From a virus: a stretch of DNA of 64,000 bases. Made by a program: the position numbers and the translations under genes. The notes under the pieces were generated by a model. It made no database searches and had not been told where the DNA came from. It saw only the letters and a list, made by a program, of their open reading frames with translations. The DNA lies in IMG/VR virus record IMGVR_UViG_3300025099_000012, positions 1 to 64,000 of that record. The stretch is one strand, 5' to 3'. How positions within the stretch are numbered: position 1 is the stretch's first letter; each line of letters begins with the position of its first letter. Shown here piece after piece: positions 1 to 64,000 of the stretch.

Positions 1-2
1 AT

Positions 3-263
3 TCAGACATTGTTACATGGCTATTTCTTGAGACACATGAATCACGCAAGAAAAAACTTACAGATCGAATCCGTAGCGGACGCCCTATCTGCGTTCAAGG
101 CTACCTCCGCGAATATCGCAAAGAAGGCGGTGACAGTCCTTATCGAGCAATTGTTGCTTCTGACTTCACTACTCGAAAGGATAAGGAGCGAACTCAACGG
201 AATCCACAAACGAACGGTTCAGCGGCGGGTTACACAGAGGTTGATCCAACGCCGGACTATTGA
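3..263 (+). CDS. C-terminal part of an OB-fold/SSB-like protein (5' truncated by window edge)
   Basis: Reading frame 3 is open from the first bases to TGA at 261-263 and gives about 86 residues with no start in the window, so the gene begins upstream. The visible part has a basic, beta-rich segment (RIRSGRPICVQGYLREYRK, then YRAIVASDF) resembling the second half of a single-stranded-DNA-binding OB fold, followed by a polar tail ending DPTPDY. That tail is reminiscent of the flexible acidic C-terminus of SSB proteins. It lies just ahead of other replication genes. The family call is inference from pattern only; it could be another OB-fold or recombination mediator. Confidence 0.5.
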   Translation, partial: SDIVTWLFLETHESRKKKLTDRIRSGRPICVQGYLREYRKEGGDSPYRAIVASDFTTRKDKERTQRNPQTNGSAAGYTEVDPTPDY

Positions 264-307
264 TCGAGAGATTCACCTAGCTAGAAATCATCCTGGCTGG
301 GATGCGT

Positions 308-706
308 CTATTTACCAATATTTCCAATAGGATAATTCTTATTCATGCGTTGCCTCTCCTCGGGTGTAATAGGTCCACCAGGAATATCAAACGTAGGATT
401 ATAGTTTCCATCAAAGTCAGCGATTCCATGCAGTCGCTGACCTTTTTGTGTTCCTGGATAGTAAGGCAACTGCATCAATCCACCATTATCCTGACCAGAG
501 TAGTAAGGCATTTTGTTTATTCCAGCTTTATCTCCAGGTCTATATAAGAGATCTGTCAATCCTCCCATTGCACTTAAACCAGGTGTTTCAATTCCTGTAG
601 CAGTTCCAAGTAATCCACCTTTATTCACCATATCTGTAAGGTCAATTCCAGTTAGGCTGCCCACTAATCCTTGACCGAGGATGTTTGCAAATCTCTTAAT
701 TAACAT
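308..706 (-). CDS. hypothetical protein, Gly/Pro-rich
   Basis: This frame encodes 132 residues from ATG at 706; an upstream TTG would add two codons, but the ATG follows a TGAG stretch. The N-terminal half is apolar and glycine-rich, containing NILGQGLVGSLTGIDL and GGLLGTATG, and the C-terminal half is Pro/Asn/Tyr-rich. I recognise no family. Composition matches the small glycine-rich proteins of the virion cluster at 31-53 kb, and a box of the shared promoter type lies 20 nt upstream at 726-735. It may be a minor virion protein encoded away from the main block. Confidence 0.6.
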   Translation of the reverse strand: MLIKRFANILGQGLVGSLTGIDLTDMVNKGGLLGTATGIETPGLSAMGGLTDLLYRPGDKAGINKMPYYSGQDNGGLMQLPYYPGTQKGQRLHGIADFDGNYNPTFDIPGGPITPEERQRMNKNYPIGNIGK

Positions 707-725
707 GCTCAATTAACTCACATTT

Positions 726-735
726 AACTATTGTA
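726..735 (-). promoter_or_regulatory. putative phage promoter -10 box (TACAATAGTT)
   Basis: On the minus strand this reads TACAATAGTT, 20 nt before the ATG at 706. The same or nearly the same decamer recurs upstream of at least nine other minus-strand genes, always 12-33 nt from the start codon, which is what a phage-wide -10 element would look like. No convincing -35 is visible. Confidence 0.5.
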
Positions 736-769
736 CTAACTATATTTGAAAGGTCGATATTAACTACAT

Positions 770-1513
770 ATGACCCTACAAGTACTGCCTCCTGAACTTC
801 TTGAGGCACCAAAAGAAAGAATTGAAACTAAAGAACCTCAACCTTACTGGAAACCAAGTTCACTTAAAGATGGAGAAAGCGAAGAGTTCCGACTACTCGG
901 ATGTTACGAAACAGGTCACGCCATTATGGGATGGCAATATGCATCCGAAGCGAAAGGACCAGACGGTGAACTTAAATTCAACGGCTACGTTGTTACTAGG
1001 ACTCACCCTGGCAACCCTGCTGACATTGCTCGTGAAACCGACTGGTCTAAGCCCGAGCGACCAAAAATTGATGGCTCCTACGTCAAGCCACGCAGGTTTC
1101 TAGCTTGGGTTGCAACAAGTGCATCACGAAGTCGTTTAGAGGTATTATTTATTGAACAAAAATCACTTAGAGACCAACTTACCGAAATACTCCAAGAAGC
1201 TGAAGACTACACTTGGACAGAAGACGGACTTGCTAATTTTTCAATTAAGATTACACGCAAGGGAGCCGGTCTGGAAACTTCATACAGTATTTTACCAAAA
1301 GTGCGTAAAGTCCCAGATAAGATTAAACAATCTTGGGATAAAGAGAAAGACTCTATTTGGCTCCCTAATTTCTTTGAAGGTAAAGATCCTTTCGAAGGTA
1401 AGCAGGTTGAGTCTAAGGGTCTTCCAGCTGGTGGAACCGACAAACGTGGAGCCTACGTAACGCCTCATAAAGAAACAAAACACAAAAAAGACGAACCTGA
1501 AACTGAATTTTAA
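770..1513 (+). CDS. putative single-stranded DNA-binding / recombination protein
   Basis: This 247-residue protein has a compact beta-rich core (about residues 35-170, including FRLLGCYETGHAIMGWQ, RFLAWVA and LANFSIKITRKG). A charged tail of about 60 residues follows and ends KKDEPETEF. A folded OB-like core with an acidic, disordered C-terminus is the architecture of phage gp32-type ssDNA-binding proteins. Its position at the head of the replication operon, before a RecB-like nuclease and the primase-helicase, fits. The start ATG at 770 is the first in frame. The functional call is inferred from architecture and context. Confidence 0.5.
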   Translation: MTLQVLPPELLEAPKERIETKEPQPYWKPSSLKDGESEEFRLLGCYETGHAIMGWQYASEAKGPDGELKFNGYVVTRTHPGNPADIARETDWSKPERPKIDGSYVKPRRFLAWVATSASRSRLEVLFIEQKSLRDQLTEILQEAEDYTWTEDGLANFSIKITRKGAGLETSYSILPKVRKVPDKIKQSWDKEKDSIWLPNFFEGKDPFEGKQVESKGLPAGGTDKRGAYVTPHKETKHKKDEPETEF

Positions 1514-1520
1514 TAATTAA

Positions 1521-1868
1521 ATGACTAATTCAAACTTCCAAAGTCTGCCACCTGAAATGCAATCACGGTTAGCAGATATCCTGCAACAAGCGAATACAAA
1601 TGCTCCAACTACTGGGTCTGATACTCCTGTTTCTAGTGACGTACAAAACGTTCCGCCTGTTACACGCCCTCCTTCCCTAATGGATCACACGATTGCACTT
1701 CGTCAAGAAGTCAATCAACTATCCCAACAGGTTTACGCAACTGGTCAAGTTGTTGAAGCAGTTGGGCAAGCTGTAGGAGAGTTATACCAACTCTTTCAAG
1801 CGCAGACCGAAACTACAAATTACAGCGCAAATTATCAAACGCAACAGGGTGTAGAGAGTGACTTCTGA
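1521..1868 (+). CDS. hypothetical protein with coiled-coil segment
   Basis: It encodes 115 residues. The N-terminal 55 are Pro/Ser/Thr/Asn-rich and look disordered. Residues about 60-95 form an amphipathic helix (IALRQEVNQLSQQVYATGQ) with heptad spacing, and a Gln/Thr-rich tail follows. It starts 8 nt after the previous gene and overlaps the next by 11 nt, so it belongs to the replication operon. No family is recognised; it could be a small adaptor or oligomerisation factor. Confidence 0.7.
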   Translation: MTNSNFQSLPPEMQSRLADILQQANTNAPTTGSDTPVSSDVQNVPPVTRPPSLMDHTIALRQEVNQLSQQVYATGQVVEAVGQAVGELYQLFQAQTETTNYSANYQTQQGVESDF

Positions 1869-2628
1869 TCTTCCTTACAGAATACAAACCTCAGCCGGAC
1901 ATAGAAAGTATCTATGCTCCGGCATTTATATGCCGAGTGTAACAACAGTACTATCAGCCACTGAAAGCGAAAAATCAAAAGCTGGTCTAAGGAATTGGCA
2001 AAAGAATAATCCGGGTGCGCTAGAGGCAGCATCAACTCGCGGCTCGGCTATTCACTTAGGTTGTGAAAACTATCTCCGTGGTTTAGACCCAGATGTTCCT
2101 GAAGATTATCTAGATTTCTGGAATGGTATGTCTTCTTACCTTGATTGGTTTGATACAATTCATTGGTCGGAGCGTCCTTTACGTCCCGATTGGAACCATC
2201 TAAGAAGTGATGATAGAGAAGTCGCATTTGTATGGAGTACGGAGCATAAATATGCTGGATGTCCTGACCTCATTGGTGAAATCGGTGGAGTACGAGTTAT
2301 TGCTGACTTTAAAACTAGCAATGCTCCTTACTGCGCTTCTTTTCCTGATCGTGGAGATCGAATTGGATTCGGTGGTTACAGAAAATATACAAAGTGTGCG
2401 CAACAAATGGCTGCGTACAGGTATGCATTAAATGAGCGAACTGGTTTTCTCTGTGATGCTGCACTGATTATTGTTTCTACACCTGAAACAACTCAAGGCA
2501 TCTTCATTGATGGAGATCAGCTTGCTTTGCATGAATCACGTTTTTTGAAGCGTTGTCAACAATTCCATGAAATAGATAATGAAACTACGGATTGCAGTAC
2601 ACAAGAGTTGCAAGAACAAGCAGAGTAA
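1858..2628 (+). CDS. PD-(D/E)XK nuclease (RecB/Cas4-like exonuclease)
   Basis: This 256-residue protein starts with GTG at 1858. It carries the motif series of RecB-family PD-(D/E)XK nucleases. These are SVTTVLSAT with a GSAIH motif near residues 62-66, an Asp in AGCPDLIGE (about 133), a D-x-K in VIADFKTS (about 147) and a downstream QMAAYRYAL motif. Such enzymes degrade or process DNA ends in phage recombination and replication. It overlaps the upstream and downstream genes, indicating a translationally coupled operon with the ssDNA-binding candidate and the primase-helicase. Confidence 0.85.
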   Translation: MTSDLPYRIQTSAGHRKYLCSGIYMPSVTTVLSATESEKSKAGLRNWQKNNPGALEAASTRGSAIHLGCENYLRGLDPDVPEDYLDFWNGMSSYLDWFDTIHWSERPLRPDWNHLRSDDREVAFVWSTEHKYAGCPDLIGEIGGVRVIADFKTSNAPYCASFPDRGDRIGFGGYRKYTKCAQQMAAYRYALNERTGFLCDAALIIVSTPETTQGIFIDGDQLALHESRFLKRCQQFHEIDNETTDCSTQELQEQAE

Positions 2629-4822
2629 ACCTGCTCGCGATTGGCAAAATATTTTAGAAGACCTTGATTGGTTGCTTGGTTGGGTAAAAAATGGTTACGG
2701 ATGGTGTGCAACTCACTTTCAAGATAGACATAGGAAGGCTGACAATTCAGCTGGCTCAAACATGGTGGTCATCGATTTTGATGGCGACACCACGCTTGCA
2801 CGCTTTTGGTCAACCGATACGGCCAGACAGTGGTGTGCAGCTACCTATACCTCAGCCAGTCATTCAGAGACTGAGCATAGGTTTAGAGCACTGTTCCCAT
2901 TAAGCAAAGAGCTTTCTTCTACTGCTGAACACCGGGGTGCATATTGGCTAATTGTTAATCGTCTACTTACTGAGCTAGAGCTTCAAGAGCTTGCTGACAA
3001 CTGTGGGCAAAAACCTGAACGCCTGTGGTTTGGAAATACTAAAGCAGAAATTCAACAAAATGCTGAGTTTGAACCGGTGCCTGAGTTCCTTCTCAATGAC
3101 ATTGCATACGAGGAATCAGTAAACTTTGTCTCCGGTGATGTAACTGATGAAGACGTTAAGCGTGCTCAGTGGTTATTAGAAAGCTTCTTAAGGCCATCTG
3201 AGGATGGTGAGTATGAGAATTACTATGTGCCTGTCATGGCTGCTTGTGCAAGCATTGGTCAGCCAGTCTTTGATTCATGGGTTGAATGGGTACTCAAAGG
3301 CCATCATGGTGAAAAACCTGAAAATATAAAACCATTTAAATGGAGAGGTCTCGGAAACTTTTCTGGTCCAACTACACTGTATTCACTTGCTAAAAGGCAA
3401 GATGCAGACTGGGCTCATAAGCTACCACCTAATCTAAGATTTGGTGCTGTAGGTGCAGCTGCTGGATATACAGAATTTGATCCTATCCAAGATATTGATC
3501 AGATCATTCAAGATAACTTTCAACAAAGGAGTAGTAGTAAATCAATGAATAATTCGAATGACTATGTTGTCCCAGAGCCATTGCCTGATACTGATCAAGT
3601 CAAAAAACGAGGAAGACCTAAAAAGACGGATGATGATTTAGCAAAGCAACGGGAGAGCGATGTCAAAAAGGTCAAGGAGATCCTGCAAGATCTACGTAAG
3701 AATGAGTTGACAGGCGCCATTGAATACACAAGACCAGGTGGTGAAGAAGTTTTTCTACAAGGTCAAGACCTAGATCTAATGACTACAAAGCTTGCTTGTG
3801 AAAACGGTGTATTCATTCCTGAACAGCGCATCAAAGCAGCTATTCAGTATGCAGCCAGTCAAAATAAATACTGCCCTATTCGTAGATATCTAGATCACTG
3901 TGCAGCAAACGCTGAACGTTATGCGGATTGGGATCGTATCGGAGAAATCTTTCTGGGTAACAAACATAAAATAACTACCACCACTATTCAGAGAATGATG
4001 ATTGGTGCTGTGGCTAGAGCATACGACCCTGGATGCACAATGTCATGGTTGCCAATTCTTGTTGGTCCACAGGGTGCTGGCAAATCAATGTTTGCTAGAA
4101 GCCTTGTACCCAAATCCCTATTTTCAGAAATTACTACTCCTCTAGATACTTTGATGCGAGAGCAGTATCGACTGCATGTTGCATGGCTATTAGAACTACC
4201 TGAAATTGATAATTACTTCAATACTCGCAATATCGAGAACTTCAAAAACCTTGTCACTACAAGGACTGACGAGGTTCGTTACCCATACGCTTCACTTCCT
4301 AGCAAGCTGTCTCGCCGGTTTGTTTTTATTGGTACTACTAATCGTAATCAGTTTCTGGTTGACAGTACCGGCAATCGTCGATTTGTCCCATTAGAACTTG
4401 GTGCTGGTTTTCAGATTCCATGGAAGGAATTAATCGAAGTGCGTGACAACCTATGGGCAGCTGCAGTTGATGCTTATAGAAATGATGAAGGATATGAGTT
4501 TACAAGTGGTGAGATTGCTGATATATTTGAGTACATCCAAGAGTTCGGTGATCCCGATCCTTGGTTTGATAAGATTTCCTCTTACGTTACTATCCGAAAG
4601 GAAGTATCCGCAGCAGATATTCTTACCAATGCTTTAGAACTTGACCCTCGTAGTCAAGGTCGTAAAGAAAGCAGACGTGTAGCAGATGTTCTCCAATCTA
4701 TGGGTTGGCGGCGATTAGTTACAACTAGAAAGGATGCCAATGGCAAACCTAAATCCATACGTATTTGGCAGCGACCTAAGAATGATCCTCTAATTGAAGA
4801 TCACAAACTTATCGACTTCTAA
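2579..4822 (+). CDS. VapE/VirE-type primase-helicase
   Basis: This 747-residue replication protein has two parts. The N-terminal region (about residues 55-110) has VVIDFDGD followed by HRFRALFPL, as in archaeo-eukaryotic-type primase/polymerase domains that precede VapE modules. The C-terminal half holds the P-loop GPQGAGKS (about 495-502), Walker-B-like LLELPEID (about 540) and the FIGTTNRNQFL sensor with NRRFVPLEL, diagnostic of the Virulence-associated E ATPase family. A Lys/Arg-rich linker (KKRGRPKK, an AT-hook-like motif) joins them. It would open the duplex and prime replication for the PolA-type polymerase at 9 kb. It overlaps the nuclease gene by 50 nt. Confidence 0.88.
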   Translation: MKLRIAVHKSCKNKQSKPARDWQNILEDLDWLLGWVKNGYGWCATHFQDRHRKADNSAGSNMVVIDFDGDTTLARFWSTDTARQWCAATYTSASHSETEHRFRALFPLSKELSSTAEHRGAYWLIVNRLLTELELQELADNCGQKPERLWFGNTKAEIQQNAEFEPVPEFLLNDIAYEESVNFVSGDVTDEDVKRAQWLLESFLRPSEDGEYENYYVPVMAACASIGQPVFDSWVEWVLKGHHGEKPENIKPFKWRGLGNFSGPTTLYSLAKRQDADWAHKLPPNLRFGAVGAAAGYTEFDPIQDIDQIIQDNFQQRSSSKSMNNSNDYVVPEPLPDTDQVKKRGRPKKTDDDLAKQRESDVKKVKEILQDLRKNELTGAIEYTRPGGEEVFLQGQDLDLMTTKLACENGVFIPEQRIKAAIQYAASQNKYCPIRRYLDHCAANAERYADWDRIGEIFLGNKHKITTTTIQRMMIGAVARAYDPGCTMSWLPILVGPQGAGKSMFARSLVPKSLFSEITTPLDTLMREQYRLHVAWLLELPEIDNYFNTRNIENFKNLVTTRTDEVRYPYASLPSKLSRRFVFIGTTNRNQFLVDSTGNRRFVPLELGAGFQIPWKELIEVRDNLWAAAVDAYRNDEGYEFTSGEIADIFEYIQEFGDPDPWFDKISSYVTIRKEVSAADILTNALELDPRSQGRKESRRVADVLQSMGWRRLVTTRKDANGKPKSIRIWQRPKNDPLIEDHKLIDF

Positions 4823-4861
4823 TTACACTTTAAATAAGTAAAATTATATTATTCAGATACA

Positions 4862-5098
4862 ATGAAAGCCAAAGATATCTCGATTGGTCAGCGTGTATTA
4901 GTCGCGCCTATTGATCGCATTGCTTTAGTAGTCGGTAAGCCCGAGTACTACACACCACGAGCACAACTCGTCAGAATTAAGTACGAAAATAGTACACGTT
5001 ACGAGTACAAAATTAATCACCAGCTCACTCTACTGCCTGTTGAAAGTCAGTATCCAACTCATGGTGGTCAATACGTAAAACCTGAAGGTGATTTTTAA
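4862..5098 (+). CDS. small hypothetical protein
   Basis: It encodes 78 residues, predicted all-beta (KDISIGQRVLVAPIDRIALVV), resembling a small SH3- or OB-like barrel. Its stop overlaps the next start (TAATG at 5096-5100), so the two are coupled. The hexamer TACAAT overlaps the start at 4858-4863, hinting at an internal promoter or chance. No family is recognised. Confidence 0.7.
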   Translation: MKAKDISIGQRVLVAPIDRIALVVGKPEYYTPRAQLVRIKYENSTRYEYKINHQLTLLPVESQYPTHGGQYVKPEGDF

Positions 5099-5898
5099 TG
5101 CCTGAATCGAAACCAAGTAAGAAAGTTGGAGGGCATACATACGGTAGGCGTAACTTAACCCTCTCCAATACAGCAGAAGAGGGGGCACTATGTCTCTATA
5201 GCGGTCACTCGATTGGTAGGTTCAGCTCTACCTCTATGCGGTATGACAGCCATCAAGCTTGTGTGCGTTGTGTCGCTGCCGCAAGAGAAGGACGCATGTC
5301 TTTCAATATTGATCGACTGCTCAAGAAAGAACGTAAGCGTGCTTTGAAGTTTTGGTCAAAGGTTGACATTGGCCAACCTGATGAATGTTGGGAGTGGCTC
5401 GGTTACAAAGGGAAAGGAAATGGCATGCCCCAGTTTCCATGGAGGCGTCCAGGCATTAGTACCAGTACTCAGCACCACCCTCAACGTGTGGCGATGTGGT
5501 ACTCGTGGGGTGATCTCGGATACACTGGAGTTAAATCAACATGCGGTAATAAGTACTGCTGTAATCCCTTTCATCTAATACCCCAGAAAATTGGGGTCTT
5601 TGTCGATTGTGATTCCTATCTAGAAAGTTTCGAACTTGCTTGTGAACTACATACGCTCAAGCAACAAATAGCTGAGTACACACTTGAACAAGCTGTAAAG
5701 GAGCAAGAGAAACTTATTTCTCAGCAAGAGCTTGAAGATAGGTCAAACTTACTGTTTGAACCTGATTCACTTTTCTCGGAAAGATTCGAGGCAGTTGTGG
5801 AGGATATGTTGAGTGGGCGTCATCCTAGTCAATCATTTAAATCTTCTACACAAAAGCCTGTTGAAGATAACGATGAAAACTCCACAGAAAATTTTTAA
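5098..5898 (+). CDS. HNH-like nuclease homologue lacking the canonical catalytic His
   Basis: This 266-residue protein has a central segment (about 85-165) that follows the HNH_3 family order: FWSKVDIGQPDECWEWLGY, then a basic loop with HPQRVAMWY, then CGNKYCCNPFHL. In active relatives the third block is usually preceded by a His (HKCDN...CvnPaHL). Here it is preceded by Ser-Thr, so the general base appears lost, while Cys and the CCNPFHL core remain. An N-terminal C-x(n)-C-x2-C cluster may bind zinc. The C-terminal third is a Glu/Gln-rich helix. It may be a DNA-binding relic, a divergent nuclease or a regulator. Confidence 0.6.
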   Translation: MPESKPSKKVGGHTYGRRNLTLSNTAEEGALCLYSGHSIGRFSSTSMRYDSHQACVRCVAAAREGRMSFNIDRLLKKERKRALKFWSKVDIGQPDECWEWLGYKGKGNGMPQFPWRRPGISTSTQHHPQRVAMWYSWGDLGYTGVKSTCGNKYCCNPFHLIPQKIGVFVDCDSYLESFELACELHTLKQQIAEYTLEQAVKEQEKLISQQELEDRSNLLFEPDSLFSERFEAVVEDMLSGRHPSQSFKSSTQKPVEDNDENSTENF

Positions 5899-5930
5899 TT
5901 AATCTATCCTTAGTAAAGAGTCATTTAAAT

Positions 5931-6353
5931 ATGTCAAGACGTAGTGATCTTATTCAACAACTAATTTCATCAAAGAAATTTGGTCCCGAGAAGAAACAAG
6001 AGCAGGAGTTCCTCATGGCTACTGCGGAGTTGATTCTTTCTGATTTGATTAATATTGCACTCACAGGTGTAGAAAAAAGAGGGACTGGATCCTTAGTCAT
6101 CAATCTTTTGAATGATTCTACAACGTTCATGTGGCCTGAATCAATTGAATTTGATCTACGAACAGCTGAACGAGAAGAAGATGAGGAAATCATCGACTTC
6201 CTACGTGACCTGCTCAAACAGATTGAAACAAATGACTGGTCCAAAAATGTATTAATAACATTAATTAGTGATGCTGGAACAAGAACATTTGCAGTCGAAG
6301 CAGGTCGGTGCCAAGAAAGCCTTAGAGCGCTCGCAGAAGAATTTATCGGATAA
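5931..6353 (+). CDS. hypothetical alpha/beta protein
   Basis: It encodes 140 residues. Two helices (about 5-50) are followed by alternating strands (GTGSLVINLLNDST, WSKNVLITLISDAG) and a final helix. No catalytic signature is visible. It overlaps the next gene by 86 nt if the ATG at 6268 is used there, a longer overlap than elsewhere in this operon. Function unknown. Confidence 0.65.
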   Translation: MSRRSDLIQQLISSKKFGPEKKQEQEFLMATAELILSDLINIALTGVEKRGTGSLVINLLNDSTTFMWPESIEFDLRTAEREEDEEIIDFLRDLLKQIETNDWSKNVLITLISDAGTRTFAVEAGRCQESLRALAEEFIG

Positions 6354-6939
6354 GCTTGCTGCCAAAGGTTTAAAGCTTCCCCTTTATCCCACCCCTCAGC
6401 TCATTGATCGAGCGAGAGCTGTTATGGGTAGCATTGACTTTGATCCCACTTCAGATCCTGTTCAACAGGTTCTTGTGGATGCCACTTCAGTACCAAGTAT
6501 TGAGGTGAACCCACTACAAGAACATTGGCACGGCAACGTTTGGGTAGCTCCAAAAGGAGCAGTACGTGACTGCCGTATTTGGCTTAATAAAACCATTAGT
6601 GAATATCGCAATGGATATATCAACAGTTTTGTATTCTTTAGCAGTGCTTCCGAGCTCCTCCGTGCAGCTCCTGTTGTATGGGACTATCCAGTATGTATTC
6701 CATTTAAAAGAGTTAAGCAGCTGCGTGCAACTTCTACAGGCTTTGAGCCTGTATCTCCGTCAACATGGAACTTGATTGTTTATGGTCCTCCAATTCATCA
6801 AGCACTTACTGACATTGATAAAGTTTCTTTGTTTTACAATAGTTTCCGTGATGTTGGGCGTGTAATTTACAGCGAGTATGCAGGCGACAATTGGGTAAAA
6901 GACCTTGAATACTACGAAGAAAACAAGGGTAATATTTGA
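6268..6939 (+). CDS. Phage_Dam-like (N6-adenine methyltransferase fold) protein with altered active-site motif
   Basis: This protein has up to 223 residues; the start is uncertain because the first about 30 codons lie inside the preceding gene. From residue 37 on it matches the layout of phage Dam-type methyltransferases: LYPTPQLIDRARAVMG, DFDPTSDP, then WHGNVWVAPKG where active enzymes have W-x-G-x-x-x-(D/N)PPY, then a helix and FVFFSSASELLRAAP with a CIPFKRVKQ strand. The catalytic (D/N)PPY is replaced by VAPKG, so methyltransfer is doubtful. It may bind AdoMet or DNA without catalysis. The fold call is inference from motif spacing. Confidence 0.55.
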   Translation: MMLEQEHLQSKQVGAKKALERSQKNLSDKLAAKGLKLPLYPTPQLIDRARAVMGSIDFDPTSDPVQQVLVDATSVPSIEVNPLQEHWHGNVWVAPKGAVRDCRIWLNKTISEYRNGYINSFVFFSSASELLRAAPVVWDYPVCIPFKRVKQLRATSTGFEPVSPSTWNLIVYGPPIHQALTDIDKVSLFYNSFRDVGRVIYSEYAGDNWVKDLEYYEENKGNI

Positions 6940-7352
6940 TGTCTAAGCATATCGCTCCAAATTGTTTGTACGCTTTGCCATCAGATGACAAGGTTCATCC
7001 ATGTCGTTTGATATTAAAAGATGGTACTTTAATGTGGAAGCATGCTTTGTTATATCAAGATGAATTCGTATGTATTCCCCAATCTGAAGCACACGAAAGA
7101 CACATAATAAAAACTGCTCAGCGCCTTGAGGAACTGAACAGTTGGATATCGCAAGGATTAGAGCCTTGGAACTCTTTACAAATTAAGGGGTGGTATCAAC
7201 CTTTTGTGCCTGAACTATCTGAAGGTATCTCCGCTTACTTCGTACATAACATTCGTGATCTTTCCTCTATCTATATTGAATTATTGCCTCACATTCAAGA
7301 CCACGAAACACTTGAGCTACGTAAGGATTATCTTTTCTTCCGACGTTGCTAA
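6939..7352 (+). CDS. hypothetical protein
   Basis: It encodes 137 residues. The ATG at 6939 overlaps the previous TGA (TGATG), favouring it over the TTG three bases earlier. The sequence is mixed alpha/beta with aromatic-rich strands (GWYQPFVPEL) and no recognised motif. It closes the first plus-strand transcription block and is followed within 10 nt by a hairpin terminator. Confidence 0.65.
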   Translation: MSKHIAPNCLYALPSDDKVHPCRLILKDGTLMWKHALLYQDEFVCIPQSEAHERHIIKTAQRLEELNSWISQGLEPWNSLQIKGWYQPFVPELSEGISAYFVHNIRDLSSIYIELLPHIQDHETLELRKDYLFFRRC

Positions 7353-7359
7353 CAGCAAT

Positions 7360-7380
7360 GCCGCTTATCTGCGGCTTTAA
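7360..7380 (+). terminator. hairpin terminator GCCGC-TTATCT-GCGGC
   Basis: A 5-bp GC stem (7360-7364 with 7371-7375) with loop TTATCT and a short T run ends the plus-strand block, where the convergent minus-strand gene also ends. Stem and loop resemble the hairpins of the 54-62 kb array, for example the one at 59887. Confidence 0.7.
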
Positions 7381-7709
7381 TAGTTTAACGAATCAATCAA
7401 TCTATTGAGATACCATTGTGCTTTTTCAGCATCTTCTTTACTATTTGATTTGTGCCACATACGCAGCAAGTACTTCAGTACTTGAGCTTGCAAGAAACCT
7501 TGCTTACAGGTTGGAGCTTTATCAATAGCATCCTCGATTACTTCTATTGCTTCATGTCGCCCTGCTGTGTAATGAGCAGGACTGTTGACCATATCAGTGT
7601 TTACAGGATCGGAATAATCCCAAACAGATAATTTGTTATTGCTAAACCCAGAAACATAATCACCATTGCTAAAAAAGCTATTCTTTTCGTTCATGAGTTT
7701 GTCTCGCAT
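7377..7709 (-). CDS. DUF3310 protein
   Basis: This 110-residue protein has a C-terminal half (about 42-107) matching the DUF3310 signature: VNSPAHYTAGRHEAIEVIED, a Leu-Lys-Tyr helix (QVLKYLLRMWHK) and AEKAQWYLNRLI. DUF3310 proteins are widespread in phages of Gram-positives and cyanobacteria, often next to nucleotide-metabolism genes; their role is unknown. Here it is encoded against its neighbours and is divergent from the deaminase-like gene. Confidence 0.85.
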   Translation of the reverse strand: MRDKLMNEKNSFFSNGDYVSGFSNNKLSVWDYSDPVNTDMVNSPAHYTAGRHEAIEVIEDAIDKAPTCKQGFLQAQVLKYLLRMWHKSNSKEDAEKAQWYLNRLIDSLNY

Positions 7710-7752
7710 ATTGTTTTTTCCTTACCTAATATAGGAGCTGGAATCGTACATT

Positions 7753-8319
7753 GTGGATATGAAAAGCCCTAAAGGTGACCCAACATATATTAAGAATAAG
7801 GAACGATTCTTTATGGATGTTGCGCTATCAATTAGCAAAGCATCAACACATCCAAAAGCACCAGGTGGATGTATTATTGTTCGTGATAGGGAGATTATTG
7901 GAGATGGTAGAAGCTTACTTACAGACAGTATGGTTGAGATCGATTGTATCTCATATGCCATTGCAGCAGCAGCTAAAGCAGGAACTCCTGCAATAGGAGC
8001 CGTAATCTATACGACGCGGTATCCATTCTCGACATCTATATTTCAAGCTCACATGATGGGAATAAAGAAGATTATTCTTTTAGCTCATGATTGGGAGCCT
8101 TACTACAAAGAAGAGTTCAGACGTTCAGCACGTTTGGCACGCGAATTAAATGTGGCAATTGAGCCACTTTTCCTAGACAAAGATCCAAGATTTACTAAAA
8201 ATTCTAATGACAGAGATATTGACGAAACTCTCTTCCCGCAAGCAAACCCGTTTGCACCAGATGAATATGATCCAAACAATGCAACAGATACCTTCGATGA
8301 AGACACAACTACTCTTTGA
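7753..8319 (+). CDS. dCMP deaminase-fold protein lacking zinc ligands
   Basis: This 188-residue protein starts with GTG at 7753 (ATG at 7759 is an alternative). Residues about 18-110 follow the cytidine/dCMP deaminase fold: FMDVALSISKASTHPKA, GGCIIVRDREIIG, then MVEIDCISYAIAAAAKAG where active enzymes have VHAE, then YTTRYPFSTSIFQ where they have PCxxC, then GIKKIILL. Both halves of the zinc site (HAE and PCxxC) are replaced, so deamination is very unlikely. An acidic 60-residue tail follows. It overlaps the exonuclease gene by 23 nt. A regulatory or scaffolding role in dNTP metabolism is possible. Confidence 0.65.
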   Translation: MDMKSPKGDPTYIKNKERFFMDVALSISKASTHPKAPGGCIIVRDREIIGDGRSLLTDSMVEIDCISYAIAAAAKAGTPAIGAVIYTTRYPFSTSIFQAHMMGIKKIILLAHDWEPYYKEEFRRSARLARELNVAIEPLFLDKDPRFTKNSNDRDIDETLFPQANPFAPDEYDPNNATDTFDEDTTTL

Positions 8320-8821
8320 CCTTGAATCCACTGGATTTCTTCGACGTGGATCAACTATTCACTGTATGGTTATGCGTGATGCTGTCGATAGCAGTACTCA
8401 TGTATTTGATCATCAGCCTGAACGAGCGCTAATTCAAGGTATTAAACAACTTGAAGAAGCAGATATAATTATCGGTCACAATATTATTGGATACGATATC
8501 CCTTTGCTGAAAGAGCAGTATCCAGATTTTGAACCTAAAGGTCAAGCAATTGATACATTGGTTCTCAGTCGTTTGTTCTATCCGCATATTAAAGATAGAG
8601 ATCATGAGCGTAGACCTCTAGGTATGCCCCAACGCCTGTATGGGAGACATTCACTTGAGGCTTGGGGTTACAGACTTAAGTGTTTCAAAGGCGACTTCGG
8701 TAAGCACGACGGTAACTTTGCTGTTTATACCCCTGAGATGCTGGATTACTGCATTCAGGATACCGAGGTCACCCTCAAACTATGGCAACTTATGCAACGG
8801 AGAATGAACGACTATGCCTGA
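8297..8821 (+). CDS. 3'-5' exonuclease subunit of a split T7-type DNA polymerase
   Basis: This 174-residue protein starts at the ATG at 8297; the frame extends further upstream but the sequence there is not exonuclease-like. It matches the N-terminal exonuclease domain of T7 gene 5: DLEST (ExoI), IIIGHNIIGYDIPLL (ExoII), DTLVLSRLFYP, HSLEAWGYRL and YCIQDTEVT (ExoIII). It stops after the exonuclease domain. The next gene starts inside its stop (ATG at 8814) and the polymerase domain is a separate gene from 9046. It provides proofreading, presumably bound to the polymerase. Confidence 0.88.
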   Translation: MKTQLLFDLESTGFLRRGSTIHCMVMRDAVDSSTHVFDHQPERALIQGIKQLEEADIIIGHNIIGYDIPLLKEQYPDFEPKGQAIDTLVLSRLFYPHIKDRDHERRPLGMPQRLYGRHSLEAWGYRLKCFKGDFGKHDGNFAVYTPEMLDYCIQDTEVTLKLWQLMQRRMNDYA

Positions 8822-9059
8822 TAAAAATGAACCACTGACTTCTGAAGAAATTACAGTGGCGGCTGATATCTTTTTTCCACTTTTTAATATTGTGAATGAA
8901 CGTATGCCGGAACGAGCTTCAACTGAAGATACTTTAAAAGTTATGGAAAGTGTAGCTAAGTTAGCTCAAAGAGAACGTTCAAAGAAACGCGAGGAAGCTG
9001 TAAAGCTCAAATTCGGATTTAATAAAACAACTAACTCTGACAAAAATGAAACTGATTGA
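8814..9059 (+). CDS. 81-residue protein between the exonuclease and polymerase genes
   Basis: This short gene overlaps the exonuclease by 8 nt and the polymerase by 14 nt, so the three are translationally coupled. It has an acidic N-terminus, a central helix (DIFFPLFNIVNERMPER) and a Lys/Arg-rich helical C-terminus (RERSKKREEAVKLKFG). No homologue is recognised. Its placement suggests a linker or assembly factor holding the split polymerase together; that is inference. Confidence 0.75.
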   Translation: MPDKNEPLTSEEITVAADIFFPLFNIVNERMPERASTEDTLKVMESVAKLAQRERSKKREEAVKLKFGFNKTTNSDKNETD

Positions 9060-10353
9060 TTCCGTAAAACTCGAAATGCGTATGGCCAGCATTATGGCTC
9101 AACAAGAGGCAAGTGGTTTCCGCTTTGATCTTGCCGCCGCTGAACGAGTTCGCGGTGAGTTTGAACAGGAAATGTCTGAATTACAAAATCGAATATGCCG
9201 ACGCTTTATCTATGTACCTGGTAAGGTTTACACGCCTAAGCGTCCTAACAAAACTAAAGGATATACAGCTGGTGCGCCTATGACTAAGCTGCTCGACTTC
9301 AATCCAACCAGTCGCCAGCATATTGCTTGGGCTCTACAGAACTTCAGCAGGGCTAGGTTTATAAAAGTCACTGATACGGGTAAGCCTAAAGTTGATGAAG
9401 CAACACTATCTGAACTCAGAGATACTGCATTGCAGCATGGCAATACCAAACTGCATGAAGAGTGTGAGATGTTTATCCGCCTGCTTACTTTGCAGAAGTG
9501 GATGGGACAGTTGTCTGAAGGCTCTAACTCATGGTTCAACACCATTGAAGATGACGGATCCATTCATCACAGCTGTTCTCTAGCAACAATCAGCGGTAGA
9601 AATGCGCATCGGGGTCCCAACTTGGGCCAGGTCGTAAGTGCACCATGGGCACGTCAGCTATTTATTCCACATCCTGGTCATGTAATGGTCGGCGCTGACC
9701 TCGAAGGTCTCGAACTTCGGGCACTTGGGCACTATTTAGCCGTCTTCGATGAGGGAGCCTTCGCTGATGTTGTGGTCAACGGTGATATTCACCAACAGAA
9801 CGCAGATCGCGTGGGATGCACAAGGAATGAAGTCAAAAGTCTTGTTTATGGGTTCATTTATGGGGCAGGAGATGTGAAGTTAGGTCATATTTTGCACCCT
9901 GAACTTAGTGATGCTCAAAAGAAATCTTTAGGTTCTGAGTTACGTCGTAAGTTTCTTGATGCAATTCCTGGACTCGAACCTCTAGTTAATGCAGTAAAAG
10001 AAAAAGTTCGCAGTGCTGGTCAGCTCAAAGCATTAGATGGTCGTCCAATCTTCTGCCGAGCAGAACACAGTTCACTCAACTTTTTGCTTCAGTCATGTGG
10101 GGCAATTTTGAGTAAGCGATGGTGTGTCATCGGTCAAGATTTACTTGATCAAGCTGGTCTTGCCTACGACAACGACTACACCCGCTGTGCGTACGTACAC
10201 GATGAAGTCCAACTGTCTGTAGTACCAGCAGAAGTGGACCGAGTTAAAGAGCTCTTAGTTGCTGCTGCTCCTCTAGCAGGACGCTACTACAACTTTCGTG
10301 TTCCGATTACTGCTGCTGCAGACCATGGAGATAATTGGGCAGCCACTCATTAG
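9046..10353 (+). CDS. family A DNA polymerase, polymerase domain (T7 gene 5-like)
   Basis: This 435-residue protein begins where the palm/thumb part of T7 gp5 begins (ASIMAQQEASGFRFDL). It carries GRNAHRGPNLGQV, motif A ADLEGLELRALGH (about 217), motif B RNEVKSLVYGFIYGAG (about 260-275), and motif C YVHDEVQ (about 384). In motif B the residue equivalent to E. coli Phe762/T7 Tyr526 is Tyr. No exonuclease domain is present; that is the separate gene at 8297. The ATG at 9046 overlaps the small intervening gene. It replicates the phage genome with the VapE protein. Confidence 0.93.
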   Translation: MKLIDSVKLEMRMASIMAQQEASGFRFDLAAAERVRGEFEQEMSELQNRICRRFIYVPGKVYTPKRPNKTKGYTAGAPMTKLLDFNPTSRQHIAWALQNFSRARFIKVTDTGKPKVDEATLSELRDTALQHGNTKLHEECEMFIRLLTLQKWMGQLSEGSNSWFNTIEDDGSIHHSCSLATISGRNAHRGPNLGQVVSAPWARQLFIPHPGHVMVGADLEGLELRALGHYLAVFDEGAFADVVVNGDIHQQNADRVGCTRNEVKSLVYGFIYGAGDVKLGHILHPELSDAQKKSLGSELRRKFLDAIPGLEPLVNAVKEKVRSAGQLKALDGRPIFCRAEHSSLNFLLQSCGAILSKRWCVIGQDLLDQAGLAYDNDYTRCAYVHDEVQLSVVPAEVDRVKELLVAAAPLAGRYYNFRVPITAAADHGDNWAATH

Positions 10354-10368
10354 ATAATTTGTGGTTGA

Positions 10369-10377
10369 TACAATAGT
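10369..10377 (+). promoter_or_regulatory. putative -10 box TACAATAGT
   Basis: This plus-strand copy of the phage promoter box lies just upstream of the small gene starting at 10382. Transcription about 7 nt downstream of TACAAT would begin at or next to the ATG, giving a leaderless or nearly leaderless mRNA. Confidence 0.4.
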
Positions 10378-10381
10378 CTCT

Positions 10382-10567
10382 ATGGAAGATTTACATATTG
10401 CAGTTGAGTTTGATGAGCGTGCAATACGTGCGCTCCATTGTGCTGTGTCAATGACACTAGAGAAATGGACAGGGCAAGGTGAAGTAGATCAAGAGGAGCT
10501 TTTTAAACTAAAGCATTTCTTACAAGGTGCTATATTCGAATTTGACTTAAGTCGTTCGTTAAAATAA
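10382..10567 (+). CDS. small hypothetical protein
   Basis: It encodes 61 residues from the ATG at 10382; an upstream GTG at 10361 would overlap the promoter box. Predicted helical (RAIRALHCAVSMTLEKW, then EELFKLKHFLQGAIFEF). No family is recognised. It may be transcribed as a leaderless mRNA. Confidence 0.6.
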   Translation: MEDLHIAVEFDERAIRALHCAVSMTLEKWTGQGEVDQEELFKLKHFLQGAIFEFDLSRSLK

Positions 10568-10591
10568 ACTATACACTAAAACTATATAGTA

Positions 10592-11485
10592 GTGAATATT
10601 AATAATCTTACCCGCTTCGCTACTGATCGTCTTGATGATTTAAAAGATGTAGCTGGTGCTATTTCTAATGAAGTTAAATATGCTGCTGGTCAATTAAGAG
10701 ATAAAGCTGTTGTGCCCGCTATTGATAATTCTATGGAAACTGGCTTGCTGCGAAGTGATGCTGGAATGTATGGACGTTATTTAACAGGAACTTCAGTTCC
10801 TCTAACAAAAGTGCCTTTAGATATTAAGCGTGACGAAGCAGCAATCGCTGAGAAATTAGGTGGATTTGAAAACAATAATAAAAGGAGGCAAGGACACACT
10901 TCACTTAGGAATAGTATTGCAAAATCAGACAATATGTCAAAAGCTTTTAATTCCGTAAAACAACTTTTTGATGAACAGCAAAAAACTGGCGTTGATATCA
11001 AAGCTCATAATATGGGGTTTGGAAAGTATTCTCCCGAACAAGTATCTAAATACAATAAAAGCGAAAGCAAAATACAACAGTTAGTCCAAAAACATGGAAG
11101 ACAAGTAGGCCCACTCAGTCAAAATAATCCTGCTCCTAACTTTAGTGATAGAGATAGATCCTATGCTGCTTCAGAGTTTAAACCTTTTGATAAAAATAAT
11201 TACACTAATCAAAATTACAAAGCCGAGTTTGGAGACCAGGGGATTGTAGGCTCTACGGCAAATACCCTTGGGCAATATACTGTAAAAGATGGAACTGTGC
11301 TTGATAGGTACGATTTCAATAGATACACCAAAGGTAATTTTGAGGCTGGCGGAGTTATTACTGGAGCATCAGATACTTCAACAAATCTCCCATATTTCTT
11401 GGCAAATTCTGCAGGAAAAATTGCTGACAAGCTTGGTATTATTAATCCTCAATCAGGATACGACGTAAGGCTCAAACTAAGATAG
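10592..11485 (+). CDS. hypothetical protein, probable virion or internal protein
   Basis: This 297-residue protein has a GTG start at 10592. The first 60 residues are helical, the middle (about 90-205) is Lys/Asn/Gln/Ser-rich and looks disordered. The C-terminus has a compact motif: NTLGQYTVKDGTVLDRYDFNRY. An LGxYTV...DxYDF element like this occurs near the C-termini of large virion proteins of cyanophages, so a structural or ejected protein is a reasonable guess. No catalytic motif is seen. It sits upstream of the glutamine riboswitch. Confidence 0.6.
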   Translation: MNINNLTRFATDRLDDLKDVAGAISNEVKYAAGQLRDKAVVPAIDNSMETGLLRSDAGMYGRYLTGTSVPLTKVPLDIKRDEAAIAEKLGGFENNNKRRQGHTSLRNSIAKSDNMSKAFNSVKQLFDEQQKTGVDIKAHNMGFGKYSPEQVSKYNKSESKIQQLVQKHGRQVGPLSQNNPAPNFSDRDRSYAASEFKPFDKNNYTNQNYKAEFGDQGIVGSTANTLGQYTVKDGTVLDRYDFNRYTKGNFEAGGVITGASDTSTNLPYFLANSAGKIADKLGIINPQSGYDVRLKLR

Positions 11486-11495
11486 AATATAAATA

Positions 11496-11578
11496 CGTTC
11501 ATCTCCTAACATTAGGAGACGCAAGTACCGCAAGACTGGTGGGAAGGAACGGGAAACTACACCTCACTATGGAGTTTC
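11496..11578 (+). ncRNA. glutamine-II (Downstream-peptide/glnA-type) riboswitch
   Basis: The leader has outer stem CGTTC (11496-11500) with GAACG (11547-11551), an inner hairpin CTCCTAA/TTAGGAG (11503-11518), then the conserved GACGCAAGTA segment and GGAAGGAACG. This is the architecture of the glutamine-binding glnA/Downstream-peptide RNAs of cyanobacteria and cyanophages. GGTG (11537-11540) can pair with CACC (11560-11563) as the 3' pseudoknot. A competing hairpin GGAAACT/AGTTTCC (11552-11558 with 11573-11579) would bury the GGAG ribosome site of the DUF4278 gene. Glutamine would be expected to modulate translation of that gene. No alignment was run. Confidence 0.85.
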
Positions 11579-11580
11579 CA

Positions 11581-11763
11581 ATGACCCAATTACAAGCTCG
11601 TGCTGTCGAAAATGCACGTAAAGAATACCGTCGTGCACAGAATGAACTGCGTGTTCATCGTCTGTCTGAAACACGGTATCGTGGTATTCCCACAATCAAA
11701 GCAACTGAAGTAAAAGAACAACACGGATGTTTTACATATCGTGGTGTTAGTTACTGTCACTAA
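11581..11763 (+). CDS. DUF4278 small protein under glutamine riboswitch control
   Basis: This 60-residue protein begins at ATG 11581, directly after a GGAG inside the riboswitch expression platform; an earlier ATG would fall inside the RNA fold and is rejected. The N-terminal 35 residues are Arg-rich helix, and the C-terminus is HGCFTYRGVSYCH, whose YRGVSY is the DUF4278 hallmark. DUF4278 proteins are small and typical of cyanobacteria and their phages, with unknown function. A riboswitch of this class upstream of a short reading frame is the arrangement that gave Downstream-peptide RNA its name. A terminator follows. Confidence 0.85.
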   Translation: MTQLQARAVENARKEYRRAQNELRVHRLSETRYRGIPTIKATEVKEQHGCFTYRGVSYCH

Positions 11764-11784
11764 TATATACAATTATATTTCTGT

Positions 11785-11813
11785 CCCTCGCTTACCAGCG
11801 GGGGTCTTTTTTT
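11785..11813 (+). terminator. Rho-independent terminator
   Basis: CCCTCGCT-tacc-AGCGGGGG followed by seven T ends the DUF4278 transcript. A near copy with loop taac follows the next gene at 12281. Confidence 0.9.
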
Positions 11814-11879
11814 ATTTATTTGTCACATATAATTATTGAAGCGATAAGTGTTAATCGCTATACATACTAGTTATTTATT

Positions 11880-12251
11880 ATGAAATCTATTATTGCTATT
11901 GCAGCTTTGTCTGTTTTGTCTGCTCCAGTCTTTGCTGGACCATACACAAATATTGAGAACAATGCAGTCTGGTTGGGCAAAGAGTTCGAAGCTGCTTCTA
12001 CCGAAATTCATGCTGGGTATGAATTTGAAGCTGGAGAAGACGCTATCATTTATGTACAGGCAGGACCTGCTTTTATCTCCATTGAAGATGAAGATACAAA
12101 CACAGAAGTGTCTGGCAAAGTTGGAATTGTTGCTGATGTCTCAACAAACGTCGAAGTCTACGGAGAAGTTGCATTTGTCACTGCCGATCAAGAGTTTGAC
12201 TTGGATACCCTCGCATTGGGTACCAAGATTGGTGCTACCTACCGCTTCTGA
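11880..12251 (+). CDS. secreted beta-barrel-like protein
   Basis: This 123-residue protein starts with a classical signal peptide: a Lys after the Met, a hydrophobic core (IIAIAALSVLSAP), and an AlaXAla site (VFA|GPY) near residue 19. The mature part is a run of amphipathic beta strands (IIYVQAGPAFISI, GKVGIVADV, VEVYGEVAFV) ending ATYRF with a terminal Phe, the pattern of small outer-membrane barrels. Similar small secreted proteins occur in cyanomyoviruses. It is monocistronic, flanked by strong terminators. It may change the host outer membrane, for example in exclusion. Confidence 0.75.
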   Translation: MKSIIAIAALSVLSAPVFAGPYTNIENNAVWLGKEFEAASTEIHAGYEFEAGEDAIIYVQAGPAFISIEDEDTNTEVSGKVGIVADVSTNVEVYGEVAFVTADQEFDLDTLALGTKIGATYRF

Positions 12252-12280
12252 TCGCTAGATTAAGAAAGGAAGAATACTCG

Positions 12281-12310
12281 CCCTCGCTTAACAGCGGGGG
12301 TATTTTTTTA
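12281..12310 (+). terminator. Rho-independent terminator
   Basis: CCCTCGCT-taac-AGCGGGGG and a T run end the beta-barrel gene. The stem is identical to that at 11785, suggesting both small genes are insulated in the same way. Confidence 0.9.
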
Positions 12311-12344
12311 TTTATACAATAAAGGAAGACTATGTAATAAATAG

Positions 12345-13025
12345 ATGCGATACGCGGGTGATTTATTTAGAGCTTTTGGTGAGAATTTAAGAGAACAGAA
12401 ACTAGCTACTAACCGTAGTAAACCTATTGGTGCTGGTGCTAATGGTGTTGTTTATACATCTGATACGCCAGGGAATGTAATAAAGCAAACTCAAGTTGAT
12501 GATCAGTTATATGAGCGCAGTCTTGAAAATGAAGTTAACATGCAAGCCATAGCTGCTGAATTGGGAATTGCTCCAAAGGTTGTTGGATTAGAAAGATTCC
12601 AAGGCGGAATTGGCAATCGTATTGAAATGGAAGACGTACGTAAAAACTTTGAAACGCATGGCAATTATCAAGCATTTCCTACTGGGATGGATGCTGTACG
12701 TGTCAATCAACAATTAGGTCAATTAGCTTTGAAAGGCGTTCGACTAGAAGACAGGCACAATGGCAATGTCTTGTACAACAAAATGACTGGGCGTCCGATG
12801 CAGATCGACTTTGGCATTTCTGGGAAACTGCTAGACGACTCACAAAAAGCTGCGATGTTAACTCACGTAAGTGCTGAAGGCTTTGAAGCCGCAGGTATTC
12901 CTGAACTGGGACAAATATTGCGTGCCACAGTTAATGATTACTTAGAAGGTGGCGATATTCCTCAAGCACTTGATCTAGCCAAGCAAGGATTTAGTCGCTT
13001 ACAAAAAATAAAACAGGTTGCTTAA
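12345..13025 (+). CDS. compact protein kinase-like protein
   Basis: This 226-residue protein has all the core motifs of the protein kinase fold in order. These are the glycine loop IGAGANGVVY (about 28-37), the ATP-binding Lys in NVIKQT (about 47), a helix-C Glu (SLENEVNMQ), the catalytic loop LEDRHNGNVLYN (about 134-145), and DFG in MQIDFGIS (about 152). The catalytic loop reads D-R-H-x-G-N, as in RIO/ABC1 and aminoglycoside-kinase-like enzymes. TACAAT lies 25 nt upstream. It could phosphorylate host proteins or small molecules. No transmembrane segment is seen. Confidence 0.75.
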   Translation: MRYAGDLFRAFGENLREQKLATNRSKPIGAGANGVVYTSDTPGNVIKQTQVDDQLYERSLENEVNMQAIAAELGIAPKVVGLERFQGGIGNRIEMEDVRKNFETHGNYQAFPTGMDAVRVNQQLGQLALKGVRLEDRHNGNVLYNKMTGRPMQIDFGISGKLLDDSQKAAMLTHVSAEGFEAAGIPELGQILRATVNDYLEGGDIPQALDLAKQGFSRLQKIKQVA

Positions 13026-13333
13026 GAAGTAAACTCTTCATAGAGATTTCTCTTGACTTCTGTTTCTGGGCGAAAAGACTCGGCTCGTTCTTTATCATAA
13101 GCTGCTCTTTGATTCCGCATTTGCTGAGTAAACAATCCACCTTTAAATCCTCCAAACCCACCTCCAGCTGCTCCTCCATACGGTACTCCTTGTGTTCCTG
13201 GAGATTGTTCAGTTCTAAAAGGTTGTCGATTTGCATTAAATCTATATTCAGCGGCACGTTGCTTTGCTATAGCTGGCCCACGTTTGTTGGGAGTATAAGC
13301 ATCACCCTGTCGTAATCGTCGTCTATCAACCAC
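13022..13333 (-). CDS. small basic hypothetical protein
   Basis: It encodes 103 residues from GTG 13333. Arg-rich (MVDRRRLRQG) with a glycine run in the middle (GGAAGGGFGGFKGG) and a charged helical C-terminus. Its end overlaps the convergent kinase gene by 4 nt. Unknown function; likely virion-associated by composition. Confidence 0.55.
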   Translation of the reverse strand: MVDRRRLRQGDAYTPNKRGPAIAKQRAAEYRFNANRQPFRTEQSPGTQGVPYGGAAGGGFGGFKGGLFTQQMRNQRAAYDKERAESFRPETEVKRNLYEEFTS

Positions 13334-13352
13334 TATAGATTCCTACTATTAC

Positions 13353-13535
13353 TTATCCATTATACTTCTGAAACCCAGGCTTACATTCATCTTCTGCATC
13401 AAAACACACTACCCATTCTGCATCCTTTCTCAATAGATGCTCAGGTAATTCTGATTGAAGTATTGATATAGCTGCAAGATGGTGAGGTGAATCAGTAAAT
13501 GCTTTGAAATATTTCGATAACGTTATTCTTCTCAC
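13353..13535 (-). CDS. small hypothetical protein
   Basis: It encodes 60 residues from GTG 13535, whose G overlaps the upstream TAG (TAGTG), so it is coupled to the membrane protein upstream. It contains SPHHLAAISILQSELPEHLL and DAEWVVCFDAED. The SPH(H/Q)xAAxxxL element is a small helical module I associate with phage lysis regions. Role unproven. Confidence 0.6.
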   Translation of the reverse strand: MRRITLSKYFKAFTDSPHHLAAISILQSELPEHLLRKDAEWVVCFDAEDECKPGFQKYNG

Positions 13536-13762
13536 TAATGAATGCCTACTTGCTGATTAAGCTCTTTCACTGCCTTGGCTAAAGGCACAATTGTTGCAAC
13601 AAGCTTTTTAGGTAGCTCTTTTTCTCGTTGTTCCATAGTCTTTGATACAAGCGTCATCTTCTCTTGCACTGCATCAATTTTGGTTTCCAAGCTTTTCTGT
13701 TTATAATCTGTGAACTTCATTGACAATAGCAATGTCAGTACTGGACCAATAATATATTCCAT
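13535..13762 (-). CDS. small membrane-anchored coiled-coil protein (lysis-associated candidate)
   Basis: This 75-residue protein has an N-terminal hydrophobic segment (IIGPVLTLLLSM, residues 4-15) and then a charged helix (KSLETKIDAVQEKMTLVSK) with heptad periodicity. An N-in/one-helix plus coiled-coil layout is shared by holin- or spanin-like proteins, and a similar protein is encoded at 14537. No hydrolase is adjacent. The lysis assignment is contextual only. Confidence 0.6.
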   Translation of the reverse strand: MEYIIGPVLTLLLSMKFTDYKQKSLETKIDAVQEKMTLVSKTMEQREKELPKKLVATIVPLAKAVKELNQQVGIH

Positions 13763-13795
13763 TGATATCGATTAACTCAACTAAGTCTAACTCAA

Positions 13796-14128
13796 TTAAA
13801 CAAATTCGAGGCCGTCATCTTCTAAGTCGTCATCCTCCCATCCCTCGTCCATGATGTCTGTAGACATTTCCGGTTGATCTGCAGACAGTTCTAACAATTC
13901 ACAAAATGTTTCTTCAGAAATAATTTCAGGAAGACCAGATTGCTGCTCATCAATTTTGAAAACAATTCCAGATGCCATTAAAGTTTCTTGAACACCATTT
14001 TTTTGCTCCATTCTCGATTTAAGCAGTCGTAAGGCCGTTTTTTCCAGAGCTGGTCTGCTCATTCGACTGACCTCGTATCGTGCTCGTGTGAGAGCAAATC
14101 TCTGTTCGATTGTAAGCTGGTTGGTCAT
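13796..14128 (-). CDS. hypothetical protein with NblA-like N-terminus
   Basis: This 110-residue protein has N-terminal residues 4-50 that fit the general pattern of NblA phycobilisome-degradation proteins: LTIEQRFALTRARYEVSRMS, then a second helix (LEKTALRLLKSRMEQ). NblA is known in freshwater cyanophages. Against this, the protein is twice NblA length, with an acidic C-terminus rich in Asp/Glu. Its first 110 nt lie inside the end of the HNH gene. I regard NblA as a hypothesis; another helical adaptor is equally possible. Confidence 0.5.
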   Translation of the reverse strand: MTNQLTIEQRFALTRARYEVSRMSRPALEKTALRLLKSRMEQKNGVQETLMASGIVFKIDEQQSGLPEIISEETFCELLELSADQPEMSTDIMDEGWEDDDLEDDGLEFV

Positions 14129-14471
14129 CTAATTCTGCCTCAGTAAATCTCTTGTTTGTAATCCATTCTTCAATCAATTCTTGCGCTACTTCGTTGTAGA
14201 ACGTTTGACTTTTAAACCATACTAACCAAGGCTTTGATCCTTTGGAGTGATTACACTCAAGGCAGCAAGGTAGTATGTTGCTCCTCAGGCTATTTCCACC
14301 TCTTGATTTCGGCTTGACGTGATCCAGTGTGGTTGCACGGTTGCATCTGCAATATGCGCAGAGGCCTCCCCATCCATATTTAATTGATTTTTTAAATCTT
14401 CGCTTGGCACTTTGTTTAGATAAACAAGTGAGGTCAAACAGTAGGTCCGACCAGTCTTCAGCAATACCCAT
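14019..14471 (-). CDS. HNH endonuclease
   Basis: This 150-residue protein has a complete HNH module at about residues 37-80: CAYCRCNRATTLDHVKP, GGNSLRSNILPCC and ECNHSKGS. It has two CxxC-type zinc pairs and the DH catalytic dipeptide. The C-terminal 36 residues are polar and overlap the next gene in another frame. HNH proteins of this type act as free-standing homing endonucleases or packaging-associated nickases in phages. It lies far from the terminase here, so homing is likelier. Confidence 0.8.
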   Translation of the reverse strand: MGIAEDWSDLLFDLTCLSKQSAKRRFKKSIKYGWGGLCAYCRCNRATTLDHVKPKSRGGNSLRSNILPCCLECNHSKGSKPWLVWFKSQTFYNEVAQELIEEWITNKRFTEAELDDQPAYNRTEICSHTSTIRGQSNEQTSSGKNGLTTA

Positions 14472-14536
14472 TCGTTCTTATTTAAGGAACTTACTACGAA
14501 TGTAACGGAACTGCGTTCTTTGTGTGTATTTAAGTA

Positions 14537-14779
14537 TCAACGATTGCGTGTTTGAGTTAATACAAGTTCATCTAACTTATCTTCTATGCGAATCATATGA
14601 GCTTCTACTCGCTCCAATGTCGTTGCAAAGTCCACTTTTGATATATAGGAGCGGGCCATGCAAAGTTCCACTTCATCAATACGTTTGTCAACGTTATCAA
14701 TTTTACTATTTATCTTCGACGTCAGGATAAATCCACCTGTCACTACTGCTAATCCTGCACTCACAATAGATTCAATCAT
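14537..14779 (-). CDS. small membrane protein with coiled coil (lysis-associated candidate)
   Basis: It encodes 80 residues from ATG 14779 (a GTG five codons upstream is possible). A transmembrane helix (SIVSAGLAVVTGGFILTS) is followed by a long charged helix with heptad repeats (KIDNVDKRIDEVE, ERVEAHMIRIEDKLDEL). Architecture parallels the protein at 13535. The two may be holin/spanin-like partners; nothing proves it. Confidence 0.65.
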   Translation of the reverse strand: MIESIVSAGLAVVTGGFILTSKINSKIDNVDKRIDEVELCMARSYISKVDFATTLERVEAHMIRIEDKLDELVLTQTRNR

Positions 14780-14857
14780 GACTACAAGTTTCACTAGTCT
14801 TTTTATATATTGTATCTCACAAAATTTTTAAAAAGTTTTTAGACTAAAGCAAATCTA

Positions 14858-15271
14858 ATGATTAATATGAATCTAGAACTTGACGAACTCCATCTTAATC
14901 CTAATATCTGTATTTGTAGATCAGAGATTCATCGTTGGGGAGTATTTGCCACAAAGGATATTGCCAAGCATGATGTATTACAAGAATCACCATACTGCAC
15001 ATTTCCATATAATGAGCTTAAGAAACGAGCAGATGTAGTTGTTAGATACACCTATGACTCATCGTCTAATCCTGATACCGACGAAGTTGTTCTGGGATTT
15101 GGATTTGCTGCGCTGTACAACCATGCACCTGAAAACAATGCGGCTTACGAACTAGATACTGTTAATGAAATTATGCGTCACTATGCAGTCAAGGATATTG
15201 CGGCTGGTGAGGAAATTTTCATTGATTATGGTTATGACGAAGCCGATAATGCGGACTTTGGAGATTACTAG
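14858..15271 (+). CDS. SET-domain protein (putative lysine methyltransferase)
   Basis: This 137-residue protein is almost entirely a SET domain. It has HRWGVFATKDIAKHDVLQE (SET-I strand and G-x-G-like start), GFGFAALYNHAPENNA (the NH-containing knot motif), YAVKDIAAGEEIFIDYG (E-L/I-x-x-x-Y-G end). The key Asn-His and the terminal Tyr are present. SET proteins occur in cyanobacteria and in some of their phages; a target cannot be predicted. It is transcribed divergently from the membrane protein at 14537. Confidence 0.85.
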   Translation: MINMNLELDELHLNPNICICRSEIHRWGVFATKDIAKHDVLQESPYCTFPYNELKKRADVVVRYTYDSSSNPDTDEVVLGFGFAALYNHAPENNAAYELDTVNEIMRHYAVKDIAAGEEIFIDYGYDEADNADFGDY

Positions 15272-15640
15272 TTACGTTTTTTTTGACTTATGGCTGTAAG
15301 AAATTGTCCAGCCATCTTGCCCAAACTCTCCAACCTCTTCAAATTTCCAATCCAACTCAGGATCTGGTTCTGGTGTTGAACGCTTGAAATCCTCCACCGC
15401 AGTATCTAGTTTGTGCGGCAGAGTTGTATAAAATTTTCTTTCTTGTATCTTCCGTCTGACAGTTTCCAGTGGACTCCGACTATTGAACTGATATATCCAT
15501 TTCCCGTCTGACGGTATGTTGCTCAGGCCTTTTTTCCAGGCTTGATTGCATTGATTGCAGAAAGCACGAGCTGCACAACTGAGTTGCTTTTCAGTGGAGT
15601 CAGTGCAATGATTTCGCTTGCAGCAGCAATAACAATCCAA
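15272..15640 (-). CDS. hypothetical protein overlapping a 47-residue membrane protein
   Basis: The open frame gives up to 122 residues. The only plausible starts are TTG at 15640 or an internal non-ATG codon, and the Cys-rich N-terminal 40 residues lie in another frame of the membrane-protein gene at 15523-15666. The C-terminal part (IQERKFYTTLPHKLD, GWTISYSHKSKKT) looks like ordinary coding sequence. The likely start is therefore near 15530, coupled to that gene's stop. No family is recognised. Confidence 0.5.
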   Translation of the reverse strand: MDCYCCCKRNHCTDSTEKQLSCAARAFCNQCNQAWKKGLSNIPSDGKWIYQFNSRSPLETVRRKIQERKFYTTLPHKLDTAVEDFKRSTPEPDPELDWKFEEVGEFGQDGWTISYSHKSKKT

Positions 15641-15666
15641 AAAATTGGAGACTCAATAATACCCAT
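15523..15666 (-). CDS. 47-residue single-helix membrane protein
   Basis: ATG at 15666 opens a 47-residue frame ending in TGA at 15523-15525. The sequence has a hydrophobic helix (IFWIVIAAASEIIALTPL) followed by KSNSVVQLVLSAINAIK and a basic C-terminus. This is a recognisable small phage protein type: xEIIxLxPLKSNSxVQLVL. It probably inserts in the membrane and is a holin-like candidate together with the small proteins at 13.5 and 14.5 kb. Confidence 0.7.
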   Translation of the reverse strand: MGIIESPIFWIVIAAASEIIALTPLKSNSVVQLVLSAINAIKPGKKA

Positions 15667-15703
15667 GGTTATATATCTAAGTTGATTTTATTCTAACTAC
15701 TTT

Positions 15704-15794
15704 GCTACGCAAACTACGGGATTTTCTATATACCTATAGTGTTAATGCTGCGTAGCTCCTATACATCTATTATTTATAAACAGTATATAGGAGC
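15704..15794. promoter_or_regulatory. nested inverted repeats upstream of the excisionase-like gene
   Basis: The 204-bp gap between the small membrane protein and the HTH gene holds two perfect inverted repeats: GCTACGCA (15704-15711) with TGCGTAGC (15749-15756), and GCTCCTATA (15755-15763) with TATAGGAGC (15786-15794). The arms abut each other. This looks like an operator or a multi-site DNA-binding region for the adjacent HTH protein. Confidence 0.5.
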
Positions 15795-15870
15795 CAGCGT
15801 GGTTGGTGTAGTTTTTGCAGCTTTTCTCCTTTAGCTCTATGCTTAGTAAGCGCAGATGTATATATACATT

Positions 15871-16149
15871 ATGGAATTTTCGACAGAGCAGCAATTGTTC
15901 CTGGCGATTCGCAGCCTCGACACAAAGCTCGACAGCGTGCTTCGTCGTCTCAACTCAGAAGAACAAGCAGAGTGGCTAGACACTAAAGACACTTGCTCGA
16001 TGCTTGGTTGCACCGACCGTCACCTCCGCAACTTGATGGCAGAGGGCACCATCGCTGGTGACTGCATCCGTAATGTCGGCACCATCAAACGTGCTCGTTA
16101 CAAGTTTCACCGCAGCAAGGTTATGAGTCAGTACCTCAAGCGCGTTTGA
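15871..16149 (+). CDS. excisionase-like helix-turn-helix protein
   Basis: This 92-residue protein starts with ATG 15871. The N-terminal 38 residues form an amphipathic helix, and residues about 40-90 are a winged-helix of the excisionase/MerR type: WLDTKDTCSMLGCTDRHLRNL, MAEGTI, RARYKFHRSKVMSQYL. It converges on the integrase gene and overlaps its end by 14 nt. Excisionases bend DNA at attP to direct excision; alternatively it may repress its own promoter at the inverted repeats just upstream. Confidence 0.7.
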   Translation: MEFSTEQQLFLAIRSLDTKLDSVLRRLNSEEQAEWLDTKDTCSMLGCTDRHLRNLMAEGTIAGDCIRNVGTIKRARYKFHRSKVMSQYLKRV

Positions 16150-17245
16150 ACTTGTCGCGCTGCTTTTCCCTCAGTGCACGCATGTTTTTCTTGTTGATCC
16201 ACAGGTGGTAGTGCTTTCTGTGTGTCGTTTCTGAGTGACCCATCAGCCTTGCAGCAGTGCTGATCTCTATCCCCTGCACTAGCGATCGAATCGCATAAGC
16301 GTGACGCAGGTTGTACAGCGGCCTGTGCTTGAGATTGTTACGTTCCATGTAATCGGAGTACTGCCTGGAAACGTTCAAGCGGTGGCAGGTGGGCTTGTGT
16401 ATCTCACATAGGTTCAGCTCCTTGATCCATTCTTCTGGCAACGCCCAAGCTTCACGCGAGTAAGGCTTGCCCTTGGTTTTGTAAGTCATCAGATTGATTA
16501 CGTCATCCTCGAACTCGACGCTCAGTAATTCGCTGGGCCTGGTGCCAAAGGCCATGCTCATGCCATGCACCCATTTCCAACGTGGATCTTCGATGCTGCT
16601 CCAAATCGCTAGCAATTCCTCATCACTAGGAATGTCCCGCTCAGTGAGCTGAGAAATTGTGTAGCCCTTCATCGCGTCGAACAGTGGCTGCTTATCCCAC
16701 TTCAATCCCATGTGATTAAGGGTGACTGAGACGATCGAACCGAAGTTTTTCCGACTGCTAGGCGACTCAATGTCCTTAATCACCTGGCAGATCGCCTCTA
16801 GATCAGCAGATTCATAGAACTTGCTGAACAGGCTGATCGTCGGTTTGTACTTAGCGGTGTAGATGCCCGCGCCTGTCTTGGGCTTGTCTGGGTAATAGGC
16901 ATCGAAGCGTGCCTCGATTGCCTGGCACAGCTCTGAAAACAGGATCGAATCACGTTGAGCACTGGTTTTCTTTGCAGTGATCTTGTCTTTGCTCCAGTTG
17001 CTCCAGCTGAAAGTGCCCATCGAAAGCTCCTCGTCCAAGCGGAACGCCAGCTCTTTGGCCTTATCAGGTGTACTTAAATCGCTGGCCCTCAGACCTGTCG
17101 GAATTTGCTGCTGTTTACGCTTGCTCGGCTCCGTTTTGCAGGGCAGTGTGGCGACTAAGTACACAGCCTGTCGATCAGGCAGGGTTTTGATAGCGCAACG
17201 GTCCAGCTTCTTATTGAGGAACGTGACCCAATTTCTGTCCATCAC
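16136..17245 (-). CDS. int: tyrosine recombinase (integrase)
   Basis: This 369-residue protein has the catalytic constellation of phage integrases in its C-terminal half: Arg in FGTRPSELLSV (about 232), the beta-hairpin Lys in MTYKTKGK, NLRHAYAIRSL (box II Arg, His; about 318), GHSETTHRKHYHLW with the nucleophilic Tyr (about 348). The N-terminal part is a SAM-like core-binding domain. The attP with a tRNA-Pro half lies about 170 nt upstream of its start. It would integrate the phage into the host tRNA-Pro gene. GC content here is higher than in the neighbouring genes, a hint of separate acquisition. Confidence 0.93.
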   Translation of the reverse strand: MMDRNWVTFLNKKLDRCAIKTLPDRQAVYLVATLPCKTEPSKRKQQQIPTGLRASDLSTPDKAKELAFRLDEELSMGTFSWSNWSKDKITAKKTSAQRDSILFSELCQAIEARFDAYYPDKPKTGAGIYTAKYKPTISLFSKFYESADLEAICQVIKDIESPSSRKNFGSIVSVTLNHMGLKWDKQPLFDAMKGYTISQLTERDIPSDEELLAIWSSIEDPRWKWVHGMSMAFGTRPSELLSVEFEDDVINLMTYKTKGKPYSREAWALPEEWIKELNLCEIHKPTCHRLNVSRQYSDYMERNNLKHRPLYNLRHAYAIRSLVQGIEISTAARLMGHSETTHRKHYHLWINKKNMRALREKQRDKFKRA

Positions 17246-17290
17246 TGACTTCTCGGCTGATCCGAGTATGCCCCAAACTCACTGATCCTG

Positions 17291-17300
17291 TGTACTTAAA
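17291..17300. repeat. candidate integrase arm-type site (TGTACTTAAA)
   Basis: This copy of TGT(A/G)CTTAA lies on the integrase side of the attP core. Two further copies, TGTGCTTAA at 17520-17528 and 17532-17540, lie on the other side with 12-bp phasing. Flanking, phased short repeats are typical of integrase arm-binding sites. Confidence 0.45.
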
Positions 17301-17358
17301 AACCGTCTTAAATCCCTGGTTTTGGTGCCGGAACAGACCGGAACACAGGTGAACCAAT

Positions 17359-17382
17359 AAAAAAGGGACCCTTTCGGATCCC
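17359..17382 (-). terminator. terminator downstream of the tRNA-Pro half
   Basis: On the minus strand GGGATCC-GAAA-GGGTCCC is followed by six T, 33 nt after the 3' end of the tRNA fragment and before the integrase. After integration it would terminate the reconstituted tRNA-Pro transcript and keep it from reading into int. Confidence 0.85.
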
Positions 17383-17415
17383 CTGGTATGACTGGTATTT
17401 CAGCCGTTGACTGAA

Positions 17416-17457
17416 TCGGAGCGGCGGGATTTGAACCCACGACCCCTACTACCCCAA
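17416..17457 (-). other. attP core: 3' half of tRNA-Pro(GGG)
   Basis: Read on the minus strand, this is the 3' half of a tRNA from the anticodon loop on: loop TTGGGGT with GGG anticodon, 3' anticodon strand AGTAG, T-arm GTGGG-TTCAAAT-CCCGC, acceptor strand CGCTCCG and discriminator A. The sequence beyond the loop does not form the 5' half (no CTACT to pair with AGTAG), so this is not a complete tRNA gene. It is what an attP that replaces the 3' end of a host tRNA gene on integration should look like. Confidence 0.85.
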
Positions 17458-17519
17458 AGAGGTAATAATTCTTTATAAACCCGCTGTATGACTGGCTCTT
17501 GAGTCGTCAAATTTTTAAA

Positions 17520-17540
17520 TGTGCTTAATTTTGTGCTTAA
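17520..17540. repeat. candidate integrase arm sites (two TGTGCTTAA)
   Basis: Two direct copies of TGTGCTTAA start at 17520 and 17532. A third variant lies at 17291 across the core. A second pair of repeats, TATGACTGG, also flanks the core near 17387 and 17487. Confidence 0.45.
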
Positions 17541-17837
17541 TCACTGAGGTGGTTTGCCACTCAGCAGTCCTCTAGAAGCACCTTCTTCAGGGAAATCTCT
17601 TGGCCTTGATTCGATGCTGCTTTTTCCACCCGACACCCGTTCATGTGCTTGAAAGGTCGCTCGTTTGTAGCGGTTCTGGAAAATGTCTGGGATCCAGTGG
17701 GTCTCAACCCAATTGATCGTTGGATTTAATTCGATATGCCGCTCTACCGAATGGCACATGGCACCCATTTGTATATAGCCATCATGAGAGACGCAGGTGT
17801 TGTCGCCTGTTCTATGCAGATAAAGAATTTTGCTCAC
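17541..17837 (-). CDS. hypothetical protein
   Basis: It encodes 98 residues from ATG 17837, overlapping the previous stop. It contains RTGDNTCVSHDGYIQMGAM and NWVETHWIPDIFQNRYK; the last 30 residues are polar and rich in Ser/Gly/Arg. It is the last gene of the minus-strand block before attP, a common place for lysogenic-conversion or host-interaction genes. No family is recognised. Confidence 0.6.
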   Translation of the reverse strand: MSKILYLHRTGDNTCVSHDGYIQMGAMCHSVERHIELNPTINWVETHWIPDIFQNRYKRATFQAHERVSGGKSSIESRPRDFPEEGASRGLLSGKPPQ

Positions 17838-18214
17838 TAGCTAACTGCTGTAATAGCCGCACCACGCAGAGGCACTCTGTAGTCAGTTCCTACTTTTAAA
17901 GCAGCATCTGAAGTTACAAAGATTCGATCAACGTATTTTCGTTTGTCATCACTGTCAAATGTGTAGTTCGTGCCATCCCACTCAACTTTTAAGTGAGGGT
18001 TAGAGTCTGAAACAGAGATGTAGACCGACTGACTGTTGTCACTATTGTCAACGCGCACGCAGCTTTCATAGATCGTGTTATCTCCGTTCCACCACCATCT
18101 AGGAACATTAAAGTAATTAACTGGACGATCCGTAGTTCTAGGACTTACAAATGTTAGATCTCCTGATTGATCTTCAAATGAATGTAGTCCTGTAATTGTA
18201 ATTGCACCAGCCAT
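17837..18214 (-). CDS. beta-rich hypothetical protein (possible virion or decoration protein)
   Basis: This 125-residue, almost entirely beta-strand protein carries aromatic clusters (NVPRWWWNGDNTIYE) and repeated strand-turn units (VYISVSDSNPHLKVEW). It overlaps both neighbours by one base. Such sequences are common among small capsid decoration or tail-tip proteins. No catalytic motif is present. Confidence 0.65.
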   Translation of the reverse strand: MAGAITITGLHSFEDQSGDLTFVSPRTTDRPVNYFNVPRWWWNGDNTIYESCVRVDNSDNSQSVYISVSDSNPHLKVEWDGTNYTFDSDDKRKYVDRIFVTSDAALKVGTDYRVPLRGAAITAVS

Positions 18215-18450
18215 CAGTCTTTATTGATAATGTTTTTATAGAAGGTTGCCTTCTTCTTCATTTTAGGTGATGCACTTGGATCTTTTAGTACAGAATTGGC
18301 GTACGACATACGACCTTCTGGAGTATCTGGATATCCAGCTTTTGTTGCCGCAGCAGTAAAAGTCCCTTTTGTTCCACCCTTTTTGCCGTGAGACATTTTT
18401 TTAAATGCCGTGGCTAACCCTTTTGCTTGCTTGCGAGTTTCCTTTGACAT
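18214..18450 (-). CDS. Lys-rich small protein
   Basis: It encodes 78 residues with about a quarter Lys/Arg (KKMSHGKKGGTKG, SPKMKKKATFYKN). A central segment ATKAGYPDTPEGRMSYAN resembles a short helix-loop-helix. It is coupled by TAATG/TAG overlaps to its neighbours. One of five consecutive very basic small genes; DNA condensation or nucleic-acid binding is plausible but unproven. Confidence 0.7.
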   Translation of the reverse strand: MSKETRKQAKGLATAFKKMSHGKKGGTKGTFTAAATKAGYPDTPEGRMSYANSVLKDPSASPKMKKKATFYKNIINKD

Positions 18451-18704
18451 TACGAGCGATGCTTTGCGGCTTCATCTGCAACATCCTTAGGCTGCTTGCT
18501 GTACTGTTCTCCCTTTCGAATAGACGCACGTTTCTTAGCATTTGACCTAGCCTTTTGACTATTAGTTAATGCTTCTCTAGCTCCTTTAGGACGATAACGT
18601 TCACCCGTTGCATCCTTTCCTTGAGTACTATTTTTACCTGAGTCTGTACCCCAATCTTCTTTAGTCCAACTATCTAGAGAATTTTGTGATTTTGCTTTAG
18701 CCAT
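18450..18704 (-). CDS. DUF5872 protein
   Basis: This 84-residue protein starts at ATG 18704 (an ATG five codons upstream overlaps the previous gene). It follows the DUF5872 pattern: LDSWTKEDWGTDSGK, GERYRPKGAREALTNSQKA, then basic RKGEQYSKQPKDVAD. DUF5872 proteins are found in marine phages, bacteria and large eukaryotic viruses; the function is unknown. Strongly basic. Confidence 0.75.
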   Translation of the reverse strand: MAKAKSQNSLDSWTKEDWGTDSGKNSTQGKDATGERYRPKGAREALTNSQKARSNAKKRASIRKGEQYSKQPKDVADEAAKHRS

Positions 18705-18706
18705 TG

Positions 18707-19084
18707 TTAAAATGCCCATGGTGGTACACGCACATCACCAGACATTGTGGTTCCTTCTATGAATCCTTCGCGTAAACTTTTTCCTGTAGTTTCTTTAGCG
18801 ATTACATCGCCTAAACCTAACAAAGGATGAGCTGCTCTTATTGCTGTATCAACTCCAGATTCACCGGTAAATGGTTTCTTTTGTATGAGATGTTTTCTAA
18901 TTAGATCAGCGGCACCTATAACTGCAGATCCTAATGGACTGCCAGAAATAATCTTTGGAATTTGTAAGGCTTGAGTAGCCATACGAATACCCGATCCTTT
19001 AGCTTTGCCGAAAAGGATGTCAGCGTTTTCAGCTGCATTTTTAGCGTAGTTATACTTATACCCGGTCTTTGAGAAAGGAGTCAT
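18707..19084 (-). CDS. hypothetical protein with apolar helices
   Basis: It encodes 125 residues. It has a Tyr/Asn/Ala-rich N-terminus, an apolar region (IPKIISGSPLGSAVIGAADLI) and a second one (AAHPLLGLGDVIA). It resembles the small glycine/alanine-rich virion candidates further along. It overlaps the upstream gene by 4 nt (ATGA). Confidence 0.6.
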   Translation of the reverse strand: MTPFSKTGYKYNYAKNAAENADILFGKAKGSGIRMATQALQIPKIISGSPLGSAVIGAADLIRKHLIQKKPFTGESGVDTAIRAAHPLLGLGDVIAKETTGKSLREGFIEGTTMSGDVRVPPWAF

Positions 19085-19263
19085 GACTTATACCCACCGC
19101 CTTTAGCTTTATATTGTTTGGCTAACATCTGTGCTTTACGGGCAGACCACTGACCAGGCTTTCCGCCCTTACCGCTTGCTTTAATTTGAGCGAATAGTTT
19201 CCTACGCATACCTGGCATTGTGTAATTGCCAGCCTCATTGACTTTAGATTTTTTTTCAGCCAT
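19081..19263 (-). CDS. conserved small basic phage protein
   Basis: It encodes 60 residues. VNEAGNYTMPGMRRKLFAQIK is followed by GGKPGQWSARKAQMLAKQYK and KGGGYKS. I recognise the GQWSARKAQ(M/L)LAKxYK pattern as recurrent in marine phage and cyanophage genomes, with no assigned function. Highly Lys-rich and translationally coupled to the next gene. Confidence 0.75.
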   Translation of the reverse strand: MAEKKSKVNEAGNYTMPGMRRKLFAQIKASGKGGKPGQWSARKAQMLAKQYKAKGGGYKS

Positions 19264-19783
19264 CAGTTTGATCTACCATGTATTCATCTGACCCTTCTTT
19301 ATTATATTCTTTTTTAGGCATACATTCATCAGTAATCGGGCCTCCATGAACCCAAGCATCACAGGTACGATCCCCTGCACATTTAAATTTAAATAGCTGA
19401 CAATAACCAATGTTTGCTTTCACGATGACCTTACGTGGGTCTACATATGGCTCTTCATCTGTGCCAATACCTTTGCCAATACAGCACATGATTTTCCATG
19501 TCTGATCAAATGCAGCGCAGTTGCCACAACGTGTGGACTTTGCTTCTTCTATAGATGTATGAAAGATGTCTGCTTTTTTCTCCCAGAACTCATCGTTAGG
19601 GAAATCAGGATTCATAGGACCATAACCGAAATTATCAATTGTCCAATCCCTATTCTTCGTATTTTCGTGAATATCTTGAGTTGCTTTTGGGCAGCAAGAT
19701 TGATGATATGTGACGTGTTTACCTAAGTTGGCTTGGGCCTTGCGTCCTTGATAATCCATTACCATTTCACCTTGTGTGACCAA
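19256..19783 (-). CDS. Cys-rich conserved phage protein, putative metal or Fe-S binding
   Basis: It encodes 175 residues (starts at 19783, with Met codons at residues 7 and 9 as alternatives). Cysteines cluster in the C-terminal two thirds: CGNCAAFD, MCCIGKG, GYCQLFKFKCAGDRTCDAW followed by VHGGPI. The arrangement recalls small high-potential iron-sulfur or zinc-binding modules and recurs in marine phages. It lies among basic conserved proteins. Metal identity cannot be told from sequence. Confidence 0.7.
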   Translation of the reverse strand: MVTQGEMVMDYQGRKAQANLGKHVTYHQSCCPKATQDIHENTKNRDWTIDNFGYGPMNPDFPNDEFWEKKADIFHTSIEEAKSTRCGNCAAFDQTWKIMCCIGKGIGTDEEPYVDPRKVIVKANIGYCQLFKFKCAGDRTCDAWVHGGPITDECMPKKEYNKEGSDEYMVDQTDG

Positions 19784-20067
19784 TAACGTGCGCTAAAAAT
19801 ATCTGGCTTACTATCTTGTGCATTATGCCTAGCGTAGTAAGACTTCTTACGAGCTTTATCTTTTGCAGACTTAGGATTTTTACCAGCACCGGTCACGCCT
19901 TGCTGACCAAAACGGATGATTTTCTCTTTACCTTCTTTACAGGCTTTTACAACGTGAGATTTTGTTGCGTGGCCTTTTGTACGCATTGGTTTATTGCACT
20001 TAAGTTTATCTTTGTCTAAGTGAGACTTAGCTTTTGATTTAGCTTTAGCACGAGCAGATGTTGCCAT
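19759..20067 (-). CDS. conserved basic phage protein (KARHAKN/SARYW type)
   Basis: This 102-residue, strongly basic protein has a Lys-rich N-terminus, KCNKPMRTKG, a middle IIRFGQQGVTGAGKNPKS, and a C-terminal helix (KDKARKKSYYARHN) ending FSARYWSHKVKW. The RFGQQGVxG...ARRKSYxARH...YWxxKVKW pattern is recurrent in phage and large viral genomes, without a firm function. It overlaps the following gene by 25 nt. Confidence 0.75.
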   Translation of the reverse strand: MATSARAKAKSKAKSHLDKDKLKCNKPMRTKGHATKSHVVKACKEGKEKIIRFGQQGVTGAGKNPKSAKDKARKKSYYARHNAQDSKPDIFSARYWSHKVKW

Positions 20068-20088
20068 GTTATCTACATTATCCCTCTA

Positions 20089-20226
20089 TTATTTTAACGG
20101 TTCTAAAGGATCTGATTTACCATCAACGATTGCACAAGCACGTTTATAAAAGAAATTATCTGTAGTACCTTTCTCTTCCATAGCTTCCTTAATTTTTAGC
20201 CAATTGGCTTTTTCTTCGTCACTCAT
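20089..20226 (-). CDS. 45-residue conserved-type small protein
   Basis: ATG at 20226 overlaps the stop of the upstream gene (ATGA) and opens a 45-residue frame ending TAA at 20089. It is helical and acidic, with KANWLKIKEAMEEKGTTDNF and FYKRACAIVDGKSDPLEPL. The tight coupling and protein-like composition support a real gene; function unknown. Confidence 0.7.
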   Translation of the reverse strand: MSDEEKANWLKIKEAMEEKGTTDNFFYKRACAIVDGKSDPLEPLK

Positions 20227-20495
20227 TGGTTAGCTGCAATGTGATCCATCTCTGCGTGCATCAGGTCACTAAGATTTGACACCTGTGCACAGCAGCTCAT
20301 AATTAATCCACGTTGATTAGGAGTGAGATTGTCTGCATCAATGGCATCTTCTGATAGCACTATTGCTACATCTCCTAATGCCATGATGATTGCAGGCATT
20401 CCCCATTTTTCAACCAAACCAGACATAACAGATAAAAGAGGATTATCTCCACTTTCAACTGATTTCCAGAATTGTTTGCGTTCTTCCGCTGTCAT
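20223..20495 (-). CDS. small helical hypothetical protein
   Basis: It encodes 90 residues. The whole protein is predicted helical, with a hydrophobic segment (MPAIIMALGDVAIVLSED). It heads the small-gene block 17.5-20.5 kb and has a promoter-like box (TACAATAGTA on the minus strand, 20514-20523) 19 nt upstream. Unknown function. Confidence 0.7.
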   Translation of the reverse strand: MTAEERKQFWKSVESGDNPLLSVMSGLVEKWGMPAIIMALGDVAIVLSEDAIDADNLTPNQRGLIMSCCAQVSNLSDLMHAEMDHIAANQ

Positions 20496-20513
20496 AATTA
20501 TAGCCCTAAGTAT

Positions 20514-20523
20514 TACTATTGTA
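20514..20523 (-). promoter_or_regulatory. putative phage promoter -10 box
   Basis: The minus strand reads TACAATAGTA, 19 nt before the ATG at 20495, matching the recurrent box. Plausible promoter for the eight coupled minus-strand genes down to 17541. Confidence 0.5.
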
Positions 20524-20554
20524 GATAGAATACCTGAAGAGACATGTAGACATT

Positions 20555-21304
20555 ATGGCACAGATATCCGTAGAAGGTTTCAAGAATTTTTTTAAATATT
20601 ACGTAGAGGAATCACATCAACAATTAGGTATTGAAAAGCTATATCAATTAATTCCATTGGATGCGCTTGATGATAACTCTGAGTGGATGCTTCAGTATCG
20701 TAATCAGTTGAAAGATCAAACAAACAAAATCACGCAACAACCAATTACCAAGGTCCAAATGGGACTCATCATGAATTGCAGTCCTGAAAGTCTGCCTGAC
20801 TCACTGATGGCCGACTTTGCACGATGCGTAGATCTATATCAAATGGATCGCATTAGCATTGCATATTTCCTAGGACAATGTGGACATGAATCAGCTGGAC
20901 TTAGGTATCCTGTCGAAATTGCCTCAGGAATAAATTACGAAAACAGGGGAGACTTAGGCAATATTTATCCTGGTGATGGTGTCAAATTCGCGGGTACTGG
21001 CTGGATCCAAGTGACTGGGCGCTATTGGCATCAGCAATACTCAGACTATCTTCAGAAGAATGGAACATTTGATGAGAAGATTATGGAGGTAGGAAAGACA
21101 CATACAAGTGAAAAGTATCCGTGGTCAATAAGCGGATACTGGTGGTATGCAAATAATATGAATGATTTCTGCAAAATAAAACCACCCGTCGATCAAGTAG
21201 GTCAACGAGTGAATGGTAAGTATTTGCCTAATGGGTATGAAGACAGACGTCTGTATTCTAAAAAAGCTTTTGAAGTATTAGGTCTACCGTATCCTGGTAA
21301 TTAA
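20555..21304 (+). CDS. endolysin, GH19 chitinase/muramidase-like
   Basis: This 249-residue protein has an N-terminal helical region (FKNFFKYYVEESHQQL) and a C-terminal glycoside hydrolase family 19-like domain from about residue 75: AYFLGQCGHESAGLR with the catalytic Glu, INYENRGDLGNIYPGDG, KFAGTGWIQVTGRYWHQQYS, and WWYANN. GH19-like endolysins cut the glycan of peptidoglycan in many phages of Gram-negatives. It is encoded alone on the plus strand, with a start at ATG 20555. No signal peptide is seen, so a holin would be needed. Confidence 0.85.
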   Translation: MAQISVEGFKNFFKYYVEESHQQLGIEKLYQLIPLDALDDNSEWMLQYRNQLKDQTNKITQQPITKVQMGLIMNCSPESLPDSLMADFARCVDLYQMDRISIAYFLGQCGHESAGLRYPVEIASGINYENRGDLGNIYPGDGVKFAGTGWIQVTGRYWHQQYSDYLQKNGTFDEKIMEVGKTHTSEKYPWSISGYWWYANNMNDFCKIKPPVDQVGQRVNGKYLPNGYEDRRLYSKKAFEVLGLPYPGN

Positions 21305-21810
21305 TCAAAGCTGATTAAACTATCAATGACACTATCTGATGTTACGCCTTCAGGTGTTGGCTCAGGTGTTGGCTCAGGTGTTGGTGCAGGTGGTTCCCAC
21401 TGAGAATAAGCAGCGGATGTAATATATGCAGCTAGCTCATCAGTCGTTGTTGTTGCACTGATGGCTTCACAGTAAGTACGAATCTCACCACGACGATCAA
21501 GCACATCTTGAGGAACTGCTACTTCAGTTTCTTGCTTACGAATAACATACCAATCACTAGGAGCAAGCAATGTATATGCTGTTTGATTGGTGTTATCAAT
21601 CCAAAGAGTAACTAGACCTTCGTGATCTTTTGGAAGATCTGGACCCCAGTAGAAACGTTGGTCGTACCAAGGTGCATCAGGAACTTCTGTAATTCCAATT
21701 GCTGTTTTCTCTTCATATGAAGACAACCTCAGCCAATTGGCTGGATACTGAATACCTGCATGTGTGAATGCACGATCGTAAGATAGTGGGCGTCCGTCTA
21801 AGATAAGCAT
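21301..21810 (-). CDS. tail-fibre-associated protein
   Basis: This 169-residue protein has an N-terminal part (GRPLSYDRAFTHAGIQYPANW) and middle (VTLWIDNTNQTAYTLLAPSDW) resembling phage tail-fibre accessory/DUF4376-type proteins, followed by a helix and a proline-rich linker with repeated Thr-Pro-Glu-Pro units. It lies directly downstream of the large adhesin. Probably a tail fibre tip, chaperone or assembly protein. Confidence 0.6.
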   Translation of the reverse strand: MLILDGRPLSYDRAFTHAGIQYPANWLRLSSYEEKTAIGITEVPDAPWYDQRFYWGPDLPKDHEGLVTLWIDNTNQTAYTLLAPSDWYVIRKQETEVAVPQDVLDRRGEIRTYCEAISATTTTDELAAYITSAAYSQWEPPAPTPEPTPEPTPEGVTSDSVIDSLISFD

Positions 21811-21828
21811 GACAATTTCTCTGATGTT

Positions 21829-21838
21829 ACTATTTTAG
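21829..21838 (-). promoter_or_regulatory. putative phage promoter box (variant TAAAATAGT)
   Basis: The minus strand reads CTAAAATAGT, 19 nt before the start at 21810. It keeps the AATAGT half of the recurrent box with TAAAAT instead of TACAAT, as does the copy at 27491. Confidence 0.4.
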
Positions 21839-21860
21839 CTTTTTAAAATTGATTAGTTAA

Positions 21861-23936
21861 TCAACGCCCACGTGCAGTTTTAAAGGGATGCTCAGCTACG
21901 GCGTAATATACATAAGTGACACCAGATTGGTTAAACCTAGCATTAGTATTTCTCACCTTAAATCCATTTGAAAGAATGTCAGTATTGTATGCACTGTTAG
22001 TAAATTCTTCTTGGCTTGTATTAGCCTTGATAAGAAGGCTGCTTACATTAAAGGCTGCTCGTGCTGTGTCAAGGATGACCCAATCTTCACCAGAAATGCT
22101 AGATGCTTTTAATAAAATAAATGCGGGACGAAAATTTGTATTTACAAAAACGCCGTCGCTCGATCCATTGCCGATGTACGAACCCACTGCTGAATATGAA
22201 TTTACGGGGGCGATGCAGTAATTAATAAATGTCATACCATTGTCCATATAATGACCATGGTAAAGGCTAAAAGTAGTGCTATTTACCGAATAGTAATCAG
22301 TAGCAGATGCCCCAGTTACTGCAGCACTTGTATCATCTAAAACAAGTTTTATAATGGCACCTGTGGCATTAGTATGAGTCAACCAGCTGCCAGTGCCGTC
22401 TCTTCTTTTTGTAATCACTAATGAAGGTGTGGTGTTAAGTCCATGTCCAATACTTTGCATTCCATAAGAACCGCCAGCCGTAAATGAAACAATCGAGAAC
22501 CCAGCACTTGGGTTGGCTCTTACGCTTGAAGCAATGCTGCCGTCGTTGTTAGTTACCGTCGATGTTCCGGCGTCCCACGCCCAACCAACGTATGACTGCC
22601 CAGAAGCATTTGTCTGATTAGCTGACCCTGTTAACGTAAAACCATTAGAGTCAAAAGACCCAATTGCAGGATCATTGGTCTTTTCAGCACCAGTATTGCT
22701 TGATTCCAGTGCTTTTGTAACACCTCTTATTTCATCAAATAAAGCATGTGCATTGGCGTCATTACGTCGTTTCAACCATAAAAAATCTGGCGAGAATCCA
22801 AGCCCCGTTTGTGCATTAGTTCCACTATTGCCCGTATATAACTTCGTATCAAAATACTGACTGCCATCCGCAATCGTTGGGGTCGGTAAGTTTGCGGTGC
22901 ATACGGCCTTGTGTCCAGTGTTTGGAGTGCCGCTGAATGGTCGCTGTCCAAAATTATATGAGCCTGCAGCACTTGTAAAATTCGCTGCTGTCCCATCCCA
23001 GTTATAACCAGTCGTACCAATTTCGTAATACCATTGGCCAGATCCTGGAATAATTGTTGGCAGATCACTGCTGCCACTCGCATCTAGATTCCCATTCGTC
23101 AACGTAGAATGACCAGCGTGCAATGGGTTTAACGTTGCAAAATTGTTAGTTGGGGTGTCAGTTAAGCTGTCGTTGCCTACACCTGCAGTAATACTAAGAT
23201 TGTTAGGAGTAAAATTGTTGCTATTTCCAGAAGTATCTTTTCCTAATGTTGTTGCAGTTGCAGCGCTGTTATCTGCAAACAAAAGTCTAAAACCATTTGT
23301 TCCGAACGTTAGGCTAGCAGTATCAATAGCTTGCCACACACCGTTATCGTCAGTCTCACCAAAATCTGTGGGTGCTAATGCTTGACCATCGATGAAGTGG
23401 GTATCAGCTAAGTAAAAACTACTGTAACTATATGCAGGACTATATGCAAATGTATGAGGGACCGTACTGTTGACTAAACTGTCAAGATTTTGACTTGGAT
23501 AGGTTGACGTACTAAAATTAGTATGTTGAACACCATTGACATAAATTTTAATTCGGTCTGCACTAGTAGATTGCGTCGAATCAAATGATACTAAAAAATG
23601 ATACCAAGCAGAAGGGTCTCTGAATAATGCTGTAGTTTTTACTCGCCATACCCAAGATCCTGTATATGATTGCACCCACAATTCACCATCATTAATTCTA
23701 ATAGAAAAATCGTTTGATCCGCTTGTGCCTCCATTAAATATATTAGCTTCTGTATCATCTACGATTTTTACCCAACCACTCCATGTCCACGTCTTGCGAT
23801 TACCTGCAGAACTTGGGGTTCTATTTAAGTACGCAGAATCTCCTGAGTTAAACCTAAGACTACGTGCGATCTCGTAGACACCAGCGCCTCCTTGTCCAGA
23901 GGCACCAGCAAGTATATTACTTCCTACAAAACTCAT
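21861..23936 (-). CDS. tail fibre/adhesin with ConA-like (LamG) lectin domain
   Basis: This 691-residue protein has a N-terminal domain (about 25-220) that is a laminin-G/concanavalin-type jelly roll: LRFNSGDSAYLNRTPSS, TWSGWVKI, WYHFLVSFDS, IKIYVNGVQ. It is followed by a SPRY-like region (WYYEIGTTG) and repeated beta modules with GLGFSPDFLWLKRR, QSYVGWAWDAG, FSIVSFTAGG, SLVITKRR and WVILDTAR. This succession is typical of marine phage adhesins that bind surface glycans. It overlaps the upstream fibre gene by 4 nt. Confidence 0.8.
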   Translation of the reverse strand: MSFVGSNILAGASGQGGAGVYEIARSLRFNSGDSAYLNRTPSSAGNRKTWTWSGWVKIVDDTEANIFNGGTSGSNDFSIRINDGELWVQSYTGSWVWRVKTTALFRDPSAWYHFLVSFDSTQSTSADRIKIYVNGVQHTNFSTSTYPSQNLDSLVNSTVPHTFAYSPAYSYSSFYLADTHFIDGQALAPTDFGETDDNGVWQAIDTASLTFGTNGFRLLFADNSAATATTLGKDTSGNSNNFTPNNLSITAGVGNDSLTDTPTNNFATLNPLHAGHSTLTNGNLDASGSSDLPTIIPGSGQWYYEIGTTGYNWDGTAANFTSAAGSYNFGQRPFSGTPNTGHKAVCTANLPTPTIADGSQYFDTKLYTGNSGTNAQTGLGFSPDFLWLKRRNDANAHALFDEIRGVTKALESSNTGAEKTNDPAIGSFDSNGFTLTGSANQTNASGQSYVGWAWDAGTSTVTNNDGSIASSVRANPSAGFSIVSFTAGGSYGMQSIGHGLNTTPSLVITKRRDGTGSWLTHTNATGAIIKLVLDDTSAAVTGASATDYYSVNSTTFSLYHGHYMDNGMTFINYCIAPVNSYSAVGSYIGNGSSDGVFVNTNFRPAFILLKASSISGEDWVILDTARAAFNVSSLLIKANTSQEEFTNSAYNTDILSNGFKVRNTNARFNQSGVTYVYYAVAEHPFKTARGR

Positions 23937-24373
23937 GAGTAATTAAGGGTAGCGACGGCTTGAATAGATGTAGAGCTACGAACGATGTAATCAATACGAT
24001 CTGTCTCATTAGCTCCAGTTGAAAGTGTGGGTGCGCTTCCGCCTATCCAATCCCAATAAGAACCCCACGCGGCTGTACGACTGCCTGTCCCATCCTGTGT
24101 AATAAAAATCGAACCTGATTGACCAGCAGTAATGTTTGTTGGATTTGCAATTGTACGATTGCCACCAAGAACTACGACGTAATTATTCGAGTCGTTTAAG
24201 TTGGGAGTAATTGTTGCTCCGTCCGTCAATGTTGTAATTTCTGCACGCTGTCCAGCTGTCCATGTGTTTGCAGTTGACAGTGACACACCTGAAATAGTAG
24301 AAACAGATAGCTCTACATCACTACCACTATTGTCATAAACTAAGGTATCAACTTTAATTTTCCCGTAAGCCAT
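23933..24373 (-). CDS. short tail fibre protein
   Basis: This 146-residue protein begins AYGKIKVDTLVYDNSGSDVE, a recurrent N-terminus of cyanophage and pelagiphage fibre proteins. A beta-rich C-terminal region follows (VVVLGGNRTIANPTN, GSIFITQDGTGSRT, WIGGSAPTLSTGAN). It forms a coupled fibre cluster with its neighbours. A promoter box lies 29 nt upstream. Confidence 0.7.
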   Translation of the reverse strand: MAYGKIKVDTLVYDNSGSDVELSVSTISGVSLSTANTWTAGQRAEITTLTDGATITPNLNDSNNYVVVLGGNRTIANPTNITAGQSGSIFITQDGTGSRTAAWGSYWDWIGGSAPTLSTGANETDRIDYIVRSSTSIQAVATLNYS

Positions 24374-24401
24374 AATTAACCACTAGGCATCATATCTCTA
24401 A

Positions 24402-24411
24402 ACCTATTGTA
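24402..24411 (-). promoter_or_regulatory. putative phage promoter -10 box
   Basis: The minus strand reads TACAATAGGT, 29 nt before the ATG at 24373. Confidence 0.5.
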
Positions 24412-24444
24412 GTAGATATAGTTTGCAATATAGTTTAGGTGAAA

Positions 24445-24714
24445 TTACAGAATACGGAAGGTCGAACTTGATGGAACTGTTACTACAACACCTGAATCAA
24501 TTGCGAGATCACCTACAGCGCCTGTGTTGGTATTAGCAGCGATGACCTTATTAATAGTAAGTACTGTTGGTGTCTCAAGGAATTGACCTTCAGTTCCTAC
24601 TGTTGATGTTCCAAGTGTTTTCCACTTTTCTCCATCATATGTATAGCGAATTCCGTTTCCAGCAACGAAAAGATCACCTGCACTTGGATTATTAGGAAAC
24701 TGAATGGCGGCCAT
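24445..24714 (-). CDS. short tail-fibre-like protein
   Basis: This 89-residue protein starts AAIQFPNNPSAGDLFVAGNG followed by YTYDGEKWKTLG, a common N-terminal attachment module in marine phage fibre proteins, and ends with a strand (VVVTVPSSSTFRIL) recurrent in such proteins. It likely attaches to or caps a longer fibre. Confidence 0.7.
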   Translation of the reverse strand: MAAIQFPNNPSAGDLFVAGNGIRYTYDGEKWKTLGTSTVGTEGQFLETPTVLTINKVIAANTNTGAVGDLAIDSGVVVTVPSSSTFRIL

Positions 24715-24773
24715 TATTGCACTCCCTGCAGGTCGATGACTTCATCAATGTATCTTTAGTATATCGAAATTTC

Positions 24774-24971
24774 TTACTCCCCTATATCTTTCGAGTCACT
24801 ATCTTCTGTGATTTGAACGCTTGCCGAAACTTTATCATCCTCAAACTCAATAGTATCTAGCAAGCTTTGTACAAGATTGACACTGAAAGCTAGAAGGGTG
24901 TTGTCACCACTTGCTCTAGCGGCGCCGAATGAATTAATAGCAGATATTAAATCTGTTTTTTTGCAAGGCAT
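24774..24971 (-). CDS. small hypothetical protein in fibre cluster
   Basis: It encodes 65 residues: KKTDLISAINSFGAARASG, helix QSLLDTIEF, and an acidic polar C-terminus. It lies between fibre genes and has a promoter-like box CACAATAGTT 12 nt upstream. Unknown; perhaps a fibre chaperone. Confidence 0.6.
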   Translation of the reverse strand: MPCKKTDLISAINSFGAARASGDNTLLAFSVNLVQSLLDTIEFEDDKVSASVQITEDSDSKDIGE

Positions 24972-24982
24972 TTATATTATTC

Positions 24983-24992
24983 AACTATTGTG
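24983..24992 (-). promoter_or_regulatory. putative phage promoter box (variant CACAATAGTT)
   Basis: The minus strand reads CACAATAGTT, 12 nt before the ATG at 24971. It differs from the main box only at its first base. Confidence 0.4.
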
Positions 24993-25013
24993 ATTCTACC
25001 CTATTTGCTTTGA

Positions 25014-27458
25014 TTAGACTGCAGCGACTGTCAGACTTCCTGCGTTACTAACAGTGATCCGATAGCGCGTACTATTTGGGGATCTGATAATAATTCCAGC
25101 ACCATCCCCATGGATTTCCAGCTTGTCCCCTGGTGTGGTCGTACCAATACCAAGGTTGCCTGACGTATCCCAGTTCGGACCACCAGTACTTAAGTAGTCT
25201 GGCGTCACAGATCCAACAGGGATGCCACCATTCCAACTGGGATTCCCCTCTACCCATTGGCTTGAGTCTGTATCTACGTAATAGATGTACGTTCTTCCTT
25301 CATCTGAGTCATACCATTGATCGCCTTCATTCGCTGATGACGGTGCAGAGGTGCCTACAAATGTTTGGCGGCTACCAACTGTTATCCAACTTCCGTCAGC
25401 TCGTAAGAATTTCTGTGTTCCCCCACCGGACGAGGGTACTAGTCCTTTCTCGCTTGAGGTGAATGTAGGCAACGCAACGCCAGTACCTGTACTAGATGTA
25501 ATCGTAGAAGTACTAGAGGTAAACCCTAGATTAGTTGCGGTTCCAGGTGGAGTGGCCCACGTGCCGTCTGCTCGTAGATAATTTGTAGTACCACCACCAG
25601 AAGCGCCAGTTAGTCCAGCAACGCTACTACTGAACAAAGGAAGTGTGGCATCTGTTCCAGTATCTGATTGAACCGTACGAGTAGAAGTGTTGTAAGAAAG
25701 GTTTGTTACTCCAGTAAAGGAAGCACTGGTATTAATAGTGATATCAGCTGAGCCGTCAAAACTTGCTGAACCTGTCAAGTCTCCTGTAAGTGATATCGTT
25801 CTTGCTGTTTCAAGTGTTGTTGCTGTTGACGCATTTCCAATTAATGCAGCAGTGATATTACGAGCTATAAAATCCCCCGACGCATCACGTGAAACAATTG
25901 CACTAGCAGAGTTTAAGTTCGTCGCTGTTGTTGCAGAGTTTGCAACCTTACCTGCTGTTGTAAGTGTTGCAAGATACGTATCTACAATCTGTGTTCCTTG
26001 CCAAACACCTGTACTAATTGTTCCTAGTCCAGTCAAGCTAGACCCAGTAACTCCACTTCCTAGAGACGAAGTGCTTAATACTTCTGTACCATTTATATAA
26101 AATGCTTTGCCAGATACCAAATTGAAGTGCTCACTCGATGTCCACGCATCTGTACTATCCACCCATAGCAAGGTTTTGTCCGTAGTACCTTTTAACGTAA
26201 TTCCACCATTATTTGCAGTTACATCCGTTGGTGAGCTGACCACACCTAATTGAATATTTCCGTCCTTGATGGTGACGATGTTTGCATCAAGCGATACTGT
26301 TGAACCTGTTACAGTCAAGTTACCTGCAACATTTACATTGGCATCAAATGTACTTATACCAGTGACATCTAAGGTTCCAGGTATATCTATATTTGATGAC
26401 CACTCGACACCAGTGCCTCCTGCATCTGTTTGCAGCAACTGATTTGAGCTTCCATCAGCTAGTTTACTAACAGCAATTTCAGCCGATCCACTAATATCTG
26501 CGTTGACAATACTACCATCAATAATATTGCTGGAGTTAACGGTGACATTACTTGGCAAGGCACCTGCAGCAATGTCAGTTGTGGCTACACCTCCCGCAAT
26601 TCCAGAGGAAGTAATTGTTATACCAGCAGGGAGTGCGCCAGTTCCAAGCTTGGTTAATGTTATAGCCGCTGTTGAACTTATGTCTGCATCGGCAATTGTC
26701 CCATCAACAATATTTGCACTAGCCACTGTAATTCCAGTAGGCAGAGCACCTGTGGCTAACTTTGATAAACCAATTGCAGCACTGCTATTAATATCTGAGT
26801 TTTGAATGGTGCCATCAGCGATCATCGCTCCTGTGATTGTTCCTGAATCACCAGTGCTCACCAAAGTACCAGTCGTATCAGGCAGTGACAGAACTCTATC
26901 AGCTGTTGGTTCAATAACAGTTAAACGAATCTCATGTGCGTTTGCATTAGCACCTTCAAAAACAACCTTACCGTTATTCAAATAGATGTCGGATGCGTTT
27001 AGGTTTACACCTGCATTCAGGATAAGATTTCCTGTCATCGTGTCACCGTTTGAATTCACATAACGGTCATCTAATGTTCCACTTTGATGATTTAGGTTAG
27101 ATGGATCAGGAATTAAACTTGTATCGAATTTTTCTGTACTTGCATCTACCCACTGTGTAGTACTGCCGTTGTTGTAGTAATAGTACAGACGGTTGTCGTC
27201 AGTATCAAAATATAGATTCCCTGCTACTAGTCCAGAGGGTGGTGTTGAGGCAGCTTGAATAGCCGCTTCATACCCAGTAAACGATAAGTTGGCTTTTCCT
27301 GCAATGCGTACAATATTTCCGGCACTATCTTTAATGAAAATTGCGGGGTCTGATGAATTGAAGTTTACAGCAATTTCACCGTCCAGCATATTGGCAGATG
27401 TAGGCTGCTTAGCTGCACCACTGTCTAAAACATTAGAGTGCTTTAATTGAATTTTCAT
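25014..27458 (-). CDS. long tail fibre with internal repeats
   Basis: This 814-residue, Ser/Thr/Ala/Gly-rich, beta-structured protein has an N-terminus (KIQLKHSNVLDSGAAKQPT, GEIAVNF, YYYNNGSTTQWVD) typical of cyanophage fibre proteins. Residues about 210-345 carry three to four repeats of a roughly 38-residue unit with the consensus DGTI-x-x-x-DI-x-x-x-AAI and GALPxGITV. The C-terminus has paired units (GTNYLRADGTWATPP, QKFLRADGSWITV) and SQWVEGNPSWNGG. Probable host-recognition fibre. Confidence 0.8.
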   Translation of the reverse strand: MKIQLKHSNVLDSGAAKQPTSANMLDGEIAVNFNSSDPAIFIKDSAGNIVRIAGKANLSFTGYEAAIQAASTPPSGLVAGNLYFDTDDNRLYYYYNNGSTTQWVDASTEKFDTSLIPDPSNLNHQSGTLDDRYVNSNGDTMTGNLILNAGVNLNASDIYLNNGKVVFEGANANAHEIRLTVIEPTADRVLSLPDTTGTLVSTGDSGTITGAMIADGTIQNSDINSSAAIGLSKLATGALPTGITVASANIVDGTIADADISSTAAITLTKLGTGALPAGITITSSGIAGGVATTDIAAGALPSNVTVNSSNIIDGSIVNADISGSAEIAVSKLADGSSNQLLQTDAGGTGVEWSSNIDIPGTLDVTGISTFDANVNVAGNLTVTGSTVSLDANIVTIKDGNIQLGVVSSPTDVTANNGGITLKGTTDKTLLWVDSTDAWTSSEHFNLVSGKAFYINGTEVLSTSSLGSGVTGSSLTGLGTISTGVWQGTQIVDTYLATLTTAGKVANSATTATNLNSASAIVSRDASGDFIARNITAALIGNASTATTLETARTISLTGDLTGSASFDGSADITINTSASFTGVTNLSYNTSTRTVQSDTGTDATLPLFSSSVAGLTGASGGGTTNYLRADGTWATPPGTATNLGFTSSTSTITSSTGTGVALPTFTSSEKGLVPSSGGGTQKFLRADGSWITVGSRQTFVGTSAPSSANEGDQWYDSDEGRTYIYYVDTDSSQWVEGNPSWNGGIPVGSVTPDYLSTGGPNWDTSGNLGIGTTTPGDKLEIHGDGAGIIIRSPNSTRYRITVSNAGSLTVAAV

Positions 27459-27490
27459 CGATAAACGCCCTAGACTATCTTCTTGATATA

Positions 27491-27500
27491 TCTATTTTAG
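27491..27500 (-). promoter_or_regulatory. putative phage promoter box (variant TAAAATAGA)
   Basis: The minus strand reads CTAAAATAGA, 33 nt before the long fibre gene start at 27458. Confidence 0.4.
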
Positions 27501-27727
27501 CTATTATCCCCTGTTGTTTCTTCTTTAATCATTTGACTTAAATTTGCATGGATCTGTTCTTTCAAAATAGTTCCTAGCAAATGTTGATATGTCATGAGTA
27601 ATCGTGTTGTTTCCTTCAAGCTCGTTTGCAATGATTTCACATCACTGCATGAATCAATCTCATCAGTAATTACACGTAAACTTAGCACCTTCTCTAGTGG
27701 TAATGCATAGTCTTCCGGCTTGAACAT
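27497..27727 (-). CDS. small helical hypothetical protein
   Basis: It encodes 76 residues, largely helical (LEKVLSLRVITDEIDSC, LKETTRLLMTYQHLL). Located between the 627-residue virion protein and the long fibre. No family recognised; could be an assembly factor. Confidence 0.6.
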   Translation of the reverse strand: MFKPEDYALPLEKVLSLRVITDEIDSCSDVKSLQTSLKETTRLLMTYQHLLGTILKEQIHANLSQMIKEETTGDNS

Positions 27728-27776
27728 AGACTATCCCTATTTATAATCTTCCTCTTTAGATTAGCGTACTATAAAA

Positions 27777-29660
27777 TTACTTGCTGTCAAACACCATATA
27801 TGCGGTCTTCGTTGAATCTAGATTTAATCCCTTTGATAGTGAGAATACAATCTCTGATATTGATATTCCGGTTCTTGTATATGATTTATTAAAGTTTGCA
27901 TAGGAAGCGTCAATCTCCTTCTCTAGTTTCTCGTCAAACAATGCCCTGACTTCAGCAGTCGGATATTTATTAGGTTCTTTAACTCTGATGTCATCATTGA
28001 ACATTGAAGCAACAGCGTGTTTGCATAGCTTGAAACTTAATCGATGTGATTCTGATTCCCAGCTGCTAACCTTACCTGCTGCCTGTGACTGACCTGATAT
28101 TCCATAATCATCTTGGCCTTGCGCTGTGGGTAGTGGATAGCGCAACTGTCTATTAGTTTTACGTTTACTTGGATCTTGATTTGACTGAGGCATCGACAAT
28201 AATGCCTGAGAATGATTAGGGCAACTGCAGGTATATGAGTTTGCTGGTGTTAACGCTGTACCTAAACCGAACACCTCATCCATCCATGGATCCACATCGG
28301 TATCAAGGTTTGTCCACTTAGTGTCTGTTGTAAATGTCTTTGCAAAACTATTGTCGGAGAATACCAATATTGATCCATCCAGCAGGTCAGGGTATAAGTT
28401 TATTTCTGCAGCATATGGGACTGCTTCATAGATCAAATTATTATTGACTATGTCAGCCTTACGAATTACAAAAGGAAGTATTGAATATGATATATTCTGC
28501 ACTTTTGGGGCTATAAAATCTCCTGTAATATAGATGCCTGGAAAATACTTTTGATAATCCGACTTTCTAAATGCATACGATCCTTTTACGGTATATGTAG
28601 CATTAGAGGTTGTAAAAATAGTTGGAAGGGATGTAAGATCGAGCATTGCTGGGGGCAATTCGTTTACGCCTTGATCTAGTGCCACTAATGACTTAGCCGA
28701 TTCCTGCTCTTCTATTGTTAACTCAAAGAAGTAATCATCGTCCAGATACACTGCTGAATCTAGATTTGAAATAGCTTTTTCTATAAAGAAATTAGTTATG
28801 TAAGTAATCTTGCCGTCTAGTAAGCTTGGGTTATTTAGTATGTCAAGTGTTTCTGCTTGTCTCGTTTGTGAGTTAATTCCTTGGTTAGGTACGAATGTTC
28901 CTGAGTTCTGAGTAACTGCTACATCACTTACAGGTATGCTCACTGATACTGTTGTGAGATTTCGAGTTAAATTGATCGCATTCGACAGTTCCCTTGTTAA
29001 TGTTTTTCCATTAAAAATACTTGGCAACCCGCTTGACGTTAGTACGTTTTTAAGTGTGGCTTCAGTTCTACCATTTTGTGTCAACGGTCCGTCAGAAATT
29101 CGTTCCCCAATCAGCTGTGGTAAAAGAAATTTATTTGTTGCGTCAGGAGTGATGACTACGTGTATTTCTCTATTTGCTTTATTTACTGGATAAGCAACAA
29201 CATCATTCTGAACCGATGTTATGGATCCTAAGTTTTTATACTCCTGAATTTTCTTTATGACATAGTACGTGTTTGTGTCAGCGTTAGCCGTTGGGTATTC
29301 GTATCCTGTGTATGTATTGTCAATTTCATAGCTCTTACCTTTGAACAAGGTAGAAGTAATTACTGCCTTTTTAAATGGCTGATTCGTAGAGCTTTTAGGT
29401 AGACCGGGGTCATACGACGTATCTTTGACCTTAAGGTCGTTCCATCCAGCATTGCTATATATCTCAAACCCCTTACGCCACTTCACCCAGTCACTATCTA
29501 AGTTCCACTTCTCAATTACTGATCGTTGGACCACTGAGCCGAACTGGCGATCACCTGGATAATATCCAGCAGCACCTGTTCCCTTACCTTTATCCAGTCG
29601 TCCAAATCCTTTAAACGCAAATGACTCTGTCGTACCAAAGCCATTCTGCTTCCTAGGCAT
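27777..29660 (-). CDS. large virion (tail/nozzle candidate) protein with SWIM-like zinc motif
   Basis: This 627-residue protein starts at ATG 29660, overlapping the previous TGA. It is beta-rich throughout. Near residues 480-560 it has CSCPNH then, after about 60 residues, CKHAV: a C-x-C...C-x-H arrangement as in SWIM zinc fingers, with RRxxNRQLRYPLP between. The first residues (FAFKGFGRLDKGKG) are basic. It is the largest protein between the neck-like proteins and the fibres, so a tail nozzle or hub is plausible. The family is not recognised. Confidence 0.65.
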   Translation of the reverse strand: MPRKQNGFGTTESFAFKGFGRLDKGKGTGAAGYYPGDRQFGSVVQRSVIEKWNLDSDWVKWRKGFEIYSNAGWNDLKVKDTSYDPGLPKSSTNQPFKKAVITSTLFKGKSYEIDNTYTGYEYPTANADTNTYYVIKKIQEYKNLGSITSVQNDVVAYPVNKANREIHVVITPDATNKFLLPQLIGERISDGPLTQNGRTEATLKNVLTSSGLPSIFNGKTLTRELSNAINLTRNLTTVSVSIPVSDVAVTQNSGTFVPNQGINSQTRQAETLDILNNPSLLDGKITYITNFFIEKAISNLDSAVYLDDDYFFELTIEEQESAKSLVALDQGVNELPPAMLDLTSLPTIFTTSNATYTVKGSYAFRKSDYQKYFPGIYITGDFIAPKVQNISYSILPFVIRKADIVNNNLIYEAVPYAAEINLYPDLLDGSILVFSDNSFAKTFTTDTKWTNLDTDVDPWMDEVFGLGTALTPANSYTCSCPNHSQALLSMPQSNQDPSKRKTNRQLRYPLPTAQGQDDYGISGQSQAAGKVSSWESESHRLSFKLCKHAVASMFNDDIRVKEPNKYPTAEVRALFDEKLEKEIDASYANFNKSYTRTGISISEIVFSLSKGLNLDSTKTAYMVFDSK

Positions 29661-30169
29661 CAATAGAATCCGCCGTGCACCCCAAGCAATGGTGCCGCTG
29701 TAGCTGTGTCATTAGCACTTTGCTTCTTGACTGCTGCCCACAGAGCCTTGCCCTTAGGAATGTATAAGGCTTGGAATTGAGTTCCAATTACAATACTTGA
29801 GTCTGTAGAACCAACCCCTGGTACTGGATTCAATACAAACGGCATTCCTCCATACACAGTTTTTGATCCTTCTGTAGTAGCTCCATTGAAGGTGCCCAGG
29901 AAGGCTGCTTGAGATGGAATCAAGATATCCCTAGCAGTAGATAAATACATGTTGACTGTATATGCAGTATTGGTCTGCCTTGCCAATGTATAGATCTCAC
30001 CAATGATGGCCCCGTCATTTGTAGTGCAGTCAACGATTAGCTTGGCTCCGTTCGAACCACCAATAGAGATAACAGATGTCTGCTCAACTGTTGCACCGGC
30101 AAGGTCAACAATATTATGCAGTACGTTATCAACTAGTAGCGGTTGCTTATTAGTAGATGTAGAAGCCAT
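29660..30169 (-). CDS. virion protein, beta-sandwich
   Basis: This 169-residue, beta-strand-rich protein (GGSNGAKLIVDCTTND, YTLARQTNTAYTVNMYLS, IGTQFQALYIPKG) ends LLGVHGGFY. It overlaps both neighbours by 1-3 nt. The composition and coupled position argue for a structural component (tail tube-like or adaptor); no family is recognised. Confidence 0.65.
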   Translation of the reverse strand: MASTSTNKQPLLVDNVLHNIVDLAGATVEQTSVISIGGSNGAKLIVDCTTNDGAIIGEIYTLARQTNTAYTVNMYLSTARDILIPSQAAFLGTFNGATTEGSKTVYGGMPFVLNPVPGVGSTDSSIVIGTQFQALYIPKGKALWAAVKKQSANDTATAAPLLGVHGGFY

Positions 30170-30654
30170 TATGCATTACCTTTGTTTGATTTACCTTTCT
30201 TGGCAATTGTAGTTTTAGTGCTGCCAGGAACCATTGCCATTGGATCAGGCATCATTGCTGGTTGACCAGTTAGTCCCATAGCGCTCTGTGGTTTACCCGT
30301 CATCGCAGGATGTGAATTGATTCCCACTGTGGCCAAATAATCTTGTGGTGCAAACATTGTTTGGTTATTTTTCAATGGCTTCACTTCTGTGCGACTTACC
30401 AATGTGGGGTCAATTGCATTTGCACCTAGTTGAGGTGCATTGACAAGACCCTTGTCTTGATACGTAAATTTATTGACAGTCATTGCATTTGGACCCTGAG
30501 GCATAGCACTAAACTGTGGTCCAAAGCTAACAACATTGTCTGGGTTGTTATTCTGTGTTGTTGGATCCCCAGGTGTCACTGACATGTTCATTGACAACAT
30601 TGCCCGTTTTGGGTCCAGGTTAATTGAGTTCTGTTGTGCTTTACTTAGAGCCAT
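30169..30654 (-). CDS. hypothetical virion protein, Met/Gln/Asn-rich
   Basis: It encodes 161 residues from ATG 30654. It is unusually rich in Met, Asn, Gln and Pro (QPAMMPDPMAMVPG) and ends in a Lys-rich tail. Low predicted secondary structure suggests an extended or disordered protein that is packed in the virion or acts as scaffold. Function unknown. Confidence 0.6.
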   Translation of the reverse strand: MALSKAQQNSINLDPKRAMLSMNMSVTPGDPTTQNNNPDNVVSFGPQFSAMPQGPNAMTVNKFTYQDKGLVNAPQLGANAIDPTLVSRTEVKPLKNNQTMFAPQDYLATVGINSHPAMTGKPQSAMGLTGQPAMMPDPMAMVPGSTKTTIAKKGKSNKGNA

Positions 30655-30656
30655 TA

Positions 30657-30962
30657 TCAAATCCTCGTTGTTTGTTGACGATCATTGTTGCCATCATCTG
30701 AATTACCAACAGCATTCCGATACATAGCAAGCTTCCTGTCTAGAGCATCTGAAGCCATATCATTTTGTTCCTGAGCTTCAGGTTGAGGTTTTTCAAACCT
30801 TGCGTCAGGCATGGGTTCTCCAGTGTTGATTTCTGGTTGTACTCCACCAACAAAGGGGTTACCATCTGCTTGCGCACGAGCTTGCTTAAGTCTCATCTGA
30901 TAGTCATCTTCCTGACTATTCATGGTAATTTTAGGAGCACCGTGTGTATTTACGGCATGCAT
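30657..30962 (-). CDS. small hypothetical virion-cluster protein
   Basis: It encodes 101 polar residues, with a helix (SQEDDYQMRLKQARAQADG) and a Pro/Glu-rich middle. It is preceded by a promoter-like box (TAGAATAGT) at about 30985-30994. Unknown. Confidence 0.6.
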   Translation of the reverse strand: MHAVNTHGAPKITMNSQEDDYQMRLKQARAQADGNPFVGGVQPEINTGEPMPDARFEKPQPEAQEQNDMASDALDRKLAMYRNAVGNSDDGNNDRQQTTRI

Positions 30963-30984
30963 AGTTTTATGGTTTAAATCCTAA

Positions 30985-30994
30985 GACTATTCTA
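30985..30994 (-). promoter_or_regulatory. putative phage promoter box (variant TAGAATAGT)
   Basis: The minus strand reads GTAGAATAGT, 23 nt before the gene start at 30962. Confidence 0.4.
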
Positions 30995-30997
30995 CAC

Positions 30998-31495
30998 TTA
31001 ACACCAACTTGTGCTTAGCATCATTCGAGTTCCCACTGCTGTATCTGCTGGACCTGGAACTGCCAAGATAAACTCTGCACCAGCACGTTCAAATGCATAA
31101 CGACGTACTTCTGGTCTCCGGTAGTTTGGAACGTATAAACTCTCAGCTAATCGATCGATTTCTCGTAGATAGATTTCACGGAAATAATCGTCACCTTTTA
31201 AGGGATCTGATGTTTGAATTGTACGTTCAACATCACCTGAAATAATTTCTTGTCTTGACGGATTTAGCGTCCGGCTGCCGCCTGCATCGAAGTAGTCATC
31301 TGGAATGGCTGCACTTGCACGCCACGCAATGTCACACCGTTTAATGTGATAGACAATTTGCTCATACCAGTAGTTGTCTGGAATAAGAGCCATGGCCTCT
31401 TCTAGGCGTGACCGATCTCCAGCAGGAATCTGTGCACCAGCATTGAACCCAAGATGAAATCTAGTTTTGGACTTTAGATAATCGTCTAGTTCCAT
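30998..31495 (-). CDS. putative head-tail adaptor (neck) protein
   Basis: This 165-residue protein is a helical bundle with conserved-looking blocks: HLGFNAGAQIPAGDRSRLEEAM, NYWYEQIVYHIKRCDIAWR, and FREIYLREIDRLAESLYV. All-helical proteins of this size between capsid and tail genes are usually head-completion/adaptor proteins. The identification is from size, fold and position only. Confidence 0.55.
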   Translation of the reverse strand: MELDDYLKSKTRFHLGFNAGAQIPAGDRSRLEEAMALIPDNYWYEQIVYHIKRCDIAWRASAAIPDDYFDAGGSRTLNPSRQEIISGDVERTIQTSDPLKGDDYFREIYLREIDRLAESLYVPNYRRPEVRRYAFERAGAEFILAVPGPADTAVGTRMMLSTSWC

Positions 31496-31944
31496 TACGC
31501 AGCTCCAGTGATATTGCTGTAAGTGTCAGCTAACACTGATTGCAGTTGATATGTTTCTGAAGGGCTTAATGCTCCTTCAGTTTGTAGCTTTGCCAATAGT
31601 ATGGCTGCTGGATTGTCTTGCATAGCTTCTTGCTGGATACCCGCACCTAAAGCTCCACCTAGAATTGCTCCTACTAAGCCTCCAGCAAAACGAGGCCCTG
31701 GTTTAACTGCGGCACGCACACCCTGCAATCCAGTTTTTGAAACTGGAGTTAATCCTTTCCCTGCCGCCAAACGATCTTTCAGATTGTTAATGAATAGTCC
31801 ACCTTGATGTGGTAATTCACCTGCGACTGCACCAAGGAGAGCACCACCTCCACCTCCTAGTAGAGCAGCAGTGCCAGTACCCATTTGATTCTGTTGATCT
31901 TGCTGCGCTTTAGCTAGTAACGCTTCTTCAATACTAATTGCCAT
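31495..31944 (-). CDS. glycine-zipper membrane-active protein
   Basis: This 149-residue protein has two glycine-zipper segments (GGGGGALLGAVAGELP; GGLVGAILGGALGAGIQ). Such segments insert in membranes and are common in proteins ejected by podoviruses to build a DNA channel. Several virion-cluster genes here share this feature. No catalytic motif. Confidence 0.65.
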   Translation of the reverse strand: MAISIEEALLAKAQQDQQNQMGTGTAALLGGGGGALLGAVAGELPHQGGLFINNLKDRLAAGKGLTPVSKTGLQGVRAAVKPGPRFAGGLVGAILGGALGAGIQQEAMQDNPAAILLAKLQTEGALSPSETYQLQSVLADTYSNITGAA

Positions 31945-31973
31945 TACTATACTTTGACTTTAATATTACTAGT

Positions 31974-32408
31974 TTAACTAATAAAGATTAAGTCCTCTTC
32001 AATTAATTGATCCCAATTAACCCGTGGGATGTTCTCAAGCTGCTTGAGATTAGCAAACCTCTCACCACTCAGAGACATACGTAGTTCAACTATCTTTTTG
32101 GCTGTAGCAAAACCTACACCTGGTAACCGTTTTGCAATCTGTTCTGCTTGAGCTGCATTCAAATTCAATCGCATATCTTCAATAGGAACAATCGGATCAG
32201 GCAATGGCTCTTCAGGAAGCTCTTGCTCAAGCTGTGCAATCTTAACCATTCGACCTTTTTCACGGTCATACGGAACAAGTTGATCCAATGTCATGAATGT
32301 GACGTTACCTCCAGCATCTTTTACCATCGCAAATTCTTTATCGTGAGTACTGATAAACTCAACTAGTTTGCCAGTCTTACTATCTTGAAATAACTTTTGA
32401 TCGGACAT
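31974..32408 (-). CDS. helix-hairpin-helix (ComEA-like) protein
   Basis: This 144-residue protein starts at ATG 32408; a longer upstream extension of the same frame runs through the terminator and the decoration gene and is rejected. The N-terminal half is beta-rich. The C-terminal 65 residues are a double helix-hairpin-helix: LNLNAAQAEQIAKRLPGVGFATAKKIVELR, then LKQLENIPRVNWDQL. Read in short pieces, the LPGVGxxxAxxIV core is the DNA-binding HhH signature. Possible role in packaged-DNA binding or connector completion. Confidence 0.75.
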   Translation of the reverse strand: MSDQKLFQDSKTGKLVEFISTHDKEFAMVKDAGGNVTFMTLDQLVPYDREKGRMVKIAQLEQELPEEPLPDPIVPIEDMRLNLNAAQAEQIAKRLPGVGFATAKKIVELRMSLSGERFANLKQLENIPRVNWDQLIEEDLIFIS

Positions 32409-32443
32409 ATTTTTTGGGGTATTCCTTTTCATATTATAAGCAC

Positions 32444-32472
32444 AAAAAAAGCGCCTCATAAGAGACGCTTTG
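32444..32472 (-). terminator. strong terminator after the capsid/decoration genes
   Basis: On the minus strand AAAGCGTCTC-TTAT-GAGGCGCTTT plus further T residues follows the decoration gene. The symmetric A/T tracts could make it bidirectional. Confidence 0.9.
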
Positions 32473-32490
32473 GTTATCTGATTGTTATTA

Positions 32491-33132
32491 TCAGGTGCCT
32501 TGACCAGCTTCAATTCCGTAAGGAATGTGAGCATCGCTAGCGTCAGGAGCCGGAGCAGGACGGTAGTAGCAGATCTCGACCAGAATGGCGGAGGGGCTCT
32601 TACGGTCTGCACCCACAGAAGGGTTCTGCTCAGCAGTGCAGTTTGCAGAAGTAATGACCTGAACGGTGGTATCAGCAGAAGTGCTAATAGCAGTTCCGTT
32701 GACAATGCCCAACATTGCGGAGGCAGCGCCATCAGCAGGGAAGAACTTGTCAGCAGCTGCAGTCAGTGTTACTTCACTGCCAGTGTCACCAGGAGCGTTA
32801 CCACCAAGAGCAACAATCTTGATGGTGTTACCAGATGCAGTAGCTTTAACGCCAGGTGCATTCAATGCGGTGCGATAAACAACGGAATTCTTAGGAATCA
32901 CGAATGCTTTATCGGTACGTGGCTTGTCATCCTGACGAAGATCAGGTGACAGAACCTTCAAGCTATAGGTGCCAGCAGACAGGACACCACCGGAAAGAGT
33001 TCCAGCGTTGTCAGGATCTAAAACGAGAGCACCGACGATACGGTAGAACTCAACACCTGGGAGAGCCTCAACACCCTGTTCGCGATATGCGTTCAGGTGG
33101 GCTACATAATTACCGGGAAAAATTACGGACAT
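32491..33132 (-). CDS. head decoration-like protein
   Basis: This 213-residue protein is encoded immediately downstream of the major capsid gene. It starts SVIFPGNYVAHLNAYREQG and continues with beta strands (EFYRIVGALVLDPDN, GTYSLKVLSPDLR) and a variable Ala/Gly/Thr-rich region, ending with ILVEICYYRPAPAP. Position and composition fit a capsid decoration/cement protein expressed at high level, consistent with the strong terminator after it. Confidence 0.65.
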   Translation of the reverse strand: MSVIFPGNYVAHLNAYREQGVEALPGVEFYRIVGALVLDPDNAGTLSGGVLSAGTYSLKVLSPDLRQDDKPRTDKAFVIPKNSVVYRTALNAPGVKATASGNTIKIVALGGNAPGDTGSEVTLTAAADKFFPADGAASAMLGIVNGTAISTSADTTVQVITSANCTAEQNPSVGADRKSPSAILVEICYYRPAPAPDASDAHIPYGIEAGQGT

Positions 33133-33148
33133 AGTTAGTTAGCTCCTA

Positions 33149-34297
33149 TCAATAAACGAAAGAGTAACCAACCGTAATGAAATCGCGGTTAAGCGTTTCA
33201 AAACCGGCAAACAGCGACCAGATCATGATGATGAAACGGCTGAAGTCATCGTTGTTATTCAACAAAATCTGAGCGTTGTTACCACCAATACCCACGCCAA
33301 CAGCCTGAGGGCCGAAGAAGACAAGTTGAGATGCTGTGTAATCAGCAGCTCCTGCAGCTTCGTCAGCAACAATCAAGTTGTATGTGGTTTCGGGCAGGTT
33401 GGTGGACTCAAACCAACGGACACCCTCAAAGAGGAAGCCAGTAGGCATAACGGGTTGACCGGCAACAAAGCCAGCTTGGCCGTAAGCAGGTCCCATGCCT
33501 TGGTAGAAGTTGGCGTTGGGAGCCTCAGCAGGGTTCATAGGATTAACAATCCCTTGACCCGGATAACGAGCGATCTCGCGGAAGTCTGCGTTCTGACGCA
33601 GATGCATCATTGCGGTTGGATCGACGATGCAACGGTAGTAACCATCAGCGAAGGTAGGAACGTTGCGCTTACGCATGTCCTTAACCACTTCGAGGAGGTC
33701 AGTCTTTACATCAAATTTGGCGGACTCACCAGCGGCGTACGTCACACCCAAGGTTCCACCAGCACCGCCTTTAGGCTTGCCACCTGGCAGGTAGTAACCA
33801 CCTTGATCTTTGCTGGCTTGACCAGCAGCTTCTGCCTTCAGCAGTTCGTTTGCGAAGACACGATCACGCCAACGACGATAGTCATCCAGCAGGGTCAAAG
33901 AACCGATGCTTTGGTGGAAGACATTCAGGTTGCCAGTATCAAGTAGCAGACGCTGAGCAGTAATCAGGGTTTCACGAGCCACCTTAAAAGTAGAAGGCTG
34001 TGAAGCATCGCGGGAATCAGCGGGACCGGTGTACTCGCGGAGAGTAACCAGTACTTTGTCCTTGACGATGTTGCGTGCGGAGGCGGATCCAAGTGTTTGA
34101 TCGGCAGTCCGCTCACGGGACTCCTTAGTGCCAGGTTTGCCCCAGAAGCGATACCGGTCTAACTGAACAGTTTGACCAGGTTGCTTGGAGAAATCATGAA
34201 CGACCACAGGTTCAACGGCCATCTCAATGATGTATGCCGGATGCGGACGATATAGTTCAGCACCAAGAAGCTTCGGAAAATCATTATCAATCCACAT
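33149..34297 (-). CDS. major capsid protein (HK97 fold, N4 gp56-like)
   Basis: This 382-residue protein has blocks typical of phage major capsid proteins: GQTVQLDRYRFWG (N-arm), LREYTGPADS, a spine-helix region (VFHQSIGSLTLLDDYRRW), GYYRCIVDPTAMMHLRQN and FREIARYPG, and a C-terminal LVFFGPQAVGVGIGG. The Q-T-V-x-L-x-R-Y and Y-x-C-I-V-D/P-x-x-M-x-x-L-R arrangement resembles the N4 gp56 family. It is preceded by GGAG and by an inverted repeat (34331-34349) and followed by the decoration gene. Confidence 0.88.
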   Translation of the reverse strand: MWIDNDFPKLLGAELYRPHPAYIIEMAVEPVVVHDFSKQPGQTVQLDRYRFWGKPGTKESRERTADQTLGSASARNIVKDKVLVTLREYTGPADSRDASQPSTFKVARETLITAQRLLLDTGNLNVFHQSIGSLTLLDDYRRWRDRVFANELLKAEAAGQASKDQGGYYLPGGKPKGGAGGTLGVTYAAGESAKFDVKTDLLEVVKDMRKRNVPTFADGYYRCIVDPTAMMHLRQNADFREIARYPGQGIVNPMNPAEAPNANFYQGMGPAYGQAGFVAGQPVMPTGFLFEGVRWFESTNLPETTYNLIVADEAAGAADYTASQLVFFGPQAVGVGIGGNNAQILLNNNDDFSRFIIMIWSLFAGFETLNRDFITVGYSFVY

Positions 34298-34330
34298 AGG
34301 ATCGTAACTCCGTAAGCTAAAAAGTTATAA

Positions 34331-34349
34331 GTGACTTCGACTTAGTCAC
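34331..34349. promoter_or_regulatory. inverted repeat in capsid promoter region
   Basis: GTGACT-N7-AGTCAC lies in the 113-bp divergent gap between the capsid gene and the HNH gene. It may be an operator or a 5' leader hairpin of the capsid mRNA. No clear copy of the TACAATAGT box is present here, unlike neighbouring units. Confidence 0.4.
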
Positions 34350-34410
34350 ATATAATGATAGTACTTGTTATTGCTATACTTTTAACTATATACCCCAATA
34401 TTTTGTGGTT

Positions 34411-34788
34411 ATGGAATTTATAGATGATAAAATTTGGACGCCTATTCATACCTTGCCTGGATATGAATGCTGCATCGAATACTACATAAACTCAATCGGT
34501 GATATCAAAAGTACTAAAGGTCGATCTGAAAAGCTTTTGAAGCAGCGTAAAAATAAAAATGGATATATGCAGGTCAACCTCACGCAACGCATTGGTAGAA
34601 AACGTACTGTTACCGTTACTGTTCATAAGCTTGTTGCACTTGCATTTCTAAAGCCTCCATTAACAATGCCCGGAAGGACTAAAGCTTGCAGCCGAGTAGC
34701 ACATGTAGATGGTCATAAAAACAATAACTCTGCTTCAAATCTTAAATGGACTAAAATAGAAGAAAGTTGTAATAGCAAAAATGGCTGA
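34411..34788 (+). CDS. NUMOD4/HNH free-standing homing endonuclease
   Basis: This 125-residue protein starts at ATG 34411. Its N-terminus is a NUMOD4 motif (W-x-PI...PGYE...YYINSIGDIKS), with NGYMQVNLTQR, VHKLVALAFL and a terminal HNH core (RVAHVDGHKNNNSASNLKW). It is inserted on the opposite strand directly upstream of the capsid gene, a typical location for homing endonucleases that spread by cutting a conserved neighbour. The following gene overlaps its last 8 nt. Confidence 0.85.
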   Translation: MEFIDDKIWTPIHTLPGYECCIEYYINSIGDIKSTKGRSEKLLKQRKNKNGYMQVNLTQRIGRKRTVTVTVHKLVALAFLKPPLTMPGRTKACSRVAHVDGHKNNNSASNLKWTKIEESCNSKNG

Positions 34789-35269
34789 TAGTCTTATTCT
34801 TTCTGGTGTTAAAGGTGTATCTAAGCACACTGGTAAAGAACTGCTGCTGACTCGTCCAAAGCGTGGTGGCGATACACATAAACTTAAGGAATGGTGGCAC
34901 GGTACTAATGGTGCACAGTATGTAAATTGCACAATTTTTGATGTCACTGCTAATGGACAAACAGTTAAATTAGCTGTCGCAACAGGGGACTCTTCGTTCT
35001 TGCGTATTGATCATGATGGTAAATTGAATTTTGCTTTCTATGGTGCACGTGGCGTTACTCGTGCGGCACTCTTTAGCTCTGATCTAAAGCTTATTGAGCA
35101 CTATGTCTTGCCGAGTATTAGTAAAGGTAAAGTCATGACTGTCAAACCACATGGCTCTGAAGAGAAGCCCTCCTCTATAGTCAAGCCTGAGCCGAGACCT
35201 CTCGCACCTAAGCCTGCTAAGAAAGTAGCAAAGAAGACTATTAAAGCGTTAATTAAAGACGAAGACTAG
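34781..35269 (+). CDS. hypothetical protein with basic tail
   Basis: It encodes 162 residues. The N-terminal 110 are mixed alpha/beta (LKEWWHGTNGAQYVNCTIFD, VKLAVATGDSSFLRID), followed by a Pro/Lys-rich tail (KPAKKVAKKTIKALIK) that resembles histone-H1-like or DNA-binding tails. It overlaps the homing endonuclease gene, so it may travel with it or be co-expressed. Confidence 0.65.
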   Translation: MADSLILSGVKGVSKHTGKELLLTRPKRGGDTHKLKEWWHGTNGAQYVNCTIFDVTANGQTVKLAVATGDSSFLRIDHDGKLNFAFYGARGVTRAALFSSDLKLIEHYVLPSISKGKVMTVKPHGSEEKPSSIVKPEPRPLAPKPAKKVAKKTIKALIKDED

Positions 35270-35955
35270 AAGCTCGGACGGTCTGCAAGTCGCATGATGT
35301 AGCTTTTGTCTTCAATTGACTCAAGCGACTTGTATTCGTTGCCAACATCAATCTGAATTTTATAAGGAAGGCGTTTAGTGTTTCTAGCATGGATGCCTAC
35401 GTAGAAGAAGTCTCGTGGCTTGATATACATCTTGTCGTAGGGATGTTCTTCATTCTCACTTGTATATAGTCGAACATCAAGATAGCTGTTGTTATAGATA
35501 TTTGATGCTTTAAGATTTTCAAGATCTACACTCAGGTATGAATCTGATCCAATTGCCGGAAGAGTAAGTGGAGGCGTAGCAGCTGACGAATAGCCTGGAT
35601 CTGATTCGGCACCCGCTTGATCGAGACTACTGGTTACATAACCTGTGTCGTCTTCTTCGCTGTAGAAATCAATATCTGCTTTGATATAACCAGGCTCCAG
35701 ATATTCCTTAAGAACAATGTCGCCAATAATATTCAGCTTTACTTTGATGAAATGATTTTCTACACCAAATAAACCTACTGCATCTTCATACTGCAGTGAG
35801 AATGGTACAACATTGACCTCCGCTACTTCAGCTTTGGATATACTCGCACCAGTCGCATAGTTGAGAGATTTACTTGATGAATACCGATCTGGATTAGTGT
35901 TGTCACTAGCAGAATATGTATTGTTTTGCCTCAGTATTTCTGTAGTGACATTCAT
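35266..35955 (-). CDS. hypothetical virion protein
   Basis: This 229-residue, beta-rich protein has a Ser/Asn-rich N-terminus, then LFGVENHFIKVKLNIIGDIV, Asp/Glu-rich loops, and a C-terminal part (HPYDKMYIKPRDFFYVGIHA). Between capsid and sigma-factor genes; its promoter box lies at 35975-35984 just inside the end of the sigma gene region. No family recognised. Confidence 0.65.
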   Translation of the reverse strand: MNVTTEILRQNNTYSASDNTNPDRYSSSKSLNYATGASISKAEVAEVNVVPFSLQYEDAVGLFGVENHFIKVKLNIIGDIVLKEYLEPGYIKADIDFYSEEDDTGYVTSSLDQAGAESDPGYSSAATPPLTLPAIGSDSYLSVDLENLKASNIYNNSYLDVRLYTSENEEHPYDKMYIKPRDFFYVGIHARNTKRLPYKIQIDVGNEYKSLESIEDKSYIMRLADRPSF

Positions 35956-35974
35956 GTCTGCATTTATTCAATAA

Positions 35975-35984
35975 CTCTATTGTA
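35975..35984 (-). promoter_or_regulatory. putative phage promoter -10 box
   Basis: The minus strand reads TACAATAGAG, 20 nt before the start at 35955 and immediately after the sigma-factor stop. Confidence 0.5.
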
Positions 35985-36926
35985 TTAAAGATACTCGCTT
36001 ACACTATTGGACTGTTCTCGTAGATTTTTAAGAGCTTTATTTTCTAGAGTTCTGACTCGATCACGGCTCATGTTCAACATTTGTCCAATTGCAGTCATGG
36101 ACATTGGTTCTAGTATTTCTTCCCCAATCCCATATCGCATACTAATTACTGCAGCCTGCATTTCAGGTAGATCTTGAATGAGCTCACGAATGTCTTCCTT
36201 AATGAATTGTTGTTCTAGCAGCATCTCAGGTAATTGTGTTTTATCTTCTAGTAGATCTATTAGAGCGGTATCTCGGTTCTCTCCAATTTTTATTTCAAGT
36301 GATGTTGGTTGCCGAGCTTTACACATCAAATCTTTAATGTCATCAACAGACAGGTTGAGGTATTCAGACAACTCAAATACGTTTGGTAGTTGACCATTGA
36401 TTTGACTTAGTTCACGCTGGGCTTTCTTAAGTTTGTTGAGGTTCTCAGTAACATGGATCGGTAAACGAATCGCCCTCGATTTTTCAGCGATAGCGCGAGT
36501 GATCCCTTGACGGATCCACCAGTAGGCGTAAGTAGAAAACTTGTAACCACGACCAGGATCAAACTTCTCCACGCCACGGACCAAGCCAATGGTACCTTCC
36601 TGGATAATATCCAATAGGTCCATGTTGCGCTTAGTATATTTTTTGGCGACTGAAACAACAAGCCGGAGGTTTGCTGTAACCATTTTGTCTTTTGCCTTTT
36701 CACCATCTCTAATTTGCTTACGAAGTTCCTTGTAAGGAATGTCCATTACTTGAGAAAGATCTTTTGTATCGTCTAGTGCTAACTCTTCTTTGATCGCTTT
36801 AATTTCCATTAGACGTTGTACATTTCTACCTAGCAGGATTTCTTCGTCATGCTGAAGTAAGGGAATTCTTCCAATGTCACGAAGATATGCACGGACAGAA
36901 TCTCCAGTACTCTTTGTAGATGCCAT
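35985..36926 (-). CDS. RpoD-family (group 1/2, cyanobacterial-type) sigma factor
   Basis: This 313-residue sigma-70 protein has region 1.2 (DSVRAYLRDIGRIPLL), regions 2.1-2.4 (MVTANLRLVVSVAKKY, DIIQEGTIGLVRGVEKFD, FSTYAYWWIRQGITRAI), region 3 (RLPIHVTENLNKL), and region 4 with a helix-turn-helix (SMTAIGQMLNMSRDRVRTLE, KALKNLR). The near-perfect conservation of region 2 is characteristic of host primary-like group 2 sigmas of cyanobacteria rather than T4 gp55-type factors. A good AAGGA site precedes ATG 36926. It probably redirects host RNA polymerase to phage promoters. Confidence 0.93.
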   Translation of the reverse strand: MASTKSTGDSVRAYLRDIGRIPLLQHDEEILLGRNVQRLMEIKAIKEELALDDTKDLSQVMDIPYKELRKQIRDGEKAKDKMVTANLRLVVSVAKKYTKRNMDLLDIIQEGTIGLVRGVEKFDPGRGYKFSTYAYWWIRQGITRAIAEKSRAIRLPIHVTENLNKLKKAQRELSQINGQLPNVFELSEYLNLSVDDIKDLMCKARQPTSLEIKIGENRDTALIDLLEDKTQLPEMLLEQQFIKEDIRELIQDLPEMQAAVISMRYGIGEEILEPMSMTAIGQMLNMSRDRVRTLENKALKNLREQSNSVSEYL

Positions 36927-36973
36927 ATTTCCTTTTTGCTTATATTTAATTCTATCAGCCTATTTGATATTTA

Positions 36974-37264
36974 TCAACCATATATTCGTGCAAATCTTGT
37001 ATTTTCTCCTGGGTTTTCGCCAGACTCAAGTGACTCAACCGCCATTGCTTGGGCAGCATGCTCGTTAAACCCTTTCTCCTTATAATTGTTCAAGTTCCTT
37101 TCATACTGCTCTATTGAGCTTTCAAAGTCTTCGCCGTGGTGAATCATCTCAGCTGCCATTTGATTTGCAGCTTGATCCTCTACTCCATCTGATTTTAGAT
37201 GTTTCCATATTGCCTGAAAAATCTCAGGATCATTTGCATAATCACCCGCTTTTCTGTTATTCAC
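36974..37264 (-). CDS. small acidic hypothetical protein
   Basis: It encodes 96 helical, charged residues (EIFQAIWKHLKSDGVED, AANQMAAEMIHHGEDF, EHAAQAMAVESLESGE). Two similar helices suggest an internal duplication around the A-A-x-x-M-A motif. It lies between the sigma gene and virion genes. Function unknown. Confidence 0.6.
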   Translation of the reverse strand: MNNRKAGDYANDPEIFQAIWKHLKSDGVEDQAANQMAAEMIHHGEDFESSIEQYERNLNNYKEKGFNEHAAQAMAVESLESGENPGENTRFARIYG

Positions 37265-37305
37265 TTGGCAACACTTTGAATCTCTATTTATTCTATCAAT
37301 TACTA

Positions 37306-37629
37306 TTAAGCGAATCCTTTAAGGCGTTCCCGTAGTAAAGCTTGTTCGGGCACAGATGCCATTTTAAAAGCAGCATAGTTTGGGTCTGCCATTCTTGCCG
37401 TTTCACTGTCATTACCTTTAGCTGCCAAAATTGCCATTGCAACATGACCTGACTTCTGCTGGTTAGCTATTTGTGCGGCACTAAGACCAGCAACACGTTC
37501 CATGCCTTCCCTGGCTGCAAGTCCTTGAGTTTCATTAGTAATTGCCTGTTGTCCGGCATTACTGGCTAGTAGCTGACCTTGAATTTTTTGTTGGTATGAA
37601 TTTGCATCCATATCGTTGGAGTACATCAT
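37306..37629 (-). CDS. Ala/Gln-rich hypothetical protein
   Basis: It encodes 107 residues, almost all helix (SYQQKIQGQLLASNAGQQA, GMERVAGLSAAQIANQQ). The Ala/Gln composition resembles scaffolding or ejected internal virion proteins. No recognised family. Confidence 0.6.
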   Translation of the reverse strand: MMYSNDMDANSYQQKIQGQLLASNAGQQAITNETQGLAAREGMERVAGLSAAQIANQQKSGHVAMAILAAKGNDSETARMADPNYAAFKMASVPEQALLRERLKGFA

Positions 37630-37671
37630 TTCTACAATTAGCTTAATTCTGTTACTTATATTGTACGTAAA

Positions 37672-38046
37672 TTAAATACGTCCTTGTTCGGGACCATCTA
37701 CGTAATCAACTGCTGCTAATAGACCAGCTAGTCCACCAGCTCCGGCTAGCACTTCACCCGCCATTCGCTTTTTAATTTCTTGTTTGAGGGCGTGTTTGCC
37801 ACCCTCTTTAAGTAATTCTCTTACAAGAGTGTCAAGGTTTTTGTTTTCAGGACGTGAGGCAATCTCAAGTGCTGCAGCTACATCCTCTGGCGTTGGATTA
37901 CGACCTAAGATCTTTTTGAGAGTTTCAGGTGTGAGATCCTTCTGATCGTGAAATACATATTCCAAGTCAGGATTAGAAGGCAACGACCCCGAAGAGCCGA
38001 TGCCTAGTTCTCTCGCTCGTCTGCCAGAGTTGTAGTAACTCATCAC
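37672..38046 (-). CDS. hypothetical protein of the head operon
   Basis: It encodes 124 residues: LTPETLKKILGRNPTPEDV, ALEIASRPENKNLDTLVRELL, and an apolar glycine-containing C-terminus (GEVLAGAGGLAGLLAAVDYV). It overlaps the scaffold-like gene by 4 nt (ATGA). Might be a small internal virion protein. Confidence 0.6.
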   Translation of the reverse strand: MMSYYNSGRRARELGIGSSGSLPSNPDLEYVFHDQKDLTPETLKKILGRNPTPEDVAAALEIASRPENKNLDTLVRELLKEGGKHALKQEIKKRMAGEVLAGAGGLAGLLAAVDYVDGPEQGRI

Positions 38047-39032
38047 ATGTCTTGGATAAGAGCCTTAGCTTGCAGAGCACCTTGAGGAGCCTGTGAGAGA
38101 TAACGCCATGCGTTCTCAGGGGAGCTGTCCATCATTTCGCTGAAGGAGCCCCAGAAATCATTTGCCTGGTTGACCTGACGGCCGGGAGTAGGCATATCCA
38201 TTTGAGGACGCTGGAAGTTCTGTGGAACTTGTCCTTGCTCTTGAGCTTGGATCTCAGCTTCGAACTGAGCACGAGCTTCTTGTTGCTGACGTACTTGTGT
38301 TTCGTCAGGGGTCTCAGTGGGATAAGGACCTTGAGGACCGAAGAACTCATTGACGTAATCAGCCAACACATCAGGGTTGGTGAGCATCAGGTTCATTGCA
38401 CCGTTCTCCTCGTTGGAAGCTTCGAATGCACTGAGGACATTGTTGCCACGCTGAACCTGCTCGATCAGTGCATCTTCAACTGCACATGCGTAGGTGTTTA
38501 GGAGAGCAGGAGCTTCAGCACCAAAGTGCTCAAGAACCTCAAGACTTTCTCCGCTGATTCCGCTTAGGTACTGATCCTGAGCCTGACTTGCTCCGTGCTG
38601 CACCGCTTGCTGCACCAGGCTGCTGACGTCGGATTCCGTATAGCTCTGGGTTGAAGCTTGGGGCTGCGAAATCTGCTGAACCTGTGGGGCCATTGAAGCC
38701 CAACTGGGCTGAGTAGTTGCCTGAGGCGTCGGTGTTGTCTGGTATGCCGAGGGTGAAACCTGGGCCGGGGAGGGGCTGGACGTATTCAGGCTTGCGCTGA
38801 GCGCCTGGAACGCCTGCTGCCATGGATTGCCCTGAGTTGCTGCCGAACCCTGCGGGGCCTGGGCCGATGCCTGGTAAACCGGTGCCTGCGGTGCCACTGG
38901 TTGTCCCATTGATGCCGGGGAGGTTGGGGACTGGCTCGTCGCGTACTGGCTCGCCGCGCTGGGCACGTAGTTGGTCGGCGTTGCTGAGCTCGTCGGGGAT
39001 ACTTGTTGCGCTGGCTGGCTTGTAACTTCCAC
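38043..39032 (-). CDS. putative scaffolding protein, N-terminus dual-coded with portal
   Basis: This 329-residue protein starts at GTG 39032 with AAGGAG 10 nt upstream (39043-39049), inside the portal gene. The N-terminal about 130 residues are Gln/Ser/Pro/Ala/Thr-rich. The rest is helical (DVSSLVQQAVQHGASQAQDQ, LNTYACAVEDALIEQVQRG) with an acidic Gln/Glu helix near the end, as in phage scaffolds. Its first 494 nt are also the end of the portal gene in another frame. Position between portal and capsid fits a scaffold. Confidence 0.75.
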   Translation of the reverse strand: MEVTSQPAQQVSPTSSATPTNYVPSAASQYATSQSPTSPASMGQPVAPQAPVYQASAQAPQGSAATQGNPWQQAFQALSASLNTSSPSPAQVSPSAYQTTPTPQATTQPSWASMAPQVQQISQPQASTQSYTESDVSSLVQQAVQHGASQAQDQYLSGISGESLEVLEHFGAEAPALLNTYACAVEDALIEQVQRGNNVLSAFEASNEENGAMNLMLTNPDVLADYVNEFFGPQGPYPTETPDETQVRQQQEARAQFEAEIQAQEQGQVPQNFQRPQMDMPTPGRQVNQANDFWGSFSEMMDSSPENAWRYLSQAPQGALQAKALIQDM

Positions 39033-40800
39033 TGTAACTTAACTCCTTACGTAAGAATTCTAAAGATCGATATAGGAACCCTGTCATGTCAAGGTTCGGG
39101 TCAGAAGCCAAAGGCATGTCTGGCATCTGTGGATGAGGCAATTGATAGAACTGCCCAAGTAAACTAATAAAACTGTTAATACTACTTTGTGTTTGCTGGA
39201 CCATTCTGAAGGGGAATCCGCTTAACATTGCAGCCCGTTCTTCATCAGTTTTACCAGGGAATAGATATTTGAGAGCTTCAATAGAATCAACTCCCAATTC
39301 TTGAAGGTTGCGAACGACGATGCTGTTGTTGAGCAGATCTTCAGTGCTTTCTTCAAAAACTTCTCCCATCCAACGCCAACTGACTTTTAATGCCCCATCA
39401 GGGACAAGACCAGTTACACCAGGGGGTATTTCACCTGCGTCTAGTTTAGCACGCATCTCTTTATTACGTTTTTCAAGGAACTTTTGGTATTCCTTTTCAT
39501 ACTTATTAAATGCCCTTTCATATTCTTTCTCATCTTGAAAATCTTCGGGTAACGGCAAATCAGGTTCCGTTAAATTGATTGCTTGGCTAAACGAATCATT
39601 GAAATTACGCTCTTCTGCATAAATCATCATTGAGAACAACGAGCACAGCCCATAAGTAAATAGAGCTCTTGCTTTTTTCTCTGCTGTTGCGGCTACACGT
39701 CCATATAGTGTTTTAATTTCATATGCTGTGGCAGCCGTTCTGATTTCAATGTCATCAACGCCTCCAAGTGCAAGCCGGATTTCTGAACGATACTGTTTTA
39801 CGTATAAGTTCTGATCTCCTGAAACACTATCCGGTGTCATATATCCAACACGATCAGTTGGTTCTAGGTTTGCAATTACTCGTGGAACTTTGATCTGACC
39901 ATCCAAAGTACCAGCACCGAATGGTTGGCTAACACGAGTACTTGCTCTACCTGAACCACCAATTGGAGCAAACCCCGCCTGAGAGCTGATAGTAGGGCGG
40001 AAACTATTGTCATCACCACTATCAAGAATGTCATGACGTGGACGACTTGATATAAGTGTGGGGTTTCCAAAGAACTTCATGTTCTTTCGGATATTTCTTA
40101 CAAGTTCATCGTGATAGAGGATCTGATTAGCTAACCAATCGAATTCTCCGTTACCTGTTGCTTCACCTGTACAGTCCATGTGATTAAACACTTCGACTGC
40201 AGGAATGAACCCAAGGCTATTAGTCAGTACCTCTGTTTGACCGGGCATCTTGAAGGGCATTGCACCCATTTGGTTTGAAAACTCAATTTTCTCGTCTGAA
40301 ATCGTTTGCTCAATGCGATCTTTGTAGACTTTTAATTGAATCCATTTCTTTTTTCCATTTGACCCATTAGCTCCTGGCAAATTGTCTGCTAAGCCAATTG
40401 TCTGCTGGACATTAAATGAATAGACAAGGACTAATGACTCAAGATCACCAGCTTGGTCCCTATATGCTCGATAACTATCCTTTGGGAAGTAAAGAACTTG
40501 ATAACTTTCACCAGCAGGGCGGAAATAAAATAGACCTTGACCGTCACAAAGGAAATAATCAACAATACTTTCGAATTTCATCTCCAGCATGTTCTCTTCG
40601 CAGATCTTGGCTAGGAACTCACGTCGTTTACCAAAAGAATCCTGCTCTGCATAAAATTCAATTCCTCTCCGAAGCATAAACGTACGCATTTGGGCGAGAT
40701 GTGAAGACACAATCATTGTGTCTACAGATAAATCACCTCGTCGCTCTTTAGCTGCTAGTAGTATTTGCTGAAATTCACTATTGATTGAATTCATTGCCAT
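38539..40800 (-). CDS. portal protein
   Basis: This 753-residue protein has a central region typical of podovirus-type portals: MRTFMLRRGIEFYAE, FLCDGQGLFYFRPAG, LYFPKDSYRAY, ILYHDELVRNIRKNMKFFGNP, and LNLYVKQYRSEIRLALGG-like DDIEIRT blocks, then a long helix (EKEYERAFNKYEKEYQKF) and LNNSIVVRNLQELG. The C-terminal 165 residues (Pro/Gly/Ser-rich) are encoded in the 494 bp shared with the scaffold-like gene. It forms the dodecameric packaging vertex with the terminase at 42 kb. Confidence 0.82.
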   Translation of the reverse strand: MAMNSINSEFQQILLAAKERRGDLSVDTMIVSSHLAQMRTFMLRRGIEFYAEQDSFGKRREFLAKICEENMLEMKFESIVDYFLCDGQGLFYFRPAGESYQVLYFPKDSYRAYRDQAGDLESLVLVYSFNVQQTIGLADNLPGANGSNGKKKWIQLKVYKDRIEQTISDEKIEFSNQMGAMPFKMPGQTEVLTNSLGFIPAVEVFNHMDCTGEATGNGEFDWLANQILYHDELVRNIRKNMKFFGNPTLISSRPRHDILDSGDDNSFRPTISSQAGFAPIGGSGRASTRVSQPFGAGTLDGQIKVPRVIANLEPTDRVGYMTPDSVSGDQNLYVKQYRSEIRLALGGVDDIEIRTAATAYEIKTLYGRVAATAEKKARALFTYGLCSLFSMMIYAEERNFNDSFSQAINLTEPDLPLPEDFQDEKEYERAFNKYEKEYQKFLEKRNKEMRAKLDAGEIPPGVTGLVPDGALKVSWRWMGEVFEESTEDLLNNSIVVRNLQELGVDSIEALKYLFPGKTDEERAAMLSGFPFRMVQQTQSSINSFISLLGQFYQLPHPQMPDMPLASDPNLDMTGFLYRSLEFLRKELSYSGSYKPASATSIPDELSNADQLRAQRGEPVRDEPVPNLPGINGTTSGTAGTGLPGIGPGPAGFGSNSGQSMAAGVPGAQRKPEYVQPLPGPGFTLGIPDNTDASGNYSAQLGFNGPTGSADFAAPSFNPELYGIRRQQPGAASGAARSKSGSGSVPKRNQRRKS

Positions 40801-40825
40801 ATTTATCTCTTTTTATAGTTCAATA

Positions 40826-41761
40826 CTAATCCATTTCCTCTCGGGCTTCCCTATAAATCTCTTCTGCATTTGAAGTAATTTCCTCAGGAGGTTCAGGAGG
40901 TGTATATTCAAAGTTAAAAGCACCACTATCACCGTACATATTCCTTCTCAGAGTATTAGAACGATTACGGGAGCGTTGGATCCCTTCTTCTAATTCATTA
41001 TTTAGTCCTCTGATTCGTGATGGATTAGTCGGACTATTGTCTGTAGTTCTGTTTCGCTCAAACTGACGGCGTAGGTCTCGTTGACCTCTTATAGCTGAGT
41101 CAGTGTACATACTCATAAACCTATTAGCAGCAGCAGGGCTGTCATCTGTGTCGTAGTACCCACCCATTGTGGCTCTAGAAGTAGGTGAATCATAAAGACT
41201 ACTTTCACCACGACCGCCGTTGTAATTAAAGGTACGGCTACTACCACCATAGGAACGTCGTGAGTAGTCCCTATTGTCTCGGCTATTATCAACCCTGTTA
41301 TCTACTGTTTGTCTAATTGAATTATCTTGATTAACTCGGTTATTATTACCATCAATGCCTATACGATTGCGTTGCGAAATTGGCGATGAGATTGAATTAT
41401 CTCCAGCTTCCGAACCACCTGATCGTGAATTACGATCATCCGTATTTGGATTAGGAGAAGGATTCGGCTCAGGATTAGGATTAGGATCTGGCTCATCGGC
41501 AAAACCCTGGAGTGTATCTAGAGCTCTCCGTGTAGAACTCCCATGTTTAGTAGTATCTTTGATTCGATCAAAATAATCTAATACTGCTCGCGCACCGTCC
41601 CGCCGAGAAACACCCTCACCACGATTCTGGAAAACATGGTTAACGTCTAATCCACTAAACCTGGAAGTACCTCTATCAGACCCAGCACCTCTTGCAGTTA
41701 AGTCATAATCTGCAAGATAGTCATTAAAGCTTCTTAGAGCTTCTCCTGCCATTCGAGCCAT
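40826..41761 (-). CDS. Asn/Arg/Asp-rich disordered virion-cluster protein
   Basis: This 311-residue protein is dominated by Asn, Arg, Asp and Ser, with a Pro-Asn-Pro repeat (about 93-110). Only the first 90 residues (ALRSFNDYLADYDLTARG, GARAVLDYFDRIKD) and the last 40 look folded. It has a promoter box 26 nt upstream, inside the terminase end. Similar composition to the gene at 44166. Possibly an internal or DNA-associated virion protein. Confidence 0.6.
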   Translation of the reverse strand: MARMAGEALRSFNDYLADYDLTARGAGSDRGTSRFSGLDVNHVFQNRGEGVSRRDGARAVLDYFDRIKDTTKHGSSTRRALDTLQGFADEPDPNPNPEPNPSPNPNTDDRNSRSGGSEAGDNSISSPISQRNRIGIDGNNNRVNQDNSIRQTVDNRVDNSRDNRDYSRRSYGGSSRTFNYNGGRGESSLYDSPTSRATMGGYYDTDDSPAAANRFMSMYTDSAIRGQRDLRRQFERNRTTDNSPTNPSRIRGLNNELEEGIQRSRNRSNTLRRNMYGDSGAFNFEYTPPEPPEEITSNAEEIYREAREEMD

Positions 41762-41769
41762 CTTATTAT

Positions 41770-43308
41770 TTATAAATTAAAGCTGTCACTATTGTAGTCC
41801 ATCTGTAAACTACCTCTTCTAAGTAGTCCACCCATAGTTAATACCATTGAGTCCACAGCGTCATCATGTGGTGAATGTCCAAAGTTCAGTAGTTCTTCTT
41901 CAAGTACATCCCACTTACGCCATTTATTCCAGACAACTTTTTTATGTTCATATAAACCAAGCACGCCTCTTAGTCTTGCAAGCTTATCTCCTTTGAAACC
42001 TTTTACTGGAGAAACTGAAAGATTATAAAGTGCACGTTGCTCTAGGATTATTCTTTTGAAATCTCCTTCAAAAGAGTTTTGATAAGCAACCGCTTCAGGC
42101 CATATGATGCATGGGGACATTGTTGGAAAGAAGTCACCCTCGTCATTTTCAAGAACAATATTCCAATCAGCAAGCATTTGACAGAGTAAATCCATCTTGT
42201 CGAGATTTCCCATTGTCCGGGCACGACGTTGATCAATCATGAATAGCTTGCCATCTTTAATCCCACCTAGGGTCATGACTGTCCAGTCATTCTTTTCCTT
42301 TAGTCCAGCACTTAAGTCAATACCCACACCAAGGCAGTCGTAATCCTCTGGCACTTCACCTTTAATGATTAATTCCGGTGATATCCCAACATCCGTTGAC
42401 TTAACAGCTGTATTTAAATACTGATATGCAAATGCAACTCTATCTTCTGTCTTTCGTTCATTCAGATATTTCATTGACCAGAACTCTGGCCAGTATGAAC
42501 GTTGTTTACCATCTTGGTCAGTTATGACTGCTCGCTGAACAATCTGTTTCCATTTGTTCTTTGGAACGAATAACGTGGCGTGAATGTCGTCATAGTGGAA
42601 GCGGGTTCCCAAACAAATAGCCCGTGCACCTTGAAACATCGTTGGTGCGATAACGTTAGACCACGTCTGCTCCATCTCACGGCGAATGTCTGGGTTGTTG
42701 ATTGAAATGGCAGATTTGATAGGGTCATCAATAAGCACCAACTGCGATCGTTTAGAGGTGATTGCACCTTTGAGACCACCACACGCAATTGTGAAAGCTT
42801 CTTCACCCGCTGTGTCAATTCCTGCAAACTCATAATCAATAGACCAGTATTCATCTGAACGTTTTATTTTTGAGAGCCTTACCATTGGGAAGATCTCTCT
42901 GTATTTATTACTTGTAAGTATCCCTTTGATTGTTGCCGATTTCGCTCGGCTTATGTCTACCATGTAGGCGATGTACAGAATACGTAGCATCTTCTTGGCA
43001 GCTGCATGTCGTCCAATCATCCAGGCTGCAAACAAACCAAGGACAGTACTTTTTGCAGAACCACGTGGTGCGAGGATCGATGTATTTGGACCTGCGATTC
43101 CAATCAGGCATTCACTATCTTCTCCAGTACATAACTCTGTATGCCACTCCAGCATATGTTTTGCAGGAGCTTTTCCCATGAACTTACAAAAGTCTTGGAA
43201 GCTGTCTCTTGCTTTTAGAACATCTTCACTTGGTGGTTTGACAGTTACCTTTGTAGCTGTCATCAGTGCTATTCGTCTGTACGCTAATGATGCGCTAGGT
43301 ATTGCCAT
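41770..43308 (-). CDS. terL: terminase large subunit
   Basis: This 512-residue packaging motor has an ATPase domain with Walker A APRGSAKST (about 80), Walker B QLVLIDDP (about 197) and an adjacent coupling motif, and a C-terminal RNase-H-like nuclease with acidic motifs GVGIDLSAG (about 325) and HDDAVDSMV (about 485). It drives DNA into the prohead through the portal and cuts concatemers. It lies between a small-subunit candidate and the portal on the same strand. Confidence 0.92.
   Translation of the reverse strand: MAIPSASLAYRRIALMTATKVTVKPPSEDVLKARDSFQDFCKFMGKAPAKHMLEWHTELCTGEDSECLIGIAGPNTSILAPRGSAKSTVLGLFAAWMIGRHAAAKKMLRILYIAYMVDISRAKSATIKGILTSNKYREIFPMVRLSKIKRSDEYWSIDYEFAGIDTAGEEAFTIACGGLKGAITSKRSQLVLIDDPIKSAISINNPDIRREMEQTWSNVIAPTMFQGARAICLGTRFHYDDIHATLFVPKNKWKQIVQRAVITDQDGKQRSYWPEFWSMKYLNERKTEDRVAFAYQYLNTAVKSTDVGISPELIIKGEVPEDYDCLGVGIDLSAGLKEKNDWTVMTLGGIKDGKLFMIDQRRARTMGNLDKMDLLCQMLADWNIVLENDEGDFFPTMSPCIIWPEAVAYQNSFEGDFKRIILEQRALYNLSVSPVKGFKGDKLARLRGVLGLYEHKKVVWNKWRKWDVLEEELLNFGHSPHDDAVDSMVLTMGGLLRRGSLQMDYNSDSFNL
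41787..41796 (-). promoter_or_regulatory. putative phage promoter -10 box inside terL
   Basis: The minus strand reads TACAATAGTG, 26 nt before the start at 41761. It lies within the last codons of the terminase gene. Confidence 0.5.
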
Positions 43309-43345
43309 AAGTTAGCCTTTCCTAAAGTCTAACTAATAATTAGTT

Positions 43346-43627
43346 TCATGCTAGGCCAAAAGCTTTGGCTTGTTTATCAGCAGCTCTGCCTTTCATACGA
43401 CTAATAGCTCTACTTCTTGCTTCCCTTAGTTTACTTTCTCTGAATGATATTCCCATATCTCGTAGAAAGATAGCGGCTTCTTCTGCACGCCCCTTTGAAC
43501 CAGAACTACCATCTGGCATTTTTGGTAAAGCCTTTGGCAGAGTTCCTTGCAGCCGTAATCCAGAAGACTTTGCATCCTCAATTGCTGGAAGTTCAGGAAG
43601 TTCAGGAACAGGGGGTAGATAGCTCAT
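43346..43627 (-). CDS. small basic hypothetical protein
   Basis: It encodes 93 residues, a Pro-rich N-terminus (LPPVPELPELPAIED) and a basic helical C-terminus (RESKLREARSRAISRMKG). It is coupled to the terminase small-subunit candidate by an overlapping stop/start. Might be a packaging accessory. Confidence 0.6.
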   Translation of the reverse strand: MSYLPPVPELPELPAIEDAKSSGLRLQGTLPKALPKMPDGSSGSKGRAEEAAIFLRDMGISFRESKLREARSRAISRMKGRAADKQAKAFGLA

Positions 43628-44166
43628 TAACTTAGTTCACTATAAATCTTTGCAAATACTGCATTGATAGCATTATCAATTGGCTCAGCAAGATGTGGAT
43701 CATCTTTGAAGATAGAGGTCATCTCACGCATTACACGATCTGCACCAGCAAGGATCAAACCTCTTTTGTCTGTTGTACGGTTCATCCGATCAGACGTCTC
43801 AATGTGCGAACGTAACTCCTTTTCAAGCGAAGCAAGACGTGCCGCACCATCCGAACCTTTGATCTCTCCCGAGGTAATGGCCATTCGTAGGTCCTGTATA
43901 TCGGAGTGGAGAGCAGCAATTTCGCTATTGAGTATTTCACGGCGATTAAGCTTTTTATATTTCATTTTGACCCAACGGGCCATATCATTGAATGTACCTG
44001 GATATTTTAAAATTCCTGCATATACCCAAATTTCAATGATTGATGGAGTGACTTCAGCAAATTCTTTGAACTCTTCTGACTCAGATGCTGGTAAAGTATC
44101 TAACCACTGATCAACATAGGTAACATAAACTTTACCGGTCTGAGTATTTTTTGTACCGACAGTCAT
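43627..44166 (-). CDS. putative terminase small subunit
   Basis: This 179-residue protein has an N-terminal helical DNA-binding-like region (SIIEIWVYAGILKYPGTFND) and a long central coiled coil (NSEIAALHSDIQDLRMAI, RLASLEKELRSHIE) followed by a C-terminal helix. Helix-turn-helix plus oligomerising coiled coil, and position two genes upstream of terL, fit a small terminase. No direct motif is diagnostic. Confidence 0.6.
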   Translation of the reverse strand: MTVGTKNTQTGKVYVTYVDQWLDTLPASESEEFKEFAEVTPSIIEIWVYAGILKYPGTFNDMARWVKMKYKKLNRREILNSEIAALHSDIQDLRMAITSGEIKGSDGAARLASLEKELRSHIETSDRMNRTTDKRGLILAGADRVMREMTSIFKDDPHLAEPIDNAINAVFAKIYSELS

Positions 44167-44846
44167 CAGAAGCTTCTCGATAGTTGATTAGCCCGACGAC
44201 GATTACGTTCTTCCCCACGAGCTGTAAGCATGTCGCTATGTTCGTTAGTCTTACGTGTCTGATCACCTGTGGCTGCTGTTCCTAATCGATCCTGTTCACC
44301 TTCAGTAATTGTTTGAAGACGATTCTCTACACCTTGTGCTCTATAGTTTCGTCTAGTCTGATCATTTGTTGCTTGTATATCTGTTATTCTCCTTCCTAAC
44401 TGACGGTTTTGATATTCATCCTGTAGTTCAAACTGCCTGTCTAGATTACGCATTCCATATCCAAATTCATCAGCGCGGTTCTCCATATTATTACGGAGTT
44501 CTAAATTTGCAGCAAAACGTGCATTTCCTCTAAACAACCCGGACTGTTCCTGAGCTTGTTGACTTGAACGTTGAGCATCCATGCTCTTATCTATTTGACT
44601 TGCCATGATGCTGTCCTGTAAACCAGAACGCCTAGTTTCTTCTCTACTTGCAGGACTAAAAAAGCTGCTAAGGTTATTTCTAAAATTAGTCATACCTTGT
44701 AGAATTCGCTGAGTATCATTATTACTATTACTGCTATCACGTCGCCTACGATCACGTTGGTTACTATTTCGATTATTCCTGCCGTCTTGATCTTGCTGAC
44801 TGTCATCAATACCGTCTCTATTTGTATCACGAAATGAACTTGGCAT
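44166..44846 (-). CDS. Arg/Asn/Gln-rich hypothetical protein
   Basis: It encodes 226 residues from ATG 44846. The N-terminal 45 residues are an Arg/Asn/Asp repeat-like stretch. The rest is predicted as long helices (RRSGLQDSIMASQIDKS, NLRDxQFELQDEYQNRQ-like), with Arg and Gln dominant. No family recognised; likely a virion or internal protein resembling that at 40826. Confidence 0.6.
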   Translation of the reverse strand: MPSSFRDTNRDGIDDSQQDQDGRNNRNSNQRDRRRRDSSNSNNDTQRILQGMTNFRNNLSSFFSPASREETRRSGLQDSIMASQIDKSMDAQRSSQQAQEQSGLFRGNARFAANLELRNNMENRADEFGYGMRNLDRQFELQDEYQNRQLGRRITDIQATNDQTRRNYRAQGVENRLQTITEGEQDRLGTAATGDQTRKTNEHSDMLTARGEERNRRRANQLSRSF

Positions 44847-44916
44847 TACTTTTCTGATCACTAATATAAATATTGTATCTAACTAGAATAGATGTATATA
44901 GGAAAGTAAACGTGCC

Positions 44917-45849
44917 ATGGCATTAACATCTAGTAATTCTAGTAACTACTTAGCAGGTGCTGCTGAAGTAAATAATATCTCCAGTAATCTCTACAATGTT
45001 GCCAGACAGACCGGTGTCAATACTAACCAATTAGTTGAGGCTGAGATTAAAACAAGGGCAAATCGATTCAAGGCTAAAACTGATGCTGAAGAAAAAGTTG
45101 GTAAGCAAGATCTGAAGATCAACTCTATTCTTAAGTCAAATGAAATTGATGCTAAAGCTAAAAAAGACGTAGAGAAGATCATGAAGCCAGCCCAAATGGC
45201 AGGAGCTTTAGCCCAAACTGTCGACTTAGGCAATATGGGATTGATAATGCATCAAGATAAGAAGCGCCTTGATATGGAAAATGCTGAAACTAAACGTATT
45301 CAAGCTGAAGAAGATTTAAAACAAGAAGAGCGTGATAGAAAAACAGCAGAGTTGTATAGGAAAATTAACGAATCACTGACTTCTGGTGATAAACCTACTT
45401 CTAGTACAGGAGGTACTCCAGAAAAGACCGAGGGTACATCTTCTACTACGTCCACTAATACGACTTCAACAACCTTGAAGCCTTTGGCTGGTTCTACTAA
45501 ATTACCTAAAAGTTCTATTCGTCAATTAGCCATTGACCAAGGATTTACTCCTGAAGATGCCGGGATTGTTGTTGGCATAGCTGGTGGCGAGAGTGGGTAT
45601 GATCCAACTAATAGTACTATTCGCTCTGGCCTTTATAAAAGGGAAGGTGAAGATAGTGTTGGCTTAATGCAAATTAATTGGGGATTTCACAAAGATAGTG
45701 GTTGGTTACAAAGTTTAGGTATTAACAAGCGAGAAGACTTATTTGATCCAGTCAAAAATATGAAGGCAGCAAAATATCTACATTCGGGAAGTGGTGGTTT
45801 CAGTGATTGGACTGTTTATGATAAGGGAATTTATAAGGATTACATGTAA
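44917..45849 (+). CDS. virion-associated lytic transglycosylase-like protein
   Basis: This 310-residue protein has an N-terminal two thirds that is helical and Lys/Glu/Ala-rich (coiled coil) with a Ser/Thr linker. Residues about 195-310 match the lysozyme/transglycosylase fold: GIAGGESGYDP with the catalytic Glu, SVGLMQINWGFHKD, DPVKNMKAAKYL, and FSDWTVYDKG. It is encoded alone on the plus strand inside the minus-strand virion block. It probably opens peptidoglycan locally during DNA entry, distinct from the lysis enzyme at 20.6 kb. Confidence 0.82.
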   Translation: MALTSSNSSNYLAGAAEVNNISSNLYNVARQTGVNTNQLVEAEIKTRANRFKAKTDAEEKVGKQDLKINSILKSNEIDAKAKKDVEKIMKPAQMAGALAQTVDLGNMGLIMHQDKKRLDMENAETKRIQAEEDLKQEERDRKTAELYRKINESLTSGDKPTSSTGGTPEKTEGTSSTTSTNTTSTTLKPLAGSTKLPKSSIRQLAIDQGFTPEDAGIVVGIAGGESGYDPTNSTIRSGLYKREGEDSVGLMQINWGFHKDSGWLQSLGINKREDLFDPVKNMKAAKYLHSGSGGFSDWTVYDKGIYKDYM

Positions 45850-45870
45850 TCTTATTCGTGGCTGCTACTC

Positions 45871-46575
45871 TTAAAATCCTTGACCAATATTCTGTAATCC
45901 TCCCATAATCATCATTAGCATTTCACGTTGAGCTTTACGTGCATCTCTAGCTTCTTGAAGATCTAACCTACGATTATCCATACGTCTCTGTGAGGCACGT
46001 TCAGCTGCTGCATTTTCAAATTGCAGCATTTGTAGATTATTTTGATTCGCTAGAAGGGTTTGTGCATCTGTCCTTGCTTGGTCGGCTTGTGCACGATTGT
46101 GTCTTAAAACTTCGATTCTTCCACCGAATTCTTTTTCCTTTGTAGTACGTTTATCATTTTTGTAATCATTAAAATTTTTCAATTTTTGTTGATAGGTGGA
46201 AGCTGGATCAGGAATAAAGCCCTCTTTCGCCATATCCAAATTAAGGCTTTGATTTATCTTTAAATCCTGTGCGTGTTCTTCAATTAACTTGTCTAAGTCA
46301 ATTCTGCTTTTGTCTTTTGTAAGTTCTGCTTCCTCGTCGCTTATTAGATTATACTTTCTTAGTTCTTTGAGTCTGTTTCCATACTTATCTTTCAGATCTT
46401 GTACGTATGCACTTTCTGTTGCTTTGTCAAGAGTTTCACCTTGCCATGTAAATAGATCTCCTACATGATCTCCAATTTCTTTCTGCCTACCACCTAATCG
46501 GGGATCATACGTCTTCATTTCACGTTGTGCGTGTTGAGCCGTTGAACCACCAAAAAGAACATCTGTAAACGACAT
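45871..46575 (-). CDS. coiled-coil internal-virion candidate
   Basis: It encodes 234 residues, nearly all helix (KDKYGNRLKELRKYN, IDLDKLIEEHAQDLK, AAAERASQRRMDNRRLDLQEARD). The start overlaps the stop of the micro-gene upstream (TAATG at 46573-46577). Charged coiled-coil composition fits an internal core protein. Confidence 0.65.
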   Translation of the reverse strand: MSFTDVLFGGSTAQHAQREMKTYDPRLGGRQKEIGDHVGDLFTWQGETLDKATESAYVQDLKDKYGNRLKELRKYNLISDEEAELTKDKSRIDLDKLIEEHAQDLKINQSLNLDMAKEGFIPDPASTYQQKLKNFNDYKNDKRTTKEKEFGGRIEVLRHNRAQADQARTDAQTLLANQNNLQMLQFENAAAERASQRRMDNRRLDLQEARDARKAQREMLMMIMGGLQNIGQGF

Positions 46576-46640
46576 TAAACTAACCCTCGCTGTTGTAGTA
46601 ACTTAAGCGCTTCTTCTATATTACTAGTTTCAAACATCAT
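46575..46640 (-). CDS. 20-21-residue micro-gene
   Basis: ATG at 46640 or 46637 overlaps the upstream stop (ATGATG/TGA), and its TAA overlaps the next ATG (TAATG), so this frame tiles the junction exactly. It encodes MFETSNIEEALKLLQQRGLV. The EEALKLLQQ part duplicates a segment of the upstream protein (about residue 178), at DNA level too. A coupling leader peptide or a real micro-protein; not verified. Confidence 0.45.
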   Translation of the reverse strand: MMFETSNIEEALKLLQQRGLV

Positions 46641-47245
46641 CCCATTCCACCTAGTATTGCACCAGGCAATCCACCAACTGATCCTGCTAATGCTCCACCA
46701 ACATTAAACCGTTGTTGCTGTTGTAGTAACTTAAGTGCTTCTTCTAGCTTACGCTCTTCTGCAGACTTTCCTCCGCCAAATAAGAACTGAAGTCCATCAC
46801 TAGCAGCCTTGCCTACAGAGGCACCACCTGCAATCATTAGTGGATTGCCCATTCCAAGCACTCCACCAATCGTTCCACCAATACCCATACCTGCTGTGTC
46901 CATTACTTTATTGCCAAGACTGTCGTCACCCGTAAGAATATCTCCAACATCTCCTACAGCTTGGACTGCACCAAGCACAGGTAGAGCTCTTCCTGCAAAA
47001 CGCATAGGAGCGGATCTAACAATACCCATTGCTCCTTGACGAAGACCTTTAGGTAAAGCTTTTACTCCAGCTGCTACTAGCTTATCTCCTTCCATAATTC
47101 TGTTGGCATCATCAGCCATATTGCCAATGCCACTTAAGGTTTGTCCACCTAAGTTCCTTAGTAACTTGCCTTGTACAGCACCCCTCATGAACTCTGGATT
47201 GTTTTGAATGGCTTTTAGAAGTAGATCTCTTTCTAGTGGAGTCAT
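46637..47245 (-). CDS. glycine-zipper virion-cluster protein
   Basis: This 202-residue protein has an N-terminal helical part and several apolar glycine-zipper segments (GMGIGGTIGGVLGMGNP, GGALAGSVGGLPGAILGGMG), with a LEEALKLLQQQQR helix between. It is likely membrane-active on ejection. It contains the source copy of the sequence repeated in the micro-gene that follows. Confidence 0.65.
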   Translation of the reverse strand: MTPLERDLLLKAIQNNPEFMRGAVQGKLLRNLGGQTLSGIGNMADDANRIMEGDKLVAAGVKALPKGLRQGAMGIVRSAPMRFAGRALPVLGAVQAVGDVGDILTGDDSLGNKVMDTAGMGIGGTIGGVLGMGNPLMIAGGASVGKAASDGLQFLFGGGKSAEERKLEEALKLLQQQQRFNVGGALAGSVGGLPGAILGGMG

Positions 47246-47267
47246 GACATTGTATTTAATAGTTTAA

Positions 47268-47702
47268 TTAACCGATTGCACTACCAAGTGCTTTGCCACC
47301 TTGTGCAGCAGCCAGCCCCACTATTGGTCCACCAAGAATTGTTCCGCCGATACCTGCGACAGCACCAAGTGCAGAACCCATGATGCCCTTACGAGCTTGT
47401 TTTTTGGCAGCTTTTTTTATAGCTTTAGCTTTTTTCTCTGCTTGATTGACCATTCCAATAGCACCTAAGCTTGAAGCATATGCATTGGCATCAGCCTGGT
47501 AGGCTGCGCTTTGCTTATATGCTTCACTCGCTAGATCAGTGGCTGTAAAAGATGCTGGATCAAATGCTCCAGTTCTATTGTTTGACCAAATCTTACTAAG
47601 GTCTACAGCATTACCATACGCAGCCGCATTAGAAGTTCCACCAGAAAATGATGGTTCTGTAAAAACTAATCCAGATGGAGATGATTTAAAACTAGTAGCC
47701 AT
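47268..47702 (-). CDS. small protein with C-terminal glycine zipper
   Basis: It encodes 144 residues from ATG 47702. The middle is helical with an Ala/Lys-rich stretch (KKAKAIKKAAKKQARKG), and the C-terminus is a glycine zipper (GSALGAVAGIGGTILGGP). A cationic helix followed by a membrane segment resembles ejected pore proteins. Confidence 0.65.
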   Translation of the reverse strand: MATSFKSSPSGLVFTEPSFSGGTSNAAAYGNAVDLSKIWSNNRTGAFDPASFTATDLASEAYKQSAAYQADANAYASSLGAIGMVNQAEKKAKAIKKAAKKQARKGIMGSALGAVAGIGGTILGGPIVGLAAAQGGKALGSAIG

Positions 47703-47744
47703 ATTTTTCAATTAGCCTTTATTAAGTGTATCAATATTAAAGTA

Positions 47745-48167
47745 TTAATTTTGAGGAATTCCATAATTTGGGCCTAATGTTCCTACAGTTTCTTTTCCAA
47801 AAAGTCCAAACTTTGGCAATGTGCCTCCTCCAGCACCAATTGGAGTACTTCCAAAAATATTATTCATAAAAGTTTTGCTGGGATCAAAGCCTCCCGCAGC
47901 ACCAAATGATCCTATGCTTCCAGCAAGGCTGATTGCTCCCCCAATTGCGGATGCAGTATTCATTGTTGATTGTGCTGATTTTTGAGCAGAATTTAATATG
48001 TTTCCCGCTTTATCTTGAGCGAATGTTCCCAATGCTTGTCCTCCTAGATTTGAATCACTTAAAAATGCTTGACCGCGTAATTTAGCCTGTTCTCTATTGT
48101 CAGCCCCTGAGACTGCCCCTACATTCAGAGGATCATTAAAATTACTTGGACCAAAACTCATTGCCAT
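47745..48167 (-). CDS. small Gly/Ala-rich virion-cluster protein
   Basis: It encodes 140 residues. Helical Ala/Gln segments (GTFAQDKAGNILNSAQKSAQ) are followed by an apolar Gly/Ser/Ala part (GGAISLAGSIGSFGAAGGF). Neighbours share this composition. Function unknown. Confidence 0.6.
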   Translation of the reverse strand: MAMSFGPSNFNDPLNVGAVSGADNREQAKLRGQAFLSDSNLGGQALGTFAQDKAGNILNSAQKSAQSTMNTASAIGGAISLAGSIGSFGAAGGFDPSKTFMNNIFGSTPIGAGGGTLPKFGLFGKETVGTLGPNYGIPQN

Positions 48168-48172
48168 TTTAA

Positions 48173-49408
48173 TTACCCTAAATATTGTTCAGCGCTACCG
48201 CCTTGCATTTGATTCTCCAGAGAATTTCTGCGACGACGCTCATCTTCAATTATATTACCTCCAACTTGACCTGCGGCTAATCCAGCCATCCCGCCAATTA
48301 GTCCACTAATTGCAGCACGTTTGTCCCTTACTCCATACTTTGCTCCAGCCAATCCACCAGCTAATGCCGTTGCAAAAGGAATAACTCCTGTTGTAACTGG
48401 CAGACCTCTTCCCAAAAACTGAACCTCAGGTCCGTGAATACCTTCATCTGTAAACTTAAGTGCACCTGCTCCAATAGTCACATCGCCATCTAGTGGGTTG
48501 TAGTCTTCGCGCTTGTCATACTTAAATGCTTGGTAGCGGTTGTAATCCTCACGACTTACATCTGGTCTTACTTTCTTAAACTCTTCATAAGGAAGTAATT
48601 GACCGGTCCTACCCATTAAATACTTAAGACCAATTTCACCAATAATGTTTGCGCTTTTTGTTGGATCCTCTTCTGAAGGAATTGCCGCTTTATATCCCTC
48701 AGCACCTCCAAATGGGCTCATAAGCCCTAGTCCGGTATTAATTGCAATGCCAGTAGGTATTGCTAATGCTTGGACCATCCCAGGGCTGTAATTACGCTTT
48801 TGTAAATCACCTGAATCATCAAAGCTGTATCCACGAGCTGCTGTTAATTTGTCATCTATATACTTTGCTTTTTTACTATCCACCATTTCTTTGATGGAGT
48901 CCTTATCTTGTATATTCAAATATCTTGGAACATTGCCCTCTGGTGTAGACCTGAATGGAATCTCAGAGCTTTGTACACGAGACTTTTTATAAAGCTCTGG
49001 GACAACACGAGACAATGCTTGCTCATTAATTACTTCACCTGTTGCCTGTAGTGCGTTGAGTAGCCAGTACACACTACGGGTGGTGTCCTGAGTCAAGTCA
49101 TTAGCAACACTTCCCATTATTTGTCCAGACTTTCGAGCATTACTGCCTTTCAGCTGCATGTCTAGCTCTTCAAGCGCTTGACGTTTTTCAGGCCTCAGGT
49201 TTCCTGTAAGTTCTTGTATTCGAAATGCGGCAGGGTGGGTTCCCATAAGAGAATCCCATTTAGTTGATTCTTCAGTTTGACCGCTTAGCTTCCGATCTCG
49301 AAGCATTGCATTTCTACGATCCTCACGTCCTAGCGAATAGTCATCTTTAAAGCCTTCACCAAAGTCGCTGAGGATATTCCGAATCATCTGCATCCGATCT
49401 TTTGCCAT
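48173..49408 (-). CDS. virion-cluster protein with C-terminal glycine-zipper helices
   Basis: This 411-residue protein has a N-terminal helical charged region (MIRNILSDFGEGFKDDYS), a middle domain (YSPGMVQALAIPTGIAIN) and a C-terminal pair of glycine-zipper helices (VIPFATALAGGLAGAKYG; SGLIGGMAGLAAGQVGG) followed by a basic tail. Good candidate for an ejected membrane channel protein. It overlaps the upstream start by one base. Confidence 0.65.
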   Translation of the reverse strand: MAKDRMQMIRNILSDFGEGFKDDYSLGREDRRNAMLRDRKLSGQTEESTKWDSLMGTHPAAFRIQELTGNLRPEKRQALEELDMQLKGSNARKSGQIMGSVANDLTQDTTRSVYWLLNALQATGEVINEQALSRVVPELYKKSRVQSSEIPFRSTPEGNVPRYLNIQDKDSIKEMVDSKKAKYIDDKLTAARGYSFDDSGDLQKRNYSPGMVQALAIPTGIAINTGLGLMSPFGGAEGYKAAIPSEEDPTKSANIIGEIGLKYLMGRTGQLLPYEEFKKVRPDVSREDYNRYQAFKYDKREDYNPLDGDVTIGAGALKFTDEGIHGPEVQFLGRGLPVTTGVIPFATALAGGLAGAKYGVRDKRAAISGLIGGMAGLAAGQVGGNIIEDERRRRNSLENQMQGGSAEQYLG

Positions 49409-49914
49409 TAACCAATACCTTGGTTGTCGTATAGATAGCTTTGTGTAGATCCTGGTAGCAGTCCTAATTCAGCTAACAGCTTTCCTGTTTGATCCTGTCG
49501 GATCATGTTCTCTAGTGCTTCACGATCCTGTGCACTTAGCTTTTCATAAGGTGTCTGACCTTTTCCACCCATAGCAAGATCTTTACCTTGTTGTAGTTTT
49601 TCAGCAACTACTCGGCCACCCATATCTCCACCAATCGAACCTGCCATATCTAGCATCCTTGCTAGGTTTACATTTGTTCCACCAAGTCTTCCTAAAGCTA
49701 ATCCACCTAAACCACCACCTACTACTGTTGAACCACCAGCAATTAATTTATCTCCAATATCTCCAGGTGTCAGTGCCATTTCTATGCCACCATAAAACAC
49801 TTCTGGAAGAAGACGTTCTCCAAGCGCCATGTTACCCATATATTTTTTTGTAGCAGGATCCCTGAATAAACCTTTGACAGCACTACCTGCAAATCTTCCT
49901 ACTTTACCAATCAT
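49408..49914 (-). CDS. glycine-zipper virion-cluster protein
   Basis: It encodes 168 residues. Contains an apolar glycine-rich segment (GGSTVVGGGLGGLALGRLGG) in the middle and a helical C-terminus (DREALENMIRQDQTG). Part of the same series of membrane-active candidates. Confidence 0.6.
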   Translation of the reverse strand: MIGKVGRFAGSAVKGLFRDPATKKYMGNMALGERLLPEVFYGGIEMALTPGDIGDKLIAGGSTVVGGGLGGLALGRLGGTNVNLARMLDMAGSIGGDMGGRVVAEKLQQGKDLAMGGKGQTPYEKLSAQDREALENMIRQDQTGKLLAELGLLPGSTQSYLYDNQGIG

Positions 49915-49954
49915 TATTCCTTACGCAGATTAATAGTTATCAATATTATATCTT

Positions 49955-50242
49955 TTAGGTAACCTCTTGACCAAATTGTGGATTGTTGAAGTTATCCATC
50001 CAGTTATCTGTTATTTTTGCGTTCTTTGGATCTTCCATATACTGCTGAACTCTGAATCTTGCTTCTGTTCTAGTATTTTCTGGACGACTAAAGTTTTCTG
50101 GATGTTTTACATCTGGCACCCCTGCACTGTATCCAATGATGCTTGGTGCAAACATTTTATCTTCTTGTGTCCTTTTCCCCTGTGCAATTTCATTACGGTT
50201 TTGCAGATCTACACGGGCTAAATTTCTCTTGTTAAAACTCAT
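49955..50242 (-). CDS. small hypothetical protein
   Basis: It encodes 95 polar residues (NKRNLARVDLQNRNEIAQG, RVQQYMEDPKNAKITDNW). Very little hydrophobic core; probably extended or disordered. It sits 2 nt after the large gene at 50245. Confidence 0.6.
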   Translation of the reverse strand: MSFNKRNLARVDLQNRNEIAQGKRTQEDKMFAPSIIGYSAGVPDVKHPENFSRPENTRTEARFRVQQYMEDPKNAKITDNWMDNFNNPQFGQEVT

Positions 50243-50244
50243 GA

Positions 50245-52386
50245 TCAGGCTCGGGGGAAACGTGAACGACGGCCTACTGGAGGCAGTTGGGAAATAATTG
50301 AACTCATTGCATCTGCACGACGAGTGAGGTCCTCATCTGCTCTGCGTTGTACAGCTTGTGCACCAATGATGTTGGATTTATTGCGCTTACGGCGAATAGC
50401 CGCATCTGCTCTGGATTCAGGTCTCTTTTTCTTTTCTGCAGCTGCTTGGGCACGACCCTCACTCAGCTGTTTAAGATTTGATCGAATCGCGGCAGGGTCT
50501 GATTCACCAGTGTTGTTATAGACCAGTTGCTGACCAAACGTAGACAGTGGGTTGGTTGAGCGCTGCGCGGGCATCCCAATATATGGCTTTTGCGCTCCTG
50601 ATGTTTCTAGCTTGCCGAACCGCTTTTTAATGTCTTCTTCTGCACCTCTTCCTGAACCTAATTCACCGCGAGTACCAATTGGTGCTCTAGTGCCTCCTTT
50701 CTGTTGAGCAATTTGAATGCTTCCAAATCCTTCTGAGGGTGAATCAAATACAACACCGCCACGCTTACGGCGTTCATTCTCTACTAGTGCTTGAGCGGTA
50801 CCACCACTGACACCTTTATAGCTTTCAGGTGATAAGGAGATTTGAGGTTGTTCAATGGGAGTGTTTGTTCTCCCCAAGTAAGTGCCTGTTGGGTTTTGAT
50901 TAACTGATGAACGACGGGCAGCGTCTAGTTGGAACAATGAGTTAGCCAATCGCTGTTCATCTCCACTTCCCAGGTCCAATTTGTTCATTAATCCGCTAAC
51001 AACCTGTGTTCCAGCTGGAATATTATTTTCAAATTGATCTTTAATATACAGTGTGTTTCCTTTACGCTTCAGCTCTTGATTTACAAACGTTGCAGCTTTC
51101 TCAAGCTCATCAATTGACCGGATATTTCCTGATATCTGCTGTAGAGCGGGATTTTTCATACGAACACCCAGTGCACGCAGTTTATTTGCGAAATTTGATG
51201 TCTCTTTAGAGATATTTGCCTGTGGGTAACGGGGAGGAGTGCTTCCTGTGTCCTGAACCATGGCAGGGAGGTTGCTTGCAACCCACTCACGCGCAGTTTG
51301 TGGATTCTGTGGAGCATTCATCATCTGAGCAGTGTCAGGTGTGTTAGCTCCTTGGGTTGAAAGGCTGATACCTAAAGCAGGGTCCAAAGCAATAGGAGCC
51401 TTGGTCACTGGATCTGCATATCCCACAATCCGTCCAGTGTTATCAACGATCTCTTCTGCATTAGGGAAGGTTCCCTGTGGACCTTGGCGAATGACCTGTG
51501 TTTGTTCCATACCTCCAAGGGAGCCTGCGGCTCCGAGGCGGCGAATTTCACCAATACGGCCAATAGCTTCATCAGCCATGGCACCTGGTCCGTTAACTGT
51601 GTAACCCAACCGTGCATAAGTATCCGCTAGATGACCCACAGCTTCATCATTCTCTGCTCTCATCTGTGGGCTAAAGCGAGCACTGTCACCTCGTACTGTT
51701 GCTCGTCCAACTCGTGCATCAGCTACCCTTTCATTCCCTAAATAGACGTTGAGAGCGTCCATTGCTGTCTTTGTTTCGCTATCAACCCCAGATCCACCGA
51801 ATACACGGGCAATAGATCCACCAATTCCACTCTGTTGCCGTTCAGCAGAACGTTGTAGATCACTCAAAGCATCACTAAGCACCGATTTAGGAGCATTGGC
51901 ACCTATATATCCCAGTGGTTCTATAAATGTTTGCTTTCCTACAAAGGCTTTGCCATCTTTTTTGCGCTTTCTACGGCGTAATCCTTCGAATTCGCCATAT
52001 TCAAGAGGCTTTTGCTCTTCTAAAGTCTCTCTACGAACTAATCCAGTCTCTTCATCCTCCGTAAAACCTCGATCATACGCTCTATATGTCTGCTCATCGT
52101 CCTGCATTTGGCCAAAAGCAGCAATTAATTCATCATCATCAAGATATTTAAGATCATCTAACTCTTGACGACCTACTTCAGCCCTAGTTGTCTTCTCTGA
52201 CTGTGCAATCTCACGTAGATATTGTTCTGGATCAAACTGTTGGTCAGCCCTAGCCTGTCGACGTCGCTTACGAGACACAGCTTCAAGCATCTGTTCTTGC
52301 GTCAACCCAAGGGTTTGACGTGCGGCCTGAAATTGTGCACTCTCTATTAATGCATTGTTTAGGGCTTGTTTAGCTTCTAGTGACAC
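50245..52386 (-). CDS. large hypothetical virion/internal protein
   Basis: This 713-residue protein starts with GTG 52386. It begins with a helix (KQALNNALIESAQFQAARQ) and a basic run (SRKRRRQARADQ). It is Arg/Gln/Ala-rich throughout with a central folded part (about 225-330, LADTYARLGYTVNGPGAMAD) and a long helical segment (about 400-470, LEKAATFVNQELKRKG). The last 90 residues are very basic. Size, composition and place suggest a major internal or ejected virion protein. No family recognised. Confidence 0.65.
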   Translation of the reverse strand: MSLEAKQALNNALIESAQFQAARQTLGLTQEQMLEAVSRKRRRQARADQQFDPEQYLREIAQSEKTTRAEVGRQELDDLKYLDDDELIAAFGQMQDDEQTYRAYDRGFTEDEETGLVRRETLEEQKPLEYGEFEGLRRRKRKKDGKAFVGKQTFIEPLGYIGANAPKSVLSDALSDLQRSAERQQSGIGGSIARVFGGSGVDSETKTAMDALNVYLGNERVADARVGRATVRGDSARFSPQMRAENDEAVGHLADTYARLGYTVNGPGAMADEAIGRIGEIRRLGAAGSLGGMEQTQVIRQGPQGTFPNAEEIVDNTGRIVGYADPVTKAPIALDPALGISLSTQGANTPDTAQMMNAPQNPQTAREWVASNLPAMVQDTGSTPPRYPQANISKETSNFANKLRALGVRMKNPALQQISGNIRSIDELEKAATFVNQELKRKGNTLYIKDQFENNIPAGTQVVSGLMNKLDLGSGDEQRLANSLFQLDAARRSSVNQNPTGTYLGRTNTPIEQPQISLSPESYKGVSGGTAQALVENERRKRGGVVFDSPSEGFGSIQIAQQKGGTRAPIGTRGELGSGRGAEEDIKKRFGKLETSGAQKPYIGMPAQRSTNPLSTFGQQLVYNNTGESDPAAIRSNLKQLSEGRAQAAAEKKKRPESRADAAIRRKRNKSNIIGAQAVQRRADEDLTRRADAMSSIISQLPPVGRRSRFPRA

Positions 52387-52408
52387 TATTTCTACTGCGT
52401 AAACCTAC

Positions 52409-52418
52409 AACTATTGTA
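52409..52418 (-). promoter_or_regulatory. putative phage promoter -10 box
   Basis: The minus strand reads TACAATAGTT, identical to the copy at 726, 23 nt before the GTG at 52386. Confidence 0.55.
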
Positions 52419-52435
52419 GATAATTTAAATATCTT

Positions 52436-53479
52436 TTATATTCCCAATAACCGTGTAAAGTAATTGCTGTTTATATCACTCTTGATAGGTACTCCCGTTA
52501 TGTTTTCTGCTAGCTGTTGCATTGCACTATTATTCATTAAAGCTTTGTAGTCAATAGGATCGGACTGATTAAATGCATCTGCATAGTTTGTTGTAGACGG
52601 AGCAGGCATATCTTTGATTATTGGTTTTATGTTGGGATTTTTGTAAGAATTGATTACTGCGTTTGTTGCTTCATCTTTAAATTCCTGTGCTTGTGGAATG
52701 ATACGCACATCTGGTTCGCCTGATCCATCTACATCTACTTCTACACTTCCACCTTTGTTCCCATGAATTGCATCAAACTTTGCTGGATTGAAATCCTCAC
52801 CCTTGCTAACATCTTGATTCATTACTCTGTAGTCGCTCATTAGGTCCCTTCGATCTTGAGCTTTTTCTTTTGCAACACCTTTTGTATATTCTTTGTATGC
52901 CAAAGCAGGGTTTTGTTGTGCCCATATTGCTAGATTCTCTCCATTCTTTTGACCTTTGAAATAGTCTTGCATTGCATCTTTGTTTGCTTCACCCGCTTTA
53001 AAGTTAGATGCATATTGCTCAGTAGCGTTTGGGTCTAACCGAGGACCTTTCGATAGAGGAGGTGCATCATTTAGATCTGGATCTGGATCTGGATCTGGAT
53101 CTGGATCTGGTGTGTCAACCGTTGTTTTAAAACTCTTCATCAGTGGAGTTATTGTCTTTGGCGTGAACACTGCATTGTTCCCTTGCTCTAACCCATACCA
53201 CGTGGTACCGCCTAATTGAATGGTGTTAGGTACATAGCCTTCTTTTTCCAAAAAATAATTGTCAGCATCTTGGAATTTTACATCTTTAACTAAAACTGCT
53301 GGCTTATTGTTCAAAACTGTTGAGGTTCCATCAAACCTGCCTCCAGTTTGCCCCTGCAATCCCGTAAATTTTGATCCAGGTGTCATTAATTTAGCAGTAA
53401 CCGCTTTTTGTAAAGCAACCTGTGCTTTTTTCCGAGCACTATTTGCACTTGTTGTTCTTCTTCTATTACTTGCGGGCAT
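52436..53479 (-). CDS. hypothetical protein with (Asp-Pro)n linker
   Basis: It encodes 347 residues. The N-terminus is basic (SNRRRTTSANSARKKAQ), then a small beta domain (PAVLVKDVKFQDADNYFL; TTWYGLEQGNNAVF), then an Asp-Pro repeat linker near residue 130, then a helical C-terminal half (YTKGVAKEKAQDRRDLM). First gene of the minus-strand virion block next to the divergent control region. Likely virion protein; unrecognised. Confidence 0.6.
   Translation of the reverse strand: MPASNRRRTTSANSARKKAQVALQKAVTAKLMTPGSKFTGLQGQTGGRFDGTSTVLNNKPAVLVKDVKFQDADNYFLEKEGYVPNTIQLGGTTWYGLEQGNNAVFTPKTITPLMKSFKTTVDTPDPDPDPDPDPDLNDAPPLSKGPRLDPNATEQYASNFKAGEANKDAMQDYFKGQKNGENLAIWAQQNPALAYKEYTKGVAKEKAQDRRDLMSDYRVMNQDVSKGEDFNPAKFDAIHGNKGGSVEVDVDGSGEPDVRIIPQAQEFKDEATNAVINSYKNPNIKPIIKDMPAPSTTNYADAFNQSDPIDYKALMNNSAMQQLAENITGVPIKSDINSNYFTRLLGI
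53069..53108. repeat. hexanucleotide tandem repeat GGATCT in coding sequence
   Basis: About six tandem GGATCT units encode an alternating Asp-Pro linker in the gene at 52436. Such in-frame hexamer repeats can change length by slippage without breaking the frame. Confidence 0.85.
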
Positions 53480-54141
53480 ATCTAATTTGCAAATATCTTT
53501 AATTTTACCTAATTCAAAAACTACTCTTGCTACGCTATTTCCCTATATTGTTTATTTGAAAATGATAGGAGGAGGAGAGTAGCTAGGAATTAACAAGGGA
53601 TATATACAAAACAAGCGTATTTTGCGTAGTTCGTAGTTTCGATTCAAACAAAGCAGCGCTGCATCGTGATATCAGTAATTGTCAACGTCCGCTAACACAG
53701 CCATATTTAGTTTGTACCCGAAAATAAAGACCATATACCCAAATATTCTTGGGTCAGAGTCAGCTAAATTGACATATGGCACAAAAAGATCCCCTATAGG
53801 ACCCTAAATTAGTTAGAAAATTTTCGACACGTCTAATCCCTTCTGTACCCCGGTAACCGGTGGAACAAAAAAAATAGTCACAAGTTTTACATGTGATTTT
53901 TCTTTTGATTTAACTTCTGTTAAACAGAAGGATTCAACTCAAGTTAACAACAGTTAATTTTACACAAGATGTTTCACATTTGTTTAACTTATGTTGTAAC
54001 AGTTGAGTTCTTACACATGTAACGTTCACTTAACAGAAGTATAACTTTCGTTTATACATCTGTCGTTGACGTATGTGTATTCATTGATGACTCATGTCTC
54101 ACCTCGTAGAGATGTCATCATTCCCCCTCAATTCAATTACC
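53480..54141. promoter_or_regulatory. divergent intergenic control region with palindromes
   Basis: No credible gene lies in these 660 bases, where minus-strand virion transcription and plus-strand small-gene transcription diverge. Visible elements include the palindrome GCAGCGCTGC (53653-53662), CCCAA/TTGGG (53738-53753), CTTCTGTT-A-AACAGAAG (53914-53930), TTAAC-aaca-GTTAA (about 53944-53957) and a further TTAACAGAAG near 54032. The TTAACAGAAG family repeats suggest binding sites for a regulator or an initiator. Candidate early promoter or origin region. Confidence 0.5.
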
Positions 54142-54190
54142 GAACACACTCACTCACGCCTATCGGCGTGTCTATTAGTTAGTGTTCTTT
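54142..54190 (+). terminator. array hairpin element 1
   Basis: GAACAC (54142) and GTGTTC (54182) flank the stem CACGCC-TATC-GGCGTG (54155-54170), followed by the TGTTCTTT signature. It is the first element of the array and lies just ahead of the A-depleted tract. Confidence 0.75.
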
Positions 54191-54415
54191 GCTCGTTCTG
54201 TCGTGCTCGCTGTTTTCTCCGCCTCGTTCCTCGTTGGCTTTGGCTTGGCTTTCGCTCCTCGTCGCTCCGTCTTCTGTGAGGCTCCCTCTGGTACCCCTGG
54301 CGTCTGCGCTTCTCGCGTGGCTTTGCCTCTGCTTCCGTTCGTCTTCGCCTTTTGGTGGCTGCGTCTTGCTCCTCGCGGTTGCTCGGTGTTCGTTCTTTGA
54401 GGGCTTTGCCCTCTG
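54182..54415. other. 234-nt adenine-depleted tract (3 A on plus strand)
   Basis: The plus strand has only three A (54279, 54293, 54400) in 234 nt, against about a quarter to a third elsewhere. C, G and T alternate without a simple repeat. All plus-strand frames are open simply because stop codons need A, so open frames here are not evidence for a protein. It lies between array elements 1 and 2 and ends with hairpin GAGGGC-ttt-GCCCTC (54399-54413). Confidence 0.8.
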
Positions 54416-54463
54416 AACACATTTAACTCGCTGACTCGCGAGTCTATTCATTAGTGTTCTTTT
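54415..54463 (+). terminator. array hairpin element 2
   Basis: GAACAC (54415) and GTGTTC (54454) enclose ACTCGC-TGACTC-GCGAGT (54426-54443). The loop TGACTC recurs at 58989, 59169 and 61853. Confidence 0.8.
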
Positions 54464-54475
54464 TATATAACAGCC

Positions 54476-54619
54476 ATGTTCACGATCGTTGATCTTCTCA
54501 CAATGAAGGAACTTGCTACCTTCTCCTGTCACTACAAAGCTTCCTGTCGTGTAGCAGAGATGGAAGAAGAGTTAGATGCCAAAGGAATCAAACATGAGTT
54601 CCTGATTTGGCCTGAGTAA
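54476..54619 (+). CDS. 47-residue array protein
   Basis: ATG 54476 to TAA 54619. It has a helical Cys-containing middle (LATFSCHYKASCRVAEMEEEL) and ends KHEFLIWPE; the ELxxKGIxHEFLIW pattern is that of small phage early proteins. It begins 12 nt after element 2 and ends just before element 3. Confidence 0.7.
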   Translation: MFTIVDLLTMKELATFSCHYKASCRVAEMEEELDAKGIKHEFLIWPE

Positions 54620-54622
54620 GGC

Positions 54623-54668
54623 AACACATGAGCCCGTCTATCGACGGGTCTATTTCACTGTGTTCTTT
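54623..54668 (+). terminator. array hairpin element 3
   Basis: AACACA...TGTGTT flank CCCGTC-TATC-GACGGG (inner stem), followed by CTATTTCACTGTGTTCTTT. Same layout as elements 4-7 with different stem bases. Confidence 0.8.
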
Positions 54669-54682
54669 ATGAGTATGCACTC

Positions 54683-54844
54683 ATGTCCATTCGTAATTGG
54701 GAAGCCCACCTTGAAATCCAAGGGTGCCATATCGCATCCTTCAAGTTGTCTAACCCAAACGAACTTGCGGACAAGGTGACACTGGATGACCTCCAGTTCT
54801 GCGACAAGATCACACTTGTCCCTGTCCGCTTGCCTCGTGACTGA
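54683..54844 (+). CDS. 53-residue array protein
   Basis: ATG 54683 to TGA 54844; an earlier ATG at 54669 in another frame gives a less protein-like product. It is mixed alpha/beta (RNWEAHLEIQGCHIASF, DKVTLDDLQFCDKITLVPV). Its TGA is the start of the outer repeat of element 4 (TGAACACA). Function unknown. Confidence 0.7.
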   Translation: MSIRNWEAHLEIQGCHIASFKLSNPNELADKVTLDDLQFCDKITLVPVRLPRD

Positions 54845-54891
54845 ACACAAGTGCAGGCGTCTATCGACGTCTGTATTTTTTCGTGTTCTTT
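54843..54891 (+). terminator. array hairpin element 4
   Basis: GAACAC (54843) and GTGTTC (54883) flank GGCGTC-TATC-GACGTC. The T-rich stretch after the stem (TATTTTTT) makes it a good intrinsic terminator. Confidence 0.85.
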
Positions 54892-54902
54892 ACATCAAAC
54901 AG

Positions 54903-55073
54903 ATGTACACAGTTTCCTACTTCGAAGTTCACTGTGATGACGGTATCCCTGAAGCTACTCGCCAGTACTTCAATACCTACCACGAAGCACAGGCTTACGC
55001 TAAGTCCTTCGATGACTGGGACGACGTTCGCGTTGATTACCTCCAGGTAAACACAGAACCTCTCCCCTTCTGA
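54903..55073 (+). CDS. 56-residue array protein
   Basis: ATG 54903 to TGA 55073. Strand-helix-strand with aromatics (YTVSYFEVHCDDGIPEAT, FNTYHEAQAYAKSFDDW, VRVDYLQV). This pattern, with a helix of type EAxAYAxSF, resembles small cyanophage proteins built on one beta-alpha-beta unit; the 42-residue protein at 55131 shares it. Confidence 0.7.
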   Translation: MYTVSYFEVHCDDGIPEATRQYFNTYHEAQAYAKSFDDWDDVRVDYLQVNTEPLPF

Positions 55074-55120
55074 ACACACATGGCCCGTCAATTGACGGGT
55101 CTATTTCACTGTGTTCTTTT
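55072..55120 (+). terminator. array hairpin element 5
   Basis: GAACACAC and GTGTTC enclose CCCGTC-AATT-GACGGG. It is followed by TCTATTTCACTGTGTTCTTTT, identical to element 3 downstream of the stem although the loop differs. Confidence 0.85.
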
Positions 55121-55130
55121 AATCAATCTC

Positions 55131-55259
55131 ATGATTACTATCAAATTCAACGCTCCTTACACTGGTGCACTCCGCACTCAGTCGTTCTCATCACTTGCAG
55201 AAGCTCAATCAATGATTGACTTCTATGCATCATGTGGAACTAGAGCTTGGTTTGCATAA
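55131..55259 (+). CDS. 42-residue array protein
   Basis: ATG 55131 to TAA 55259. It contains ITIKFNAPYTGALRTQSFSS and LAEAQSMIDFYASCGTRAWF, the same strand-helix-strand plan as the previous array gene. Unknown function. Confidence 0.65.
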   Translation: MITIKFNAPYTGALRTQSFSSLAEAQSMIDFYASCGTRAWFA

Positions 55260-55263
55260 CCAT

Positions 55264-55304
55264 TGAAGGCAGTCTATCGACTGCTTTCTTTCACTGTGTT
55301 CTTT
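55264..55304 (+). terminator. array hairpin element 6
   Basis: Stem GCAGTC-TATC-GACTGC followed by TTTCTTTCACTGTGTTCTTT. The left outer GAACAC arm is degenerate here. Confidence 0.75.
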
Positions 55305-55320
55305 ATATCTAATTCACACT

Positions 55321-55500
55321 ATGAGTAATCCTTACATCACGCAAATCTGTCAACAGACTGGCGCTACTGAGCGCGAAGTCGTCCGTGACATGATGCCTAC
55401 ATTTCGTCCTATGACTTTCCCTTGTGAAATCCATGGACGTCATTTCGAGTCACACGATGACTACATGAATGAGTTACACGAGTTCATAGCTGGTATGTAA
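55321..55500 (+). CDS. 59-residue array protein
   Basis: ATG 55321 to TAA 55500. Two parts: a helix resembling a small HTH-like unit (ITQICQQTGATEREVVRDM) and a His-rich C-terminus (CEIHGRHFESHDDYMNELHE). The C...H...H spacing might bind metal; not assignable to a family. Confidence 0.7.
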   Translation: MSNPYITQICQQTGATEREVVRDMMPTFRPMTFPCEIHGRHFESHDDYMNELHEFIAGM

Positions 55501-55542
55501 CACAATGGCGTCAATTGACGCCTCTATTTCATTGTGTTCTTT
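55499..55542 (+). terminator. array hairpin element 7
   Basis: A perfect outer stem AACACAATG (55499-55507) with CATTGTGTT (55530-55538) encloses GGCGTC-AATT-GACGCC. It is the best-paired copy and shows that inner and outer arms are base-paired together; the previous stop codon lies in its left arm. Confidence 0.85.
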
Positions 55543-55558
55543 CGATACTAAGTATCTC

Positions 55559-55879
55559 ATGCGTAAACTCGCAACCCTTACCAAGATGACTGCTAAAGGC
55601 TTGTCAACTTGGACATTCGCTCAATGTGACAGTGTCTACGTTGCATTCGGTGGTACTACTAACCGATGCATCGTTCTACAGACTAAACGTCACTTAGAGG
55701 ACCTTATGTCTCAATTTGTGTCCTCTTATGGTTACGAGAGACCACGTCCTAAAGCAATTAGCTTGGACGGTGTAAATCTCAAACCTATTAAGCGTGTACC
55801 CCCTTCTATGCAGAAGGAGCTTGCTCTATTAGCAGCAACTCCCTCCCCTGCAGAAGAAGAGTTGGTACCACTCTTTTGA
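55559..55879 (+). CDS. 106-residue array protein
   Basis: ATG 55559 to TGA 55879; the frame is open upstream through the hairpin, but the first Met after the TGTTCTTT signature is used in all neighbours. Beta-rich N-terminus (TWTFAQCDSVYVAFGG, NRCIVLQTKRHLEDLMS) and a Pro-rich C-terminus ending VPLF. Function unknown. Confidence 0.65.
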   Translation: MRKLATLTKMTAKGLSTWTFAQCDSVYVAFGGTTNRCIVLQTKRHLEDLMSQFVSSYGYERPRPKAISLDGVNLKPIKRVPPSMQKELALLAATPSPAEEELVPLF

Positions 55880-55893
55880 GCAATAAGAGTCTT

Positions 55894-55915
55894 GGCGTCT
55901 ATCGACGCCTTTCTC
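55894..55915 (+). terminator. array hairpin element 8 (short form)
   Basis: GGCGTC-TATC-GACGCC followed by TTTCTCCTTCT. It has no TGTGTTCTTT signature or outer arms, unlike elements 3-7. Confidence 0.75.
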
Positions 55916-55957
55916 CTTCTATGCCCTATTGGGCTTATTCACTTATCCGTTACACGT

Positions 55958-56206
55958 ATGCTCATCAAAGTTCCTGGTCAAGATCTCAATCTTCGTTTCT
56001 TCGAAAAAGTTGAGACTGTTGACGACCAGTACAACATCTACGACATTGGCGTAGAGCAGCCTGGAGAAGATGGCAAGACCATCATCGACAGCATCTGTGT
56101 CGGTGGATCTTTCTCCTATGCCAAGTCATTGGTGAAATCCATTGATGACAAAGCTGCGGCTAAGAAAGCTGATGCTTCTGACGCGTCCTCCGCCGCTGCG
56201 GCTTAG
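55958..56206 (+). CDS. 82-residue array protein
   Basis: ATG 55958 to TAG 56206. Beta-rich core (LIKVPGQDLNLRFFEKVE, YNIYDIGVEQPGEDGK, IIDSICVGGSFSYA) followed by a Lys/Ala/Ser tail. The tail ends with an Ala run. Unknown; the C-terminus may be disordered. Confidence 0.65.
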   Translation: MLIKVPGQDLNLRFFEKVETVDDQYNIYDIGVEQPGEDGKTIIDSICVGGSFSYAKSLVKSIDDKAAAKKADASDASSAAAA

Positions 56207-56218
56207 CTTGACGCCTGT

Positions 56219-56240
56219 CCCCGCTACTGCGGGGGCTTAT
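56219..56240 (+). terminator. terminator
   Basis: CCCCGC-TACT-GCGGGG then GCTTATTTTA ends the 55958 gene. Stem bases differ from the other elements. Confidence 0.85.
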
Positions 56241-56266
56241 TTTACTGTTATCCGCTAATCTGACTT

Positions 56267-56473
56267 ATGCGTATTGAAGCTCCTTTCGATCTCCCTGTAG
56301 AAGCTCTCATCGGAGCAGTCATTACAAGTGACGATGGCGCTGAACTAGGAGTTATAGCCGACGTCAGAGTGGACATTACTAATCACGAGTTTATTCTCAC
56401 TCTTGATGATGGCATTGGTCTACTCTGGAGTAATTTGAAAGACTATTCAATCAAATTCCAAGGCTCTATCTAA
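56267..56473 (+). CDS. 68-residue beta-barrel-like protein
   Basis: ATG 56267 to TAA 56473. All-beta (VEALIGAVITSDDGAELGVI, ADVRVDITNHEFILTLDDG), like a PRC-barrel or small SH3 fold: G-A-x-V-x-S-x-D-G-x-x-x-G-x-V. Overlaps the convergent gene by 8 nt. Family call is tentative. Confidence 0.6.
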   Translation: MRIEAPFDLPVEALIGAVITSDDGAELGVIADVRVDITNHEFILTLDDGIGLLWSNLKDYSIKFQGSI

Positions 56474-57020
56474 ACCCTCTAGTACTTACTTCCGTAATTT
56501 TATTTACTGGAATATTTGCCACGTCCATCCTTCTCTTTACCGAAGGTATGGCAAACGCTGCTCCTGTTAAAGCTGCTATACCTATTGAACTAGGTGTTAT
56601 GGACAACTGTCCAGGCTCCTGTTCATCTGCGGGTCCTCCGAATCCAGCAGCGATATCCATAACTCCACGACCTGCTAAGGCTACGCCTGCGGCCGGAATT
56701 ACGTATTTGGGCACTGCATTTACTACTGGCAAACCATACTCAACAACCTGACGTTGTTTCTGTCCCATATACGTTTCAGGACCATATCTACCAATTGGTC
56801 TACCCATTTTATCCCTAACTATAGGGTTATCTGTAAATGGTGAAAGCGTTGCTTTACGTAAGCTTGGGAGTCCACCTCCTATGCCTGTGCCAAGAGTACG
56901 TACAACTGGATTAGCATCCTTGTACATATCTCTGATACGTAGACTGTATCTATCATCAACGTCTTGAAGACTCTCAATGATTTGCCTAAGCATATCTCCA
57001 GCCTTACGTCTTACTTCCAT
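56466..57020 (-). CDS. hypothetical protein with apolar helices, isolated on minus strand
   Basis: It encodes 184 residues. N-terminal charged helix (AGDMLRQIIESLQDVDDRY), a Gly/Pro middle, and two apolar segments (VIPAAGVALAGRGVMDIAAG; SIGIAALTGAAFAIPS). Composition matches the virion cluster, yet it lies in the array. GGTACAATAAG at about 57041-57051 (minus strand) may be its promoter. Confidence 0.6.
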   Translation of the reverse strand: MEVRRKAGDMLRQIIESLQDVDDRYSLRIRDMYKDANPVVRTLGTGIGGGLPSLRKATLSPFTDNPIVRDKMGRPIGRYGPETYMGQKQRQVVEYGLPVVNAVPKYVIPAAGVALAGRGVMDIAAGFGGPADEQEPGQLSITPSSIGIAALTGAAFAIPSVKRRMDVANIPVNKITEVSTRGFR

Positions 57021-57080
57021 AACACTATCTTTATTTATACCTTATTGTACCTACTATTGAATTGAGACTTATATCTACCG

Positions 57081-57158
57081 ATGGCTATTACCTACGTCAT
57101 AATCTTAGGTACCTGGGGCATAGCCTCAATCGCACTTCTACTACTTAAACTTCTATAG
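57081..57158 (+). CDS. 25-residue transmembrane micro-protein
   Basis: ATG 57081 to TAG 57158. The product is nearly one hydrophobic helix (ITYVIILGTWGIASIALLLL). Similar lengths are found in photosystem and cytochrome b6f subunits, but no specific match is evident. It might be a phage membrane effector. Confidence 0.45.
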   Translation: MAITYVIILGTWGIASIALLLLKLL

Positions 57159-57286
57159 TTTATTGAGAACAATTATCAACTATATAGATATAGAGCGGGT
57201 ATTTACTACACCCATTACCGTATATACCGTGACCTGTCCTATGAATTACGTAGGTAAATTAGGGGAGCGGTATATATAAATAAGCA
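57159..57286 (+). promoter_or_regulatory. intergenic region with inverted repeat and promoter-like AT boxes
   Basis: The 128-bp gap contains ATTACCGTATATACCGTGA-type near-palindromes (CGGTATA/TATACCG are spread over 57217-57275) and AT-rich TATATA just before the gene at 57287. No gene is evident. Confidence 0.35.
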
Positions 57287-57526
57287 ATGTCCGTATTTGA
57301 CCTTATGAGCCCATTCGAACCATGGCTGACTTCACGAAGTCCGTCCGTTTATGTTATATCTGATTCAGAAATGAAGGCATATAAACAGAAACAGGCAGTC
57401 GCGGAGATCGCGGAACTGCAACGGCTAGTCGATAGTCACAAGAGTTCTATTGAACGCCTTGAGGCTCACATCAGCCAACTCGAAACAGAGCTTCCAAAGC
57501 TCACCGAAACATCTAATGCCGCATAA
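57287..57526 (+). CDS. 79-residue coiled-coil protein (conserved cyanophage type)
   Basis: ATG 57287. The N-terminus FDLMSPFEPWLTSRSPSVYV is followed by a helix (EMKAYKQKQAVAEIAELQRL) and a coiled coil (SIERLEAHISQLETELPKL). I believe proteins with this N-terminus recur in cyanophages. Its leader shares AGCAATG(A/T)(C)CGTATTTGA with the next gene, indicating duplicated translation signals. The stop codon lies in the loop of the terminator hairpin. Confidence 0.7.
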   Translation: MSVFDLMSPFEPWLTSRSPSVYVISDSEMKAYKQKQAVAEIAELQRLVDSHKSSIERLEAHISQLETELPKLTETSNAA

Positions 57527-57533
57527 CTGCGGC
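57518..57533 (+). terminator. hairpin with the stop codon in its loop
   Basis: GCCGCA-TAAC-TGCGGC overlaps the last codons of the preceding gene. The gene's TAA stop is in the loop, and the first arm encodes Ala-Ala. Confidence 0.7.
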
Positions 57534-57568
57534 TGTAGATATAAATGCTCCATATATAGAAACAAGCA

Positions 57569-57679
57569 ATGATCGTATTTGATCAAACTACCATCATCCT
57601 CGCAATCATTGGCATGATTGGGCTCCTCTCCACAGGAGTTGTCCTTACAACTGCCTTCAAGCGTAGACCTTTGAGTTAG
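57569..57679 (+). CDS. 36-residue transmembrane micro-protein
   Basis: ATG 57569 to TAG 57677-57679. One hydrophobic helix (IILAIIGMIGLLSTGVVLTT) followed by basic FKRRP, giving an N-out/C-in or cytoplasmic C-tail topology. The leader is duplicated from the gene at 57287. Unknown membrane effector. Confidence 0.6.
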   Translation: MIVFDQTTIILAIIGMIGLLSTGVVLTTAFKRRPLS

Positions 57680-57680
57680 C

Positions 57681-57721
57681 AACACTGGCGCTTATCAGCG
57701 CCTGTATTTATTTATGTCCTT
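57681..57721 (+). terminator. array hairpin element
   Basis: AACAC then GGCGCT-TATC-AGCGCC followed by TGTATTTATTTATGTCCTTT. It keeps the TATC loop; the 3' signature is TGTCCTTT rather than TGTTCTTT. Confidence 0.8.
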
Positions 57722-57733
57722 TGGATATTTTCC

Positions 57734-57967
57734 ATGACTATGCAACCAGTAACTCTTAACAATGCACTCGATATTGCTGAAGAGCGTGCTTATGCACAAT
57801 CTCGTCCGAGCTTTCCCCCTGTAACAGACACAATTGTCTGGATCAAGCAGGTGGATTGGGCGGACGTACGCAACCGATGCCGTGGTGGAGTTCACAACGT
57901 AGGGCTTGTCCTTGCTGTGACTGGTGAAAAGATCCATGACCTTGGCGCTTGGTTAGCTGAGGTCTGA
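57734..57967 (+). CDS. 77-residue array protein
   Basis: ATG 57734. Helix (NNALDIAEERAYAQSRPS) then VTDTIVWIKQVDWADVRNRC and VGLVLAVTGEKIHDLGAWL. No family recognised. It is followed by the structured RNA at 57972. Confidence 0.65.
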   Translation: MTMQPVTLNNALDIAEERAYAQSRPSFPPVTDTIVWIKQVDWADVRNRCRGGVHNVGLVLAVTGEKIHDLGAWLAEV

Positions 57968-57971
57968 TCTA

Positions 57972-58029
57972 TCTGGGGATAACAGTGTGGGAGCTCTGCA
58001 TTTCGCAGACGAGGCATGACAACCCCAGA
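57972..58029 (+). ncRNA. structured RNA candidate
   Basis: A 58-nt element closes with TCTGGGG (57972-57978) and CCCCAGA (58023-58029). It contains TCTGC-ATTTC-GCAGA (57995-58009), with unpaired conserved-looking GATAACAGTGTGGGAG and CGAGGCATGAC flanking it. It precedes the next array terminator. The fold is more elaborate than a terminator and has no T run, so a regulatory RNA or riboswitch-like domain is possible. No known class was identified. Confidence 0.45.
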
Positions 58030-58030
58030 G

Positions 58031-58077
58031 TGAACAAGATTGCCGCTTAATCGCGGCTTTCTTTTTACATGTTCATC
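58031..58077 (+). terminator. array hairpin element
   Basis: TGAACA and TGTTCA flank GCCGC-TTAATC-GCGGC, then TTTCTTTTTACATGTTCATC. Outer arms are TGAACA/TGTTCA here. Confidence 0.8.
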
Positions 58078-58088
58078 ACCATATAAAC

Positions 58089-58277
58089 ATGGCACCTTTT
58101 AACAACGCTGTGTACCTTCAAAATGGTTTTTACAACCGTGAAGAGTACCTTGCATCATTGAAAGAAGAGTATGGAGCGGAGATTGTAGAAGCACTGACTT
58201 CTATTCTTCCAGCGTCTGAAGACTTCGATGGCTTAGTCACCGAACTTGAAGACTACGAGTCCACCACACTGATGTAA
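58089..58277 (+). CDS. 62-residue acidic array protein
   Basis: ATG 58089. N-terminus FNNAVYLQNGFYNREEYLAS followed by acidic helices (GAEIVEALTSILPASEDF, DGLVTELEDYESTTL). Net charge strongly negative, as in DNA-mimic or host-inhibitor proteins, though not diagnostic. Confidence 0.65.
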   Translation: MAPFNNAVYLQNGFYNREEYLASLKEEYGAEIVEALTSILPASEDFDGLVTELEDYESTTLM

Positions 58278-58285
58278 ACAAGATT

Positions 58286-58310
58286 GGCGCTTAACTGCGC
58301 CTTTCTTTTT
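58286..58310 (+). terminator. array hairpin element (short)
   Basis: GGCGC-TTAACT-GCGCC followed by TTTCTTTTT. The next gene starts immediately after, at 58311. Confidence 0.8.
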
Positions 58311-58850
58311 ATGTACTCTTTGCAAGATTACATGAACGCTATTGCATCAACTCACTACGTAGGAATACACCGTACGTCCCCATCTAAACAACGCATCGTA
58401 CATGCGTTTGACTTGGACGACACTATTACGATCAAACCGGATCACTTCAACAACTTAGGGCTTACCAAAGACGAGTTCTTTGATGCCTCCAGGTCATTCG
58501 AACCAGATGACCGTGTTGTTGATTTACTACGGATGATGTATCAGTGGGGCGATTCAATCGCTATATGCACTGCCCGTCCATCGGACAGGCTCACTGAATC
58601 CTATAACTGGCTTCGCAAGTGGTCTATTCCATTCGATTGCATACTTGTGTCCACTGGTGTGGACAACAGCGGTAATACGAAGCAGCACATGCTTCAGTAT
58701 TTACGCAAGCAATATCGAATGGTTGGCACACTTATCGATGACAGCCCTTACAACATTGAAGGTGCACGCCTTCAGAGGATCAAGCGTATCCATGTCCTCA
58801 AAAATTGTGAGTACTGGGACTCTCATCCCGAAGTTGTAACCAAGATCTAA
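58311..58850 (+). CDS. HAD-superfamily phosphatase
   Basis: This 179-residue protein starts at ATG 58311; the frame is open further upstream through the terminator but has no reason to start there. HAD motifs: I, AFDLDDTIT (about 32-40); II, ICTARPSDR (about 85); III, KQHMLQYL; IV, TLIDDSPYN (about 138). It is similar in layout to the phosphatase half of T4-type polynucleotide kinase and to 5'-nucleotidases. It is the largest enzyme in the small-gene array and may act on nucleotides or DNA/RNA ends. Confidence 0.8.
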   Translation: MYSLQDYMNAIASTHYVGIHRTSPSKQRIVHAFDLDDTITIKPDHFNNLGLTKDEFFDASRSFEPDDRVVDLLRMMYQWGDSIAICTARPSDRLTESYNWLRKWSIPFDCILVSTGVDNSGNTKQHMLQYLRKQYRMVGTLIDDSPYNIEGARLQRIKRIHVLKNCEYWDSHPEVVTKI

Positions 58851-58858
58851 TCTTTATC

Positions 58859-58984
58859 ATGCTTAAACTACTTATTCAACAGCATTCTGCTCCACGAACC
58901 CGTTTCACTGTCAAGTTTAACGGTAAGCATCTTGCTTTCAATACCTTTACTGAAGTTAAAACCTTCATTCTCAACAACCAATAG
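58859..58984 (+). CDS. 41-residue array protein
   Basis: ATG 58859 to TAG 58984. It contains LKLLIQQHSAPRTRFTVKF and FNTFTEVKTFILNN, a strand-helix unit like other array proteins. Its last codons overlap the terminator hairpin. Confidence 0.6.
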   Translation: MLKLLIQQHSAPRTRFTVKFNGKHLAFNTFTEVKTFILNNQ

Positions 58985-59024
58985 CCGCTGACTCGCGGCT
59001 TTCTTTTCTCGTGTCCAATGAATT
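58983..59024 (+). terminator. array hairpin element (loop TGACTC)
   Basis: AGCCGC-TGACTC-GCGGCT followed by TTCTTTTCTCGTGTCC. The loop equals those at 54432, 59169 and 61853. Confidence 0.8.
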
Positions 59025-59030
59025 GTCACT

Positions 59031-59153
59031 ATGACTGATGTACAACTTCGTGCTGCTGCTCGACTTAAGGCTGAACTCCTACGTCAGACCAAAGAGCGAG
59101 TACGTGACGCCTATTACCTGCGTAAAGCAGGGGTCATGACAGCCATCGTGTGA
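59031..59153 (+). CDS. 40-residue basic array protein
   Basis: ATG 59031 to TGA 59153. One long basic helix (VQLRAAARLKAELLRQTKER, RVRDAYYLRKAG). The stop codon forms the start of the next element's outer arm. Nucleic-acid binding is possible. Confidence 0.6.
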   Translation: MTDVQLRAAARLKAELLRQTKERVRDAYYLRKAGVMTAIV

Positions 59154-59199
59154 ACACTTGAGGGTCGCTGACTCGCGACTCTCTTTTTTAGTGTTCTTC
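59152..59199 (+). terminator. array hairpin element (loop TGACTC)
   Basis: GAACACT (59152) and AGTGTTC (59190) flank GTCGC-TGACTC-GCGAC. T run CTCTTTTTT and TGTTCTTC follow. Complete bipartite form. Confidence 0.85.
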
Positions 59200-59213
59200 A
59201 AATCGAATGCTTA

Positions 59214-59423
59214 ATGGCAATCACCTACGACTTCACCATTGTTGATACCAACATCACTGGTTTGTCTAAGGTGGTTCCTCAGAACGAAGCTGCGTTCTGC
59301 TATCTCGTAGATGAGACCGATTACACCGTTTTTGCTGACGGTTCCACTGCTCTATTCGAAGAGCGTGTCGGTGACTTCATCTCCGATGCAGGCCACGCAC
59401 ACATGTGCTGCGATATCGCTTGA
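59214..59423 (+). CDS. 69-residue array protein
   Basis: ATG 59214. Mixed strands and loops (AITYDFTIVDTNITGLSK, FCYLVDETDYTVFADG), C-terminus AHMCCDIA with a Cys pair. Opens with MAITY, as does the micro-protein at 57081. Unknown. Confidence 0.65.
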   Translation: MAITYDFTIVDTNITGLSKVVPQNEAAFCYLVDETDYTVFADGSTALFEERVGDFISDAGHAHMCCDIA

Positions 59424-59436
59424 GTTAACCACCATT

Positions 59437-59458
59437 GGCGCAAATTTGCGCCTTTCTC
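59437..59458 (+). terminator. palindromic terminator
   Basis: GGCGCAAA/TTTGCGCC is a perfect 16-nt palindrome followed by TTTCTCATTTTTT. It contains no loop signature of the other elements. Confidence 0.8.
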
Positions 59459-59483
59459 ATTTTTTGTAATTTATGAGGTCTAT

Positions 59484-59876
59484 TTGACACAATCGTTTAA
59501 CGTTCCAGATGGCATCTCTATGGATGAGCTTAAATCTCATCTAAATGATGCGAGAAATGAATCAGATATTCACGAAGATTGCACCTGTGAACGTGCAGAT
59601 GCGACAGAAGATTTAATGGAGCTTGCTTCAGAGCAAATCGCATTAACTGGACGTATGACAGACGATCCTGTTGCATTTCACAAAATCATGATGGTCATGA
59701 TTGTATCCAATATGATCGACTTTCACATGAATGTTGCAACTAAAGCAGGTGGAATGGACGATGGTACGTCTCATGCATGGATTCGTGATGCTGGCAAATT
59801 ACAAGCAGTCATGAACATTCTTACGTCTATTTCATGTGGTCCTGATGACCCATATGTAACAGTATCGGGCAACTGA
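59484..59876 (+). CDS. 130-residue helical array protein
   Basis: TTG start at 59484 with GAGG 8 nt upstream. Acidic and mostly helical (MDELKSHLNDARNESDIH; DLMELASEQIALTG), with a Met/His-rich helix (HKIMMVMIVSNMIDFHM). A CTCE motif near residue 35 may bind metal. Unknown function. Confidence 0.65.
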   Translation: MTQSFNVPDGISMDELKSHLNDARNESDIHEDCTCERADATEDLMELASEQIALTGRMTDDPVAFHKIMMVMIVSNMIDFHMNVATKAGGMDDGTSHAWIRDAGKLQAVMNILTSISCGPDDPYVTVSGN

Positions 59877-59886
59877 TTGCCTCAAT

Positions 59887-59918
59887 AGCCGCTTATCAGC
59901 GGCTTTCTTTTTACATGT
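59887..59918 (+). terminator. array hairpin element (loop TATC)
   Basis: AGCCGCT-TATC-AGCGGCT then TTCTTTTTACATGTTCTTT. The loop and the TGTTCTTT signature are both retained. Confidence 0.85.
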
Positions 59919-59937
59919 TCTTTATCAAAGTTTTCCT

Positions 59938-60423
59938 TTGAACAACACTTCAAAACGCTACGCTCAGTTCAACGCTCTTACCGTCACCGGTCGCATCTTC
60001 AATGCTGAGATCGTAGACAACAAAGGCAACAAGTTCTTGAGTGTATCCGTAATCAGCACTGCCTCCAAGGATGGCGCTGACTTGGTCTACACCTTCAACA
60101 ACTCCAATGGCTTGATGAGCCTCTTTGAGAAGGGTTTCTTCTGCAGAGGACGTCAAGTGACTATCACTGGACACATTCACAACGTTTCTGAGGTTTACAC
60201 CACACGAACAGGTGAAGTCACTCTGCGTAAGCGCCCTGAGATCCATCTCACAGGCGTAAACGTACTTGATGGTGGCCTTGGTCCTATGCCTGCCGCAGAA
60301 GGACAAGCACAGCGCTCCTCAATAGGCTCTGTCATCACTCAAGTAGGAACACCTGAGGTGGATGAAACTCCATCTATGGAGCCTGTTGAAGAAGCAGAAG
60401 AAAAGGTTGAAGCTCTTTTTTGA
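59938..60423 (+). CDS. single-stranded DNA-binding (OB-fold) protein
   Basis: This 161-residue protein starts with TTG 59938. The N-terminal 110 residues look like an SSB OB fold: FNALTVTGRIFNAEIVDNKG, FLSVSVISTASKDG, FFCRGRQVTITGHIHNV, VTLRKRPEIHLTGV. A Pro/Gln linker and an acidic tail ending EKVEALF follow. An acidic C-terminus with a final hydrophobic tip is the SSB partner-binding hallmark. Together with the protein at 770 and the fragment at the window start there are up to three OB-like proteins. It belongs to the small-gene array. Confidence 0.7.
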   Translation: MNNTSKRYAQFNALTVTGRIFNAEIVDNKGNKFLSVSVISTASKDGADLVYTFNNSNGLMSLFEKGFFCRGRQVTITGHIHNVSEVYTTRTGEVTLRKRPEIHLTGVNVLDGGLGPMPAAEGQAQRSSIGSVITQVGTPEVDETPSMEPVEEAEEKVEALF

Positions 60424-60431
60424 TAACAACT

Positions 60432-60462
60432 CCCGGCCGTGTATCCCACGGCTGGGTTTTTT
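60432..60462 (+). terminator. strong terminator
   Basis: CCCGGCCGTG-tatcc-CACGGCTGGG with T6 follows the SSB-like gene. The loop again starts with TATC. Confidence 0.9.
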
Positions 60463-60475
60463 CATTTTTTAAACT

Positions 60476-60556
60476 ATGGACATCGCAATCTATCTAACTA
60501 TCTATGCCACGTTCGCAATCTACTGCTACGTCCTCACGAAAGTCCAAGAGAACTGA
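60476..60556 (+). CDS. 26-residue transmembrane micro-protein
   Basis: ATG 60476 to TGA 60556. One hydrophobic, Tyr-rich helix (IAIYLTIYATFAIYCYVL) then TKVQEN. It starts 14 nt after the terminator and overlaps the next gene's first 53 nt in another frame. Resembles the micro-proteins at 57081 and 57569 in plan. Confidence 0.5.
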   Translation: MDIAIYLTIYATFAIYCYVLTKVQEN

Positions 60557-60752
60557 TTGGACATACACTTTAACCAAAAGCAGGTATGGGTTATACACAT
60601 CTATTCTTACTGATGGAACTCGAATGGTTACTGGAATGACAGAGGAAGGTGTTCGTGAAGTCACGGACACTATTCACATCCCTGTCATGAAAGGTGAGTT
60701 CGATGGATACACATCAATACCACGTAAGGGTGTAGTGGATGGGAAGCTTTAG
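60504..60752 (+). CDS. 82-residue hypothetical protein
   Basis: ATG 60504, within the micro-gene upstream. Basic N-terminus (RSQSTATSSRKSKRTD) and strands (WTYTLTKSRYGLYTSILTDG). Ends within 4 nt of the convergent gene's stop. No family recognised. Confidence 0.6.
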   Translation: MPRSQSTATSSRKSKRTDWTYTLTKSRYGLYTSILTDGTRMVTGMTEEGVREVTDTIHIPVMKGEFDGYTSIPRKGVVDGKL

Positions 60753-61762
60753 TGCTTGCCGTTCTTACCGTTACCGTTGATCGCCTTATTCATATAGACC
60801 TTGTCTGCAATGACAGTGACTGCCTTACCTTGGTCAGATGTATTGATATCACCGTCAAGTGCTTGACGATAAGCACTTAAAACTGAATCATCTGCAAATC
60901 TTTTGCCTAGCATGTTATTTACTTTAGAATTTAATTCCATTTTAAGTTCTTTATTCTTTTGACGAGTTTCTTTTTGTTTCTGTAATTTACGTAAATACTG
61001 TATTTCTTTAATTTCAGCAAGGTTTTGTGTTAAATCATCTGCATTAGTAACGTAACGTCTACCTTGCAATTGATCTAAAACCGCCAAAGCCATTTCTGAA
61101 CCTTCAGCATTTTGTAAAATTTGATTTAAATGACCTCCTTGTAGTCTTAAATCTTCTTTTAAGTGGGTTAAAACATCACTTTCAGAGTTAGGAACAATAT
61201 GACCTTGATTTGGTTTTTGATGCGTTATTAAATCTTTATATACACGATCATATCCCAAACCTAAATCATAAGCATATTGTGCCATTACTCCTGGTTGTTC
61301 GGCAACATTACGAGCTCCTTCATGCATTCCATGCCTACCACCAAACTTTGCTAACGTTTTTGCTGACATCAATGCTTTTACTGCTTGTTCAAGTTCAGCA
61401 ATTAATTTTGGATTAGTATCCATAGGCAGTGAAGGCATATCACCTCCTGATAGTTCACTTACTAAATATCGCTGAAGTGAGTCATTTTGTTGATTGTGAG
61501 TTAATACTGGATCGCTTTCCTTGTATTTAGACAACGTCCATTTATCTGGTCTTTCTGGATCAGGAATAATATCGTGATAATCTCCTATTTCAGCTCTTAA
61601 AACTTCCCTTTGGGATAACTCTTTAAGAAGCTTATATATCTCTGGGTCATCTTTAAGATTGAATCCATCTGCAATTTCATCAAAGTCTAAATCTCTAGTA
61701 TCCGTATTTAAACGTGATACATCTTGCCTAATTTTTGCTTTACGTAAATTTTCAGATAGCAC
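60749..61762 (-). CDS. hypothetical protein with HNH-like motif
   Basis: This 337-residue protein starts with GTG 61762. N-terminal half helical (DFDEIADGFNLKDDPEIYKL). Near residue 185-222 it has HQKPNQGHIVPNSES and EDLRLQGGHLNQIL, resembling the GHI...N-L-R-L...H-x-N arrangement of some HNH nucleases, without the Cys pairs. The C-terminal third is a Lys/Gln/Glu coiled coil. TACAAT (minus strand) lies near 61820. Nuclease function is a hypothesis. Confidence 0.55.
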   Translation of the reverse strand: MLSENLRKAKIRQDVSRLNTDTRDLDFDEIADGFNLKDDPEIYKLLKELSQREVLRAEIGDYHDIIPDPERPDKWTLSKYKESDPVLTHNQQNDSLQRYLVSELSGGDMPSLPMDTNPKLIAELEQAVKALMSAKTLAKFGGRHGMHEGARNVAEQPGVMAQYAYDLGLGYDRVYKDLITHQKPNQGHIVPNSESDVLTHLKEDLRLQGGHLNQILQNAEGSEMALAVLDQLQGRRYVTNADDLTQNLAEIKEIQYLRKLQKQKETRQKNKELKMELNSKVNNMLGKRFADDSVLSAYRQALDGDINTSDQGKAVTVIADKVYMNKAINGNGKNGKH

Positions 61763-61847
61763 CCATATCTATATACCTATGTGTTGTTTATTGATTACAT
61801 AAGTAACATCTCCTTTAAATATTGTATTTAATTTCTATATCTAACTT

Positions 61848-61885
61848 GCCGCTGACTCGCGGCTCTATGTTTTAGTGTCCTTTGA
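61848..61885 (+). terminator. array hairpin element (loop TGACTC)
   Basis: GCCGC-TGACTC-GCGGC followed by TCTATGTTTTAGTGTCCTTT. It restarts the plus-strand small-gene series after the convergent minus-strand gene. Confidence 0.8.
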
Positions 61886-61896
61886 CACTTAGATCT

Positions 61897-62118
61897 ATGG
61901 AACAACAAATGATCCTGATTTCTAAACCAGAAGTTGAAAGACTTTTATGCAAACTTCAGCGTGCAGAGGGTTATTGCCGTAATGCACGTTCGCCTATTCC
62001 TTTCAACCCTGAAACGGACATCCATGCAGAACCGTGGGAGTTCTTTGTCGGATCCTCTGGATTCGCAGGAATGACTATGCGTGATGTAATCCAATCACTC
62101 GAATCACATCTGAACTAA
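61897..62118 (+). CDS. 73-residue hypothetical protein
   Basis: ATG 61897. Helix (PEVERLLCKLQRAEGYCRN), then a loop (NPETDIHAEPWEFFVGSSG) and AGMTMRDVIQSLESHL. Its TAA overlaps the next ATG (TAATG at 62116-62120). Unknown. Confidence 0.65.
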   Translation: MEQQMILISKPEVERLLCKLQRAEGYCRNARSPIPFNPETDIHAEPWEFFVGSSGFAGMTMRDVIQSLESHLN

Positions 62119-62549
62119 TGGGAACTCGATCTGCTATCGGCTATCTACAACCGTCCGGTCGCGTCCGTGCGGTTTATTGCCATTGGGATGGCTACCCAGA
62201 AAATCAACTCCCGATACTGAAGTCGAAGTACAACACTCTCGCCAAAGTAAGAGCTCTGATTAAACCTGGGTTTATGTCATGCCTGGAAACTACCCACACC
62301 TGGGAATCTGAATACCAGCGCGATGACAATGGTAAAGCGTTATTCGATTTACCTCGGACAAATCTTCGTGACCCGCAGCCTCTTTATCACGCAGAGCGTG
62401 GGCACGGTGAAAAACCCAAAACCAGTAGCAAACCATATGACTACTGGCGCGATATGGATTGTGAATACTTGTATGTGTTCAATGGTACTTGGTGGATTAC
62501 ATATTCACTAACTGATAACCCACATACACGTATGCATATCCATGATTAA
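62118..62549 (+). CDS. conserved phage protein (GTRSAIGY family)
   Basis: This 143-residue protein begins GTRSAIGYLQPSGRVRAVYC then HWDGYPENQLPIL, a strongly conserved opening that I recognise in many phages of diverse hosts, with no established function. The C-terminus has YLYVFNGTWWITYSL. It is coupled to the preceding gene. Possibly a nucleotide- or ligand-binding beta fold. Confidence 0.75.
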   Translation: MGTRSAIGYLQPSGRVRAVYCHWDGYPENQLPILKSKYNTLAKVRALIKPGFMSCLETTHTWESEYQRDDNGKALFDLPRTNLRDPQPLYHAERGHGEKPKTSSKPYDYWRDMDCEYLYVFNGTWWITYSLTDNPHTRMHIHD

Positions 62550-62560
62550 ACCTAACCCAT

Positions 62561-62697
62561 CTAAGTACATTTTTACTTAGTATGGACCTGTACTCCCGCA
62601 GAAGAACAGCGTCAGGGAGGCCAATTAGGTTGTAGACATTTTTGCTGTTTCTGTCTACTTAATTAATCGGATCGCCATTTAACCGGTGGTCCGATCC
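62561..62697 (+). ncRNA. structured leader upstream of the ferredoxin gene
   Basis: Four hairpins lie in about 140 nt: CTAAGTA/TACTTAG (62561-62580), CTCCC/GGGAG (within 62592-62620), GTAGACA/TGTCTAC (62632-62658) and GGATCG/CGATCC with inner CCA/TGG (62669-62697). There is no long T run after any. A 17-codon Arg-rich frame (62582-62635) is embedded, possibly a leader peptide. Likely a regulatory 5' region or small RNA. Confidence 0.45.
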
Positions 62698-62736
62698 CTC
62701 ACTTGTTGACTTATATACTTTCTAACTTCATTCACC

Positions 62737-63030
62737 ATGGCTAATTACACAATCGAAGTCACTACTGAAGATGGTGGCAACTTTACTTTTCCTTGTGATA
62801 GTGAACAGTACATCATTGAAGCAGCTGAAGAAGCAGGCGTTGAACTTAACTATTCATGCCGTGCTGGTGCATGCTCAACCTGTGTAAGCAAGCTTGTGTC
62901 TGGCACTGTTGATCAATCAGATCAAAGCTATTTGGACGATGACCAACAAGCAGAAGGTTTTTTTATGTCCTGTGTTGCTTATCCAACCTCAAACGTAAAA
63001 ATGATCTCTGATGTTGAAGACCAACTGTAA
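62737..63030 (+). CDS. petF: [2Fe-2S] plant-type ferredoxin
   Basis: This 97-residue protein is a complete photosynthetic ferredoxin: strands YTIEVTTEDGGNFTF, helix EAAEEAGVELNYSC, the cluster-binding loop CRAGACSTC (Cys 41, 46, 49) and the last Cys in FFMSCVAYP (about 79). Ferredoxins of this type carry electrons from photosystem I. Phage-encoded copies are auxiliary metabolic genes that can keep bilin synthesis or ribonucleotide reduction supplied with reductant during infection. It has its own long structured leader and promoter-like TTGACT...TATACT near 62707. Confidence 0.95.
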   Translation: MANYTIEVTTEDGGNFTFPCDSEQYIIEAAEEAGVELNYSCRAGACSTCVSKLVSGTVDQSDQSYLDDDQQAEGFFMSCVAYPTSNVKMISDVEDQL

Positions 63031-63044
63031 ATCATTTAATTTCC

Positions 63045-63218
63045 ATGTTTACTACTTCTTGCGTCACATTAATCTGTCTATCATCCTTTTTCAATTCACC
63101 TACTACATTCAAAAGGATTGATAACAAGATATACGAAGTTAGAACTATGGGTGCTATTTATCGATGTGCAAAAAATCAACAAGATGCCTTTGTCTGCATC
63201 TCATTAAATTCTAATTAA
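63045..63218 (+). CDS. 57-residue hypothetical protein
   Basis: ATG 63045 to TAA 63218. It has a partly hydrophobic start (TTSCVTLICLSSFFNSP) and a C-terminal part (IDNKIYEVRTMGAIYRC, QDAFVCISLN) that looks like a small beta unit with two Cys. Its end overlaps the convergent gene by 8 nt. Confidence 0.5.
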   Translation: MFTTSCVTLICLSSFFNSPTTFKRIDNKIYEVRTMGAIYRCAKNQQDAFVCISLNSN

Positions 63219-63831
63219 TGGATGGTTTTTTGTACCAATTGGGATTAGCCTTCACACGCCTCTCATGAATTTGATCTAATTGATTTTTCAAAAATACTTG
63301 AGCAGCAGTCTCTTGAGGACTCTCTGCTTGAGATTTTGGTTTATCTAATCCATCGATATAGATTTCATTAGGCACTGGTGTATTACCAACGCCTCCATGT
63401 CTAAATCCAACTTGAGCTCCAAAGTTTCCTTTTTGATATGGATTTACTGTCATATTTACTGATGTTTTACGATCATCAGTTGTATAACTTCCACCAATTC
63501 CACCTTGATTTAAATTAAAGCCGATATTCGGACCCTGAATACTAAGCCCTGAACCTACAGTAACGCTACCGCCTTCACCATCAAATGTAATTGGTGCACC
63601 TGTCACGGCATTGATTAATGGATTTATAGCTGAATGATGCCCCTGGCCACTATTAGCACTTTCCTTAAACCCAGCGTCAATCAGCTGTTGAGGGCTATAT
63701 CGCATCGGTTGAGGACTATTTCGAACCTTAGGTCCATTCCCCTTAAATATTTCAGAAGATACTTCTGATGGAGATGGATCGTAATAAGGGTCTAAATAGT
63801 TCTCTGATGGAGTTTGACCTAAATAGCTCAT
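63211..63831 (-). CDS. hypothetical virion-type protein
   Basis: It encodes 206 residues. Pro/Ser/Tyr-rich N-terminus (LDPYYDPSPSEVSSEIF), a Gly/Asn/beta-rich middle (GGSVTVGSGLSIQGPNIG, LNQGGIGGSYT) and a helical C-terminus (AAQVFLKNQLDQIHERR). Composition like the structural genes. TACAAT (minus strand) lies near 63867-63872. Confidence 0.6.
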   Translation of the reverse strand: MSYLGQTPSENYLDPYYDPSPSEVSSEIFKGNGPKVRNSPQPMRYSPQQLIDAGFKESANSGQGHHSAINPLINAVTGAPITFDGEGGSVTVGSGLSIQGPNIGFNLNQGGIGGSYTTDDRKTSVNMTVNPYQKGNFGAQVGFRHGGVGNTPVPNEIYIDGLDKPKSQAESPQETAAQVFLKNQLDQIHERRVKANPNWYKKPSIN

Positions 63832-63897
63832 TTTAATATATATTCGTTTATATTTAGTATAAACAACGTAATTGTACTCACCTAATCTACCTATTCA

Positions 63898-64000
63898 ATG
63901 GATGAACACATTGGCTTCTTCCCCTTCGACGACATCGAAGAACTGGAACGTGAAGAAGATGAATTGCCTGCCATTCCTGAATGGCCTTCTATCTTCGAAT
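63898..64000 (+). CDS. start of an acidic protein (3' truncated by window edge)
   Basis: ATG 63898 opens a frame running off the window, 34 residues visible: EHIGFFPFDDIEELEREEDE then LPAIPEWPSIFE. Extremely acidic N-terminus. Not identifiable from the fragment. Confidence 0.6.
   Translation, partial: MDEHIGFFPFDDIEELEREEDELPAIPEWPSIFE

Follow-up and report, generated by a model that had tools for sequence, protein, structure and literature searches.

Genome context and the small-gene array

The 64,000-nt stretch of viral DNA analysed here (the window) belongs to an S-EIV1-like cyanophage: its terminase large subunit is 54.6% identical over 97% to that of Synechococcus phage S-EIV1 (KJ410740), the other terminase matches falling below 25% among the matches listed. 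The structural genes run leftward from 53479, one of them (52436-53479) carrying tandem GGATCT at 53076-53110 that encodes Asp-Pro repeats, and a rightward array of small ORFs lies beyond a repeat-rich control region. This divergent control region (53820-54140, plus strand) holds a conserved GACACGTCTAATCCC, a CCGGT-ACCGG palindrome, the motif GACACGTCTAATCCCT and GGAACAAAAAAAATA and AACTTNTGTT-like repeats; it is conserved in the related loci L082, L083, L084, L085 and L232, and represents a possible origin or cluster of regulator-binding sites. Even in the more distant L231, L233, L234, L240, L243 and L244 the motif CCGGTGGAACAAAAAAAATA and many AACTNANGTT-like repeats are kept, with a GACACGTCTAAT-like motif ahead of CCGGTGGAACAAAAAAAATA in several of these control regions, and L231, L233 and L244 carry there a short GCTCGCTTCGCTCGCTC stretch like the 5' end of the A-poor L083 cassette described below. 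The match to a control-region motif in L218 was discarded as due to chance. IMGVR_UViG_3300050343_000255 (106 kb; L246 and L250), probably a chimeric assembly, contains the region in two differing copies, and in one of them the control region is scrambled.

The array is built from repeated elements of the form GAACACA, stem-TATC-stem (the loop is usually TATC) and GTGTTCTTT. The upstream element, at 54142-54190 on the plus strand, consists of GAACAC, the hairpin CACGCC-TATC-GGCGTG and GTGTTCTTT; the next one downstream, at 54414-54462 on the same strand, consists of TGAACACA, the hairpin ACTCGC-TGACTC-GCGAGT and GTGTTCTTT. In the remainder of the array (54476-55879, plus strand) the ORFs alternate with covarying hairpin elements, and their ATG starts lie 0-16 nt past GTGTTCTTT. 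Across relatives 18 different pairs of inner-stem sequences occur, pairing being preserved, and these compensating changes indicate a structured element; several of the elements score as intrinsic-terminator-like. GTGTTCTTT occurs seven times genome-wide, every time in the array, and an ATG follows within 0-16 nt in six of the seven units, while the seventh copy (54182) opens a tract that lacks any ATG. One array ORF (55321-55500) matches phrog_649, homologues of which are present in 223 phage records, nearly all from Synechococcus phages. Throughout 54142-55550, covarying-hairpin elements and GTGTTCTTT precede the starts and the first slots are swapped between relatives, which suggests a cassette array exchanged at its hairpin elements.

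An adenine-poor tract in the first slot

A sequence-only reading had drawn attention to 54182-54415, a 234-nt tract lying right after the divergent control region and between two array elements, with A on the plus strand at 54279, 54293 and 54400 only. Recounting gave exactly these three adenines (T 92, C 76, G 63, A 3), and the placement is as described. The limits of the tract had to be redrawn, since its initial 9 nt (GTGTTCTTT) and its final 2 are part of the flanking array elements; the cassette proper, 54191-54413, is 223 nt long (T 85, C 75, G 60, A 3) and fills array slot 1 exactly, between two GAACAC-hairpin-GTGTTCTTT elements. The depletion starts inside GTGTTCTTT and stops at TGAACACA, that is, at the borders of the cassette. 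The view that such a composition lies beyond chance is borne out by a binomial P of ~4e-27 for 3 A in 223 nt, the baseline being the genome A frequency of 0.277. The next-lowest 223-nt segment in the whole 82,299-bp record has 22 A, and the tract includes A-free runs of 106 and 97 nt, the longest run elsewhere in the window being 30 nt.

Thymine is at its normal level, so that the loss of A is specific to one strand, as had also been proposed. The GC content of 61% follows from the missing A, as does the earlier remark that all plus-strand frames are trivially open. The T:C:G proportions of the tract match those of the 10 kb around it once A is discounted (chi2 0.86, 2 d.f.), and a model in which A is replaced by any base also fits (chi2 0.36); A-to-G change or editing as the source of the tract is rejected by the base ratios (chi2 28).

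Four relatives carry ordinary ORFs in this slot. In the closest of them, L082, one element, equivalent to the second one of the window, stands between the control region and an ORF; L084, L085 and L232 have differing ORFs in the first slot. L083, a contig from another metagenome, carries in its first slot a homologous cassette of 142 nt with 7 A (P ~3e-12), which is the lowest-A segment of that length outside this phage in the S-EIV1-like loci covered (~1 Mb, both strands). The two cassettes have both ends in common. At the 5' end (54191-54212, plus strand; GCTCGyTyTGyTCGTGC..., query 1-48 at 76%, E 0.002 in that contig) the L083 cassette starts with GCTCGCTTTGCTCGTGC and that of the window with GCTCGTTCTG-TCGTGC, single-base indels lying inside the shared stretch. 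At the 3' end (54395-54412, plus strand) the closing TTTGAGGGCTTTGCCCT of L083 is exact in the window, an 18-nt match that covers the hairpin GAGGGC-TTT-GCCCTC, which reaches 54413. Between the interiors, similarity does not exceed that of shuffled sequence (P 0.50), and the 370-nt upstream flanks are 71% identical. Whether relatives keep the A-depletion rather than the protein sequence had been put forward as a check, and L083, with its 7 A in 142 nt and unalignable interior, keeps the depletion but not the sequence. Low A was thus kept between the two cassettes although the interior sequence was not; as there are only two instances, this retention rests on one comparison.

Searches further afield added little to this pair. 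The tract against phages and plasmids (blastn) and the L083 cassette against phages returned chance matches only, and the short pattern GTGTTCTTTGCTCG returned unrelated contigs. The end hairpin together with its element was absent from the genome collection; in viral contigs it was present, within this group, in the L083 contig only, the eight other matches being without an array. No A-free tract was found in a 49-kb stretch of S-EIV1 or in a cyanomyovirus small-gene region, and Rfam gave 0 matches across 53400-56500 at E <= 5. Relative to dinucleotide shuffles, the fold stability of the tract is not unusual in the window (z -1.25), only in L083 (z -2.56).

Coding and other explanations for the missing adenine

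The tract has no ATG ORF within 0-16 nt of GTGTTCTTT; it does have a GTG at 12 nt, which opens a candidate hydrophobic ORF of 65 aa (54203-54400, plus strand) in frame to the TGA at 54400. It could be, like the other ORF units of the array, an ordinary small gene whose codon use is extreme; it would encode a probable membrane peptide, A being rare through the choice of amino acids and codons. All other array units are indeed ORFs, the spacing of the GTG is that of the other starts, and L232 appears to start with GTG 13 nt past GTGTTCTTT. A GTG and a TGA are in register in L083 also (38 codons), and codon phase in the GTG frame is coding-like in the window (P 0.006). However, codon phase does not reach significance in L083 (P 0.10), no resemblance is evident between the peptides of 65 and 38 residues, and the common 5' end has the indels noted above. 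Pfam and PHROGs gave no match to the reading frames of the window tract, and any A-free sequence would yield a hydrophobic open frame. Moreover, the untranslated ends are also without A and, if the GTG frame is read, the log10 P for A-free choice among synonymous codons throughout lies between -8 and -12 in the window and between -3.3 and -5.8 in L083. Avoidance of A at synonymous sites implies a constraint at the nucleotide level, whether or not the tract is translated, and we consider a small gene of this kind an unlikely, though serious, explanation. Coding on the minus strand of the window tract was rejected (P 0.85). Avoidance of start codons was likewise rejected as the cause of the A loss, GTG and TTG being as frequent as in shuffles.

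The depletion might also be a by-product without selected function, through expansion of A-free words (CTCG, GCTC, GGCT) or through strand-specific loss of A, for example by repeated self-templated adenine mutagenesis. CTCG, GCTC, TCGT and GGCT do recur in the tract, replacement of A by any base explains the base ratios as well as its removal does, and the cassette is dispensable, being missing from four relatives. On the other hand, mutagenesis confined to adenine would leave homologues matching at their non-A positions, which they do not; neutral sequence so diverged should have regained A; and adenine mutagenesis by a resident reverse transcriptase is not supported, PF00078 being absent from this record and six related ones. 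We hold such an origin to be improbable. A replication element had been entertained in the sequence-only reading, and the adjoining repeat-rich control region, conserved across relatives, brings to mind an element that acts in replication or packaging at the DNA level, next to an iteron-like origin. L082, L084, L085 and L232 nevertheless keep that region without the tract, so that a replication element is not supported; a GC content of 61% is unlike that of an unwinding element, and a constraint on the duplex would not normally spare T. This explanation is very unlikely. As for an assembly artefact or chimera, the window phage is a single metagenomic contig, but a homologous cassette sits at the corresponding place, with both ends shared, in an independent contig that comes from a different metagenome, on which grounds the artefact is rejected, and the borders of the tract coincide with array elements; we regard an artefact as extremely improbable.

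A possible adenine-free transcript and its relation to known systems

The strand asymmetry points to a constraint on a single strand, most simply as RNA, or to a strand-specific mutational process, and since the depletion fits the borders of the cassette, the cassette transcript would be the unit concerned. Our preference, a tentative one held with somewhat less than even confidence, is that the tract is an exchangeable accessory cassette of slot 1 whose plus-strand transcript is kept nearly A-free by selection on the nucleic acid and not on a protein. Rightward transcription of such a cassette between its two hairpin elements could yield a short, separate RNA, which may encode the GTG-started peptide as well. 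The absence of A would remove the signals of adenine-dependent host RNases, e.g. cyanobacterial RNase E, and the A-free RNA could so persist in an infected cell with raised RNase E; an A-less RNA that avoids cleavage was among the readings first put forward from the sequence.

MazF-type toxins need A in their target (e.g. ACA), and the tract has zero ACA sites. Sites with the RNase E-type consensus (A at -3/-4, U at +2) drop from ~12.6 to 1.35 per 100 nt, this being the signature mapped for the cyanobacterial enzyme (PMC10989929). Host RNase E is itself reported to be induced during infection by a cyanophage transcription factor (PMC9692554). Few RNase E-type sites, no ACA and phage-raised RNase E together favour an A-free, long-lived RNA as the product. 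Since the loss of both kinds of site follows automatically from the loss of A, the counts do not identify the selected property, and any A-dependent process could be the cause of the depletion. The escape from RNases, taken alone, is perhaps doubtful, and we regard it as the weakest step of the proposed mechanism.

What selection normally preserves is a sequence or a fold; in this cassette the interior seems free to vary and it is the absence of one base that is kept, as if the constraint were on the alphabet. The tract is real and unusual, it has a homologue but matches no known family, and the constraint on its composition is clear. Some cyanophages may, more speculatively and with considerable doubt on our part, carry an accessory RNA defined by its alphabet (G, C and U), which would be selected to lack adenine and so go unseen by those RNases of the host or of defence systems that depend on adenine, its sequence being free to drift. 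If this holds, nature would have supplied both a means of testing which processes in the cell depend on reading adenine in RNA (RNase E, MazF-like toxins or further defence nucleases) and a design for stable RNA in cyanobacteria. No phage RNA free of adenine is known to us, nor did a narrow search of the literature bring one to light.

Several known systems bear comparison with the tract. Diversity-generating retroelements are alike in their adenine-specific signature and GC-rich 3' hairpin; the tract differs from these in that neither this nor the related records hold a reverse transcriptase and in that it has no template repeat, the sole match in a search for one being the tract itself. The small accessory gene cassettes of S-EIV1-like phages and the small-gene runs of marine Synechococcus phages resemble it in their position in an array of short ORFs and in their exchange between relatives, but the tract has no ATG, almost no A and no recognisable protein. 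Finally, phage small non-coding RNAs would be similar in occupying a short, apparently non-coding interval, bounded by hairpins and near a control region; from these the tract is set apart by its lack of an Rfam match, and because its defining trait is the want of one base, not a particular sequence or structure.
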